Part shown: positions 1 through 44,259 of the stretch, one piece after another
Layout: every line of letters begins with the position of its first letter
Numbering within the stretch: the stretch's first letter is position 1
Assembly: GCF_024178385.1 (NCBI RefSeq)
Contig: NZ_JAMZMM010000007.1
Coordinates: 1 to 44,259, forward strand
Direction of reading: 5' to 3'
DNA length: 44,259 nt
DNA from: Limnofasciculus baicalensis BBK-W-15
GTDB taxonomy: Bacteria; Cyanobacteriota; Cyanobacteriia; Cyanobacteriales; Coleofasciculaceae
Program-made: the position numbers and the translations under genes
The notes under the pieces: model-generated
Databases searched by the model: none
Seen by the model: the letters and a program-made list of their open reading frames with translations, nothing else
What the model was told of the DNA's origin: nothing

Positions 1-79
1 GGGGGTGAAAAGGGGGGCAAAAAATGAGTATCTTTGCCTTCATTGGGATGCTCCCGACACCTATCCGACAAAAAACAAC

Positions 80-137
80 AAATAACCAACAACCAACAAC
101 AACAACCAACAACAAATAACAAACAACTAATAACAAA
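80..137. repeat. Heptanucleotide-type tandem repeat upstream of secD
   Basis: A/C-rich run built from AACAAC, AACCAAC and AATAAC-like units, ending just before the secD start. Similar tracts recur at about 1600-1666, 2820-2846, 6828-6857, 9341-9384, 35007-35056 and 37860-37898. This resembles the short tandemly repeated repetitive (STRR) heptamers known from filamentous cyanobacteria. Confidence 0.7.
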
Positions 138-140
138 TCT

Positions 141-1538
141 ATGGAAAAACAGCGTGGAGTATTAGCCTTAATTCTAGTACTATTGATTGCAGCGATCGTG
201 GTATTGGTAACGATTCCTATTCGCTTGGGATTGGACTTGCAGGGAGGAGCGCAACTGACAATTCAGGTAAAAACTACTGACGAAATTAAAAAAATCACAT
301 CAAAAGAACTAGAAGCTGTCCTCAGTGTAGTTGAAGGTAGGGTAAACGGATTGGGTGTATCTGAACCCGTAGTGCAAACAGTAGGTTCAGATCAAATCTT
401 AGTCCAACTTCCTGGTGTAAACGATCCGAAAGAAGCAGAAAGGGTATTAGGTGGTACGGCGCAACTAGAGTTTCGCAAGCAAGCACCAGGCTCGGAAGCT
501 CAGTTGAGAATCGAACAGCAGGTTAGGGCAGATTTACTGCAAAAGCAAGAAGAATTGAGGAAGAATAATGACGAAAATGCGATCGCAGAAAATCAAGCTG
601 CGATTGCCAGAAGTAATGATGCGATTGTTAAACTATTTGAAGAGGCTAATCTGACTGGAAAAAACCTTAAAGATGCAAACTATGGTCCCAATAGTCAAAC
701 TAATAATAGTTGGGAAGTTAGTATCCGCTTTGATACTGCTGGTGGAGAAGCATTTGCTCAACTTACCAAAGACTTAGCTGGCACTGGCAGGAGTATTGGT
801 ATTTTCCTTGATAATGCCCTAGTTAGCGCTCCCGTTGTTGGACCAGAATTTGCCCAAACTGGTATCTCTGGCGGTAGTGCTGTAATTACAGGTAATTTTG
901 ATGCCCAATCCTCAAAAGAATTAGCTGTACAGCTACGGGGTGGTGCTTTACCTGTGCCTGTAGAAATAGTCGAAAATCGCACCGTAGGTGCAACTCTTGG
1001 AAGAGATAGCATTCAGCGGAGTATCTATGCCGGGATTGGCGGTCTAACATTAGTGCTAATCTTTATGGGTGTTTATTATCGCGTACCTGGTTTAATTGCG
1101 GATGTTTCTCTAATTATTTATTCCATACTAACACTGGGCACATTTTCTCTGTTGGGTGTGACTTTAACCTTGCCAGGAATTGCAGGATTTATCCTCAGTA
1201 TTGGGATGGCTGTTGATGCTAATGTCCTGATTTTTGAACGGACACGAGAAGAAATTAGAGCTGGAAAAACATTGTATCGCTCAGTTGAGTCTGGTTTTTA
1301 TCGGGCATTTTCCAGTATTTTAGATGGTAACGTGACAACTGTCATTGCTTGTGCTGCACTTTTTTGGTTGGGTTCAGGTTTAGTCAAGGGCTTTGCTCTA
1401 ACTCTGGGCTTGGGAGTAATGGTGAGTATGTTTACTGCTCTCACCTGCAGTCGTACCTTCATGCTTGTACTGGTTTTGGGATTTCCCAGATTGCGGCAGA
1501 AACCAGAATTATTCGTACCTAACCCACCTGTGTCATAG
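141..1538 (+). CDS. secD: Protein translocase subunit SecD
   Basis: SecD is a membrane subunit of the Sec translocon complex; with SecF it uses ion-motive force to pull preproteins across the membrane (plasma or thylakoid in cyanobacteria). The 465-aa product has an N-terminal membrane segment (residues about 7-26) followed by the family motif LGLDLQGG (29-36). A long extracytoplasmic region runs to about residue 290, and a C-terminal block of five membrane segments carries the signature GMAVDANVLIFERTREE. The length fits cyanobacterial SecD. secF follows 129 bp downstream on the same strand, separated by heptamer repeats, so the two are probably co-expressed. The ATG at 141 directly follows the upstream repeat tract. 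Confidence 0.97.
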   Translation: MEKQRGVLALILVLLIAAIVVLVTIPIRLGLDLQGGAQLTIQVKTTDEIKKITSKELEAVLSVVEGRVNGLGVSEPVVQTVGSDQILVQLPGVNDPKEAERVLGGTAQLEFRKQAPGSEAQLRIEQQVRADLLQKQEELRKNNDENAIAENQAAIARSNDAIVKLFEEANLTGKNLKDANYGPNSQTNNSWEVSIRFDTAGGEAFAQLTKDLAGTGRSIGIFLDNALVSAPVVGPEFAQTGISGGSAVITGNFDAQSSKELAVQLRGGALPVPVEIVENRTVGATLGRDSIQRSIYAGIGGLTLVLIFMGVYYRVPGLIADVSLIIYSILTLGTFSLLGVTLTLPGIAGFILSIGMAVDANVLIFERTREEIRAGKTLYRSVESGFYRAFSSILDGNVTTVIACAALFWLGSGLVKGFALTLGLGVMVSMFTALTCSRTFMLVLVLGFPRLRQKPELFVPNPPVS

Positions 1539-1547
1539 TAATTGTTA

Positions 1548-1666
1548 TTGGTTATTTGTTATTTGTTGTTGGTTATTTGTTATTTGTAAATAGCCTAAAA
1601 CCAACAATCAATAACTAACAACTAACAACTAACAACCAACAACTAACAACCAACAACCAATAACTA
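1548..1666. repeat. Opposed heptamer repeat tracts between secD and secF
   Basis: The first half (about 1548-1588) is G/T-rich (GTTATTTG, GTTGTTGG units). The second half (about 1600-1666) is the complementary A/C-rich form (AACTAAC, AACCAAC units). The transcript could therefore fold into a long imperfect hairpin between the two cistrons, which could influence the SecD:SecF ratio; that role is inference. Confidence 0.6.
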
Positions 1667-1667
1667 A

Positions 1668-2633
1668 ATGAAACTAAATGTAATCAAACAGCGCTCGCTT
1701 TGGTGGACTATTTCTAGTTCTATTATCCTGACAGGAATCATCAGTATGGTGATTTCTACTGCTACCCTGGGTTCTCCTTTACGTCTGGGTTTAGACTTTG
1801 TTGGCGGTACGCGGCTGCAATTTGCTCTCGATTGTTCCCAGCCGGGAAACTGCGACAAACCTATCGATATCGAAGTAGTTAGGAATGTAATGGATGCTCA
1901 GGGATTGGCTAATAGTAGCATCCAACCTTTGGGAGAAAAACGACAAGCTCTGACGATTAGAACGAAAACATTAGATGAAGCAAATCGTACCAAACTACAA
2001 ACAGCTCTTACTGATAAAATTGGTGCATTTGATCAGAAATCAATCCAAATCGATACAGTTGGGCCTACCTTGGGTAAGCAGTTATTTCAATCTGGAATGC
2101 TGGCAGTTATTCTCTCATTTCTTGGAATTCTGGGCTACCTAACCTTCCGCTTTCAGTTCGACTATGCCTTTTTCGCCTTTGTCGCCCTATTCCACGATGT
2201 TTTAATTACTGCTGGCATGTTCTCTATTTTAGGATTGGTGCTAGGTGCAGAAATTGATAGTCTATTTGTTGTCGGCATCTTGACAATTATCGGCTTTTCT
2301 GTTAATGATACGGTAGTAATTTATGACCGAGTACGAGAAGTAATTAAAGACCATCCAGGAATGCACATTGACCAAGTTGTCGATGATGCAGTGAATCAAA
2401 CGTTAACCCGTTCCCTCAATACAACCTTAACCGTATTATTGACTTTGTTTTCGATATTCCTATTTGGCGGTGAAACCTTAAAATACTTTGCACTATGCTT
2501 AATTATTGGCTTTACAGCAGGTGCTTATTCCAGTATTTTCATCGCTAGTACTCTCTTAGCCTGGTGGAGAGAGAGGAGTGGAAATGCTCAAGTTATTACC
2601 GCGACAGATGTCCCCATGTCTGATGAGGTTTAA
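1668..2633 (+). CDS. secF: Protein translocase subunit SecF
   Basis: Partner of SecD in the Sec translocon accessory complex. The 321-aa product starts with a membrane segment (about residues 12-32) and the motif [13 protein letters not shown]. It has a short extracytoplasmic domain and then five membrane segments with the SecF signature [16 protein letters not shown]. Length and architecture match the family. It lies immediately after secD in the common order secD-secF. The ATG at 1668 is at the end of the repeat tract. A strong stem-loop follows ten bases after the stop codon. Confidence 0.97.
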
Positions 2634-2642
2634 TGGTTGTTA

Positions 2643-2693
2643 ATCATTGGTGATTGGTCATTTGTTCAGAATCAATGACCAATCACCAATGAT
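2643..2693. terminator. 20-bp perfect stem-loop after secF
   Basis: Bases 2643-2662 (ATCATTGGTGATTGGTCATT) are exactly complementary to 2674-2693, with an 11-nt loop. The hairpin starts 10 nt after the secF stop. The following bases (ATAATTTCC) are not a pure T-run, so it may act as a transcript-stabilising end or be an inverted heptamer repeat rather than a classical terminator. Confidence 0.5.
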
Positions 2694-2735
2694 ATAATTT
2701 CCACTTACATGAGAATTAAGTGACATTTTGCCCAA

Positions 2736-2790
2736 AAAACCTCTGCGTACCTCCGCGTTACCCTCTGCGCCCTCTGCGTTAAAAAAAAGA
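2736..2790. repeat. Pyrimidine-rich dispersed repeat (CCTCTGCG units)
   Basis: Tandem variants of CCTCTGCGTTA and CCTCCGCGTTA followed by an A-run. This is a recurrent intergenic repeat style in cyanobacteria; no coding content is evident. Confidence 0.45.
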
Positions 2791-2847
2791 TATTATTCCA
2801 ATGCCAACGGATTTGATATAACCAATAACTAATAACCAATAACCACC

Positions 2848-3270
2848 ATGGAGGAATCAGAAACACCAAATCCTGAATCAACAGAGTTAGAAATTGACTC
2901 TAACTTCAAAGCTAAAGTGCAACGATTACATCAGCTAACAGTCTATGGTAGGTGGTTAGTGGTGACGATCCTCTGGCTAACCATTGCGCCATTAAGTTTG
3001 TGGGGGTGGCGTTATGAAATTTCACTGTTGCGATCGCATTTTACCTGGTCAGCCGTCCGATATGGTATTATTTTCAACCGTCTGCCCTTTTTAGGTTTCT
3101 CTCTCTGTGTTGGCGTGACTGCTGCTGTTTTAGTCTGGCATAGTCGCAATATTTTATGGGGAATGCCACTGGAGGAAAAGAAGCGTCTTGAACAACAAGT
3201 CCATCGAATATGTCAGCAAGGGAAAAGTCATCCTTTATGGAAGTGGGTTTGTTATGTAAGAGGAAGTTAG
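2848..3270 (+). CDS. Conserved small membrane protein of unknown function
   Basis: I do not recognise a named family. The 140-aa product has an acidic N-terminus (residues 1-20), a predicted amphipathic stretch (20-32), a membrane helix at about 36-54 (WLVVTILWLTIAPLSLWGW), a second at about 79-98, and a basic/aromatic C-terminal cytoplasmic tail. It lies 214 bp after secF on the same strand, and such proteins are plausibly linked to the secDF unit, but the intervening stem-loop argues for separate transcription. A possible short inverted repeat (TTAGCGCTAA) lies just beyond the stop. Confidence 0.75.
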   Translation: MEESETPNPESTELEIDSNFKAKVQRLHQLTVYGRWLVVTILWLTIAPLSLWGWRYEISLLRSHFTWSAVRYGIIFNRLPFLGFSLCVGVTAAVLVWHSRNILWGMPLEEKKRLEQQVHRICQQGKSHPLWKWVCYVRGS

Positions 3271-3309
3271 GCAAAAGAGAGATTAGCGCTAATTCTCCTA
3301 ACAGCCTAT

Positions 3310-3411
3310 TTAAGTTCTTTCAAAAGCCGCAATGATGCGTTGAATTTCGGCAACTTCTATGTTGTTTTGTTCAGATGTGACTCGAATTTCAATTACAGGT
3401 AAATCAGTCAA
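3310..3411 (-). CDS. 33-aa ORF overlapping the end of the antitoxin-like gene
   Basis: A TTG-started frame (LTDLPVIEIRVTSEQNNIEV and onward, ending AAFERT) begins inside the last codons of the upstream gene. It overlaps that gene by 8 nt in a different frame and ends at a TAA. The overlap suggests translational coupling. The peptide is helical and charged and has no motif I recognise. It may be a genuine small partner, or the remnant of a longer partner protein. Confidence 0.35.
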   Translation of the reverse strand: MTDLPVIEIRVTSEQNNIEVAEIQRIIAAFERT

Positions 3412-3643
3412 CTTCAATCCCCTCCCAGAGTTCAGAAAGTGGTAAAGTGTTCCCAGTTAAGGCTTGTTGCCAAGAGGTGCGAAAACTTTCTACTGAGAAA
3501 CCTTCGTCGTCAGTTGTATCTGTGGCTTCTTTGAGTAAAACAATTATACGAACTTCTGAAGCATTTGTCAGAAGCTTCAAGTATTCTGGTAGTTCGATTT
3601 TCCCGTCTGAACTAATGTGGGTAGAAAATTCGTAGGCTTTCAT
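3404..3643 (-). CDS. Antitoxin-like small protein (79 aa)
   Basis: The 79-aa product begins MKAYEFSTHISSDGKIELPE, a short beta-rich start like the N-terminal DNA-binding region of small cyanobacterial antitoxins (AbrB/MazE-like in style). It then has an acidic linker (ATDTTDDEG) and a C-terminal helical tail (SFRTSWQQALTGNTLPLSELW) of the kind that binds a toxin or partner. No recognisable PIN or RelE toxin is adjacent; only a 33-aa overlapping ORF follows. It could be a solitary antitoxin. The family call is by resemblance only. Confidence 0.6.
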   Translation of the reverse strand: MKAYEFSTHISSDGKIELPEYLKLLTNASEVRIIVLLKEATDTTDDEGFSVESFRTSWQQALTGNTLPLSELWEGIEVD

Positions 3644-3723
3644 TTTTGTATCCCGATTATTGATTCAAGGATAACAAATATTGACCCTCCGTTAGCATCT
3701 CTCTTTTAAATCGACATTAATAA

Positions 3724-3809
3724 GACTTACGCAAGCTCTCCATCTGTAGGGTGCGTTAGCGAAAGCGTAACGCACCAAAACCATCATATATAATATGAGT
3801 GCGTAAGTC
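3724..3809. repeat. Nested palindromic repeat
   Basis: The outer arms GACTTACGCA (3724-3733) and TGCGTAAGTC (3800-3809) enclose an inner palindrome (3750-3776) with arms GGTGCGTTA and TAACGCACC. The inner core belongs to a dispersed family also seen at 3856, 15672 and 29058. Confidence 0.7.
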
Positions 3810-3855
3810 CTGATTAAATTAATTACAATATAATGTCACTCCCTACTAGTAATAC

Positions 3856-3883
3856 GGGTGCGTTAGCTACGCATAACGCACCC
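3856..3883. repeat. GGGTGCGTTA palindrome
   Basis: Arms GGGTGCGTTA (3856-3865) and TAACGCACCC (3874-3883) with an 8-nt loop. It is a member of the same family as the nested repeat 50 bp upstream and lies 50 bp downstream of the glcF stop (minus-strand sense), where it could serve as a 3'-end hairpin. Confidence 0.65.
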
Positions 3884-3932
3884 TACGGATAGAGTCTTCA
3901 TCTGTCAAGATTCAAGATTCATCCTTCATCCT

Positions 3933-5357
3933 TCACACTTCATCCTTTAACTGAATCCCTCTAATTGCATAATCTAATAACTCTATCGGATGTATCAAGG
4001 GAATTTCTTTACCCTGTAACCCCAAATGTTTCTTAATTTGTAACGAACAACCCGGATTCGATGATGCAATTAATTCTGCACCAGTATTGAGCAAATTTGT
4101 CACCTTTTGCTCACCCAACTCATCTGCTATATCTGGTTGCAGCATATTGTAAACCCCCGCACTTCCACAACATAATGCAGCATCGATTGGTTCCCTTAAT
4201 GTTACGTTAGGAATTTGCTGTAAAAGTTGTCGCGGTTGTACAGAAATCCTTTGTCCGTGGATGAGGTGACAAGCATCTTGATACACAATTGTCAAGGGTT
4301 TATCTGTTATTGGATAAAGCTTTGTTGTTAGTCCAATTCCTGCCAAAAATTCTTGTACATCTTTCACCTTACTGGCAAATTCTTTTGCCTTTTCCCGATA
4401 TTCAGCATCATCTTCTAGAATATGTCCATATTCTTTTAGAGTATGACCGCAACCTGCGGCATTAATAATTATAGCATCCACATCTGTTCCGGCAAAACTA
4501 TCAATCATTTGCCTTGCCAAAGCTTGGGCTTGTGCTGTTTCTCCCTGATGCTCCGGTAATGCGGCACAACAACCCTGAGTTTTCGGCACTACTACTTCAC
4601 AACCATTCGCTGTTAAAACCCGCATCGTCGCCTGGTTTACCGAGGAGAAAAATAATCTCTGTACGCAGCCTAAAATCATGCCTACCCGATAGCGTTTTTT
4701 CCCTTTTGCAGGAGTAACATCTAGGAAATTATCCTGGAAAGAATTTAGGGTGATTTGGGGTAAAACTGACTCCATTGCATCTAACTGAGTAGATACTTTT
4801 GGCAATAATTTGGTAGCACGAACCAATTTCTGTAAGCCTAATTTCTGATAGAAATATAGAGGAATAAACAAAAGACGCAAACGTTCCGGATAAGGAAATA
4901 AATTAAAAATTAACCAGCGAATTCTCTGCTCTTCCGGAGTACGGGGTTGATTTCGTTGTACTTGATGACGGGTTGCTGAAATTAACTTATCATACTGGAC
5001 TCCAGAGGGACAAGTACTAACACAAGCAAGACAGCCCAAACAGGAGTCAAAATGTTGAATTGTTGCCTCAGAAAAAGATGCTTCACTTTTATTAATCCCA
5101 TTCATCAAATAAATACGACCCCTGGGAGAATCCATCTCTTTGCCAATTACCCGATAACTGGGGCAGGTGGAAAGGCAAAACCCGCAGTGAACGCAAGCAT
5201 CTATTAATTCTTGTTTGGGGGGTTTCTGAGAATCAAATCCCCGGATTGGGGCTTGATCTTCTAGTTCTTCTCTATCAGTAATTGATGTTTGGCTACTCTT
5301 TTTAAATGCGCCAATAAATGGCAATTTTAGATTGGATATAAAAGATGAATTAGGCAT
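3933..5357 (-). CDS. glcF: Glycolate dehydrogenase iron-sulfur subunit
   Basis: GlcF passes electrons from the FAD subunits that oxidise glycolate to glyoxylate in cyanobacterial photorespiration. The 474-aa product has two [4Fe-4S] motifs: C55/C58/C61/C65 (CVHCGFCLSTCP) and C106/C109/C112/C116 (CLGCLACVSTCP). Two cysteine-rich CCG-type regions follow (GCCAALPEHQGE; ACHLIHGQ and CCGSAGVYNM), as in the GlcF/heterodisulfide-reductase family. The N-terminal 40 residues are poorly conserved-looking. It lies 8 bp downstream of glcE on the same strand, clearly one operon. The 3' side is bounded by GGTGCGTTA palindromes. Confidence 0.93.
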   Translation of the reverse strand: MPNSSFISNLKLPFIGAFKKSSQTSITDREELEDQAPIRGFDSQKPPKQELIDACVHCGFCLSTCPSYRVIGKEMDSPRGRIYLMNGINKSEASFSEATIQHFDSCLGCLACVSTCPSGVQYDKLISATRHQVQRNQPRTPEEQRIRWLIFNLFPYPERLRLLFIPLYFYQKLGLQKLVRATKLLPKVSTQLDAMESVLPQITLNSFQDNFLDVTPAKGKKRYRVGMILGCVQRLFFSSVNQATMRVLTANGCEVVVPKTQGCCAALPEHQGETAQAQALARQMIDSFAGTDVDAIIINAAGCGHTLKEYGHILEDDAEYREKAKEFASKVKDVQEFLAGIGLTTKLYPITDKPLTIVYQDACHLIHGQRISVQPRQLLQQIPNVTLREPIDAALCCGSAGVYNMLQPDIADELGEQKVTNLLNTGAELIASSNPGCSLQIKKHLGLQGKEIPLIHPIELLDYAIRGIQLKDEV

Positions 5358-5365
5358 GTTAATTG

Positions 5366-6721
5366 TTAGTTGTTTTTTTTATTTATCTTTGTTGTTCTCC
5401 CACATTTATCATCCCAGACAAACCTCTCAGGACTTAAAATCTTTCTGGGATCGAATCTCATTTTAATTTCACGCATAATATTAGCACCCTTACCACTATA
5501 TCCCCAAACACCTTCATAGTTTTTCAGAGCAATTGGTGCTTCTAAAAGAGTCAAAAAGCCACGTTGAGCTTGACAATAGCGACGAAAATACTGGATCATT
5601 TCCGGTGTAATTATTTCTGGATCAATTCGCAATTTACCTAACCCACTTCCAGCATGGATATACGCTAATCCTCCGCCAAGAGTTAGCTCGTCAAAATAAA
5701 TCAGACTTTCAACAGCGGTTGAAGGTAATACCCCCATTTTGCAATTAATTTCTGGTGGTATGTGGGGTTCCCAGATTTCTTTTGGTAATGATTTCCATAG
5801 ATTTGCATCTTCGCTATCGCTATAGAAATTACCTTTTAACCTCAGCTCCTTTCCTACTTCTAGTAATCTAGACGATTGTTGTTGGACACTTTCAGACAGG
5901 CTTTGAAAGCGTACCATTAAACCCATCCCCTCGCCCAAACTCAGTTTAGTTACCAATCCTGTAGATAGCAAATCTGCCGCAGTGGGGGTGAGAGCCGAAG
6001 CGAGTAAAGTTTTCGCAGCAGACGCGATCGCATTTGTTGTCCCTGTCAATACTACTGTTCCCGATCCTTCCTGTACCGGATATAATCGGAAGGTCACTTC
6101 TGTAATAATTCCCAAAGTCCCGTAGGAACCTGTAAAGAGTTTCATTAGGTCATAACCTGCCACATTTTTCACCACTCTTCCGCCAGCTTTGGCAATTTTG
6201 CCATCACTCCGCACAAAGGAAATCCCCAATAACATATCTCGGATTCCGCCATAACGGTGACGCAAAGAACCACTATCGGCGGTGGCAACAATTCCCCCCA
6301 AAGTAGCATCGTAATCGTGGACGGGTTCAATTGGTAAAAATTGTCCAGTTTTGAGGAGAATCTCTTGCAAATGGGCAAATTTAGTACCAGCTTGTGCTGT
6401 AACTGTCAAGTCACCCACCGCATGATCTATAATTTGGTTTAAACGCCCAGTACTGACAACCAAGTCAGTGGGTTTACCCACAGCCCCCCAACCTAGTTTG
6501 CTACCACTACCACAGGGAAGAACACTCCATCGATGAGCGAAAGCGCACTTCATCACCTCTGTCAATTCGGTAACGCTATTGGGGTAAACGATATATTTTG
6601 GACACAGCTCTATCTCATTTGGTCTAGAAATCCGTTCCTGCCAGTCTGATGTTAAATTATCCCAATGGCAGATACCGGAATCACCAACAATTGGGATGAG
6701 TTTTTCGGCGATTTCATTCAT
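5366..6721 (-). CDS. glcE: Glycolate dehydrogenase FAD-binding subunit
   Basis: FAD-linked oxidase of the glycolate dehydrogenase complex. The 451-aa product has the FAD-binding motif VLPCGSGSKLGWG (about residues 67-79), followed by the PCMH-type FAD domain features PVHDYDATLGGIVATADSG and AGGRVVKNVAGYDLMKLFTG, and a C-terminal FAD-linked oxidase segment ending with MRFDPRKILSPERFVW. It is longer than E. coli GlcE (about 350 aa) but like cyanobacterial homologues; a GlcD-type assignment is the alternative. Direct coupling to glcF supports the pathway. No third subunit gene is in the window. Confidence 0.88.
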   Translation of the reverse strand: MNEIAEKLIPIVGDSGICHWDNLTSDWQERISRPNEIELCPKYIVYPNSVTELTEVMKCAFAHRWSVLPCGSGSKLGWGAVGKPTDLVVSTGRLNQIIDHAVGDLTVTAQAGTKFAHLQEILLKTGQFLPIEPVHDYDATLGGIVATADSGSLRHRYGGIRDMLLGISFVRSDGKIAKAGGRVVKNVAGYDLMKLFTGSYGTLGIITEVTFRLYPVQEGSGTVVLTGTTNAIASAAKTLLASALTPTAADLLSTGLVTKLSLGEGMGLMVRFQSLSESVQQQSSRLLEVGKELRLKGNFYSDSEDANLWKSLPKEIWEPHIPPEINCKMGVLPSTAVESLIYFDELTLGGGLAYIHAGSGLGKLRIDPEIITPEMIQYFRRYCQAQRGFLTLLEAPIALKNYEGVWGYSGKGANIMREIKMRFDPRKILSPERFVWDDKCGRTTKINKKNN

Positions 6722-6727
6722 TAATTT

Positions 6728-6857
6728 GTGGTTGTTGGTTTTTGGTTATTGGTTATTTGTTTTTGGTAACTGGCTCTGGAACCACTTGTTCGTCAAATAT
6801 AACAGGCAAGATGCCCGTTCTACAACAAACAACAAACAACTAATAACAAATAACTAA
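6728..6857. repeat. Heptamer-type tracts between glcE and the Nudix gene
   Basis: G/T-rich units (GTTGTTGG, GGTTATTG) at 6732-6765 and A/C-rich units (AACAAAC, AACTAAT) at 6828-6857 face each other across about 60 bp. The interval also holds a CAGGCAAGATGCCCG segment, a cyanobacterial dispersed-repeat style sequence. Confidence 0.5.
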
Positions 6858-7285
6858 ATCAAACGAGGACGAACTCCATAATGTCGGTAATGGAAGTAAT
6901 CCTGCAAAATTATATCATGATCGAAGCAAAGGCTTGCTGGTATATCCCAATGGTGAAAAATGCCCAAATTTTTAGCATCGTCAGCCGCTTGAGGTTCTCC
7001 CTTCCCTATGGCGAGAAATACTATACTGATTGTATGCTGCCGGGGATCGCGGTCGGGGTGAGAATAAACATGGAATTGTTCGATTAGTTCAACTTGTAAA
7101 CTAATCTCCTCTTGGGCTTCTCGTACAGCAGCCGTTTCCACTGATTCACCGTAATCGACAAAGCCACCAGGAATTGCCCAACCAAGGGGGGGGTTTTTAC
7201 GTTCGATTAAAATAATTGGTCGATGGGGACGATCGACTAATTCAACAATGATATCAACAGTAGGAACGGGATTTCGGTAAGTCAC
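6854..7285 (-). CDS. Nudix hydrolase
   Basis: Hydrolyses nucleoside diphosphates linked to another moiety. The 143-aa product carries a Nudix box, [21 protein letters not shown], at about residues 40-60. It matches GX5EX7REUXEEXGU except that the glycine after EE is replaced by serine (EEISL). The strand before it ([19 protein letters not shown]) and the later [14 protein letters not shown] are typical of small Nudix proteins with ADP-ribose or dNTP-type substrates; the exact substrate cannot be read. The stop overlaps the heptamer tract. It is transcribed in the same direction as glcEF but separated by 132 bp, so it is probably independent. Confidence 0.9.
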
Positions 7286-7565
7286 GAGTTAATAGATTTA
7301 GGATTTTAGCTGTATTCATCTTGGATTCAAAGCCTTGCTTTTGACATCGACTAACTAACCATGCCTGATTTCAGAGATTGTGCCGTGCAATGATTGACAT
7401 TATAACAACTCTGTGTATTTTTTCTCCCACCAAAATCTACATCCCCCAACCTGTCAAGCTTGGAGTGTGTTTTGTTACCCTGTGAAGACTTGATTTAGGT
7501 TATTCCCTCCAGACTCAACACTTGTGCTAATCTCGATAGGATTATCTTGCGAATTTTCTATCTAT

Positions 7566-9074
7566 ATGCACTTTCCCAGATCGAGTGGTATATTATTGCA
7601 CCCCACTTCCTTTCCCAGTCGCTTTGGGATTGGGGATTTAGGCGGGGAAGCTTATAAATTTATTGACTTCTTGGCTCAAAGCAATCAGCAGTTTTGGCAA
7701 ATTTTGCCACTAGGACCAACTGGATATGGGAATTCTCCTTATTCATGTTACTCGGCTATGGCAGGAAATCCACTGTTACTTAGCCCTGAGAAACTGCAAG
7801 ATGAGGGATTGCTAACGGATGAAGATTTTGCCAATCTGCCAGATTTCTCCCTGGATAAGGTGGATTATGAGCGGGTAATTCAAACGAAAAGAGCCTTACT
7901 CCGGAAAGCTTGCGATCGCTTTAAAGCTAATATATCACCAGAGCGACAAGCTGAATTTACCAAATTCTGTGTCGCCAAAGCAAGTTGGCTAGATGACTAT
8001 GCTTTGTTTATGGCACTCCACAGAAGCTTTGGGGATACAAGTTGGTATGAGTGGGAACCGGAAATTGCTCATTTCCAACCAGAGGCGGTGCAGGAGTGGC
8101 GGGAAAAGTTGAGTGATGAAATTTATTATCGTAAATTCTTGCAATTTGAGTTTTATCGTCAATGGTCTGCTCTAAAGCAGTATGCTAACGATCGCTATAT
8201 CCAGATTATTGGCGATATTCCTATTTATGTTGCCCATAACAGTGCCGATGTCTGGGCGCACCGAGATATCTTTACTATTGATGAGGAGACGGGAGCCGCT
8301 GCACTGATGGCTGGGGTTCCCCCGGATTATTTCAGCCAAACAGGTCAATTGTGGGGCAATCCTGTCTATAAATGGGATAAGTTACAGGAAAATAATTATC
8401 AATGGTGGGTGGAGCGATTTCAGGCTACTTTCGAGTACGTTGATATCGTGCGGATTGACCATTTCCTCGGTTTTGAAGCCTATTGGCAGGTTGAGATGGG
8501 GGAAACTACTGCTATTAATGGACAATGGGTTAAAGGACCAGGAGCGGAATTTTTCCAGGCGATTAAGGAAGAGTTAGGAGATTTACCAATTATTGCTGAG
8601 GATTTGGGGTTAGTTACTCCAGCAGTATTGGCTCTTCGGGATAAATTTGAGTTTCCTGGGATGAAGATTTTACATTTTGCCTTTGGTGGTGATTCAGATA
8701 ATCCTTATTTGCCCTTCAACATCGACCGCAATTGTGTCATTTATACCGGGACTCATGATAATAATACCACTGTAGGATGGTTTAATCAAATTCAAGACCA
8801 TGAACGGGAGAATGCAATCCGTTACCTGGGTTGTATCGGTGAAGAAGGCATCCATTGGGCGTTGATTCGATTAGCCCTGAGTAGTATCGCGAATCTAGCA
8901 ATTATCCCCCTTCAGGATATATTAGGCTTGGGCGAGGAAGCTCAAATGAATCGTCCTGGCATAGCTCAAGGTAACTGGGACTGGTATTACCGTTCCGGTG
9001 CTTTAACAGATGAATTGCGCGATCGCCTTAAAACTCTAACCCATATTTACGGTCGGAAGCCACATCGTTCTTAG
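7566..9074 (+). CDS. malQ: 4-alpha-glucanotransferase (amylomaltase)
   Basis: Transfers alpha-1,4-glucan segments in glycogen and maltodextrin metabolism. It is a GH77 protein of 502 aa, with the characteristic start RSSGILLHPTSFPSRFGIGDLG, then FWQILPLGPTGYGNSPYSC, and the catalytic-site regions RIDHFLGFEAYW (nucleophile Asp), IAEDLG (acid/base Glu) and TGTHDNNTT (third Asp). An in-frame GTG at 7524 would add 14 residues, but the conserved family start and the first ATG at 7566 favour the shorter form. It stands alone on +; the 280-bp upstream region shows no recognisable site. Confidence 0.96.
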   Translation: MHFPRSSGILLHPTSFPSRFGIGDLGGEAYKFIDFLAQSNQQFWQILPLGPTGYGNSPYSCYSAMAGNPLLLSPEKLQDEGLLTDEDFANLPDFSLDKVDYERVIQTKRALLRKACDRFKANISPERQAEFTKFCVAKASWLDDYALFMALHRSFGDTSWYEWEPEIAHFQPEAVQEWREKLSDEIYYRKFLQFEFYRQWSALKQYANDRYIQIIGDIPIYVAHNSADVWAHRDIFTIDEETGAAALMAGVPPDYFSQTGQLWGNPVYKWDKLQENNYQWWVERFQATFEYVDIVRIDHFLGFEAYWQVEMGETTAINGQWVKGPGAEFFQAIKEELGDLPIIAEDLGLVTPAVLALRDKFEFPGMKILHFAFGGDSDNPYLPFNIDRNCVIYTGTHDNNTTVGWFNQIQDHERENAIRYLGCIGEEGIHWALIRLALSSIANLAIIPLQDILGLGEEAQMNRPGIAQGNWDWYYRSGALTDELRDRLKTLTHIYGRKPHRS

Positions 9075-9388
9075 TTATTGGTTATTGGTTGTTGGTTGTT
9101 GGTTTTAACTGGGATATTGCACCCTGCTCCAGAAGGCGGTTAAAACCGCATCTACACAAACTAAACCTGCCTCCGCAGGTTTCAACGGCGGTTAAAACCG
9201 CATCTACACAAACTAAACCTGCCTCCGCAGGTTTCAGTTTCAAAGCTACTGATTTGATCTTAGTCCGCGAAGGCGGACTTTGTTTGTGTAGCCGCGATTT
9301 CCAATCGCTTTGGCTTGTTGACATTGGTGTAAGTTATCCGTTTTAACAAATAACCAACAACAAATAACCAACAACTAAGAGCCAACAA
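9075..9388. repeat. Repeat-filled intergenic region with a 52-bp tandem duplication
   Basis: No gene is supported here. It contains G/T-rich heptamers (9075-9106) and two head-to-tail copies (9135-9184 and 9187-9236) of a module made of GGCGGTTAAAACCGC plus ACCTGCCTCCGCAGGT, two small palindromes joined by CATCTACACAAACTAA. A related module follows (GTCCGCGAAGGCGGAC, about 9262-9277), then A/C-rich heptamers. Short open frames on both strands here are repeat-encoded and are not genes. Confidence 0.8.
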
Positions 9389-10180
9389 CTAAGAGCCAGG
9401 TTTCGCGGCAAAAGTTATTTCTTCAACTTTCCCGGGCGCTCCCATCTGCTTCGCTATTTGGTTATTAAATTCAACCAACACGCCTCCAGCATTGCCAGCA
9501 CGAACCACTAATTTATCATCCGCTACCCAAGTACGCTGGGTTCCTTCTGGTAGGGTTCCTTCAAATACTGGTTTGCCATCTGCGACAATCCGAATCCAAG
9601 ACGATGCCTTGAGGGTGACACCCACTTGCACTGGCTTGTTCCCAGGGCTGGAGGGCTTTCCAGGGTTGCTGGGTTTGAGTTCTATATTTAGTTGCGAGCT
9701 GAACTGTTTTGAATTATTTTGAATTTTTTGGGTTTGGTTTGAGGAGTCTTCAATTTTAATCACTTGTACGTTAGAACGACTCACCACATAAGATAAGCCA
9801 TTAACAGAACCAATCACCAGAAAGATGTAGAGGAAGTAGAGATGAAAGGGTCGTAATTGAGCTACCCTAACATATTGCCAGGTTGGTCTGGTCACCTGTA
9901 CATTCATCGCCACGGGAAAATCACTAGCAAAATCATTACCATTGAGTCCAATTGCTTCTGCAAAGCGCCGAACAAACCCTTGAATGTAAATGGGTTCAGG
10001 CAATTCATCCAGCCTACCTTCCTCAATTGCTCTCAAAAGCCGTGTCTGAATGCGAGTTTTTGCGGCAACTTCCTCTAAGCTGATAGACTTTTCAGTGCGG
10101 TGCTGATGAAGCCTATCGCCGACTTCTTTCAGCTTTTCAGCTAATTCCTGCGACAAATTGCGTTTATTCTCCTTCTTCAT
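9389..10180 (-). CDS. RodZ-like helix-turn-helix membrane protein
   Basis: The 263-aa product has an N-terminal HTH_25/XRE-type domain (about residues 15-85; LEEVAAKTRIQTRLLRAIEE, then IYIQGFVRRFAEAIG). A single membrane helix lies at about 112-133. A linker rich in S, N, P and G follows, and then a C-terminal DUF4115 beta domain (about 185-260; KASSWIRIVADGKPVFEGTL). This is the RodZ architecture, which links the cytoskeleton to cell-wall elongation in rods; in cyanobacteria the role is less settled. Its ATG overlaps the stop of the upstream pseudouridine synthase gene (ATGA), so translation is probably coupled. Confidence 0.85.
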   Translation of the reverse strand: MKKENKRNLSQELAEKLKEVGDRLHQHRTEKSISLEEVAAKTRIQTRLLRAIEEGRLDELPEPIYIQGFVRRFAEAIGLNGNDFASDFPVAMNVQVTRPTWQYVRVAQLRPFHLYFLYIFLVIGSVNGLSYVVSRSNVQVIKIEDSSNQTQKIQNNSKQFSSQLNIELKPSNPGKPSSPGNKPVQVGVTLKASSWIRIVADGKPVFEGTLPEGTQRTWVADDKLVVRAGNAGGVLVEFNNQIAKQMGAPGKVEEITFAAKPGS

Positions 10181-10989
10181 ACACGGTACTCCTTGATATC
10201 TGCTGGCACTTTAACTGATGTTTGGTGGACTCGGTTTTGGAGGAAGCGAACTTCAAAAGATCTAAGATAACGGTAATGACCACTAGATAGTACCGCTTCT
10301 CCTGGTATTTGTAATAGAATTTGCCCGATTGCGGTGCGATGCAGATGAATCACTGGATAGCCTAGCAAATCAGCCACCCGACGAATTTGTCGATTTCTTC
10401 CTTCAGTCAACACGATTTCTAAAAGTGTTTGGTCTGGCTGTAACTTGAGTATCCTGACTCCGGCAGGTAAGGTTTTTTTGCCATCCAAGTCAACTCCCTG
10501 TCGCCAAGACTCAAGGGCTGGCTCAGGGGGATTACCCCGTACCCATACCTGATAAGTCTTGGGGATGTGATAGCGAGGATGTGTCAGCTCAAATGTTAGC
10601 GCCCCATCATTCGTGAGAATTAATGCACCTGTAGATTCTGCGTCGAGTCTGCCAACTGGATGTACACCCTGACTTTCTCTAAGGGCGCTCGGCAGTAGAT
10701 CCAGAACTGTATTACGCTTATCTTGCATAGTATTACACTTAGGATCGTCACGGCAAGTAGAAATTACACCCCTTGGTTTATTTAGTAAAAGATAAATAAG
10801 GTGAGGACGATTACCGGATTGTAGAAGTTTACCGTTAACTTCGATCAAATCGGTATCGGGATTAGCTTTTTGTCCTAAATCTACCACATTACCATTGAGC
10901 CGAACCTGTCCTGCTAAGATCATTTTCTCAGCTTGACGGCGTGAGGCTATACCCCACTGCGAAAGAATTTTTTGTACTCTTTCCTCCAT
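10177..10989 (-). CDS. RsuA/RluB-family rRNA pseudouridine synthase
   Basis: The 270-aa product has an N-terminal S4 RNA-binding domain (residues 1-60; RVQKILSQWGIASRRQAEKM) followed by the pseudouridine synthase core. The catalytic aspartate is D116 in VGRLDAESTGALILTNDG, followed by HPRYHIPKTYQV and the C-terminal EGRNRQIRRVADLLGYPVIHLHR. Members modify a single uridine in 16S (RsuA) or 23S (RluB/E/F) rRNA; the S4 start and spacing favour RluB, but I leave the symbol open. It is the first gene of a two-gene unit with the RodZ-like gene (4-nt overlap). Confidence 0.93.
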   Translation of the reverse strand: MEERVQKILSQWGIASRRQAEKMILAGQVRLNGNVVDLGQKANPDTDLIEVNGKLLQSGNRPHLIYLLLNKPRGVISTCRDDPKCNTMQDKRNTVLDLLPSALRESQGVHPVGRLDAESTGALILTNDGALTFELTHPRYHIPKTYQVWVRGNPPEPALESWRQGVDLDGKKTLPAGVRILKLQPDQTLLEIVLTEGRNRQIRRVADLLGYPVIHLHRTAIGQILLQIPGEAVLSSGHYRYLRSFEVRFLQNRVHQTSVKVPADIKEYRV

Positions 10990-11253
10990 GGCTCGACTCC
11001 TGATGACTGACTCTTTCGTCTAGAGAAGGGCGGTGATTTATCCTACTATGCTGGAATTTCCCATATAGAGTAGGGGTTAAGCTAGGGGTAACCTTCCGCC
11101 ATAACTCAAAGTAATACACCAGCGTACCGTACCGACATATCTAGACTATGTACAAATATTACAGGAATGGGGATAATTGCAAGTGGTTATTTCTTAAAGG
11201 GGAATAGGGAAGGAGGAACAGGCAAGAGGTTGAGCGACAGATTTTGATGACGG

Positions 11254-11994
11254 ATGACTAGTAACTTACCAATACCAGCCTTGAAAATTAAAAAAAGTCA
11301 TATTATTAGTTCGGTTATCTCACCAGCAGTACGGTTATGGCTGCGATCGCAGGTCCAAGATCTGGGGACGTTGCAGTTTAAAATCCAAGGGGGCGATCGC
11401 GAAATCCTTACAGGTCACATTCCTAGTGTATCAATTGCTGCGAGCCGCGCCATCTATCAAGGACTCCATTTGACTGACATTGAATTAGAGGGGACTAATA
11501 TTCGCTGTAATTTAGGTGAGGTGTTCAAAGGTAAACCCCTACGCCTTTTAGCACCGATCCCGGTTTCTGGTAAACTGTTACTTCTAGAGAACGATCTTCA
11601 AGCTTCTCTTAGTTCTCCCTTATTATCGAATGCCCTAAGTGAGTTACTGGATACATTCCTTAAAGGCGGTAATCCCCTCCAGCCACCACAGAATTTTCCC
11701 TCCCAACAAATCCATTGGCAACAGATAAAGATCGATATAGGTCACATCACTCTAAGTGGTATCCTCACCAATTCTACCAAGGAAATCACACCAGTCACAA
11801 TTCGTGCCGGGTTGCTCTTGACGACACCCCAGGAAATACAACTCGATCCCTTGTCAATTCAGCTTTCTTCAAACCAGCCACCTATTATATTAGGTGGTTT
11901 TACGATTAATTTGGGTCCAGAAGTGGATATTGAGGAACTTATTCTGACTCCAGAGCAACTCACCTGTCGCGGAGGGTTGAGGGTTATGCCTTAA
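11254..11994 (+). CDS. DUF2993 (LmeA-like) family protein
   Basis: The 246-aa product matches the style of cyanobacterial DUF2993 proteins: SPAVRLWLRSQVQDLGTLQFKIQGGDREILTGHIPSVSIAASRAIYQGLHLTDIELEGTNIR-type layout with the conserved GREILTG and ALYQGLxL-like segments. The domain is beta-rich and is proposed to bind phospholipids (LmeA in mycobacteria). No signal peptide is evident; the N-terminus is soluble and basic. It is monocistronic, starting at ATG 11254. The function in cyanobacteria is unknown. Confidence 0.8.
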   Translation: MTSNLPIPALKIKKSHIISSVISPAVRLWLRSQVQDLGTLQFKIQGGDREILTGHIPSVSIAASRAIYQGLHLTDIELEGTNIRCNLGEVFKGKPLRLLAPIPVSGKLLLLENDLQASLSSPLLSNALSELLDTFLKGGNPLQPPQNFPSQQIHWQQIKIDIGHITLSGILTNSTKEITPVTIRAGLLLTTPQEIQLDPLSIQLSSNQPPIILGGFTINLGPEVDIEELILTPEQLTCRGGLRVMP

Positions 11995-12068
11995 TGTAAT
12001 TGTGAATTATTTTACCACGAAGACACTAAGACACGAAGGAGTGGACATCCTGTAGTTTCTATGTTCTA

Positions 12069-13127
12069 CTAAGAATAATATTCGTGAGTTAAGAAAGGAA
12101 CATCGACAATTTCACCTTCAATTTCTCCTACCTTAACCTTCAAACCAATACCTCCGGCTTTGCTACGAATATAGGCTAAACCAAAAAAGCCTGAATTAGT
12201 TTCAGTAACACTGGTTAATTTACCAATTTTATCGTCATCTAGAGTAATAATTGTTCCTGGTTGAGCAGATGCTTGAAGACGAATACCCCAGAGTCGTTGT
12301 TTCACCCCTTTGTAGGTATTTAATCTGGCAATAGTTTCTTGACCAATATAACATCCTTTGTTAAAGGAAATTGTTTGCCACAAACCCGCTTCTAGTGGAT
12401 TATAATCTTCAGTTAATTCGCAGTCGGGAAATGGACGGCCTTGTGTAATGCGCAATTCCTGCCAAACGCGCTCGCCCATGGGAATTGCTCCGGCTTCTGT
12501 TAATATACTCCAAAGCTTTGCTCCATCATTCGCGGCCGCAATTAGAGTATATCCTGGTAATCCTAATCCACTTCCTATAGCAACTCGTACTTCTAGATCG
12601 TTTATAGTTAATAATTGGTGACTAGCATAAGTATCTCCAATGGGCAATGGGACACCTAATTTTGCTAAGATAGGATCGCTTTCAGCTCCAATTATAGTGA
12701 ATATAACGCTTTGTTTAGATAGATCCGTTAAAATAACTCGATCCATCGGAAATAGATAACGATCTAACCATTTGATGATTTCCTGTAGTCGATTTGGAGA
12801 AATAAGAACTAAAACAGCATCTTCAGTCACGTAAGCTGTTACTAATTCAATAGTTCTGGCAGTTGATGTAATTAAAACTGTATCACAACCCTGTCCAGGT
12901 TTAAGTGTTTGAAAATCATTTGTACTTTGGTTATGTAAAAACCTTATTCTGTCATTATCAGAAATTTTCAGTAGTCCCCAATGGGATAAGTCAGCTAGGG
13001 CAACTCCTTGATGTGCTGCTTCTATTGCTAATGTATCGTTATCGAAACTTACGGGAACTATAACCTCTGCCATGGGTTCAAATATGGCTCCATTACGTCG
13101 CTGTATATCTTGCAGTTTTTCTATCAT
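12069..13127 (-). CDS. ygfZ: YgfZ/GcvT-family folate-binding protein
   Basis: YgfZ is a tetrahydrofolate-dependent factor that supports assembly or repair of certain Fe-S enzymes. The 352-aa product has the GcvT-like fold start (GVALADLSHWGLLKISDNDRIRFLHNQSTND) and the hallmark motif KGCYIGQE (about residues 258-265) with its functionally important cysteine. The C-terminal beta-barrel region ends with GLAYIRSKAG. It is distinguished from glycine cleavage T-protein by this motif and by the absence of other gcv genes. Upstream (minus sense) lies a small conserved gene 31 bp away, possibly co-transcribed. Confidence 0.93.
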   Translation of the reverse strand: MIEKLQDIQRRNGAIFEPMAEVIVPVSFDNDTLAIEAAHQGVALADLSHWGLLKISDNDRIRFLHNQSTNDFQTLKPGQGCDTVLITSTARTIELVTAYVTEDAVLVLISPNRLQEIIKWLDRYLFPMDRVILTDLSKQSVIFTIIGAESDPILAKLGVPLPIGDTYASHQLLTINDLEVRVAIGSGLGLPGYTLIAAANDGAKLWSILTEAGAIPMGERVWQELRITQGRPFPDCELTEDYNPLEAGLWQTISFNKGCYIGQETIARLNTYKGVKQRLWGIRLQASAQPGTIITLDDDKIGKLTSVTETNSGFFGLAYIRSKAGGIGLKVKVGEIEGEIVDVPFLTHEYYS

Positions 13128-13157
13128 AATTTTTTGGTTTTGTTAGTTAGTTTGATG

Positions 13158-13541
13158 TTAAGCTGAGGCAAAATCAGCAAATAGTTCCGCAACTAATTTT
13201 TGTGCCTTGATATCTAGAGAATGCCAATCTACTTCACCTGATTCATCAATTAAGCTACTATCGATCTCAACTTCTTGAGTTTCTTGTTCAGAATGTAGTG
13301 GATGAAAGTCGCGAAAACAGACTTTAAAACAAAGTTCCCACAAATTGACGCATAGTGAATGTTCTGGTTTTTCTAAGCATAGTTCATGTCCTGGTATTGG
13401 TATTTGTATATCATTATAAGTGGCTTTCCAATTGGTTTTGTCTAACTCTTGGCGAATATGATCTACGATCCGGATTAAAGCAGGTTGTAGTAGCATTTCC
13501 GCCTGTTGCCAAGCTAGAATATTCTTAAATTTTGGTTTCAT
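13158..13541 (-). CDS. Conserved hypothetical protein (127 aa)
   Basis: I do not recognise a named domain. The product is soluble and acidic and begins MKPKFKNILAWQQAEMLLQPA. It contains PIPGHELCLEKPEHSLCVNLWELCFKVCFRDFHPLHSE, in which four cysteines and several aromatic residues look conserved in style, and ends with an acidic helical tail (KAQKLVAELFADFASA). It lies 31 bp upstream of ygfZ in the same direction. A role next to an Fe-S maintenance factor is possible, but the cysteine spacing is not a recognised metal site. Confidence 0.7.
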   Translation of the reverse strand: MKPKFKNILAWQQAEMLLQPALIRIVDHIRQELDKTNWKATYNDIQIPIPGHELCLEKPEHSLCVNLWELCFKVCFRDFHPLHSEQETQEVEIDSSLIDESGEVDWHSLDIKAQKLVAELFADFASA

Positions 13542-13576
13542 CTTTGGTGGGGAGTGGGGAATAGGGAGTGGGGAAG

Positions 13577-13700
13577 AGAGTTTTGAGTTTTGAGTTTTGA
13601 GTTTTGAATTAAAACTCTCTATCCTCTAACCTGTAACTTGTAACCTCTATCCTCTAACCTCTAACCTCTAACCTCTAACCTCTAACCTCTAACCTCTTGT
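13577..13700. repeat. Two adjacent heptamer repeat arrays
   Basis: Bases 13577-13620 carry TTTTGAG units and close with AAAACTCTCT, able to pair with the leading AGAGTTTT. Bases 13623-13696 carry about nine units of CTCTAAC or close variants. Both are exact-period-7 arrays in the gap between divergent genes. Confidence 0.8.
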
Positions 13701-13723
13701 TAAGATTACTACTGTAGTGGGAT

Positions 13724-14575
13724 ATGAGTAAAGTCTTGAGTGAATTTGGATTGCTAGCAGGGGCGACTTACCCCTTTCGCGTGTTAGGCTTGTTCCACCG
13801 CAACCCTCGTCTGTGGGGTTATCTGCTCGCACCAATTATGGTAAATCTTGTCGTGGGTATTATCCTCTATGGTGGGTCACTATTTTGGGGTTTGCAGGCG
13901 GTTGACGATTTGACTGTGAGTTTGTCGGTTTGGTTACAAGGCGCGATTGCGTCTTTGCCAGCTTGGTTGGGGTTTTTGACATTTTTAGCAACTGGTGTTA
14001 GCTGGTTACTCCATTTGCTGCTAATTTTTGGCTTACTATTAATAACAGGTTTTTTACTGGTACAATTTGGCGGGTTACTAGGCGCACCTTGGTATGGTCA
14101 ACTTTCGGAACAGGTGGAGAAGTTACGCACTGGTGAAGTCCAGAATATAGAGGTGGGAATTGTTAGAGATATTGGACGAGCAATTTTATTTGAATTGAAA
14201 AAAATAGTGGTGGTGGTAGGAGTAGGGATACTATTAACGCTATTGAATATTATACCAGTAATTGGTACTGCAATCGCTGCCTTTTGTGGGATCGCTTTGA
14301 CGGGAACAATTATCTGTCTTGACTTTCTTGATTCGCCTTTGGAACGCCGTCGTTTGCGGTTTAGAAATAAGTTAGGAATTGTGTTTAATAGTTTCCCTGC
14401 TAGTGCTAGTTTTAGTTTAGTTTGTATGGGGTTAATGATACTACCATTTTTTAATTTAGTGACAATTCCGATTTGTGTCGCATCGGGAACCTTGTTTGTT
14501 TGCGATCGCGTTTTGCCTAAACTTGCCAAGCCTTTGTCTGGCAAAAACTCCAATCCTCCTATTCCTTCTCGCTAA
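13724..14575 (+). CDS. EI24/CysZ-like integral membrane protein
   Basis: The 283-aa product has four to six hydrophobic segments (about residues 28-55, 70-90, 93-120, 160-200, 220-250). The EI24/CysZ family features are the N-terminal GATYPFRVLGLFHRNPRLWGYLLAPIMVN, the central FGGLLGAPWYGQLSEQVEKL, and PLERRRLRFRNKLGIVFNSFPASASFSL. Bacterial CysZ imports sulfate, but most cyanobacterial members are uncharacterised, so transport of sulfate is only a possibility. The ATG at 13724 follows the heptamer arrays closely. Confidence 0.8.
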   Translation: MSKVLSEFGLLAGATYPFRVLGLFHRNPRLWGYLLAPIMVNLVVGIILYGGSLFWGLQAVDDLTVSLSVWLQGAIASLPAWLGFLTFLATGVSWLLHLLLIFGLLLITGFLLVQFGGLLGAPWYGQLSEQVEKLRTGEVQNIEVGIVRDIGRAILFELKKIVVVVGVGILLTLLNIIPVIGTAIAAFCGIALTGTIICLDFLDSPLERRRLRFRNKLGIVFNSFPASASFSLVCMGLMILPFFNLVTIPICVASGTLFVCDRVLPKLAKPLSGKNSNPPIPSR

Positions 14576-14696
14576 TTCGTTATCAACGATAGTAATTACA
14601 TACTGCAAGATGTCAAATATTGGGGATTTCGCTTAAAATATAATAGGTATTTTCTCAGTACTCCCCCAAATCTTTAATCCGTCAAAACATATTAAT

Positions 14697-15617
14697 ATGA
14701 CGCATCACCATGGACATGAACATAATAAACATAGCCACTCTCCAGCCAATTATAACCGCGCCTTTATTGTCGGAATTACTCTCAATGTTGGCTTTGTTGG
14801 AGTTGAAGCGGTGTTTGGTTTCCTCACCAACTCCCTTGCCTTACTAGCCGATGCGGGTCATAATCTTAGCGATGTGTTTGGACTTATTCTGGCGTGGGCG
14901 GCGAGTTGGCTAGTGCGCCGTCGCCCCACACAACGCTACACTTATGGGTTTCGTCGCTCGTCTATTTTGGTAGCCATCATCAACGCTTGCTTTCTCCTGA
15001 TGGCAATGGGTGCTATTGCTTGGGAAGCTATCCAAAGATTGGGTAATCCAACTTCAGTCAGTGGTAGTACGATAATCGGTGTTGCTTTTGTCGGAATTAT
15101 AATTAATAGCATCACTGCTTTAATGTTCATGTCAGGAAAAGATAAAGACTTGAATATTAAAGGGGCATTCCTCCACATGGCAGCCGATGCACTAGTTTCT
15201 TTAGGTGTAGTATTAGCTGGTATTGCTATTCTAAAAACAGGCTCAAATTGGTTCGATCCCGTTGTTAGTTTGATTATTGTGGTGGTGATTGTAGTTGGTA
15301 CTTGGGAGTTGCTGCGAGATTCTGTTAATTTAGCGTTAGATGCTGTACCAGAAGAAATTGAACCGTTAGCAATACGCACCTACCTAGAAGAAATTCCCGG
15401 CGTAATTGAAGTACACGACTTACATATTTGGGCGCTGAGTACTACCGAAACAGCACTAACTACTCACTTAGTTATGCTGACAGGAAACCCTGGCGATGCT
15501 TTTTTGTCCAGAATCACTATGGAATTACACGATAAGTTTGGCATTGAACACTCTACAATTCAGGTAGAAACTGGGAATATACTATTCCCTTGCGAACAAA
15601 AGTATTGTTGTGAATAA
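14697..15617 (+). CDS. Cation diffusion facilitator (zinc exporter type)
   Basis: A proton-coupled exporter of Zn2+ or a related divalent cation in the cytoplasmic membrane. The 306-aa product has a His-rich N-terminus (THHHGHEHNKHSH), six membrane segments between about residues 24 and 205, and both halves of the transport metal site: ADAGHNLSD in TM2 and HMAADAL in TM5. A cytoplasmic C-terminal domain (EEIPGVIEVHDLHIWALS) and a Cys-containing tail (PCEQKYCCE) follow. This is the CzcD/ZitB/ZnT-like subgroup. No regulator gene is adjacent. Confidence 0.93.
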   Translation: MTHHHGHEHNKHSHSPANYNRAFIVGITLNVGFVGVEAVFGFLTNSLALLADAGHNLSDVFGLILAWAASWLVRRRPTQRYTYGFRRSSILVAIINACFLLMAMGAIAWEAIQRLGNPTSVSGSTIIGVAFVGIIINSITALMFMSGKDKDLNIKGAFLHMAADALVSLGVVLAGIAILKTGSNWFDPVVSLIIVVVIVVGTWELLRDSVNLALDAVPEEIEPLAIRTYLEEIPGVIEVHDLHIWALSTTETALTTHLVMLTGNPGDAFLSRITMELHDKFGIEHSTIQVETGNILFPCEQKYCCE

Positions 15618-15670
15618 GAGCTTAGAGGTGAAAGGATCAACTTTTGTTTATGGGTTTTGTGTGAAATATT

Positions 15671-15700
15671 GTAGGGTGCGTTACACTTCGTTAACGCACC
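15671..15700. repeat. GGTGCGTTA palindrome
   Basis: Arms GGTGCGTTA (15675-15683) and TAACGCACC (15692-15700). It lies between the convergent CDF and purM genes and may form a bidirectional 3'-end hairpin. Same family as 3750, 3856 and 29058. Confidence 0.65.
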
Positions 15701-15768
15701 ATCCTTATCATTAAATTGGGTGGGTTAAACTGTCGCTAACCGAACGGTAAGTTTAACAAAATCTTTGA

Positions 15769-16824
15769 CTATGTAAGAACAAATTTTCCAGTACCATTGA
15801 TAGCAGTACCCATAGTATAAGCAGCAATCCCCTGTGACTCAAACCATTTGCGAGAATCTTCCGCCGTTGCTGACGGTACTATAATCGCAAAACCAATACC
15901 CATATTAAAAGTATTAAACATCTCCTCCCTACTAACTTTACCCGCCTCAGCTAACCACTGAAAGATTGGTGGTATTACCCAGCTATTGGAATCTATTTGC
16001 ACCGATTGATTTGCACCAAGGCAACGAGGTAGATTCTCTGGGATACCTCCACCCGTAATATGCGCCATACCGTGAATCTCCACCCCAGCAGCTAAAGCAT
16101 CCAAAACAGGTTTAACGTAAATTTGAGTTGGTGTTAGTAAAACTTCTCCTAAACTTTTACCCCCTAACAATTCTGGGCAGGTATGCCAAGGATTTAATAG
16201 TTCCCCTCCTTCACCCCCCACAGGAAGCAGAGTATCCTGAACAATTTTCCGCACCAGGCTAAATCCGTTACTGTGAACCCCCTGACTTGCCAAACCAATT
16301 ACCACATCGCCTACTTCTACCTGAGAACCATCTAAAATTTTACTCTTTTCCACAATTCCCACGCAAAACCCAGCCAAATCATATTCTCCTGGCTGATAGA
16401 AACCGGGCATTTCTGCAGTTTCCCCTCCCAGCAAAGCACTGCCAGCAATTCGACATCCCTGAGCGATACCAGAAACCACCTGAGTCAACTGTTCAGAATT
16501 TAGCTTACCCGTCGCTAAATAATCTAGGAAAAATAGCGGTTGTGCCCCACAAGTCAAAACATCATTGACACACATTGCCACCAAATCAATCCCAATGGTG
16601 TCATGGCGGTTGAGGGTTTGAGCGATTTTGAGTTTAGTACCGACACCATCAGTTCCAGATACTAGCACAGGTTGCCGATACCCCGTCGGTAACTGAAAAC
16701 AACCACTAAAACCACCGAATCCACCCAATACTTCCGGCCTATGGGTACTGTGGACCAAACTGCGGATGCCTTCGACAAAGGCTCTACCAGCTACAACATC
16801 GACACCAGCTTCTCGATAATCCAT
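15769..16824 (-). CDS. purM: Phosphoribosylformylglycinamidine cyclo-ligase
   Basis: AIR synthetase, fifth step of de novo purine synthesis (FGAM + ATP to AIR). The 351-aa product starts [20 protein letters not shown] and has [72 protein letters not shown] and [13 protein letters not shown], all PurM signatures. Length is normal. It is monocistronic and convergent with the CDF gene. Confidence 0.97.
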
Positions 16825-16976
16825 TGGTTAAAAACAGGAGTTGCAATCTAGAGGTTTTCTGAGGTATTTTAACGTAATTTGGCAGGAAATGGGGAGTGGG
16901 GAAGAGAGTTTTGATGTTACTTTCGCTATAATTGTATTATTCCTCCCGTAGTCTTACTAAGATATTGCACAATGTA

Positions 16977-17951
16977 TCATCCTAGCAGCTTAATCATTTC
17001 CAAATAGAGGGGAATCCCTACAATAATATTGAAGGGAAATGTCAAAGCAAGAGCCATGGAAATATAGATGCTAGGATTAGCTTCGGGAACCGTCATTCGC
17101 ATTGCCGCTGGTACAGCAATGTAGGAAGCACTAGCACACAATACAGCAAATAATAAAGCGTCTCCTTGAGCAAACCCTAAGCCTTTTGCCATGAGAATGC
17201 CGAGGATAGCATTTAGTACGGGGATAATTACAGAAAAGCCGATGATGAAAGAGCCTGTTTTTCTAAGTTCCCGAATTCGTTTAGCAGCAACTAATCCCAT
17301 GTCTAGCAAAAAGAAAGTTAACACGCCATAAAAAATACCTTGGGTAAAGGGCTGCAATTTTTCCCATCCTGTCTCTCCCGTTAACATCCCGACAATTAGG
17401 CTACCAACTAACAGAAAAACAGAACCATTTAAAAATGCTTCTTGCAATACTTTTGCCCAATTAAATTCATCATCATCTTTATCTTTCTTCTGAGCGAATA
17501 CTCTCACCAAAATAAGACCAACAATAATTGCTGGAGATTCCATTAAAGCTAAAGCGGCTACCATGTGTCCACCGTAGGGAATATTCAGTTTTTCTAGGAA
17601 TGAGCCAGCGGTGATGAAAGTGACGGCACTAATGGAACCATAAGTGGCAGCAATCGCGGCTGAATTGTAATTATCTAGTTTAGTTTTTAGGATGAAAAAA
17701 GTATAGAATGGAATGACTGATGCCATAAATATGGCAGCAATGAGGGTGATAGTAATTTGGAGATTTATACCACTTTCTGATAGTTCGTATCCTCCCTTAA
17801 AGCCGATGGCGAGGAGGAGATATAGTGAAAAGAGTTTGGGTAAAGGTGCAGGAATTTCTAAATCAGATTTAAAAAAAACTGCCAGCATCCCCAAAAAGAA
17901 GAATAAAACTGGCGGATTCAATATGTTAAAAAGGATTAAACTTCCGTCCAT
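16977..17951 (-). CDS. SbtA-family sodium-dependent bicarbonate permease (short-loop form)
   Basis: The 324-aa polytopic protein (about 10 membrane segments) is of the SbtA superfamily, which imports HCO3- with Na+ in the carbon-concentrating mechanism. Recognisable stretches are GFKGGYELSESG, ATYGSISAVTFITAG, MESPAIIVGLILVR, LLDMGLVAAKRIRELR and CASASYIAVPAAMRMTVPEANPSIYISMALALTFPFN. The central cytoplasmic loop after helix 5 is only about 20 residues (FAQKKDKDDDEFNW), whereas canonical SbtA (about 370 aa) has a longer one, and no sbtB regulator lies beside it. It is therefore probably an SbtA paralogue; substrate and regulation are uncertain. Confidence 0.82.
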   Translation of the reverse strand: MDGSLILFNILNPPVLFFFLGMLAVFFKSDLEIPAPLPKLFSLYLLLAIGFKGGYELSESGINLQITITLIAAIFMASVIPFYTFFILKTKLDNYNSAAIAATYGSISAVTFITAGSFLEKLNIPYGGHMVAALALMESPAIIVGLILVRVFAQKKDKDDDEFNWAKVLQEAFLNGSVFLLVGSLIVGMLTGETGWEKLQPFTQGIFYGVLTFFLLDMGLVAAKRIRELRKTGSFIIGFSVIIPVLNAILGILMAKGLGFAQGDALLFAVLCASASYIAVPAAMRMTVPEANPSIYISMALALTFPFNIIVGIPLYLEMIKLLG

Positions 17952-18077
17952 TATGTGCTTTGCCTAAGATTTGAGACAGAGACAGATCATATCATTATAT
18001 CGGTAATATAGCCAGAGAAATTACTGCCCCTTGATTTCCTGTTAAGGTGTGGAGCATTGACATTATTTAATTTACCT

Positions 18078-18404
18078 CTAAGATTCTGGATCAATTCCTA
18101 ACTCGCGCAATCGCTCTGCTAATTTATCGGCGCGTTGTTGGGCAAGTTGTACCTCTTGATCGTAAAATCTTTCTACGCCTAAACTTAAGAAAGCATCTGG
18201 CACAATAGCTGGTTTATCTGGGTGATAATAAATAGCCATATCAATCCCAAAAAACCAATCCATTCGTTCCGCCCAAAGTATTAGTAAGATAGCTTTGAGT
18301 AAGCCTGGTATTAATTCTTGTAGTTCGCTATCCACAGGTGTATCATCAGAGTCTGGTAGTTCATCGGCTGAGGGCAAGTGCCGAGGTAAGTTGTACTGTA
18401 ACAT
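18078..18404 (-). pseudogene. Internally deleted Uma2-family protein
   Basis: The 108-aa frame contains the typical start of a Uma2 (DUF820) protein (LPSADELPDSDDTPVDSELQELIPGLL, then MDWFFGIDMAIYYHPDKPAIVPDAFLSLGVER). It is joined directly to the typical C-terminal coiled tail (QEVQLAQQRADKLAERLRELGIDPE). The middle, about 110-130 residues carrying the PD-(D/E)xK-like core, is absent compared with usual members of this subgroup. The deletion is in frame and no stop is present, so a shortened protein could be made but should lack catalytic residues. An intact Uma2 gene of another subgroup is at 29139. Confidence 0.7.
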
Positions 18405-18431
18405 AGCTATTTCCTCAAAAATGCGATTTGG

Positions 18432-18501
18432 GTAGGGTGGGCAATATCCATAATTTGTTATCGGGTTGAATTACTTGATAAGTAGATATTGCCCACCCTA
18501 C
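18432..18501. repeat. 17-bp inverted repeat
   Basis: GTAGGGTGGGCAATATC (18432-18448) and its exact complement (18485-18501) enclose 36 bp between map and the deleted Uma2 gene. A related GTAGGGTGGGCAAT sequence ends the ORF at 40024-40248. Confidence 0.75.
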
Positions 18502-18540
18502 GTTTTGCCATTCACCTATTTATATTCCACAGATTCGCTC

Positions 18541-19368
18541 TCAAACATTATTACGATCTGTTAATATTTCATAACCATCCTCTGTCACCAATACTGTATG
18601 CTCAAATTGGGCTGACAAAGCATTATCTACAGTAACAGCAGTCCATTGATCTGATAGAATCCGGGTAAACTTAGAGCCAGCATTGACAATTGGTTCAATC
18701 GCTAAAGTCATGCCAGCTTTTAGCTTGACATTCGGCAATTGGCGGGTGCGAAAATTGAAAACAGAGGGTTCTTCATGGAGGTTTTGCCCGACACCGTGCC
18801 CTGTGAAATCTTCCACAACAGTAAAGCCATTAGCCTTAATTCGATCTTCAATTGCTCCAGCAATATCTAGCAAGAATTTTCCAGCTTTTACTTGGTAAAT
18901 TCCTTCATAGAGAGCTTCTTCTGCCACCTGAATTAATTTGGCAGCTTTTGGTTTAACTTCACCAACAGCAATAGTAATACAGGAGTCGCCATGGAAACCA
19001 TTGTAATAAGCTCCGGTATCAACTTTCAGAACATCACCTGTGCGAATCACTTTTTTCCGATTGGGAATACCATGGACTACTTCATTATTAATCGAAGCAC
19101 AAATAGAGGCAGGGAAACCATGATAACCCTTGAAACTTGGTGTTGCCCCCATCTCGCGAATGCGTTTCTCAGCATAAGCATCCAAATCGGCAGTAGTCAT
19201 CCCCGGTTTTACCATTTCGGAAATTTCTTTGAGTACCTTGGCGACAATTTGAGCCGCCTGTCTCATAATTTCAATTTCTGGCTCAGATTTGATGTGAATA
19301 CCTCGGCGTTGTTTTGGCGCACGGGCAGTTTTAGCGGGTTTGGACAGGAGGTTGCTGAAAATGTTCAT
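18541..19368 (-). CDS. map: Methionine aminopeptidase, type I
   Basis: Removes the initiator methionine from nascent proteins. The 275-aa product has the metal ligands and signatures [16 protein letters not shown] (two Asp), [14 protein letters not shown] (His), LAIEPIVN (Glu) and [10 protein letters not shown] (Glu), plus [21 protein letters not shown]-like substrate-pocket features. It carries a basic N-terminal extension of about 25 residues ([15 protein letters not shown]), common in some cyanobacterial copies. It lies 251 bp from cas2 and is not functionally connected to it. Confidence 0.96.
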
Positions 19369-19619
19369 TTATAATGAATGATTGGGATTTTGGGACTATC
19401 GCTCTCAATTGCCAAGGAAATAGGAGACAATTTTCCAATTGTTTCTATATTTTAAGTCTATTTGGGAATTACTGCACTGAGTAAATGTGACTAAATTCGC
19501 CCTCTTTCGTTTGTAGTAGGTGCTTCAGCGCCCCAATAGGTAGTAATAACTTCATCCACACTAACCGGATAGCATCGAAGGATATAGCACATCGCGCGAC
19601 AATCAGAAATCGTTGCCTT

Positions 19620-19913
19620 TTAGACAATTCGATACCGCGCCTCTTCAATATGCCAAGCATCGGGACGATTATAGGATGAGATAGAGCTAACGCAATCCTG
19701 AGAAAGACGAATTAGCAGCAAACTATCCTCAGCTTCTAATATTTTCTCCAATTGCCAGCGTAATTTTTCTCGTTCTCGCTGACTTAACCAACAGCGAAAA
19801 ATGGAATATTGAATTCTTTTCCCGTATCCTTGGATAAGATTATAAGCCTTGCGCCAGCGTTTAGGGCAACGAATATCGTAGGTAATTAAATACCAGTTTT
19901 TGGCTTCACTCAT
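19620..19913 (-). CDS. cas2: CRISPR-associated endoribonuclease Cas2
   Basis: A structural partner of Cas1 in spacer acquisition. The 97-aa product has the ferredoxin-like start WYLITYDIRCPKRWRKAYNLIQGYGKRIQYSIFRC. It contains the family aspartate (D13 in TYDI), the SxFRCWLS strand and a basic helix (SQREREKLRWQLEKIL). Length is normal and the frame is intact. It lies downstream of truncated cas4-cas1 on the same strand, but 300 bp of palindromic repeats now separate the two, unusual for genes that normally abut. No array follows on its 3' side within the window. Confidence 0.93.
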   Translation of the reverse strand: MSEAKNWYLITYDIRCPKRWRKAYNLIQGYGKRIQYSIFRCWLSQREREKLRWQLEKILEAEDSLLLIRLSQDCVSSISSYNRPDAWHIEEARYRIV

Positions 19914-20213
19914 GTTGGTAATTTATCCTTTTTTGGCATATTATCCAATACTTGTGTAATTTAATTGGATATTTTTTTGACTGAATTACGGTTTAATTTT
20001 GTTAGCTATTAGATTTTCTGTTAGTGGCAAAACCCGTCAGAGAATAAATTCTCACCTCTCATAGCTTAAGTCCGTTAAAACTGACAACTTACAGCAGTTG
20101 CGATAACCCGGCAGTGGTTCAAACCACTGTCTAATAGCTTAAGTCAGTTGAAACTGACTGAATTATACAAAGTTTTAGTCCATTTTAATGGACTTGAGCT
20201 ATGAGACGGAGAA
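19914..20213. repeat. Palindrome-pair cluster A between cas2 and cas1
   Basis: It contains three 48-bp units, each an 18-bp palindrome, a 12-nt linker and an 18-bp palindrome. The units are 20039-20086 (degenerate), 20112-20159 (CAGTGGTTCAAACCACTG / AGTCAGTTGAAACTGACT) and 20177-20224 (AGTCCATTTTAATGGACT / CGGAGAATTAATTCTCCG). The linker is TCTAATAGCTTA or its complement form TGAGCTATGAGA. The last palindrome (20207-20224) includes the stop codon of the shortened cas1. The first 120 bp after cas2 show nothing recognisable. Confidence 0.85.
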
Positions 20214-21554
20214 TTAATTCTCCGGCTGGAAAATTTCCATTAAATCTAGGGCTAAAGGAGATGCTTGAGAGCGAGGTTGGTGGTAGAATCCTAAAGCAGG
20301 TTCTAATCCTACCGTTAATATGGCATTCATGATGTCTTTCAGGAGCAAAGCATAGCCAAAACCTAACAAAGAATTAAACCGATCTTTGGGTGGGCGACGA
20401 TTGCGATGATCGAAGTGTAATTCTGGGGCAACATCTGGAGAAACGAGACAAGATAGGGCACTAAAATAGATAGCAGCTAGTTTACCTTCAAATCCCAATA
20501 ATGAGTCTATAGATTGGGCTTTGGGAACTTGTTTCAGGATGGCTTTCATTTGGGATATGGCATCTTTTAATTTGGCAGATACTACCTTCATCCCCCGCTG
20601 TCCTCGCATCAAAAACTTCCGCTGTCCTTGTCCGCGACAGGTAACTAATTGTCGGGCTAATTTGAGACAATTATGGGGATTATTTAAGCCTCCGTACTGG
20701 CGAATCCGGCGCTGAATGCTACCTTGTCTGGTATCGAAACTACCGATATATCGCCCACCTCCGGAAATAAAATGAACTCCGATTCCTTGGCTGGCACAAA
20801 AGTGTAATGCTTGGGTGGAAATTTGGGAGAAACTGTGGAGAACTACCTGTCCAATTTCGTGAATGGGGATAGTTTCAACAGGTTGATTGCGGCGGGTAAT
20901 TTTCAGTTGTTCTCCGGTTTTTCCTACAGATGTACCTGGTTCTAAAATATGAATGATTTGCCTTTCATCGTCTTTGGGAAATAGGCGTATGGGTTGGAAT
21001 TCCCGATTATGGGCGAGTCTTGCTTCTTCTGGTAAACAGACAGGAGCAAGAGAACAACTGGCACATAAACGTTCGTTATTTGTTACGGGAGGACGATAGG
21101 GTGAGGAACGGATAAAACGGGCTTTGGCAATTGCTTCGAGTACCGCATTACGCCCTTCCTCGTTGAAAGGGACGTGAATTAGTACGTTATCAGCATGATA
21201 GCGAATTCTTCCTTCATAAATGGTTATTTTGAGGGCAGATTCGATTAAATAACAATAGGCTAAAATTTGCAGCTTATCGCTTTCCCATGCTTGGGGTTGT
21301 TTCTGTTCATCTCGATAGCAACGCCCTCGTTTATGTTCGTAAGGAATGGTTTTGCCGTCGCGGGTACGGAGTGCATCCATTCGTCCCCGCAATCCTAATT
21401 CCGCACTTTCTAAATATAAATCTTCCCAAGCTTCATCTTCTTGTTTTTCGATTTCGACGTGGAGTCTTCTGCCAGCGAATACAGCGGCATTTTGGGTGTA
21501 GAGTTCTTCTACTTCTTCGAGGTAGAATAGGCATTGAATCAGTTCTGCGATCAA
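20214..21554 (-). pseudogene. cas4-cas1: Cas4-Cas1 fusion, truncated at both ends
   Basis: Spacer-acquisition fusion: Cas4 nuclease (residues 1 to about 190) and Cas1 integrase (about 190-446). The Cas4 core is visible (GRMDAL, PYEHKRG, DKLQILAY, and C-terminal CASCSLAPVC). Its start is missing: a TAG lies two codons before the only possible start (TTG), and the usual YCPRRFY-like cysteine motif is reduced to QCLFYLEEV. The Cas1 catalytic Glu (LLGFEGKLA), His (GFYHQPRSQ) and Asp (ALDLMEIF) are present, but the protein stops at IFQPEN, roughly 75-90 residues before the usual Cas1 end. The stop is supplied by a palindromic repeat (20207-20224). Integrase function is therefore doubtful. Confidence 0.85.
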
Positions 21555-21587
21555 CGCCTAACAGCGTCAAAGATTATTTCATGGCAG
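21549..21587 (-). repeat. Possible relic CRISPR repeat at the cas4 5' end
   Basis: Read on the minus strand: TAATCTTTGACGCTGTTAGG then CGTTGATCGC. It resembles, from memory, cyanobacterial repeats with a core like TTTGATGCCGT-AGGCGTTGA; the exact consensus was not checked. It lies about 20 nt after a good promoter and runs straight into the truncated Cas4 frame. Only one copy is seen. Confidence 0.3.
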
Positions 21588-21603
21588 TTTCCAAGACCCC
21601 TAC

Positions 21604-21632
21604 AGTATAACCACTCCCCGACAATTTTGCAA
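21604..21632 (-). promoter_or_regulatory. Sigma-70-type promoter (CRISPR leader or cas4-cas1)
   Basis: On the minus strand: -35 TTGCAA (21632-21627), 17-bp spacer, -10 TATACT (21609-21604). Transcription would start near 21597 and read through the possible relic repeat into cas4-cas1. Confidence 0.55.
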
Positions 21633-21775
21633 GCACCTCCGCCCATTTATCAACAACTAGAACTTATTGATAAAAAGAACCGCGATCGCGCCCACACTTA
21701 AACGCTAAAATCCTTATCCCGTAAATATTTTAGCAAAATGCGAGGATCTCAAACCGATTCTCCAGGCACTAGCCT

Positions 21776-21829
21776 TTGACACCTTTTGGTGAAAATTTTC
21801 AATTGACACTTTTTTGGATATATTTTAAT
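21776..21829 (+). promoter_or_regulatory. Direct repeats with TTGACAC upstream of cas6
   Basis: Two 27-bp copies in tandem, TTGACACCTTTTGGTGAAAA... at 21776 and TTGACACTTTTTTGGATATA... at 21803, agree at 19 of 27 positions and end at the cas6 ATG. They could be duplicated promoter or operator sequence. A TAATAT 17 bp after the second TTGACA overlaps the ATG, so it is unlikely to be the real -10 for this start. Confidence 0.35.
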
Positions 21830-22477
21830 ATGTTAGAAACTACAATATGCGAAGAAAAGGTTCAAAGCCTCCAACCACTGTTGGAAGTGGCATTTCCCGT
21901 GATGCCGGGATCTAAGATTTCTTCCCTCCACGGTTATTCCCTCTATGGCGCAATCAAGAAAAAATTGCCCTGGATTGGTGATTGTCGATTAACTTCAATC
22001 TGCTCAATTACGGGAGTGCGAGACGGGAAAAAGTTAATCGAAACCCAAGAGTTTTCGCGACTTTTCATCCGTACCCCACTCAGCAAAGCCAGCTTATTTT
22101 ATGGTTTAGCGGGGCAAACCCTAAGCATAGGAGAAGGACAAATTTCACTAGGAATACCAACTATTGCACCTCTGATTGCCAAATCAGTTTTGAGTGCCAG
22201 AATAGTCATCATTCACCTAAAAGAGGAGGGCGATGGCATTCTCCCGGACAAATTTCTAGCGGTTGCTACTCGCCAATTAAGAGAATTGGGTATTAATGGG
22301 CGGATATCTCTATTGCTAAGAGAGGGAGCGCTAGACAGAAAAGTCTTGCTAGTTAAGGGAGGTAAAATACCAGGTTATGGGGTGCAAGTTAGCGGCTTAT
22401 CTGAAACGGATTCGATTAAATTAAAAGAGATGGGAATCGGAGGGAAGAGAAAATTTGGGGCAGGTTTTTTTCAATGA
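21830..22477 (+). CDS. cas6: CRISPR endoribonuclease Cas6/Cmx6 (type I-MYXAN)
   Basis: Cas6 cuts pre-crRNA within the repeat. The 215-aa product matches the MYXAN-subtype Cas6 (Cmx6) layout. It shows an N-terminal strand LLEVAFPVMPGSKISSLHGYSLYGAIKKKLPWI, a middle domain (TPLSKASLFYGLAGQTLSIGEGQISLGIPTIAPL), and the C-terminal segment KGGKIPGYGVQVSGLSETDSIKLKEMGIGGKRKFGAGFF with the glycine-rich RNA-binding loop. A TTG frame at 21776 would extend it by 18 residues, but ATG 21830 fits better. It appears intact and is the first gene of the effector set, divergent from cas4-cas1. Confidence 0.9.
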   Translation: MLETTICEEKVQSLQPLLEVAFPVMPGSKISSLHGYSLYGAIKKKLPWIGDCRLTSICSITGVRDGKKLIETQEFSRLFIRTPLSKASLFYGLAGQTLSIGEGQISLGIPTIAPLIAKSVLSARIVIIHLKEEGDGILPDKFLAVATRQLRELGINGRISLLLREGALDRKVLLVKGGKIPGYGVQVSGLSETDSIKLKEMGIGGKRKFGAGFFQ

Positions 22478-22870
22478 TTGACAATCTTTTACATCGGGTT
22501 AAATTGAGATATTGGGTTAATCGTGACAATCCGACAATTCGAGAATCCGACAACCCGATAAACCGACAACCCGACAGTGGTTAAAACCACTGTCTAATAG
22601 CTCAAGTCGGTTGAAACCGACTGGATAATAATCTGCTGCGCAGTTAAATTGTATATTCTAAAAAAGAGTAAATTGGCTCAAATCCTTCCCCACTCCCTAC
22701 TCCCTACTCCCTACTCCCTACTCCCTGTCTTCATTATTCAATTTAGCTGCTTATCAGCTTATTGTCAGTCCATTTTAATGGACTTAAGCTATTAGCCGTA
22801 GAATTAATTCTACGGCGGGTAATTAGGCTTACGATTATCACCACTAACCATTGTCACCATCAGGTGTTGA
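22478..22870. repeat. Palindrome-pair cluster B in place of most of cas3
   Basis: No intact gene. Bases 22530-22574 carry CCGACAA/CCCGATAA short repeats. Palindrome pair 22575-22622 (CAGTGGTTAAAACCACTG - TCTAATAGCTCA - AGTCGGTTGAAACCGACT) and pair 22767-22814 (AGTCCATTTTAATGGACT - TAAGCTATTAGC - CGTAGAATTAATTCTACG) flank an ACTCCCT heptamer array (22689-22727). The arrangement equals cluster A with an enlarged spacer between the pairs. Confidence 0.85.
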
Positions 22871-23449
22871 ATCCAAACAACCAATAGGATTAACTGGGCA
22901 TTAATTCAACGATTGGGGAGGTTAAATCGTTGGGTTAATCGAACAGCAGGAGGTAAATATCAACTGCAAACTGGGAGAATATGTCAAGCTTTAATTTATC
23001 CTTGGGATAACAAACACCCCTATAAACAGGAAGAGTTGGAAACAGGTACAACTTTTGTAAATGCTTTAACAGGGAAGAGAGTCAACCAAATTCAGTTAGC
23101 CCAACAAATCAGCAAAATATCTATAGCAGCACCACTACCCGAAACCTCTGAGTGGTTGAAAACTTGGCAAGCTACTTCAGGGGAATTAGTACCCCTTGGT
23201 TATACTATCCAAGTAATCTTAGCAGATGACATAGCTAAAATTTTCCAACCCTTGGTAAAGCCATCCTTGGAGGCACAAAAGTGGGCTGTTTCTGTAAGAA
23301 TTACTAATAAAACCAAGAATTGGGAACGTAACAAAGCATTAAAATTCTATCGAATTGCGCCAACGAAAGAGGTATATTATCACCCAGAAATTGGTGAATA
23401 CGAACCAAATAATGAATTACTCAAAAATCGATATGGGCACAAAACATAA
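22871..23449 (+). pseudogene. cas3: C-terminal remnant of Cas3 helicase-nuclease
   Basis: An open frame from just after a TGA (22868) encodes NRINWALIQRLGRLNRWVNR near its start, helicase motif VI (QRxGRxxR) of Cas3. About 170 residues of C-terminal accessory region follow (ICQALIYPWDNKHPYKQEELETG..., ending KNRYGHKT). The HD nuclease and helicase motifs I-V, normally about 500 residues, are missing; cluster B occupies their place. No good start codon precedes motif VI (first possible TTG at 22913). The 3' end overlaps the cas8 start by up to 38 nt, the natural junction. It cannot cut or unwind DNA. Confidence 0.75.
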
Positions 23450-25157
23450 ACTCGCCAAACTACCAAGCAAAAGGACAATTAACCTATCCCTTTGGTCATC
23501 TTTTAATACCCCCTTACACCGTGCAGGTTTAGCCGGAATTTCCATGGCACTCAAACACCTACAACCCGACAAAGGTAAAGTAATTGATTGGGAATTAAAT
23601 ACCAATAAAATTACCTTAAACTGGACTTGTACCGATAGAGAAGCCCTAACCTGGTTATTAGATAACACCTATCAGCTTACTCCTGAAGGCATCATTAAAA
23701 TTCCCGCATTAGGAGGAATTAGTTCAGATACGGCAATTGTGATGCACAACGGTATCCTCAATACCTTTTTGCAGCATCCCAAATCCGTTGCCTCTAGTGG
23801 CATCCAAAACCGCGTCATTCAGTTAGATGAATCCCAACAAATCGAAGTCAAATACAAAGCCATTACAGGATACAATCACCAAAACCTCAAATCTTACAAT
23901 CACCAACAAATAAATGACTTACCATCTCAAACCAAGAAAAAAACCGACAGTCGGAAAAAACTCTATAACTCCCAGGGTTACTTTGAGCCATTTATTCGCA
24001 TAGTAAGCTGGCTTTACCCCGGTGCAACCGATAAACACGTTGCATTAGGCGGTGCAACAGAATTGCAAGAATCACCTGGGGGCTTTATCAGCTTACTCTT
24101 TGCACCAATAGCCTGTAGCTATTATCAAGTGCGATCGCGTCTCAAAGCAAGTAAATCCCGCTGGGCGCTGATTATTCCCCATGTAGAAGACTTAGAAACT
24201 TTTGCCAACATTCGTTTGACAGAAGGGTTTCAAGTAGTAAGTTATGATAATTATTTTGCCTCTGGTGTCTCCGATGCTTCCCTCCGCTATCTGATGCTAA
24301 TTGCTGGAGATAAAACAGCTACTTATCAAAAGGTTCAAACTTGCGATGTTTGGAGCTTTGGTGCTGTAGATTGGTCCCAACAACAAACTATTACTCAGCG
24401 TCATGTGGTGGATTTATCTCCCCAACTCAGGGAAGAGTACGAGCTTTGTCAACTTCACTTAGAAAACGGGAAAAAAGTCGGAAAAAATGGCACATTTATT
24501 GATGTCAGTTTTGGGCGAGAAATTGCCGCAGAAAACTTGGTGCAAGGGAAACCATGGTATCGGGGAATCCATGAAATCCTGAAATTTAACTCCGAAGTAT
24601 TTACCCTCCTCACTTATGAAAGGAAAAGTCTCCGCAATATGAAAGAATCAACGATAGAAAAAAACCTCACTGAAGAAATGGCAACCCTGTTTAGCGATGC
24701 CTTTACTTGGCAATTGCGACAGCGATTTAGCGAATTAAAGCGCAATACATCATCAGGCAAACCTAACTACGATAAAGTTAGAACCGATATACTGATGTCA
24801 ATTCGCGATTGCCGCACATCACAAGCTTTTACTAAGTTACAAACCTTAGTTTTCAGTCGTCCCACCTCAGCTAAAAATCCCTTTCTACAAGGAATTGAAT
24901 TAGCTAAATTTTACCTGTGGATGACGCAGCACTGGCAAGATTGCTTAAGTTTGATGACACTGGCAATTGTGGGTTACCAAGATCCTTGGAAAACCCCAAG
25001 AATAGCTAAAATATTAGAGTCTAAGGGGTTGAAAAAACCGCAATACTTGATTGATGATACTGATGAAGAAGCTGTCGATTCTATCTCTCAGATACCAGAA
25101 TCAGATGAGGATGACAATCCTTATCAATCTACCGATGACAATCCTAGCAGCGATTGA
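23412..25157 (+). CDS. cas8a1: CRISPR-associated Cas8a1/Csx13 (MYXAN subtype) large subunit
   Basis: Large subunit of the crRNA-guided DNA-binding complex. The 581-aa product (from ATG 23412; ATG 23433 is an alternative) has the Csx13 N-terminal hallmark SLWSSFNTPLHRAGLAGISMALKHL, the central YFEPFIRIVSWLYPGATDKHVALGG and GGFISLLFAPIACSYYQVRSRLKA segments, a helical C-terminal part, and an acidic tail (DESDEDDNP-like). Frame and length look intact. It follows the Cas3 remnant with a short overlap and precedes cas7 by 214 bp that contain repeat cluster C. Confidence 0.85.
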   Translation: MNYSKIDMGTKHKLAKLPSKRTINLSLWSSFNTPLHRAGLAGISMALKHLQPDKGKVIDWELNTNKITLNWTCTDREALTWLLDNTYQLTPEGIIKIPALGGISSDTAIVMHNGILNTFLQHPKSVASSGIQNRVIQLDESQQIEVKYKAITGYNHQNLKSYNHQQINDLPSQTKKKTDSRKKLYNSQGYFEPFIRIVSWLYPGATDKHVALGGATELQESPGGFISLLFAPIACSYYQVRSRLKASKSRWALIIPHVEDLETFANIRLTEGFQVVSYDNYFASGVSDASLRYLMLIAGDKTATYQKVQTCDVWSFGAVDWSQQQTITQRHVVDLSPQLREEYELCQLHLENGKKVGKNGTFIDVSFGREIAAENLVQGKPWYRGIHEILKFNSEVFTLLTYERKSLRNMKESTIEKNLTEEMATLFSDAFTWQLRQRFSELKRNTSSGKPNYDKVRTDILMSIRDCRTSQAFTKLQTLVFSRPTSAKNPFLQGIELAKFYLWMTQHWQDCLSLMTLAIVGYQDPWKTPRIAKILESKGLKKPQYLIDDTDEEAVDSISQIPESDEDDNPYQSTDDNPSSD

Positions 25158-25371
25158 TAAAAATGGCAAAATCACCATTAGTTTCTAGACTCCATTAAAA
25201 TGGACTCTCATTATGATTCAGTCAGTTTTAACTGACTTGAGCTATTAGGCAGTGGTTTGAAGCACTGTCGGGTTATCGCTACTCCTGCCAGTTATCAATT
25301 CTAACCGAATCAAGCTATCACAGCCAAAGATTTTTCCCCTGACATAACTATTGAAAAAGGAGAATTCACCC
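25158..25371. repeat. Palindrome-pair cluster C between cas8 and cas7
   Basis: It contains palindrome ACTCCATTAAAATGGACT (25189-25206), then pair 25220-25267: AGTCAGTTTTAACTGACT - TGAGCTATTAGG - CAGTGGTTTGAAGCACTG. Read in reverse it is the cluster A order without its last palindrome. The flank CGGGTTATCGC is also shared with cluster A. A ribosome-binding site AAGGAG (25356-25361) precedes cas7. Confidence 0.85.
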
Positions 25372-26295
25372 ATGACATTTCATCTATTTGGCAATATCAT
25401 TACCCCCCGTGGTGTCGCAGCTAACAATCGCGGTGAAACCGAGGGAAATCGCACCACTCTACCTAAAGTTTTTTGGGGAGATAAACTCCATGTTTCCGTA
25501 TCGGCAGAAGCCATTCGCTGGGCAATTCGCTACTACTGGCAAATGATGGAAATTCCCGTTAATCGCCAGTGGATTGAAGAAACCCAAGATATCAAACTTA
25601 TGCTAGAAAATGACAAAAATAAGTTCGATTCAACCCAATTTATTGATGACGACATCATGGGTTATATGGATGCCAAACCGGGCAAAAATGAAGTACCAGT
25701 GAAACGACGGGGCGCTTTAGAAGTGACTCGCGCTGTTTCCCTCCAAAGTGCCGAAAGAATTGAAATCACCTTCAATTCTAAAAGTGGTAGTAAAGGCAAA
25801 AAAGGCGGACAAGATGCCAACGCAGAAAAAGCAAAAATTTCCATCTATTCTACCGAAACAATTACCACTCGATTTCAGTATGGTTTTGCCATTACACCCC
25901 AACGGCTAGTTAAACCACCAAGAGTATTAGATGTAGTGAATGCGATTACCAAATTACCTAATGTTGGCGGTAATCATGCCCGTTTCTTATTTGACTTTTC
26001 CCCAGAATCAGTTATTTTTCGTTGGACACATCATCCCGTACCGCAATTTCTCTATTGCTTTGAACAGCCAGATGCGGATACCCTAACTGCACCGCGACTG
26101 CAACAGTTAATTACCTGTGAGGAAATACCTCCTCAAGAAATTTGGATTTTGGGAGGTTATGCTTTTACAGAAGAAGCAGAAAAATTAGCAGAAAAGGGAG
26201 TAAAAATATACCCCAGTATTCGGAAAGGGGTAAAAGATTTAACTGCTCAGATTGCCCAAGATTTAGGGTTTAACATTGAAAGAGCAGTGGGGTAG
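25372..26295 (+). CDS. cas7: CRISPR-associated Cas7/DevR (Cmx7)
   Basis: Backbone subunit that coats the crRNA. The 307-aa product has the DevR-family start MTFHLFGNIITPRGVAANNRGETEGNRTTLPKVFWGDKLHVSVSAEAIRWAIRYYW (autoregulator fold), then PVKRRGALEVTRAVSL, RFQYGFAITPQRLVKPPRVLDVVNAI and NVGGNHARFLFDFSPESVIFRWTH. The ATG at 25372 follows AAGGAG by 10 nt; a TTG at 25351 is less likely. It looks intact and is followed by cas5 after 65 bp. Confidence 0.9.
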   Translation: MTFHLFGNIITPRGVAANNRGETEGNRTTLPKVFWGDKLHVSVSAEAIRWAIRYYWQMMEIPVNRQWIEETQDIKLMLENDKNKFDSTQFIDDDIMGYMDAKPGKNEVPVKRRGALEVTRAVSLQSAERIEITFNSKSGSKGKKGGQDANAEKAKISIYSTETITTRFQYGFAITPQRLVKPPRVLDVVNAITKLPNVGGNHARFLFDFSPESVIFRWTHHPVPQFLYCFEQPDADTLTAPRLQQLITCEEIPPQEIWILGGYAFTEEAEKLAEKGVKIYPSIRKGVKDLTAQIAQDLGFNIERAVG

Positions 26296-26360
26296 AGTTT
26301 GGGGTGCGCAGCCTCGCACCCAATCTAAAATATATCCTTACTATCTCAAAAAAAAGACAG

Positions 26361-26954
26361 ATGCTTTTACTAAAAATCACAGCACCCTTTGCCACATTCA
26401 CAAATTCCCGTTCTAGAGAGTATGCTGCCTCCTATTTATATCCACCACCTGCCACTATTTATGGTACGCTATTGGCATTAGTGGGAGAAACTGACCGAAC
26501 CAAACATCTAGGAGTGAAAATTGCGATCGCAGTTGCCTCTCTCCCCAAGCCTACCACAGTACTGAGAACCTTTAAACGCCGCAAGAAAAATGAGATTAAC
26601 CATCGATCTAACTCTAAACCAGATTATCAGGAGGTTTTATGTGGATTAAACTTGGTAGTATCTGTCGATTCAACTCAAGATGCCCATAATCTAGAAAACC
26701 GCATAGCCCAAGCACTAAGACACCCAGAAACCATTGACAGATTTGGAGGATTAAGTTTAGGGGAAAGTCGAGATTTAATTGACGATTTGCAAATTTTAGA
26801 TCGATTACCACCATCCATAGAATGGTTAGTTAAAGACGATCGTGGTAAAATTACACTACCTATTTGGGTTGATTATGATGGTTCCGAAAAAACTCGGTGG
26901 CAAATGTTTAGTTTGGGTACTTTTAGTGAGAAAGTATTTTGTCAAATTACTTGA
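26361..26954 (+). CDS. cas5: CRISPR-associated Cas5/DevS (Cmx5)
   Basis: Caps the 5' handle of the crRNA in the effector complex. The 197-aa product starts MLLLKITAPFATFTNSRSREYAASYLYPPPATIYGTLLALVGE, the typical Cas5/DevS N-terminus. It continues with VLRTFKRRKK, PDYQEVLCGLNLVVSV and RFGGLSLGESRDLIDDL, and a C-terminal strand region. An in-frame upstream start at 26304 would add 19 residues without family resemblance, so ATG 26361 is chosen. It is the last gene of the effector set; nothing CRISPR-like follows before sixA. Confidence 0.88.
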   Translation: MLLLKITAPFATFTNSRSREYAASYLYPPPATIYGTLLALVGETDRTKHLGVKIAIAVASLPKPTTVLRTFKRRKKNEINHRSNSKPDYQEVLCGLNLVVSVDSTQDAHNLENRIAQALRHPETIDRFGGLSLGESRDLIDDLQILDRLPPSIEWLVKDDRGKITLPIWVDYDGSEKTRWQMFSLGTFSEKVFCQIT

Positions 26955-27131
26955 TCTTCAGCTAGTTATTTCTGATGTTTAATATCCTCTTCCATTTAGT
27001 CATTTTAGAGTGAGAAAGCGGCTTGGGTGAGAAACTTCTACCGCGCTGCACTAGCTATATCTCCAAAATCCGCCGCCGCCCCACTGTAGATAACCCTGTA
27101 AATACTATAATCTAGAGAAAAATAACAACTA

Positions 27132-27632
27132 ATGATGCAACTCTACCTAATTCGCCACGGCATAGCCACTGAAGCAGAAGCAGATACCAACGATACAGAA
27201 AGAACCCTAACTGAAAAAGGGCGACAGAAAACTCGCCAAGTAGCCAAGCAACTGCGGGACAAAGAACTCCATTTTGACCTAATTTTAACCAGTCCCCTAA
27301 TACGGGCGCGAGAAACTGCTACTATTCTCAAAGAGATTGGACTAAGTTCCCAAATAGAAGAATTTACCAGTCTATCTCCTGACGGTGATATCCATACCTG
27401 GATAAACTGGCTAGAAGAATGGCGGAAAAATACTACAATTAAAGGATACTTAGCCCTAGTCGGTCATCAACCAGATTTAGGTAATTGGGCGGAAACCTTA
27501 GTATGGGGTGAGACAAAAGGAAAATTAGTTCTCAAGAAAGCAGGAATTATTGGATTAACCCTTCCAGAAACCGGAAACCCTGTTGGTGAAAGCCAATTAT
27601 TTTTGCTCACTTCCCCGAAATGGTTCCTTTAA
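27132..27632 (+). CDS. sixA: Phosphohistidine phosphatase SixA
   Basis: The 166-aa histidine phosphatase superfamily protein has the catalytic RHG at residues 8-10 (LYLIRHGIATEAEA), LTSPLIRARETATIL, and the second catalytic His in LALVGHQPDLGNWAETL. The length and the absence of a larger mutase domain match SixA, which dephosphorylates phosphohistidine on signalling proteins in E. coli; the cyanobacterial target is unknown. Two consecutive ATG codons begin the frame. It is monocistronic. Confidence 0.92.
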   Translation: MMQLYLIRHGIATEAEADTNDTERTLTEKGRQKTRQVAKQLRDKELHFDLILTSPLIRARETATILKEIGLSSQIEEFTSLSPDGDIHTWINWLEEWRKNTTIKGYLALVGHQPDLGNWAETLVWGETKGKLVLKKAGIIGLTLPETGNPVGESQLFLLTSPKWFL

Positions 27633-27660
27633 ACTGATAACTTGCACTAGTCGCAATAAC

Positions 27661-27785
27661 CAATTTAACCCCTCCCCCTTCTCCTCTCCTCTAAGAGGAG
27701 AGGAGCAAGATTTCATTCTCCCCCTTCCCTTTGTAGCTTGCTTCCCCGGAGGGGTGGGAAGGGGGCTGGGGGGTTAGGTTTTTCT
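27661..27785. repeat. Long palindromic repeat with AACCCCTCCCCC arms
   Basis: Outer arms AACCCCTCCCCCTT (27667-27680) and AAGGGGGCTGGGGGGTTA (27759-27776) surround a perfect 12-bp stem, CTCCTCTCCTCT (27681-27692) with its complement (27694-27705), and a GTAGCTTGCTTCCCCGG segment. Relatives lie at 31683-31705 and, in frame, inside the cyclase gene at 42403-42546. Confidence 0.8.
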
Positions 27786-27832
27786 ACTTAATGTCACAAT
27801 CTATGACTTTAAACAAATATTTAAGAAATTTG

Positions 27833-27875
27833 GTAAAATATACTACTAATACAGCAGTTTCTGCTGAGTTAGTTT
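27833..27875 (+). promoter_or_regulatory. Candidate NtcA-activated promoter of gltA
   Basis: GTA-N8-TAC (27833-27846) is followed after 23 nt by a TAN3T -10 (TAGTTT, 27870-27875), the layout of promoters activated by the nitrogen regulator NtcA. The gltA ATG is 30 bp further on. A -10-like TATACT also overlaps the GTA-N8-TAC element. By sequence only. Confidence 0.4.
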
Positions 27876-27905
27876 GAGAACATTTCCCATTCATTGAGTA
27901 GCAGC

Positions 27906-29045
27906 ATGACCACTGTTTGCGAGTACAAGCCAGGTTTAGAAGGCATTCCTGTCGCCCAATCCAGTATTAGCTATGTTGACGGACAAAAGGGGATACTGGA
28001 GTATCGCGGCATTCGTATCGAAGAACTCGCAGCTAAAAGTACCTTCCTCGAAACCGCCTACCTCCTAATCTGGGGTGAATTACCCACCAAGGAAGAACTG
28101 AACAAGTTTGAAAATGATATTCGCTACCATCGGCGGATTAAGTACCGGATTCGAGACATGATGAAATGCTTCCCAGAAACTGGTCACCCGATGGATGCAC
28201 TTCAAGCATCTGCTGCGGCTTTGGGTCTTTTTTATTCTAAACGCGCTTTAGATAATCCCGATTATATTCGGGAAGCTGTAGTCCGCCTCTTAGCAAAAAT
28301 CCCCACCATGGTGGCCGCTTTTAAGCTAATGCGAAAAGGTAACGATCCTGTCCAGCCTAACGATGAATTGGACTATGCGGCTAACTTTTTGTATATGCTC
28401 AATGAGCGGAAACCAGATCCTCTAGCTGCTAAGGTCTTTGATATATGTTTGACGCTCCACGCCGAGCATACCATGAATGCTTCCACATTCTCAGCCATGG
28501 TAACAGCCTCAACCTTAACCGATCCCTATGCAGTGGTAGCATCCGCTGTGGGAACTCTTGCTGGACCATTACATGGAGGAGCCAATGAAGAAGTTATTGA
28601 TATGTTAGAAGAAATTGGTTCAGTAGAAAAGGTTCGCCCCTATTTGGATGATTGCTTACAATACAAAAAGAAAATTATGGGGTTTGGTCATCGCGTCTAC
28701 AAAGTAAAAGATCCGAGAGCCACGATTTTACAAAACTTAGCCGAACAAATGTTTGATAAATTCGGACACGACAAATACTATGATATTGCCTTGGAGATGG
28801 AACGAATAGTCGAAGAAAAACTCGCTCATAAAGGAATTTATGCCAACGTCGATTTTTATTCTGGTTTAGTTTATCGGAAACTAGGAATTCCCAGCGATTT
28901 ATTTACGCCAATATTTGCGATCGCGCGGGTGGCAGGTTGGCTGGCTCACTGGAAAGAACAACTAGGAGAAAATCGGATCTTCCGTCCCACTCAAATCTAC
29001 ACTGGTTTTCACGACGAACCCTATATTCCCATTGCCGAAAGGTAA
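27906..29045 (+). CDS. gltA: Citrate synthase
   Basis: Condenses acetyl-CoA and oxaloacetate, feeding the 2-oxoglutarate that signals nitrogen status in cyanobacteria. The 379-aa product shows the type I-like short citrate synthase motifs: SISYVDGQKGILEYRGI, LTLHAEHTMNASTF (active-site His), GPLHGGANEEV (His), MGFGHRVYKVKDPRA (His/Arg) and NVDFYSGLVYRKLGI (catalytic Asp). The ATG at 27906 is preferred over the TTG at 27894. It is preceded by a candidate NtcA site and followed by a GGTGCGTTA-type hairpin. Confidence 0.96.
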   Translation: MTTVCEYKPGLEGIPVAQSSISYVDGQKGILEYRGIRIEELAAKSTFLETAYLLIWGELPTKEELNKFENDIRYHRRIKYRIRDMMKCFPETGHPMDALQASAAALGLFYSKRALDNPDYIREAVVRLLAKIPTMVAAFKLMRKGNDPVQPNDELDYAANFLYMLNERKPDPLAAKVFDICLTLHAEHTMNASTFSAMVTASTLTDPYAVVASAVGTLAGPLHGGANEEVIDMLEEIGSVEKVRPYLDDCLQYKKKIMGFGHRVYKVKDPRATILQNLAEQMFDKFGHDKYYDIALEMERIVEEKLAHKGIYANVDFYSGLVYRKLGIPSDLFTPIFAIARVAGWLAHWKEQLGENRIFRPTQIYTGFHDEPYIPIAER

Positions 29046-29057
29046 GTATCTAGCCGC

Positions 29058-29084
29058 AGGGTGCGTTATTTAATAACGCACCCT
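29058..29084. terminator. AGGGTGCGTTATT palindrome after gltA
   Basis: An almost perfect 27-bp palindrome with arms AGGGTGCGTTATT and AATAACGCACCCT, 13 nt after the gltA stop. It is a member of the dispersed GGTGCGTTA family, placed as a 3'-end hairpin but without a T-run. Confidence 0.5.
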
Positions 29085-29138
29085 ACAAATAATCCCTTAG
29101 AGCCAAAAATAAAAATATAGGCAAGAAAAGGTATTTCT

Positions 29139-29798
29139 ATGGTAAGCGTAATTCCCAAACCACCTCAAATAATTTTATCTGGTGAGAAGCGAGTAACATT
29201 ACGCGGGCTAACCTGGCAAAATTATCAGCAAATTATCACAAATCTCCCCCAGACAAGAGCAGCGCGATTAACCTACGATTGCGGTACATTGGAGATTTCT
29301 ATGCCACTTGAAGAGCATGAAAGTTCTCGAAGCTTGATTGAGCGATTTATGATCATCCTGATTGTGGAATTAGGAATGAAGGTAAAAACTATGGGATCGA
29401 CAACCCTCGATCGCGAAGATCTAGATCGTGGCTCGGAACCAGATAACGCCTATTATATTCAAAATCAACTTAAAGTAGCAGGGCGCAAAGTAAATCTCAA
29501 ACAAGATCCCCCACCAGACTTGATTGTTGAAGTAGATATTACTCACACCGATATTGATAAAAATCGCCTCTATGCCAGTATGGGCGTACCAGAATTTTGG
29601 CGCTACAATGGGGAGGAATTATCCATATATAAGTTAGGAGATGAGGGCTATTATATAGAGAGCGATCGCAGCCCCACATTTCCCATAGTGGAAAAATCAG
29701 ATTTATATCGATTTTTGACAGAAGCGACACAAGATGAAGTAGAAGCTGAATTAAATTTTCGGCAATGGGTACGGGAAAAGTTAGAGGAAATGCCCTAG
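29139..29798 (+). CDS. Uma2-family (DUF820) putative nuclease-fold protein
   Basis: The 219-aa Uma2 protein belongs to a family greatly expanded in cyanobacteria, with a PD-(D/E)xK-type core. Visible features are LTYDCGTLEISMPLEEHESSRSLIERFM near the start, the core strand PPPDLIVEVDITHTDIDKNRLYASMGVPEFWRYNG, and a helical C-terminus (FRQWVREKLEEM). Biological role unknown. It appears intact and monocistronic. Confidence 0.88.
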   Translation: MVSVIPKPPQIILSGEKRVTLRGLTWQNYQQIITNLPQTRAARLTYDCGTLEISMPLEEHESSRSLIERFMIILIVELGMKVKTMGSTTLDREDLDRGSEPDNAYYIQNQLKVAGRKVNLKQDPPPDLIVEVDITHTDIDKNRLYASMGVPEFWRYNGEELSIYKLGDEGYYIESDRSPTFPIVEKSDLYRFLTEATQDEVEAELNFRQWVREKLEEMP

Positions 29799-30068
29799 GT
29801 TAGAAAATATTGAATTGGATCGCAATAGCATGTCAAAATCATTAAAGGTCAGTAGCCCTCCTTTGGATTATTATACCACGATCGCTGAAACGACGCAATC
29901 TCGTTAGTTATTGATAATTAATCTCAATAAATTTAACGAAGTTAAGGCACTTTCAGCCATTGCCAATTTATTAAGTTATGTAAATGACATTTCTTTTGGG
30001 GGAGAGGGGTTGAGGGTGAGGGGAAAACTCCCTATTCTGGATCGGACATAATAACCGAAAATTTTCGC

Positions 30069-31589
30069 TTATTGAGCCAGATTTGCAGCACGATTAGCAT
30101 ATTCAAGATTACCCTGATACTCAATTGCCTTCTTTTGAGCAAGAGCATAATTAGGACTAGACTCTGGTACAGTTTTCATCAGTGCGATCGCACTTTCCCA
30201 CTCACTTGCTACCTGATTCCACTCTCCTTTAGATTTCGCTGATTGCGTTAGTTGTGCTCCATTCATCGCTTTTTTCACCCCCTCACTAAACGAGTCAGCT
30301 TGAGGTGAAGCCATCGGTGATGTAGAAGTTGCAGGTGGTATTGTAACAGATGGAACTTGAGATGATACAGCAACGGATCTAGTTTTCGGTAATTCTGACC
30401 ACTTGGAAAATAGATAAATCCCTACAGCAACCAAGGGAATTAAAATAATTACAAGAATTTTCTTTGCGATCGTTTTATGATTTATTGATTTATATCGATT
30501 ATGTTGTATTTTATTTGTAGCGATCTTACTACCTTTAGTCATCTGGGTCATACCCATTTGAGAGCGCAAACTATCAAACTCTATATCTAGCGATGAATCA
30601 GCTTTTGCTCCTGTGGCGATTGCCTGGTTACCCTCAAAATAAGAAGTAATCAAACGTCGCCTGACTAATTGCTCTAAATGGTAAAGATAAGCCACACTAA
30701 CAAACCAAATCAAACTAAACAAACCCTCTATTTCCCAATCATTCCCGTAATTAGAAAAATATTCTATTCTTTCATAATTAAAATCGAAAAAAGACATAAA
30801 AATAGCCATGGTTAGCATTGTTATCAGTGTTGCCAGAACGATTGCCAGCCAGCCATATAAACCTTCCCACCAACTGAGCAATCCTGGGGGGAATATTTTA
30901 TCTATACCAATCTCTGAACCTTTCCAAAATGGCAAAAATCTACCCATAAACAGATTAAAACTCTGGTGAAGAACAGCAATAATTAAGATCGGAGATAATA
31001 ATGCTGTTATTCCGAATAAAATGAATATTTCTGGACTGTCAGCAAGTATCGCCAAAGCATAGGTTAGCCGCCCAGTAATTCTGATACTACCTATAATAAA
31101 GGCTAAAACAAAACATAAAATAAAGGCTTTCAGCCAGGAAGTGGGATAAGGAAACCAGTCATACCATCTGAAAGCGATTTCCGGTCTTGTTTTTGGATTA
31201 ATTGACGCATTTGATTCTACAGGATACGTTGATTTTTGCAGTTGTTCAACTTTATCTTTATGCGTTACACGGAAGTTACTCCTATTTGACGAACTTCTAG
31301 TCAAATCTAAAGATTCACGCCAAGCAGGAGATTGTTGCCCGATTTGCTTACCGTAGACTTCTACAGATTTAATCGATTCAACATTTAACTGCTTCATCAG
31401 TTTACTAACAACTGCAACTGATGATTCTTGCTCTGGCACTTGGGCAGATTTCAGCAATACCAAGAGGCCATTGCCCCTGATAGCCACTTTTGCCGTAATA
31501 TTGCGATCTTTGAGGAGGTAGTTTAGCACAGCAGCGATCGCCTGATCGTCGCCCTGCCTCGCCTTTTCCAGTAAAGTTGGTTGGTTCAC
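30069..31589 (-). CDS. Multi-pass membrane protein with cyanobacterial N-terminal domain (506 aa)
   Basis: Residues 1-95 form a small alpha/beta domain (MNQPTLLEKARQGDDQAIAAVLNYLL, then ITAKVAIRGNGLLVLLKSAQVPEQESSVAVVSKLM) that I recognise by style at the N-terminus of several cyanobacterial proteins, though its function is unknown. A basic, disordered linker (95-150), four hydrophobic helices (about 153-310) and a fifth at about 377-395 follow. Then comes a Pro/Ser/Thr-rich extracytoplasmic or luminal linker and a helical TPR-like tail (about 435-506; SKGEWNQVASEWESAIALMKTVPESSPNYALAQKK). No enzymatic motif is seen. It is monocistronic. Confidence 0.75.
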   Translation of the reverse strand: MNQPTLLEKARQGDDQAIAAVLNYLLKDRNITAKVAIRGNGLLVLLKSAQVPEQESSVAVVSKLMKQLNVESIKSVEVYGKQIGQQSPAWRESLDLTRSSSNRSNFRVTHKDKVEQLQKSTYPVESNASINPKTRPEIAFRWYDWFPYPTSWLKAFILCFVLAFIIGSIRITGRLTYALAILADSPEIFILFGITALLSPILIIAVLHQSFNLFMGRFLPFWKGSEIGIDKIFPPGLLSWWEGLYGWLAIVLATLITMLTMAIFMSFFDFNYERIEYFSNYGNDWEIEGLFSLIWFVSVAYLYHLEQLVRRRLITSYFEGNQAIATGAKADSSLDIEFDSLRSQMGMTQMTKGSKIATNKIQHNRYKSINHKTIAKKILVIILIPLVAVGIYLFSKWSELPKTRSVAVSSQVPSVTIPPATSTSPMASPQADSFSEGVKKAMNGAQLTQSAKSKGEWNQVASEWESAIALMKTVPESSPNYALAQKKAIEYQGNLEYANRAANLAQ

Positions 31590-31682
31590 GATTTCTAGAA
31601 GTAGACAGCCAGAAACCTAAGTCTTTTCAGATTAGCGTTAGCTATTGTAACTGATAACTTGCACGCCTTTCAATAAGTCGAA

Positions 31683-31705
31683 AAACCTAACCCCCCAGCC
31701 CCCTT
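31683..31705. repeat. Partial AACCTAACCCCCCAGCCCCC repeat
   Basis: One arm of the repeat family present complete at 27661-27785 and 42403-42546, here without its partner arm, in the gap between divergent genes. Confidence 0.6.
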
Positions 31706-31788
31706 AAGAGCAAGGTAAGGTAGGATTATACCACATAATCTAAATTTTCATCAAACAATCACCAGAAAAATTCCCCCTGGCATAATTG

Positions 31789-31809
31789 AAAAGGAGCGAT
31801 CGCTCTTTT
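31789..31809. other. Hairpin containing a HIP1 octamer
   Basis: AAAAGGAGCGATCGCTCTTTT folds on the 12-bp palindrome GAGCGATCGCTC with A/T arms and one mismatch. It lies 68 bp before the DinG-like gene and could be an attenuator-like structure or chance around a HIP1 site. Confidence 0.3.
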
Positions 31810-31876
31810 AATTTGTTCTAGTTTTGAGCAAAAGTAGTAAGCTAATTTTCTGGGGACGTTAAAACGTTAGATTCAG

Positions 31877-33460
31877 GTGATTGAAGTAGAAGTCCATGCC
31901 TCTCTACGTGCCTTTTTGCGAGAGCAAGGCCAACTCAGTTGGCCCCATCACTTGACAATGGCACGACTGGTAGCACGAGCGTTACGGTTAGGGCGTTCCG
32001 CTTTGATACAGACTGGTAGCACTCAAGGGCGATATCGCCTGAGTTATCTAGCACCAGCCTTATTATGGTCTGGTCCAGTTATTCTCGTCGCACCCATCTC
32101 CACCCAACAATGGTTGCTGCGGATGGAAATCCCCCTGATGCGAGAGTGGATTGGCACGGATAAGCCAATTCAAATTGGCGATAGTTTCCCCAATCCCGAA
32201 TTTAAGGGATTGTTGATTACCTCACCAACAGCTTGGCTTTGCGATCGCATATTCAAAAAAGGCGGGTTTCCTCCAGGTATTCCCACCCTGATTGATGGGG
32301 CTGATGACTTAGAAAATTGGACAAGAAATCAACTTAAATGCTCCATTAATCCTTGGGATTGGGATGAATTGATGCTAGCATCTCCCCAAGAGGCTGATTT
32401 GATCCGGGATCTGCGGGTGCGACTAACAAAAGCCGTATTTCAACATCCACCTAATCCATATAATTGCTATCTGATTGAGGAGACGGAGAGAAATGCCTTA
32501 CAGCAGCTTTTTGAACGGCTAGATCCTAATATTAAAGAGCAATACGGGACTTTATATTCCTACGAGGATAAAATTTATAGGAGTTCAGACTATAGCCAAG
32601 AGCAATACCACTATCTACCAAAATCATGGCAAGATTTTTGGCACTACTCGAAAAAGTCAGACTGGCTAATTTGGGCAGGAATTGCGCGATCTCAAGGTCA
32701 ATTTTCCTTATACTGCGAACCTATAGAAGTAGCAGACTCTCTCTCAAAAATCTGGTCAGATCAACCCGTAGTATTAATTGGTAGGGCGTTAGATTTAGAA
32801 ACATCAGCATCTGTTTACCGTCAGCGGTTGGGTTTAGGAGAATTGACTTGTTTGAAGTTTTCCCCCGATCGAACTAGCGAACTAATTCAACTCTATTTAC
32901 CCGATGGCATACCTATGCCAAATACACCACAATTTCAAGAAGCTCTAACTCGACAAGTTCGCAGCCTAATTACTCTAACTACAAATAGCACCAGTCCAGT
33001 AGTTATTCTCGTGGGGGATGTCCCCCTAAAAGCGCAACTCGGTGCTGTATTAGCCGCCGAATTCGGTTCGCGAGTGGCAGTAGAAAAAACTGAGTTAGGT
33101 GAGAGAGGAATTCTTGTGTGCGGTTGGGAATTCTGGCATTCTCATCAAGAATTAATCCCCCATCCTCGACTATTGATTATCACCACATTACCCATTCCTT
33201 CCCTAGAAAATCCCCTAGTGGCGGGTCAAGTCAAGTATTATAAAGATCGGCATTTAGACTGGTTTAGATTATATTTACTACCTACAGCATTGAATGAATT
33301 ACAAAGAGCGATCGCGCCAGTACGAGCTTCTCAAGGAGTTATTGCACTTTTAGATAACCGCGTGAATCATCGCAGTTACGGTTCTCAAGTGCTATCTGCT
33401 CTTAGCCCTTTTGCTCGGATTAATTATATTGATGCTAGTTGGTTTGAATCTGATGGTTGA
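31877..33460 (+). CDS. DinG-like helicase homologue with degenerate ATPase motifs
   Basis: The 527-aa product has overall resemblance to cyanobacterial DinG-type superfamily 2 proteins. The start is MIEVEVHASLRAFLREQGQLSWPHHLTMARLVARALRLG, the motif-I position is SALIQTGSTQGRYRLSYL, the motif-II position is TLIDGADDLENW, and the C-terminal GVIALLDNRVNHRSYGSQVLSAL resembles DinG motif VI. The Walker A lacks GxGKT and the DEAH box is DGAD, so ATP hydrolysis is doubtful. GTG start at 31877. It may have a structural or regulatory role; an alternative is a divergent ATP-site. Confidence 0.72.
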   Translation: MIEVEVHASLRAFLREQGQLSWPHHLTMARLVARALRLGRSALIQTGSTQGRYRLSYLAPALLWSGPVILVAPISTQQWLLRMEIPLMREWIGTDKPIQIGDSFPNPEFKGLLITSPTAWLCDRIFKKGGFPPGIPTLIDGADDLENWTRNQLKCSINPWDWDELMLASPQEADLIRDLRVRLTKAVFQHPPNPYNCYLIEETERNALQQLFERLDPNIKEQYGTLYSYEDKIYRSSDYSQEQYHYLPKSWQDFWHYSKKSDWLIWAGIARSQGQFSLYCEPIEVADSLSKIWSDQPVVLIGRALDLETSASVYRQRLGLGELTCLKFSPDRTSELIQLYLPDGIPMPNTPQFQEALTRQVRSLITLTTNSTSPVVILVGDVPLKAQLGAVLAAEFGSRVAVEKTELGERGILVCGWEFWHSHQELIPHPRLLIITTLPIPSLENPLVAGQVKYYKDRHLDWFRLYLLPTALNELQRAIAPVRASQGVIALLDNRVNHRSYGSQVLSALSPFARINYIDASWFESDG

Positions 33461-33527
33461 GAATTGAACTCAGGATTAAATTCACCAGAAGAGGGAAGCA
33501 GGAGGAAACCCACTCCCCAATCCCCAC

Positions 33528-34319
33528 TCATACCCAACCCCGCAACCAATAAATAAATGTACCAACATATTCCTTAATAGAACGAGTTGTTTTATCTAAT
33601 CGCTGAGTATCTGGTACTATACTCAATATAGTAGCTTCCAAACTATTGTTGGATTCGTTAATTTCTTGTTGGGTAACCTGAAAATCAGTAGGTGCAGGAA
33701 TCGCATCAATTCCTTGACGCTTAAAAATTTTCAATGCTCGCGGCATGTGCATTGCTGATGTTACTAATAAAATGCGGCGAATACCTTCTTTTTTCATAAT
33801 TTTACCCACATTAACTGCATTTTCATAAGTATTTAAAGAAGTAGGATCTTGCAGGATAGCAGCAGGAGGAACCCCCATCATTTCCAAAATAGTCGCCATA
33901 TCTGCTGATTCCGATGGTCCCCCACCACGCCACTCAATTCTACCTCCAGAAGCAATAATTACAGGTGCTTTGCCCTCACGATATAATTCTGCACCATACA
34001 GAATGCGATCGCCACCTTCATTCAAATCGGGCGCAGGGCGTGGCGGAAATGCGGATCTGGTTGCTCCTCCTAACACTACAATTCCATCAGCTTGCGGTAA
34101 TGATGCTTTTGGAATCTCCTGCCATTCTAAAGACTGAACTATACTATTTGCCACCCAACTGTTACTAGAGATTAACAGGATAATTAATGCTAAAGCCACT
34201 GGTAATGACACCCATTGCGGACGTTTCCACGACATAATTAATGCCACAACCAGCAGGAGACAAGCTAATCCTAATGGATATATAAATAACGGGAGAAGTT
34301 TGGAAAAAAATAAAAACAT
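33528..34319 (-). CDS. YdcF/ElyC-family (DUF218) membrane protein
   Basis: The 263-aa product has two N-terminal membrane helices (about residues 5-27 and 33-55) and a DUF218 domain: ADGIVVLGGATRSAFPPRPAPDLNEGGDRILYGAELYREGKAPVIIASGG, then EMMGVPPAAILQDPTSLNTYENA and RILLVTSAMHMPRALKIFKRQGID. ElyC/SanA relatives act in envelope or peptidoglycan-precursor metabolism in E. coli; the substrate here is unknown. ATG 34319 is preferred to a TTG at 34346 because it directly precedes the hydrophobic helix. Confidence 0.88.
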   Translation of the reverse strand: MFLFFSKLLPLFIYPLGLACLLLVVALIMSWKRPQWVSLPVALALIILLISSNSWVANSIVQSLEWQEIPKASLPQADGIVVLGGATRSAFPPRPAPDLNEGGDRILYGAELYREGKAPVIIASGGRIEWRGGGPSESADMATILEMMGVPPAAILQDPTSLNTYENAVNVGKIMKKEGIRRILLVTSAMHMPRALKIFKRQGIDAIPAPTDFQVTQQEINESNNSLEATILSIVPDTQRLDKTTRSIKEYVGTFIYWLRGWV

Positions 34320-34533
34320 GAAGAATGGGGAGTGGGGTAAAGTCAAAAAGTCAAACTAGATCATAATTAACAGGATTACTCCCTTTGCGGTAGAAGATTA
34401 TCTAGATCTTCCTTAGTGTCTTAGTGGTTTTTAAATAGTTATTCCCAAGAGTGCGAAGGGAGTAAGAGGATTAAATTCTGAATTTAGCACTCAAAACTAT
34501 TCTTCCCCCTTCATCTTTCACCTGCACAGCCAA

Positions 34534-34896
34534 TTATCGTTTCGATAAACCACCAAATAGTGTTAGGCTACGCTGAGGAGATCTCTTTTTAGCTTTTTGA
34601 GCATCTCGCCGCTGTTTGGCTAAAGTTAAGCCACTAACTCTGACTGGAATTTCTTCTGACTCTTCTGACTCTTCTGATTCCTCTGACTGAATGGTAACAG
34701 GTTCATCCTTCCTTTTCCACCAAGAAAACACCCACCCACCAAAGAATCCCCCAATCGCGCCCATTAAAATACTAAATGGCACGGGATATCCTAAAAAGAA
34801 AAGGGAGAGTAGAAATAATAACCAGAGTCTTAATGCAAGGGGAAACCCATCTGAGAAACCCGGTAAGACTTGATCGATAGTTTTCTTTTGACTCAT
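34534..34896 (-). CDS. Small membrane protein with acidic SEE repeats (120 aa)
   Basis: Unrecognised family. The N-terminal 20 residues are soluble. Two hydrophobic helices follow (about 21-38 LALRLWLLFLLSLFFLGY; 42-60 ILMGAIGGFFGGWVFSWW) with glycine zipper-like spacing. Then come a repeated acidic segment (SEESEESEESEE, about 71-82) and a basic C-terminus (AKQRRDAQKAKKRSPQR). The charge layout suggests a cytoplasmic tail. It lies 134 bp downstream of the kinase/phosphotransferase gene on the same strand, separated by a hairpin. Confidence 0.65.
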   Translation of the reverse strand: MSQKKTIDQVLPGFSDGFPLALRLWLLFLLSLFFLGYPVPFSILMGAIGGFFGGWVFSWWKRKDEPVTIQSEESEESEESEEIPVRVSGLTLAKQRRDAQKAKKRSPQRSLTLFGGLSKR

Positions 34897-34949
34897 ATTT
34901 TTGTTTGTTCTTTGTTGTTAACAAAGGGCTTAAGTTCTTTGTTTTTTTT

Positions 34950-34978
34950 AGTATAACAGGCGTTTCACCTGTTATACT
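34950..34978. other. Perfect 11-bp hairpin AGTATAACAGG/CCTGTTATACT
   Basis: The stem has a 7-nt loop and lies between two minus-strand genes. A T-run lies on the wrong side for minus-strand termination, so it may be a dispersed hairpin repeat or a 5' UTR element of the small membrane protein. Confidence 0.5.
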
Positions 34979-35039
34979 TATGATTCTTTTTACGAACAAT
35001 TAGGTCTACAACCAACAACTAATAACCAACAACCAATAA

Positions 35040-36578
35040 CTAACAACCAACAACTAATTCTGATTCCCAATCTTGAGTTGTGTCTAATATTGTAACCAGA
35101 GATTGCTCCTCCTCCGTAAAGGGTTCAGCGGCTGCTTCCTGACTTGCTAAGAGATCTGCGGTAGCATCAGATACATCACCAGTGCGGGATAGAAGGCGAT
35201 CGCGCAATACGTCCATCGGTGCGGTGCAATAGAGGATGGACAGGGGAATCTGATGCGTCTGAGCTTGTGCGATCGCAGATTCGCGTAATCCCTGTTTGTC
35301 ATATTTGGCATCTAAGATCGCTGTAAATCCCTGATTAGCCAGTAAAATACCCAATTCTAATAACCTATTATAAGTCTTTTGGGTCATTTCAGCGGTATAA
35401 AGTGTATCTTCTCCTTTCTCTTCTAGGGGCATTCCGGCTAAGTGTTTCCGCACTGCGTCTGAACGGAGGTGAATTGCACCCAATTTTCGGGCTAATTTTC
35501 GGGCTACGGTACTTTTTCCTGCACCAGATAAGCCTGACATTAAAATTATCCTTCCTCGCTCTATTTTCGTGTAATTCCATGCCAACCGATAATAATTAGC
35601 GGCGGTTGTACTTGCTTCTTGTTTCGCCTCTGCTGATACTGCTGAATCGTCTAATAAAAATGATGTTACCTTAGCCCTTACATAAGCTTGCCGACTTAGG
35701 TATAATGGCAATACCTGCAATCCTGACCAATCGCCAGTTTGTTCTAGATAAGTATTCAAAAAAGCATTGCCCAAATCCTTCCTTCCCCGCGCCTCTAAAT
35801 CCATTACAGTAAAGGCGACATCGTACATGACATCCACAAACCGAAATGGTTCGTTAAATTCAATACAGTCAAATAGCTGAATTTTGTTATGCCACAGACA
35901 AATATTTCTCAGGTGTAAATCCCCGTGACATTCCCGAATGAAGTTATTGTCCCGACGCTGGGCTAGTAATTCTGCTTGTTCGGCAAAAAAGCGATCGCTA
36001 AATGCCTTAGTCTCCTCATACTGCTCTTGAGTTTGCGAACCACCAATATATTTGAGGGTGTGCTGATAATTATCTTTAATAAATTCGCGGATTTTGGCTA
36101 CTTCGCCAAAGCTTCTAATGTAATCGCTAGTTTTGCATTTACTATGGAAATGGGCAACAGTTTTACCCAATTCCTCCATCTGTACCTCTGTTAGCATTCC
36201 CTCTTCAAACATAGTACTTAAGAGGCTAGACTGAGGAAATTGGCACATTTTTACGGCATATTCTACAGCTTCACTAGTGCCACCGAGAATAAAGCGATTG
36301 CCCTCTTGAGTAATGGCTAAAACATCCAGATAAATTTCCGGGGCATTCGGCTGATTTAAGCGAATTTCTTCATGGCAAAAATGCTCCCTCTGTGCTATAG
36401 TAGAAAAATCTAAGAAACCAAAGTTAACTGGCTTCTTAATTTTATAGGCAAAATCTCCTGTCAGGAGTACATAAGAAATATGGGTTTGCAGCATCTGAAT
36501 CGGTTCCGTGACTGGGTGGGGATAAAACCCAGGTTCCATCATTTGCTCGATTAAGGGGGGAAGGGTTGTCTGGCTCAT
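35040..36578 (-). CDS. Phosphotransferase/AAA kinase fusion protein
   Basis: The 512-aa product has two kinase-like domains. Residues about 15-330 form an aminoglycoside-phosphotransferase-like fold with the Brenner motif CHGDLHLRN (HGDLH at 218-222) and IQLFDCIEFN, a metal-binding Asp. Residues about 340-512 form an AAA_33/zeta-toxin-type P-loop kinase with Walker A GLSGAGKST (349-357) and HLRSDAVRKHL. Substrate unknown. ATG 36578 lies inside the right end of a 204-bp repeated leader, so the first two or three residues come from the element. An 86-residue upstream extension of the frame is repeat-encoded and rejected. Confidence 0.88.
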   Translation of the reverse strand: MSQTTLPPLIEQMMEPGFYPHPVTEPIQMLQTHISYVLLTGDFAYKIKKPVNFGFLDFSTIAQREHFCHEEIRLNQPNAPEIYLDVLAITQEGNRFILGGTSEAVEYAVKMCQFPQSSLLSTMFEEGMLTEVQMEELGKTVAHFHSKCKTSDYIRSFGEVAKIREFIKDNYQHTLKYIGGSQTQEQYEETKAFSDRFFAEQAELLAQRRDNNFIRECHGDLHLRNICLWHNKIQLFDCIEFNEPFRFVDVMYDVAFTVMDLEARGRKDLGNAFLNTYLEQTGDWSGLQVLPLYLSRQAYVRAKVTSFLLDDSAVSAEAKQEASTTAANYYRLAWNYTKIERGRIILMSGLSGAGKSTVARKLARKLGAIHLRSDAVRKHLAGMPLEEKGEDTLYTAEMTQKTYNRLLELGILLANQGFTAILDAKYDKQGLRESAIAQAQTHQIPLSILYCTAPMDVLRDRLLSRTGDVSDATADLLASQEAAAEPFTEEEQSLVTILDTTQDWESELVVGC

Positions 36579-36776
36579 AAAAACATCTCCGTCGTTGGAA
36601 ACTCTGTGTCTACCCTGCGGGAAGCAAGCTATAGACCAGAGAGGAAAACGCGGCAGCGGTTTTAACCGCCTACCCCTTGCGGGGCGGAGGAGTATGGTTG
36701 CTCCTCCGTGGAGATATGGTTGTCTCCAATCTCTTTCGAGTAAAGTTAGCTTTGACCTGTTATCTGAGCTTGTTAG
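36573..36776 (-). promoter_or_regulatory. 204-bp structured leader element, copy L
   Basis: This is the reverse complement of 40808-41011 with one mismatch in 204 (SD reads CGGAGATG instead of CGGAGGTG). On the minus strand it ends in a Shine-Dalgarno sequence, seven bases and ATGAGC, the start of the kinase/phosphotransferase gene. It can form five consecutive hairpins, described under copy R. An antisense open frame inside it, identical in both copies, is not considered a gene. Confidence 0.85.
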
Positions 36777-36880
36777 GCTGAAAACACTGTAAAGCGTGAC
36801 CTTCCAATAGCACCATCTTGCGCCAATCGCACTCAATTGTAGCGGTTCTCAGTTGAGTGAGGTACAAAGAAAGTACAGAG

Positions 36881-36909
36881 AAACCCGGTTTCTTCAAGAA
36901 ACCGGGTTT
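36881..36909. repeat. Perfect hairpin AAACCCGGTTTCTT
   Basis: AAACCCGGTTTCTT and its exact complement are separated by one base; a common cyanobacterial dispersed hairpin. It lies 160 bp beyond the rplY stop on the minus strand and could end its transcript. Confidence 0.75.
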
Positions 36910-36948
36910 GTGGGAGTTTTTCGGGTATATTTTTAGATTTTGTTGGGG

Positions 36949-37016
36949 TGAAGCATTCTGGCGATAACTTTTGCAATAAATCCCAAGTTTTGAGAGCCGA
37001 ATGCTTCACCCTGCCT
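36949..37016. repeat. GGGTGAAGCATTC inverted repeat
   Basis: GGGTGAAGCATTC near 36951 and GAATGCTTCACCC near 37001, with GCGATAACTTTTG between. A second member is at about 38700-38768 (CATTCGGGCGATAACATTTG ... CGAATGCTTCGCCC). Confidence 0.7.
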
Positions 37017-37069
37017 TTACACTACCAATACAACCAAACTCGATCTAACTTTGTGCGATAAACCGTATA

Positions 37070-37369
37070 TTAACTCGCTACCGCAAAAAAGCTAAGATGG
37101 TACACATTAGTCCTCTTCCATGGATGAGTCTGTACTTCTCGCAGTAGGACTTTACCACTCCAAGACAACTCCGGAATCTCTAACTGAACTACGGTATCAT
37201 TAACCTTAGTGCTTTTCAGCAAAGTTTCTACCGTTTTAGCCTTCAACGTGAGAGTCTCCGATTCTGCACCCTTGTGACCGTAGAGAGTAGCTGGGATTAA
37301 ACCCGAACGACGTAAGGCTCTTGGTTTACTGCCTTCCGCTCTTTTCTGACATTCAACTGTAACTTCCAT
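37070..37369 (-). CDS. rplY: 50S ribosomal protein bL25 (short form)
   Basis: A 5S rRNA-binding ribosomal protein. The 99-aa product has the bL25 signature [31 protein letters not shown], and ends with [23 protein letters not shown], the conserved HP-K-V-H-DF-like strand. It is the short form without the C-terminal Ctc extension. It is monocistronic. It has been enclosed, with the signalling genes, between the two inverted copies of the leader element. Confidence 0.92.
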
Positions 37370-37901
37370 CTGCGTACCTTTCCAAGCTTTTAAGTATTAG
37401 GAACTGCTTAATTTTAGGCGTTCACCACAACCCATCGTATCTTAAAAGAAGAGGTGGGAGGTAAGAGGTGAGGGGTTAGAGGTTAGATGTTAGAGGTGCG
37501 ATACGGAAGGTAAGCTTCTCATGGCGCGATTTTCTTGCCGTAACCCCTTGACAGGTTGATTTTTTTTTGTTAAATTAGGATAATGGAAATCTGTGCGCGT
37601 AAAAAAAACAGAAAATAAGCTCCCGTAATCCAGGCTGACAACCAAAGCAGCCCTTTCAGATTTTTGACACTTAATTAATCAACATAGCAGTTAGAGCTGA
37701 AGGTTGTTAGGGTTGATAGCAGGTTGGAATGGAAGTCCCCCTAAAGGCGGGGTAACTTCCGCTTAAGCCCCTTGTCTTAACACCCAAGGCGACTGCGATA
37801 TAATATTTGTGGATTATTGGTTGTTGTGAGTTGGAAGTTAGTTTTTAGTTATTGGTGACTACAAACAACAAACAACCAATAACAAACAACCAATAACACC
37901 G
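37370..37901. other. 532-bp gap with promoter and foldable RNA
   Basis: No protein gene is supported. From left to right: TTAGAGG heptamers (37463-37500); a promoter-like TTGACA (37548-37553) with 17-bp spacer and TAAATT (37571-37576); a GGCTG/CAGCC hairpin (about 37634-37653) followed by a T-rich stretch, which could end a short RNA; and a second stem GGAAGTCCCC/GGGGTAACTTCC (about 37731-37760). Then CCTTG/CAAGG and heptamer tracts (37815-37898) reach the next gene. It is either a small RNA or a long 5' leader. Confidence 0.35.
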
Positions 37902-38609
37902 ATGAATATTCTCATAGTTGAAGACGAATCCGAAATCGTAAAACTCATCCAACTTACCTTAGAAAGAGAAGGATTTACCTGTCACTCCTGTCGGGATGGA
38001 TTTGCCGCATTACAAGCTTTCCAGCAACAACAACCTGATGTCATTATCCTGGATTTAATGTTACCAGGATTAGATGGATTAGAAGTCTGTGCCAGAATTC
38101 GCCAAAAACCTGGAGTCAAAGATCCTTATATTTTAATGTTGACTGCTAAAGGGGAAGAAATTGACCGAGTAATTGGTTTATCTACGGGTGCAGATGATTA
38201 TATGGTTAAACCATTTAGCCCAACAGAATTAGTTGCGAGAGTTAGGGCACTTTTGCGCCGGAGTTTGCGTCACGGGGGGCAGAGTTTAGTCTATCGTACC
38301 AAAAATTTTATATTAGATCCAGATCGACATGTAGCTAGTCGTTTGTTGTCGTCTGATGAATCAGAATCTCTAGATTTGACTACCTTGGAATTTAATTTAT
38401 TGTCAACATTTATTAGTCAACCAGGTAGAGTTTGGAATCGAACTCAACTGATTGATAAACTTTGGGGGAATGATTTTTTTGGTGATGAAAGGGTGGTGGA
38501 TACTCATATAGCGCGGTTGCGTAAGAAAATTGAAGATGATCCTGCTAATCCCATCTTTGTAAAAACGGTAATTGGTGTTGGTTATAAATTTGAAGATAGG
38601 GAAGGATGA
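37902..38609 (+). CDS. OmpR/PhoB-family response regulator
   Basis: The 235-aa product has a receiver domain (residues 1-118) with phospho-acceptor D51 (DVIILDLMLPG), acidic pocket ED at 7-8, Thr (MLTAKG) and Lys (MVKPF). A winged-helix DNA-binding domain follows (about 130-232; LDLTTLEFNLLSTFISQPGRVWNRTQLIDKLWG, VVDTHIARLRKKIEDD, TVIGVGYKFE). The sensor kinase gene follows 231 bp downstream on the same strand and is probably its partner. Its stimulus cannot be read. Confidence 0.94.
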   Translation: MNILIVEDESEIVKLIQLTLEREGFTCHSCRDGFAALQAFQQQQPDVIILDLMLPGLDGLEVCARIRQKPGVKDPYILMLTAKGEEIDRVIGLSTGADDYMVKPFSPTELVARVRALLRRSLRHGGQSLVYRTKNFILDPDRHVASRLLSSDESESLDLTTLEFNLLSTFISQPGRVWNRTQLIDKLWGNDFFGDERVVDTHIARLRKKIEDDPANPIFVKTVIGVGYKFEDREG

Positions 38610-38652
38610 AGGTTGAAACTAGATGGGCAAGATTCCTATTCTGTCTTTACTG

Positions 38653-38770
38653 TAGGGGTGTTCGATTAGCCTTCTCGTTCCCCGAAGGGGTTGCCGAAGG
38701 CTAGAGTAGCATTCGGGCGATAACATTTGACATAAACCCGTAATACTGATATCCGAATGCTTCGCCCTTC
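38653..38770. repeat. Compound palindromic repeat
   Basis: CTTCTCGTTCCCCGAAGGGG...GCCGAAGGC pairs internally, followed by CATTCGGGCGATAACATTTG and CGAATGCTTCGCCC. It is the same family as 36949-37016. It accounts for an apparent N-terminal extension of the following kinase frame. Confidence 0.65.
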
Positions 38771-38840
38771 CAGGTTTTTAAAACACGCCTTATCTAAAAG
38801 CTATTCCCCACTCCCCATTCCCCACTCCCCACAAAATCTA

Positions 38841-39962
38841 ATGCGTAAACCGAAATCTTTACCTTTAGCTTCGCGTCTTTTTCTCTCCCACTTATTAGTA
38901 ATGATAGTAGGAGTAGGATCTTTTGCTTTCATCACTAAGTTATCTTCACCGCGCCTTTTTGTTTTGCATTTGCAACAATTAGAAGGGCAAGGTGTCACCT
39001 TACGTTTTGCGCGGACTTATTTGATTCAAGGCTTTGAAACTGCTTGGAATCGTAGTAGTATTTGGGCGGTAATTGTGGGGGCGACGGCGGCAGGGGGACT
39101 TAGTTATTGGGTTTCGAGACGGATTGTCCAACCGTTGACGCAAATTGAGGAGGTTACTGGGAAGTTTGCAGCGGGAAATTTGCAGGAACGAATTCCACCG
39201 AGTGAGATTCCGGAAATTAATCAATTGGCGACTAGTTTCAACCGGATGGCTGTTAGTTTGGAGGATGTAGAATACCGTCGGCGAGAATTAGTTAGCGATT
39301 TGACTCATGAGTTGCGTACTCCGCTAACTGTTTTGCGGGGTTATTTGGAAGAGTTGGCAGATGGGCGGATTCAAGCGTCTTCAGAAATTTATCTGAGTTT
39401 GACGAAAGAAACTAAGCGTTTGCAGCGTTTAATTGGGGATTTGCAAGAACTTTCTAAGGCGGAAGCTGGCTATCTACCAATTAAGATTGGGCATGTTAAT
39501 TTGCGCCCTTTGTTGATGGCTCTGGTGCAAAGTTTTGCGGATCAGTTATTGGATGATGGTCCGGTTTTGGGGTTGGATTGTCCGGAAGAATTGCCTTTGG
39601 TTTTGGCTGATATCGATCGGGTTGAACAGGTACTGGTTAATCTTTTGGGTAATGCAATAACTTATACTAAGTCTGGTGCAATTACGGTTCGAGTTTGGAC
39701 GGAATATATAGGGATGAAAGCAGGTGTATCTCGGTTATGGATTGCTGTGAAAGATACGGGAATTGGGATTGCACCGTCAGATTTGGCTCATGTATTTGAG
39801 CGGTTTTGGCGGGCGGAAAAGTCTCGCAATCAACATACTGGGGGGACGGGGATTGGTTTGGCAATTTCTAAGCGGTTAGTGGAGTTACAAGGTGGGATAA
39901 TTGAGGTAGAAAGTGAGGTAGGTGTAGGGAGTAATTTTCGGTTTTATTTGCCTTTAGCTTAG
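38841..39962 (+). CDS. Membrane sensor histidine kinase
   Basis: The 373-aa BaeS-like kinase has a membrane helix at about residues 13-33, a short extracytoplasmic loop of about 40 residues, a second helix at about 72-90, HAMP (about 90-142), HisKA with H156 (SDLTHELRTPL), and HATPase motifs NLLGNAITYTKSG, DTGIGIAPSDL, FERFWRAEKSR and GGTGIGLAIS. ATG 38841 is chosen; an upstream in-frame ATG at 38757 lies within a palindromic repeat and adds 28 low-complexity residues. It is probably the partner of the response regulator upstream. Confidence 0.93.
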   Translation: MRKPKSLPLASRLFLSHLLVMIVGVGSFAFITKLSSPRLFVLHLQQLEGQGVTLRFARTYLIQGFETAWNRSSIWAVIVGATAAGGLSYWVSRRIVQPLTQIEEVTGKFAAGNLQERIPPSEIPEINQLATSFNRMAVSLEDVEYRRRELVSDLTHELRTPLTVLRGYLEELADGRIQASSEIYLSLTKETKRLQRLIGDLQELSKAEAGYLPIKIGHVNLRPLLMALVQSFADQLLDDGPVLGLDCPEELPLVLADIDRVEQVLVNLLGNAITYTKSGAITVRVWTEYIGMKAGVSRLWIAVKDTGIGIAPSDLAHVFERFWRAEKSRNQHTGGTGIGLAISKRLVELQGGIIEVESEVGVGSNFRFYLPLA

Positions 39963-40023
39963 GGAAGTAAGAATTTTTTCCCTACTCCCCCAATAACTTT
40001 TGTCCAATTACTCAGTAAAATAT

Positions 40024-40248
40024 ATGTCTGAGCCAAAAATTTCACAAGATGGATTTAGCTATACCTTTCGCTCTTACTTCGAGATGTCTAATGATACGGA
40101 TGAAATTATCTCGGAGTTTGGCTATAATTTTATAAGGGCGCATCTTCAGCTTCCAAAAAGTTCCAGTCAAATTGAGCGCTTCCCAGAGTTGCAGCAGTTA
40201 GTAGGGTGGGCAATCCTTACAGCTTTTCGCCTTATATTGGGGACGTAG
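40024..40248 (+). pseudogene. Short ORF truncated by a palindromic repeat
   Basis: The 74-aa frame begins MSEPKISQDGFSYTFRSYFEMSNDTDEIISEFGYNF, a style that recalls the start of a longer conserved cyanobacterial protein, though I cannot name it. From residue 60 the sequence is encoded by the GTAGGGTGGGCAATCC repeat (40201 onward, partner arm about 40241-40258). The original C-terminus therefore appears replaced. It could be an ordinary small gene with a repeat-derived tail. Confidence 0.4.
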
Positions 40249-40348
40249 CCCACCCCACATCCCACTCTTTTGACTTTTGACTTTTAACTTTTGCTATATT
40301 AGCATTAACCATTAGCGATTAGTCATTTAAAATACCAGAGGAAAAAAC

Positions 40349-40723
40349 ATGAAAATAATGGTAGTAGACGATGAGCCAGATGTTCAGATTTTATTTAAAC
40401 AAAGGTTTAGAAAAGAGATCAAATCCGGTAAAATACACATTGACTTTGCTCTCTCAGCTAAAGAAGCTCTGAAATACCTAAATAGTCAAGAATCCCATAA
40501 TTTTGTGCTAATTCTCTCTGATATTAATATGCCAGGGATGAGCGGGCTGCAACTATTGAAAATTATCAAACTAACGTTTCCTGATTTGAAAGTCTTTATC
40601 ATTACCGCCTATGGAGATGATAAAAGTCACCAATTAGCCCTAGAATACGGAGCCGATGACTACCTGCACAAACCCGTGGAGTTTGATAAGCTTAAGGAAA
40701 AAATATTGCAAGAATATAGTTGA
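40349..40723 (+). CDS. Single-domain response regulator (receiver only)
   Basis: The 124-aa CheY-like protein has VVDDEPD, phospho-acceptor D58 (LILSDINMPGMSG), Thr (FIITAYGD) and Lys (YLHKPVEF, about 109). It has no output domain. It resembles the N-terminal receiver of the hybrid kinase at 41023, sharing the FRK-x-I segment after the first helix and DINMP around the acceptor. It may therefore be a paralogue acting in the same phosphorelay. It lies 300 bp upstream of that gene with leader copy R between them. Confidence 0.92.
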   Translation: MKIMVVDDEPDVQILFKQRFRKEIKSGKIHIDFALSAKEALKYLNSQESHNFVLILSDINMPGMSGLQLLKIIKLTFPDLKVFIITAYGDDKSHQLALEYGADDYLHKPVEFDKLKEKILQEYS

Positions 40724-40807
40724 TGAGTCAGGAGTGCAGAATTTCCCTGGGGAACTTATGATATAACTACCCTATAAACAGGGCTGGGAAGCCCCTACCC
40801 TATCCCT

Positions 40808-41011
40808 CTAACAAGCTCAGATAACAGGTCAAAGCTAACTTTACTCGAAAGAGATTGGAGACAACCATATCTCCACGGAGGAGCAACCATACTCCTCCGC
40901 CCCGCAAGGGGTAGGCGGTTAAAACCGCTGCCGCGTTTTCCTCTCTGGTCTATAGCTTGCTTCCCGCAGGGTAGACACAGAGTTTCCAACGACGGAGGTG
41001 TTTTTATGAGC
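40808..41011 (+). promoter_or_regulatory. 204-bp structured leader element, copy R
   Basis: Five hairpins can form in order: H1 GGAGA/TCTCC (40857-40874); H2 CGGAGGAG/CTCCTCCG (40876-40899), with the same 8-nt loop CAACCATA as H1; H3 CCCC-GCAA-GGGG (40900-40911, GNRA loop); H4 GCGGT/ACCGC (40915-40928); H5 CTCTGGTCTA with TAGACACAGAG (40943-40982, one bulged A). The Shine-Dalgarno CGGAGG (40993-40998) precedes ATG 41006. The 3' arm of H2 (CCTCCG, 40894-40899) is exactly complementary to this SD, allowing an alternative fold. Confidence 0.85.
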
Positions 41012-41065
41012 GAGAATAAGCTATGCCAGCGACAATCCTGGTTGTGGATGATGAGCCAGACTTAG
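41006..41065 (+). CDS. Short upstream ORF overlapping the cyclase start
   Basis: ATG 41006, supplied by leader copy R with a good SD 7 nt upstream, opens a 19-codon frame ([19 protein letters not shown]) that ends at TAG 41063-41065. It overlaps the first 43 bases of the main gene in another frame. It may couple or reduce translation of that gene, or may simply be an accident of element placement. Confidence 0.45.
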
Positions 41066-44000
41066 AAACCCTAATCCGCCAAAAATTTAGAAAAAGAATT
41101 CGGCAAAAGGAAATTCAGTTGATTTTTGCCAGGAATGGCGTTGAAGCCCTGGCGATTCTACATGCCCAAAGGGATATCGATATGGTATTAACGGATATCA
41201 ATATGCCCCAAATGGATGGGCTAACCTTACTCACTAAAGTCTCCGAACAATATCCTACCATTAAAACAGTAATTGTCTCCGGATATAGCGACTTGCCAAA
41301 TATAAGATCCGCAATGAATCGTGGCGCATTTGACTTCCTGACAAAACCCATCGACTTACAAGATTTAGAAATTACTGTCAACAAAACTATCGCTCAAGTA
41401 CAGCAAATCAAATCCGCTCTAAAAAAAGAACAATTAGCCCAGCAAGCCAAAGCAGAATCATTGCAAAAGCTTCAAGAAGAAATCGCTATCCGTCAGGAAG
41501 CCCAAGAAGCATTGCGAGAAAGCGAAAGACGAGTAACCAAATTCCTAGAAACATTGCCAGTCGGTATCTTTGTCATTGATGGTACAGGAAAACCCTACTA
41601 CACCAATCAAGCCGCCCAACAGTTATTAGGAAAAGAAATAGTCCCTAACGCCACCGTCGAACAATTACCAGAAATTTATCAAACCTATATTGTAGGAACA
41701 GAAGAATTATACCCTAGCGCTCGCCAACCCATCCTGCGAGCATTAAACGGAGAAAGCATCACCATAGATGATATCGAAATCCATCGCAATGACAAAATAA
41801 TTCCCCTCGAAATATGGGGTACACCAATCTTCAATGAAAAGGGTGAAATTGTCTATGCAATGGCAGCTTTTCAAGATATCACCCACCGGAAACAAGCCGA
41901 ACGCGATCGCATCCGTTTTACCGAACAATTAGAAGTCAAAAATACTGCATTACAACGCCTAGATCAACTCAAGGACGAATTTTTAGCCAACACATCCCAC
42001 GAATTGCGCACTCCCCTTAACGGTATTATTGGTATTGCCGAATCCCTCATTGATGGTGCAGCCGGAACCCTCTCAGATCCCCAAATTACCAACCTCTCTA
42101 TGGTAGTTTCTAGTGGCAAACGTCTGGCTAATCTTGTCAACGATATCCTAGATTTTGCTAAACTAAAAAACCAAGATATCGAACTGCAATCTAAATCAGT
42201 AGACTTCCGCCAAATAACCCAAATTGTCCTGACTCTTTGTCAACCATTAGTGATAGGTAAATCCCTAGAGTTAAAAAATCTAATTCCATCAGATTTGCCT
42301 CCTGTACATGGTGATGAGAATCGCCTTCAACAAATTATGTATAACTTGGTGGGGAATGCTATTAAATTTACTGAATCTGGATTAGTTACCGTATCGGCAA
42401 ACCTAACCCCCCCAACCCCCCTTCCCTGGCAGGGAAGGGGGGAGAAAAATCAGGGGGAGGAAAATCACTCCCCTCTCCGCACTGGGCTTCGCCCCGCTAC
42501 GCTAACGTGCCGCTTCGCTAACGCAGGAGAGGGGCTGGGGGAGAGGTTTTCCATCGAAATCACCGTCACCGATACAGGAATAGGTATCCCCCCCGACAAA
42601 TTTGACGATATCTTCAAATCTTTTGAACAAGTTGACGCATCTATATCTCGATCTTATGGCGGTACCGGATTAGGATTAAGTATTACTAAACAACTGATAG
42701 AATTACACGGCGGCACAATTCGCGTCGAGTCGGAAGTTGGTGTCGGCTCCCGCTTTATTTTTACCTTGCCAATTGCTACTAAACCGATTCAGGTATCCTT
42801 AGAAATCAGCAATCCAATCGCCAAAGTTCAGCCTCATGATAACTCCCTACTACTTTCACCCGCTCCTACCCCCCAATCCGATAATCAATTAACAATTTTA
42901 GTAGTAGACGACGAAGCGATTAATCGACAAGTTGTCACCAACCATCTATCCTTGCACAACTACGCAATCGTCCATGCTACCAATGGGATTGAAGCCTTAG
43001 CCATGATTGAGAAAGGTTTCAAACCAGATCTAATTCTACTAGATATCATGATGCCAAAAATGTCTGGGTATCAAGTTTGCCGTCTAATTCGGGAACAGTT
43101 TCCCGCCCATCAACTACCTATTATCATGTTAACGGCAAAAAATCAAGTTTCCGATTTGGTAATTGGATTAGAATCTGGGGCAAATGATTACCTACCCAAA
43201 CCAATTCTCAAAAACGAACTCCTCGCCCGGATTAAAACCCACATTAATCTATCGAAAATTAATATTGCATACAGTCGTTTTGTTCCCCAGGAATTTATTC
43301 GTTTTCTGGAAAGGGAGAGTATTATCGATGTCTGTCTAGGGGATCAAGTCCAGAAAAATATGTCAATTTTATTTGCTGATATTCGCAATTTTACTACCTT
43401 TTCTGAGGGAATGACTCCCAAAGAAAACTTTGACTTTATTAATGCCTACCTGAAACGAGTAGGACCAATTGTCCGCAAGTATAATGGCTTTATCGATAAA
43501 TACATTGGCGATGCAATTATGGCACTATTTCCCAGATCAGTAGACGACGGTTTCCAGGCTGCCATTGAAATGCAGAAACAAGTTTCTATTTATAATATCG
43601 AACGACAAGAATCTGGCTATCCGCCCCTTGCTATTGGGATTGGCTTACATTCAGGAAGTTTAATGTTGGGTACGATTGGTGAAGAAGAGCGGATGGAAAC
43701 CACAGTAATTTCTAATGCGGTTAACTTAGCCTCGCGACTGGAAGGATTAACCAAGATATACGGCGCTTCAATTCTCGTGAGTGAACATACTTTATTTAGT
43801 CTAGAGGAGGAATATAGTTGTAACTATCGATTTCTCGGTAGAGTACAAGTCAAAGGCAAAAAAGACTTAGTAGGTGTGTTTGAAGTATTCGATGCAGATC
43901 CGGATAATCTCAAAGAGTTAAAGAGTAAAACTAAGACAAAATTTGAATCTGCTATCATCCTTTACCATCAGGAAAACTTCGCTAGAGCCTATAAAATATT

Positions 44001-44148
44001 TGAGCAAATTTTAGAGGTAAATCCTCAAGATCAAGCGACTAAATTATATCTGAGAAACTGTAAGGCTAGGTTGATAAATAATAATTATGAACCCAGCGAC
44101 TTGAGCCAGTTTCCTTGGATTCAGGATATACCTTTGTTTGGGGAATAG
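41023..44148 (+). CDS. CyaC-like hybrid: receiver-PAS-histidine kinase-receiver-adenylate cyclase
   Basis: The 1041-aa product has, in order: receiver (about 1-120, D58); coiled coil (130-165); PAS (170-295); HisKA with H326 ([12 protein letters not shown]); HATPase (about 430-600; [25 protein letters not shown]); receiver (about 623-745, D674); and a class III cyclase domain (about 775-955) with metal ligands D786 (FADIRNFT) and D830 ([10 protein letters not shown]), substrate-type residues Lys (FIDKYIGD) and Thr (ETTVIS), and NLASRLEG. A helical TPR-like tail follows. The K/T pair points to adenylate cyclase of the bicarbonate-responsive IIIb type. Residues 461-508 are a repeat-encoded insert. 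An in-frame TAA at 41017 fixes the start at 41023. Confidence 0.92.
42403..42546 (+). repeat. 144-bp dispersed repeat inserted in frame in the kinase domain
   Basis: Arms CTAACCCCCCCAACCCCC... and ...GGGGCTGGGGGAGAGG plus GGGCTTCGCCCCGCTACGC-type segments match the intergenic family of 27661-27785 and 31683. Length is 48 codons with no stop, encoding residues 461-508 between the N-box and G1 box of the HATPase. Confidence 0.8.
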
Positions 44149-44151
44149 GGA

Positions 44152-44191
44152 AGAGAGTTTTGAGTTTTAAGTTTTGAGTTTTAAGTTTTGG
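44152..44191. repeat. TTTTGAG/TTTTAAG heptamer array
   Basis: Period-7 units alternating GAG and AAG follow the cyclase stop. A partial AGTCCGTTTTAA sequence at about 44208 recalls the first palindrome of the clusters in the CRISPR locus. Confidence 0.7.
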
Positions 44192-44259
44192 AGAGCATTG
44201 CGGGATCAAGTCCGTTTTAATTGAAAATTGAGAACTCAACACTGAGAAGTATTCTGGGG

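Follow-up and report, generated by a model that had tools for sequence, protein, structure and literature searches.

The cas4-cas1 fusion gene in the 44,259-nt stretch of DNA analysed here (the window) is, with high probability, a recently broken gene within a decaying type I-MYXAN CRISPR–Cas locus, from which a deletion took the final 91 cas1 codons and, with them, some 25 bp of an abutting dispersed palindromic repeat. The reading frame passes the conserved His and Asp of Cas1 and ends at PEN-stop inside a palindrome of that repeat, as a sequence-only reading of this DNA had described. Beyond that reading, we find a truncation at the 5′ end of the same gene, a truncated cas3, a missing array and a scar of the locus in a genome of the same genus. 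The features are as follows.

19620–19913, minus strand: cas2, apparently intact, 97 aa
19914–20028, no strand: AT-rich stretch from the repeat to cas2, without trace of the cas1 3′ end
20029–20229, no strand: copy A of the palindrome-rich dispersed repeat; its right end is the cas1 junction
20207–20224, no strand: palindrome CGGAGAATTAATTCTCCG, which provides the E and N codons and the stop (triplet 20214–20216)
20214–21554, minus strand: cas4-cas1 fusion open reading frame (ORF) of 446 codons starting at a TTG, both ends lost
21533–21548, no strand: 16 nt from the CRISPR-repeat remnant to the first cas4-homologous base
21549–21577, plus strand: I-MYXAN CRISPR repeat, decayed, next to the break at the cas4 5′ end; the ORF's mechanical TTG start lies within it
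21776–22477, plus strand: cas6/cmx6
22564–22822, no strand: copies B, same repeat family as copy A, ending some 76 bp before the cas3 break
22898–23449, plus strand: cas3 remnant, C-terminal fifth only
23355–25157, plus strand: cas8a1/cmx1
25191–25343, no strand: copy C, same repeat family as copy A, between cas8 and cas7
25351–26295, plus strand: cas7/devR
26304–26954, plus strand: cas5/devS

By profile and homologue comparison, the ORF is a type I-MYXAN Cas4–Cas1 whose gene is broken. Profile searches returned a match above the cut-off to TIGR03983 (cas1_MYXAN; positions 1–256 of 347, 394.2 bits versus 358.05) and one below the cut-off to NF049935 (positions 6–457 of 546, 348.7 bits versus 560); the Cas1 domain is therefore not full-length, with 91 residues missing. 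Homology to one full-length relative spans residues 28–461 of its 552, and the 33 full-length loci that we examined are 68–81% identical to the ORF. The ORF resembles the fusion described by these two profiles in its Cas4 and Cas1 regions, its Glu/His/Asp residues and its cas2 neighbour; it differs in lacking about 27 N-terminal codons and the last 91 Cas1 residues. The Glu, His and Asp lie at E356, H425 and D437, in motifs common to the full-length reference, and we take them to be the catalytic residues of Cas1. PMC10504553 describes a Glu mutant in the Cas1 domain of a different protein. A full-length relative matches PDB 7mi4_A, a solved Cas4/Cas1 fusion.

Exactly 91 residues follow the break point in all 33 homologous loci examined, which are mostly the best-scoring ones (L010–L015, being fragments or distant paralogues, and L016–L018, copies of L005, L004 and L002, were excluded). 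The absence of a C-terminal segment was thus correctly anticipated by the sequence-only reading, although its estimate of 75–90 residues was too low. With an intact C-terminus as query, the lost end was not found in the window's own genome, where the search returned nothing beyond one match at E 1.3 and, on contig C405, a paralogue at 37%. Nor does the 316-bp stretch between the break and cas2 show any trace of it (top score 28, against a mean of 27 and a maximum of 45 in 200 shuffles). A simple frameshift in cas1 was ruled out, since the lost end has no counterpart in any frame after the stop. The distance from the cas1 stop to the cas2 start is 4–12 nt in 27 of the 31 loci with a cas2 match (two of the 33 had none) and 84–295 nt in the other four, compared with 300 bp in the window. 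This gap had been described as filled by the repeat, a description that holds for 20029–20229 but not for the AT-rich 19914–20028, which has no match in the same-genus genome G001.

Across the order, 61 of 388 genomes carry a homologue at E ≤ 1e-100, and none of the 60 besides the window's own shows its cas1 end (42 checked at the sequence level, 18 by open-frame length alone, 552–581 aa; in G029 the contig ends before the place of the cas1 break). The same short C-terminus in distant strains, the counter-case named in the sequence-only reading, was therefore seen in no homologue whose end was visible. Eight of the 60 are broken otherwise: G060 has a different 3′ truncation, its end replaced a few codons further on and close to a contig end; cas4-cas1 is split, interrupted or carries stops in G066, G372, G270, G301, G222 and G241; and in G073 (L166 2600–3300) a Cas4–Cas1 gene without its Cas1 part is followed by a CRISPR array. 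G384, too, lacks the 5′ part of cas4-cas1, at a contig end; one in-frame TAG occurs in each of G083 and G348. The gene thus breaks fairly often in these assemblies, and the window's break is seen only here.

The junction lies between cas1 and the repeat. The ORF ends in ...LALDLMEIFQPEN-stop (in a longer quotation, ...FYHQPRSQASPLALDLMEIFQPEN-stop), and codons 443–446 (Q, P, E and N) as well as the stop belong to the repeat. Alignments of other repeat copies to copy A mostly end at 20229, where the window becomes cas1, and 18 of the 26 copies with enough flank continue for about 25 nt of common sequence beyond this point. Because copy A lacks these 25 or so nucleotides, the junction cut both cas1 and the repeat. 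The comparison supports a deletion with its breakpoint at the repeat, and the sequence-only proposal of a repeat-mediated insertion or deletion stands in that form; a clean insertion does not. The bases common to both partners at the join are only CC, so that we infer, rather than read from the junction itself, that the repeat likely mediated the deletion.

The repeat is dispersed and present in many copies. A 62-nt query has at least 83 matches in the window's own genome, at least 48 of them at E < 1e-5 (both counts include the query place itself and copy B, and are lower bounds, 40 of 93 first-look candidates having been scored), and it is therefore not a chance palindrome. In G001, the 20029–20229 stretch matches at least nine places at 85–90% identity, two of them over nearly the whole length, and one at 75% (again a lower bound, from 40 scored of 448 candidates). 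Both palindromes are largely kept among 29 aligned copies of a 53-nt end module, the window's included, with compensatory changes at two pairs of each (in 20207–20224, two pairs change on both sides); four of the 29 have one unpaired position in the second palindrome. The repeat has 29-nt inverted arms at 86% identity, the left ends of its copies vary and no target-site duplication was recognised among them. We did not file it as a MITE with clean ends, given these varied left ends and the 18 of 26 copies that extend past the window's right end. Like the palindromic repeats dispersed in bacterial genomes (REP/REPIN- or MITE-like), it is a short, many-copy mosaic of palindromes with some compensatory changes; it differs in having no recognised target-site duplication, and we assign it to no named family.

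Other lineages, too, have repeats separating an intact cas1 from cas2. In G176 (L155 2481–3053), the 295-nt gap after an intact cas1 holds stretches of the same repeat family (74–77% identity over 92–100 nt, with E-values down to 8e-15 in a two-sequence search). In G078 (L154 1684–2209), the cas1–cas2 gap has palindromes recognisable by eye and no significant match to the window element. The arrangement in G176 is a plausible intermediate, and it suggests two steps. The dispersed repeat would first have inserted between cas1 and cas2; a deletion at short homology may then have removed the last 91 cas1 codons and about 25 bp of the repeat. The reading frame now enters the repeat and stops at its AATTAATT core.

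The other end of the gene is broken as well. Homology to cas4 begins at about 21532, and about 27 codons, including the first Fe–S cysteine, are gone: where full-length relatives read ...ALHALAYCPRLFYLEEVEELY (with small variations), the window reads ...ELIQCLFYLEEVEELY. According to PMC5704561, all Cas4 members have four conserved cysteines; the Fe–S module here is incomplete, with CASCSLAPVC present at 164–173 and the YCPR motif absent, and does not have all four. Against the CRISPR repeats of G046, the remnant at 21549–21577 scores 42 and 38, compared with at most 34 for 60 shuffles of the repeat scoring 42 across the whole window; against the repeats of six other relatives it scores 29–33, inside the shuffle range. 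It is the best place in the window for all eight relatives' repeats, tied once, and it is oriented relative to cas4 as the upstream arrays of G017 and G046 are. The 16 nt between this remnant and cas4 could be a leftover spacer.

Elsewhere in the window, cas6, cas8, cas7, cas5 and cas2 look intact. The missing part of cas3 was not found elsewhere in the window's own genome, in which no match to the cas3_core profile reaches the cut-off. No CRISPR array was found in the window, where the single repeat remnant is all that we detected, and a pattern scan of the genome returned no I-MYXAN repeat clusters; the window thus does not hold a complete I-MYXAN system, with cas3 and a CRISPR array. Counting the window, 11 loci have both cas6 and cas8 placed, and cas3 is shortened in three of them, namely the window, G012 and G237 (length was taken from spacing, and frames were also read for the three short and two long ones). 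In G012 (L157 7710–8597) and G237 (L153 7225–9143), cas3 is shortened differently, within I-MYXAN effector operons whose effector genes are open; cas4/1–cas2 was not seen in the 16 kb read of G012.

Nine of the ten examined relatives in which both cas6 and cas4/1 are seen have their cas genes on one strand, with cas6 first and cas2 last. The window has a divergent layout (cas2–cas4/1 on the minus strand, cas6 onward on the plus strand), and G222 shares it, with three CRISPR repeats between the halves. A fresh inversion splitting cas4 was considered as the origin of this layout and rejected: a short cas4 N-terminal motif was not found next to cas5 or elsewhere in the window, and the layout of G222 is the same. 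At 36569–36776 and 40808–41015, the window also carries a 208-nt inverted repeat at 99% identity, its arms 4 kb apart; it may be a mobile element or a segment that can invert.

Apart from the ORF, the genome has a single Cas1 match, on contig C405; it is partial (profile positions 135–326), and we therefore found the assembly to show no intact Cas1. There, a Cas4 N-terminus in another frame precedes the Cas1 part, and cas2 and a 30-repeat array lie behind it. This second cas4-cas1 (L062 1016–2136, G000:C405) has a type I-D Cas1 as its best match, below the cut-off, and looks broken inside.

In G001, which lacks the locus, the sequences corresponding to window positions 18149–19679 and 27093–27632 lie 202 bp apart, and the scar between them (L121 1064–3343, G001:C307) still has the final 19 cas2 codons with their stop. 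Its flanking genes are presumably methionine-aminopeptidase-like and sixA-like. Judged from this cas2 scar, the I-MYXAN locus was very probably once there and was deleted later. In a FastTree tree of the window and 32 homologues (without support values; L083 was dropped before alignment), the window gene groups with four same-family genomes, on a terminal branch of 0.206 compared with 0.092–0.134 in those relatives. The window has two private changes at otherwise invariant columns, one of them the repeat-derived Q, and other rows have 0–6. So few private changes in 446 open codons mean that the loss is recent or that the remnant is still selected, which one genome cannot separate; the loss is presumably recent, and the protein presumably cannot acquire spacers.

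An assembly artefact, in which the true cas1 is intact and was misjoined through a many-copy repeat, has only a small probability. The assembly is a draft of 762 contigs and the junction falls at the edge of a high-copy repeat; however, the join sits where the repeat is cut short rather than within shared repeat sequence, cas2 is in its expected place and strand, the missing cas1 end is on no other contig of an assembly with a completeness of 99.26%, and there are separate breaks at the 5′ end and in cas3. We consider it very improbable that a short Cas4–Cas1 is made and used without the first Fe–S cysteine and the last 91 residues. Its 446 open codons, the retained E356, H425 and D437 and the scarcity of private changes would fit such a protein, yet two separate regions are lost, the junction recurs in no homologue checked, no I-MYXAN array was found into which it could integrate, cas3 is broken too and the terminal branch is longer than those of the four same-family relatives.

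That a mobile palindromic element inserted cleanly into cas1, displacing a C-terminal part that is still present, has next to no probability, even though the element is dispersed in the genus and related elements lie between cas1 and cas2 in G176: the lost cas1 end is neither beyond the repeat nor elsewhere in the genome, which excludes such an insertion on this assembly. There is also a slight chance that the locus is shrinking to a nuclease-free Cas6–Cas8–Cas7–Cas5 complex with another use, such as DNA binding without cutting, which would make the Cas4–Cas1 remnant a by-product or residual partner; the open effector genes beside a shortened cas3 in the window and, with different cas3 breaks, in G012 and G237 bear on this reading. 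A deletion that broke the gene within a decaying locus is the reading that we prefer.

Degraded CRISPR–Cas loci with cas pseudogenes are a general kind. The window resembles them in its truncated cas1, cas4 and cas3, in the absence of a detected array and in the deletion of the locus in a same-genus genome, and differs in a stop supplied by a dispersed repeat and a possible TTG start in a CRISPR-repeat remnant. No such locus is named in the titles and abstract openings listed by literature searches (for most of these, part of the papers found). The finding is ordinary CRISPR–Cas gene decay, well resolved and of low novelty, yet with unusually clear intermediate stages. It also carries a warning, in that a Cas1 scoring above a curated cut-off can sit in a dead locus, as here. 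Taken together, these genomes would trace the stepwise death of an adaptation gene, from the tight cas1–cas2 arrangement of most relatives examined, through G176, where a repeat separates an intact cas1 from cas2, and a deletion at such a repeat in the window, to the cas2 scar in G001.
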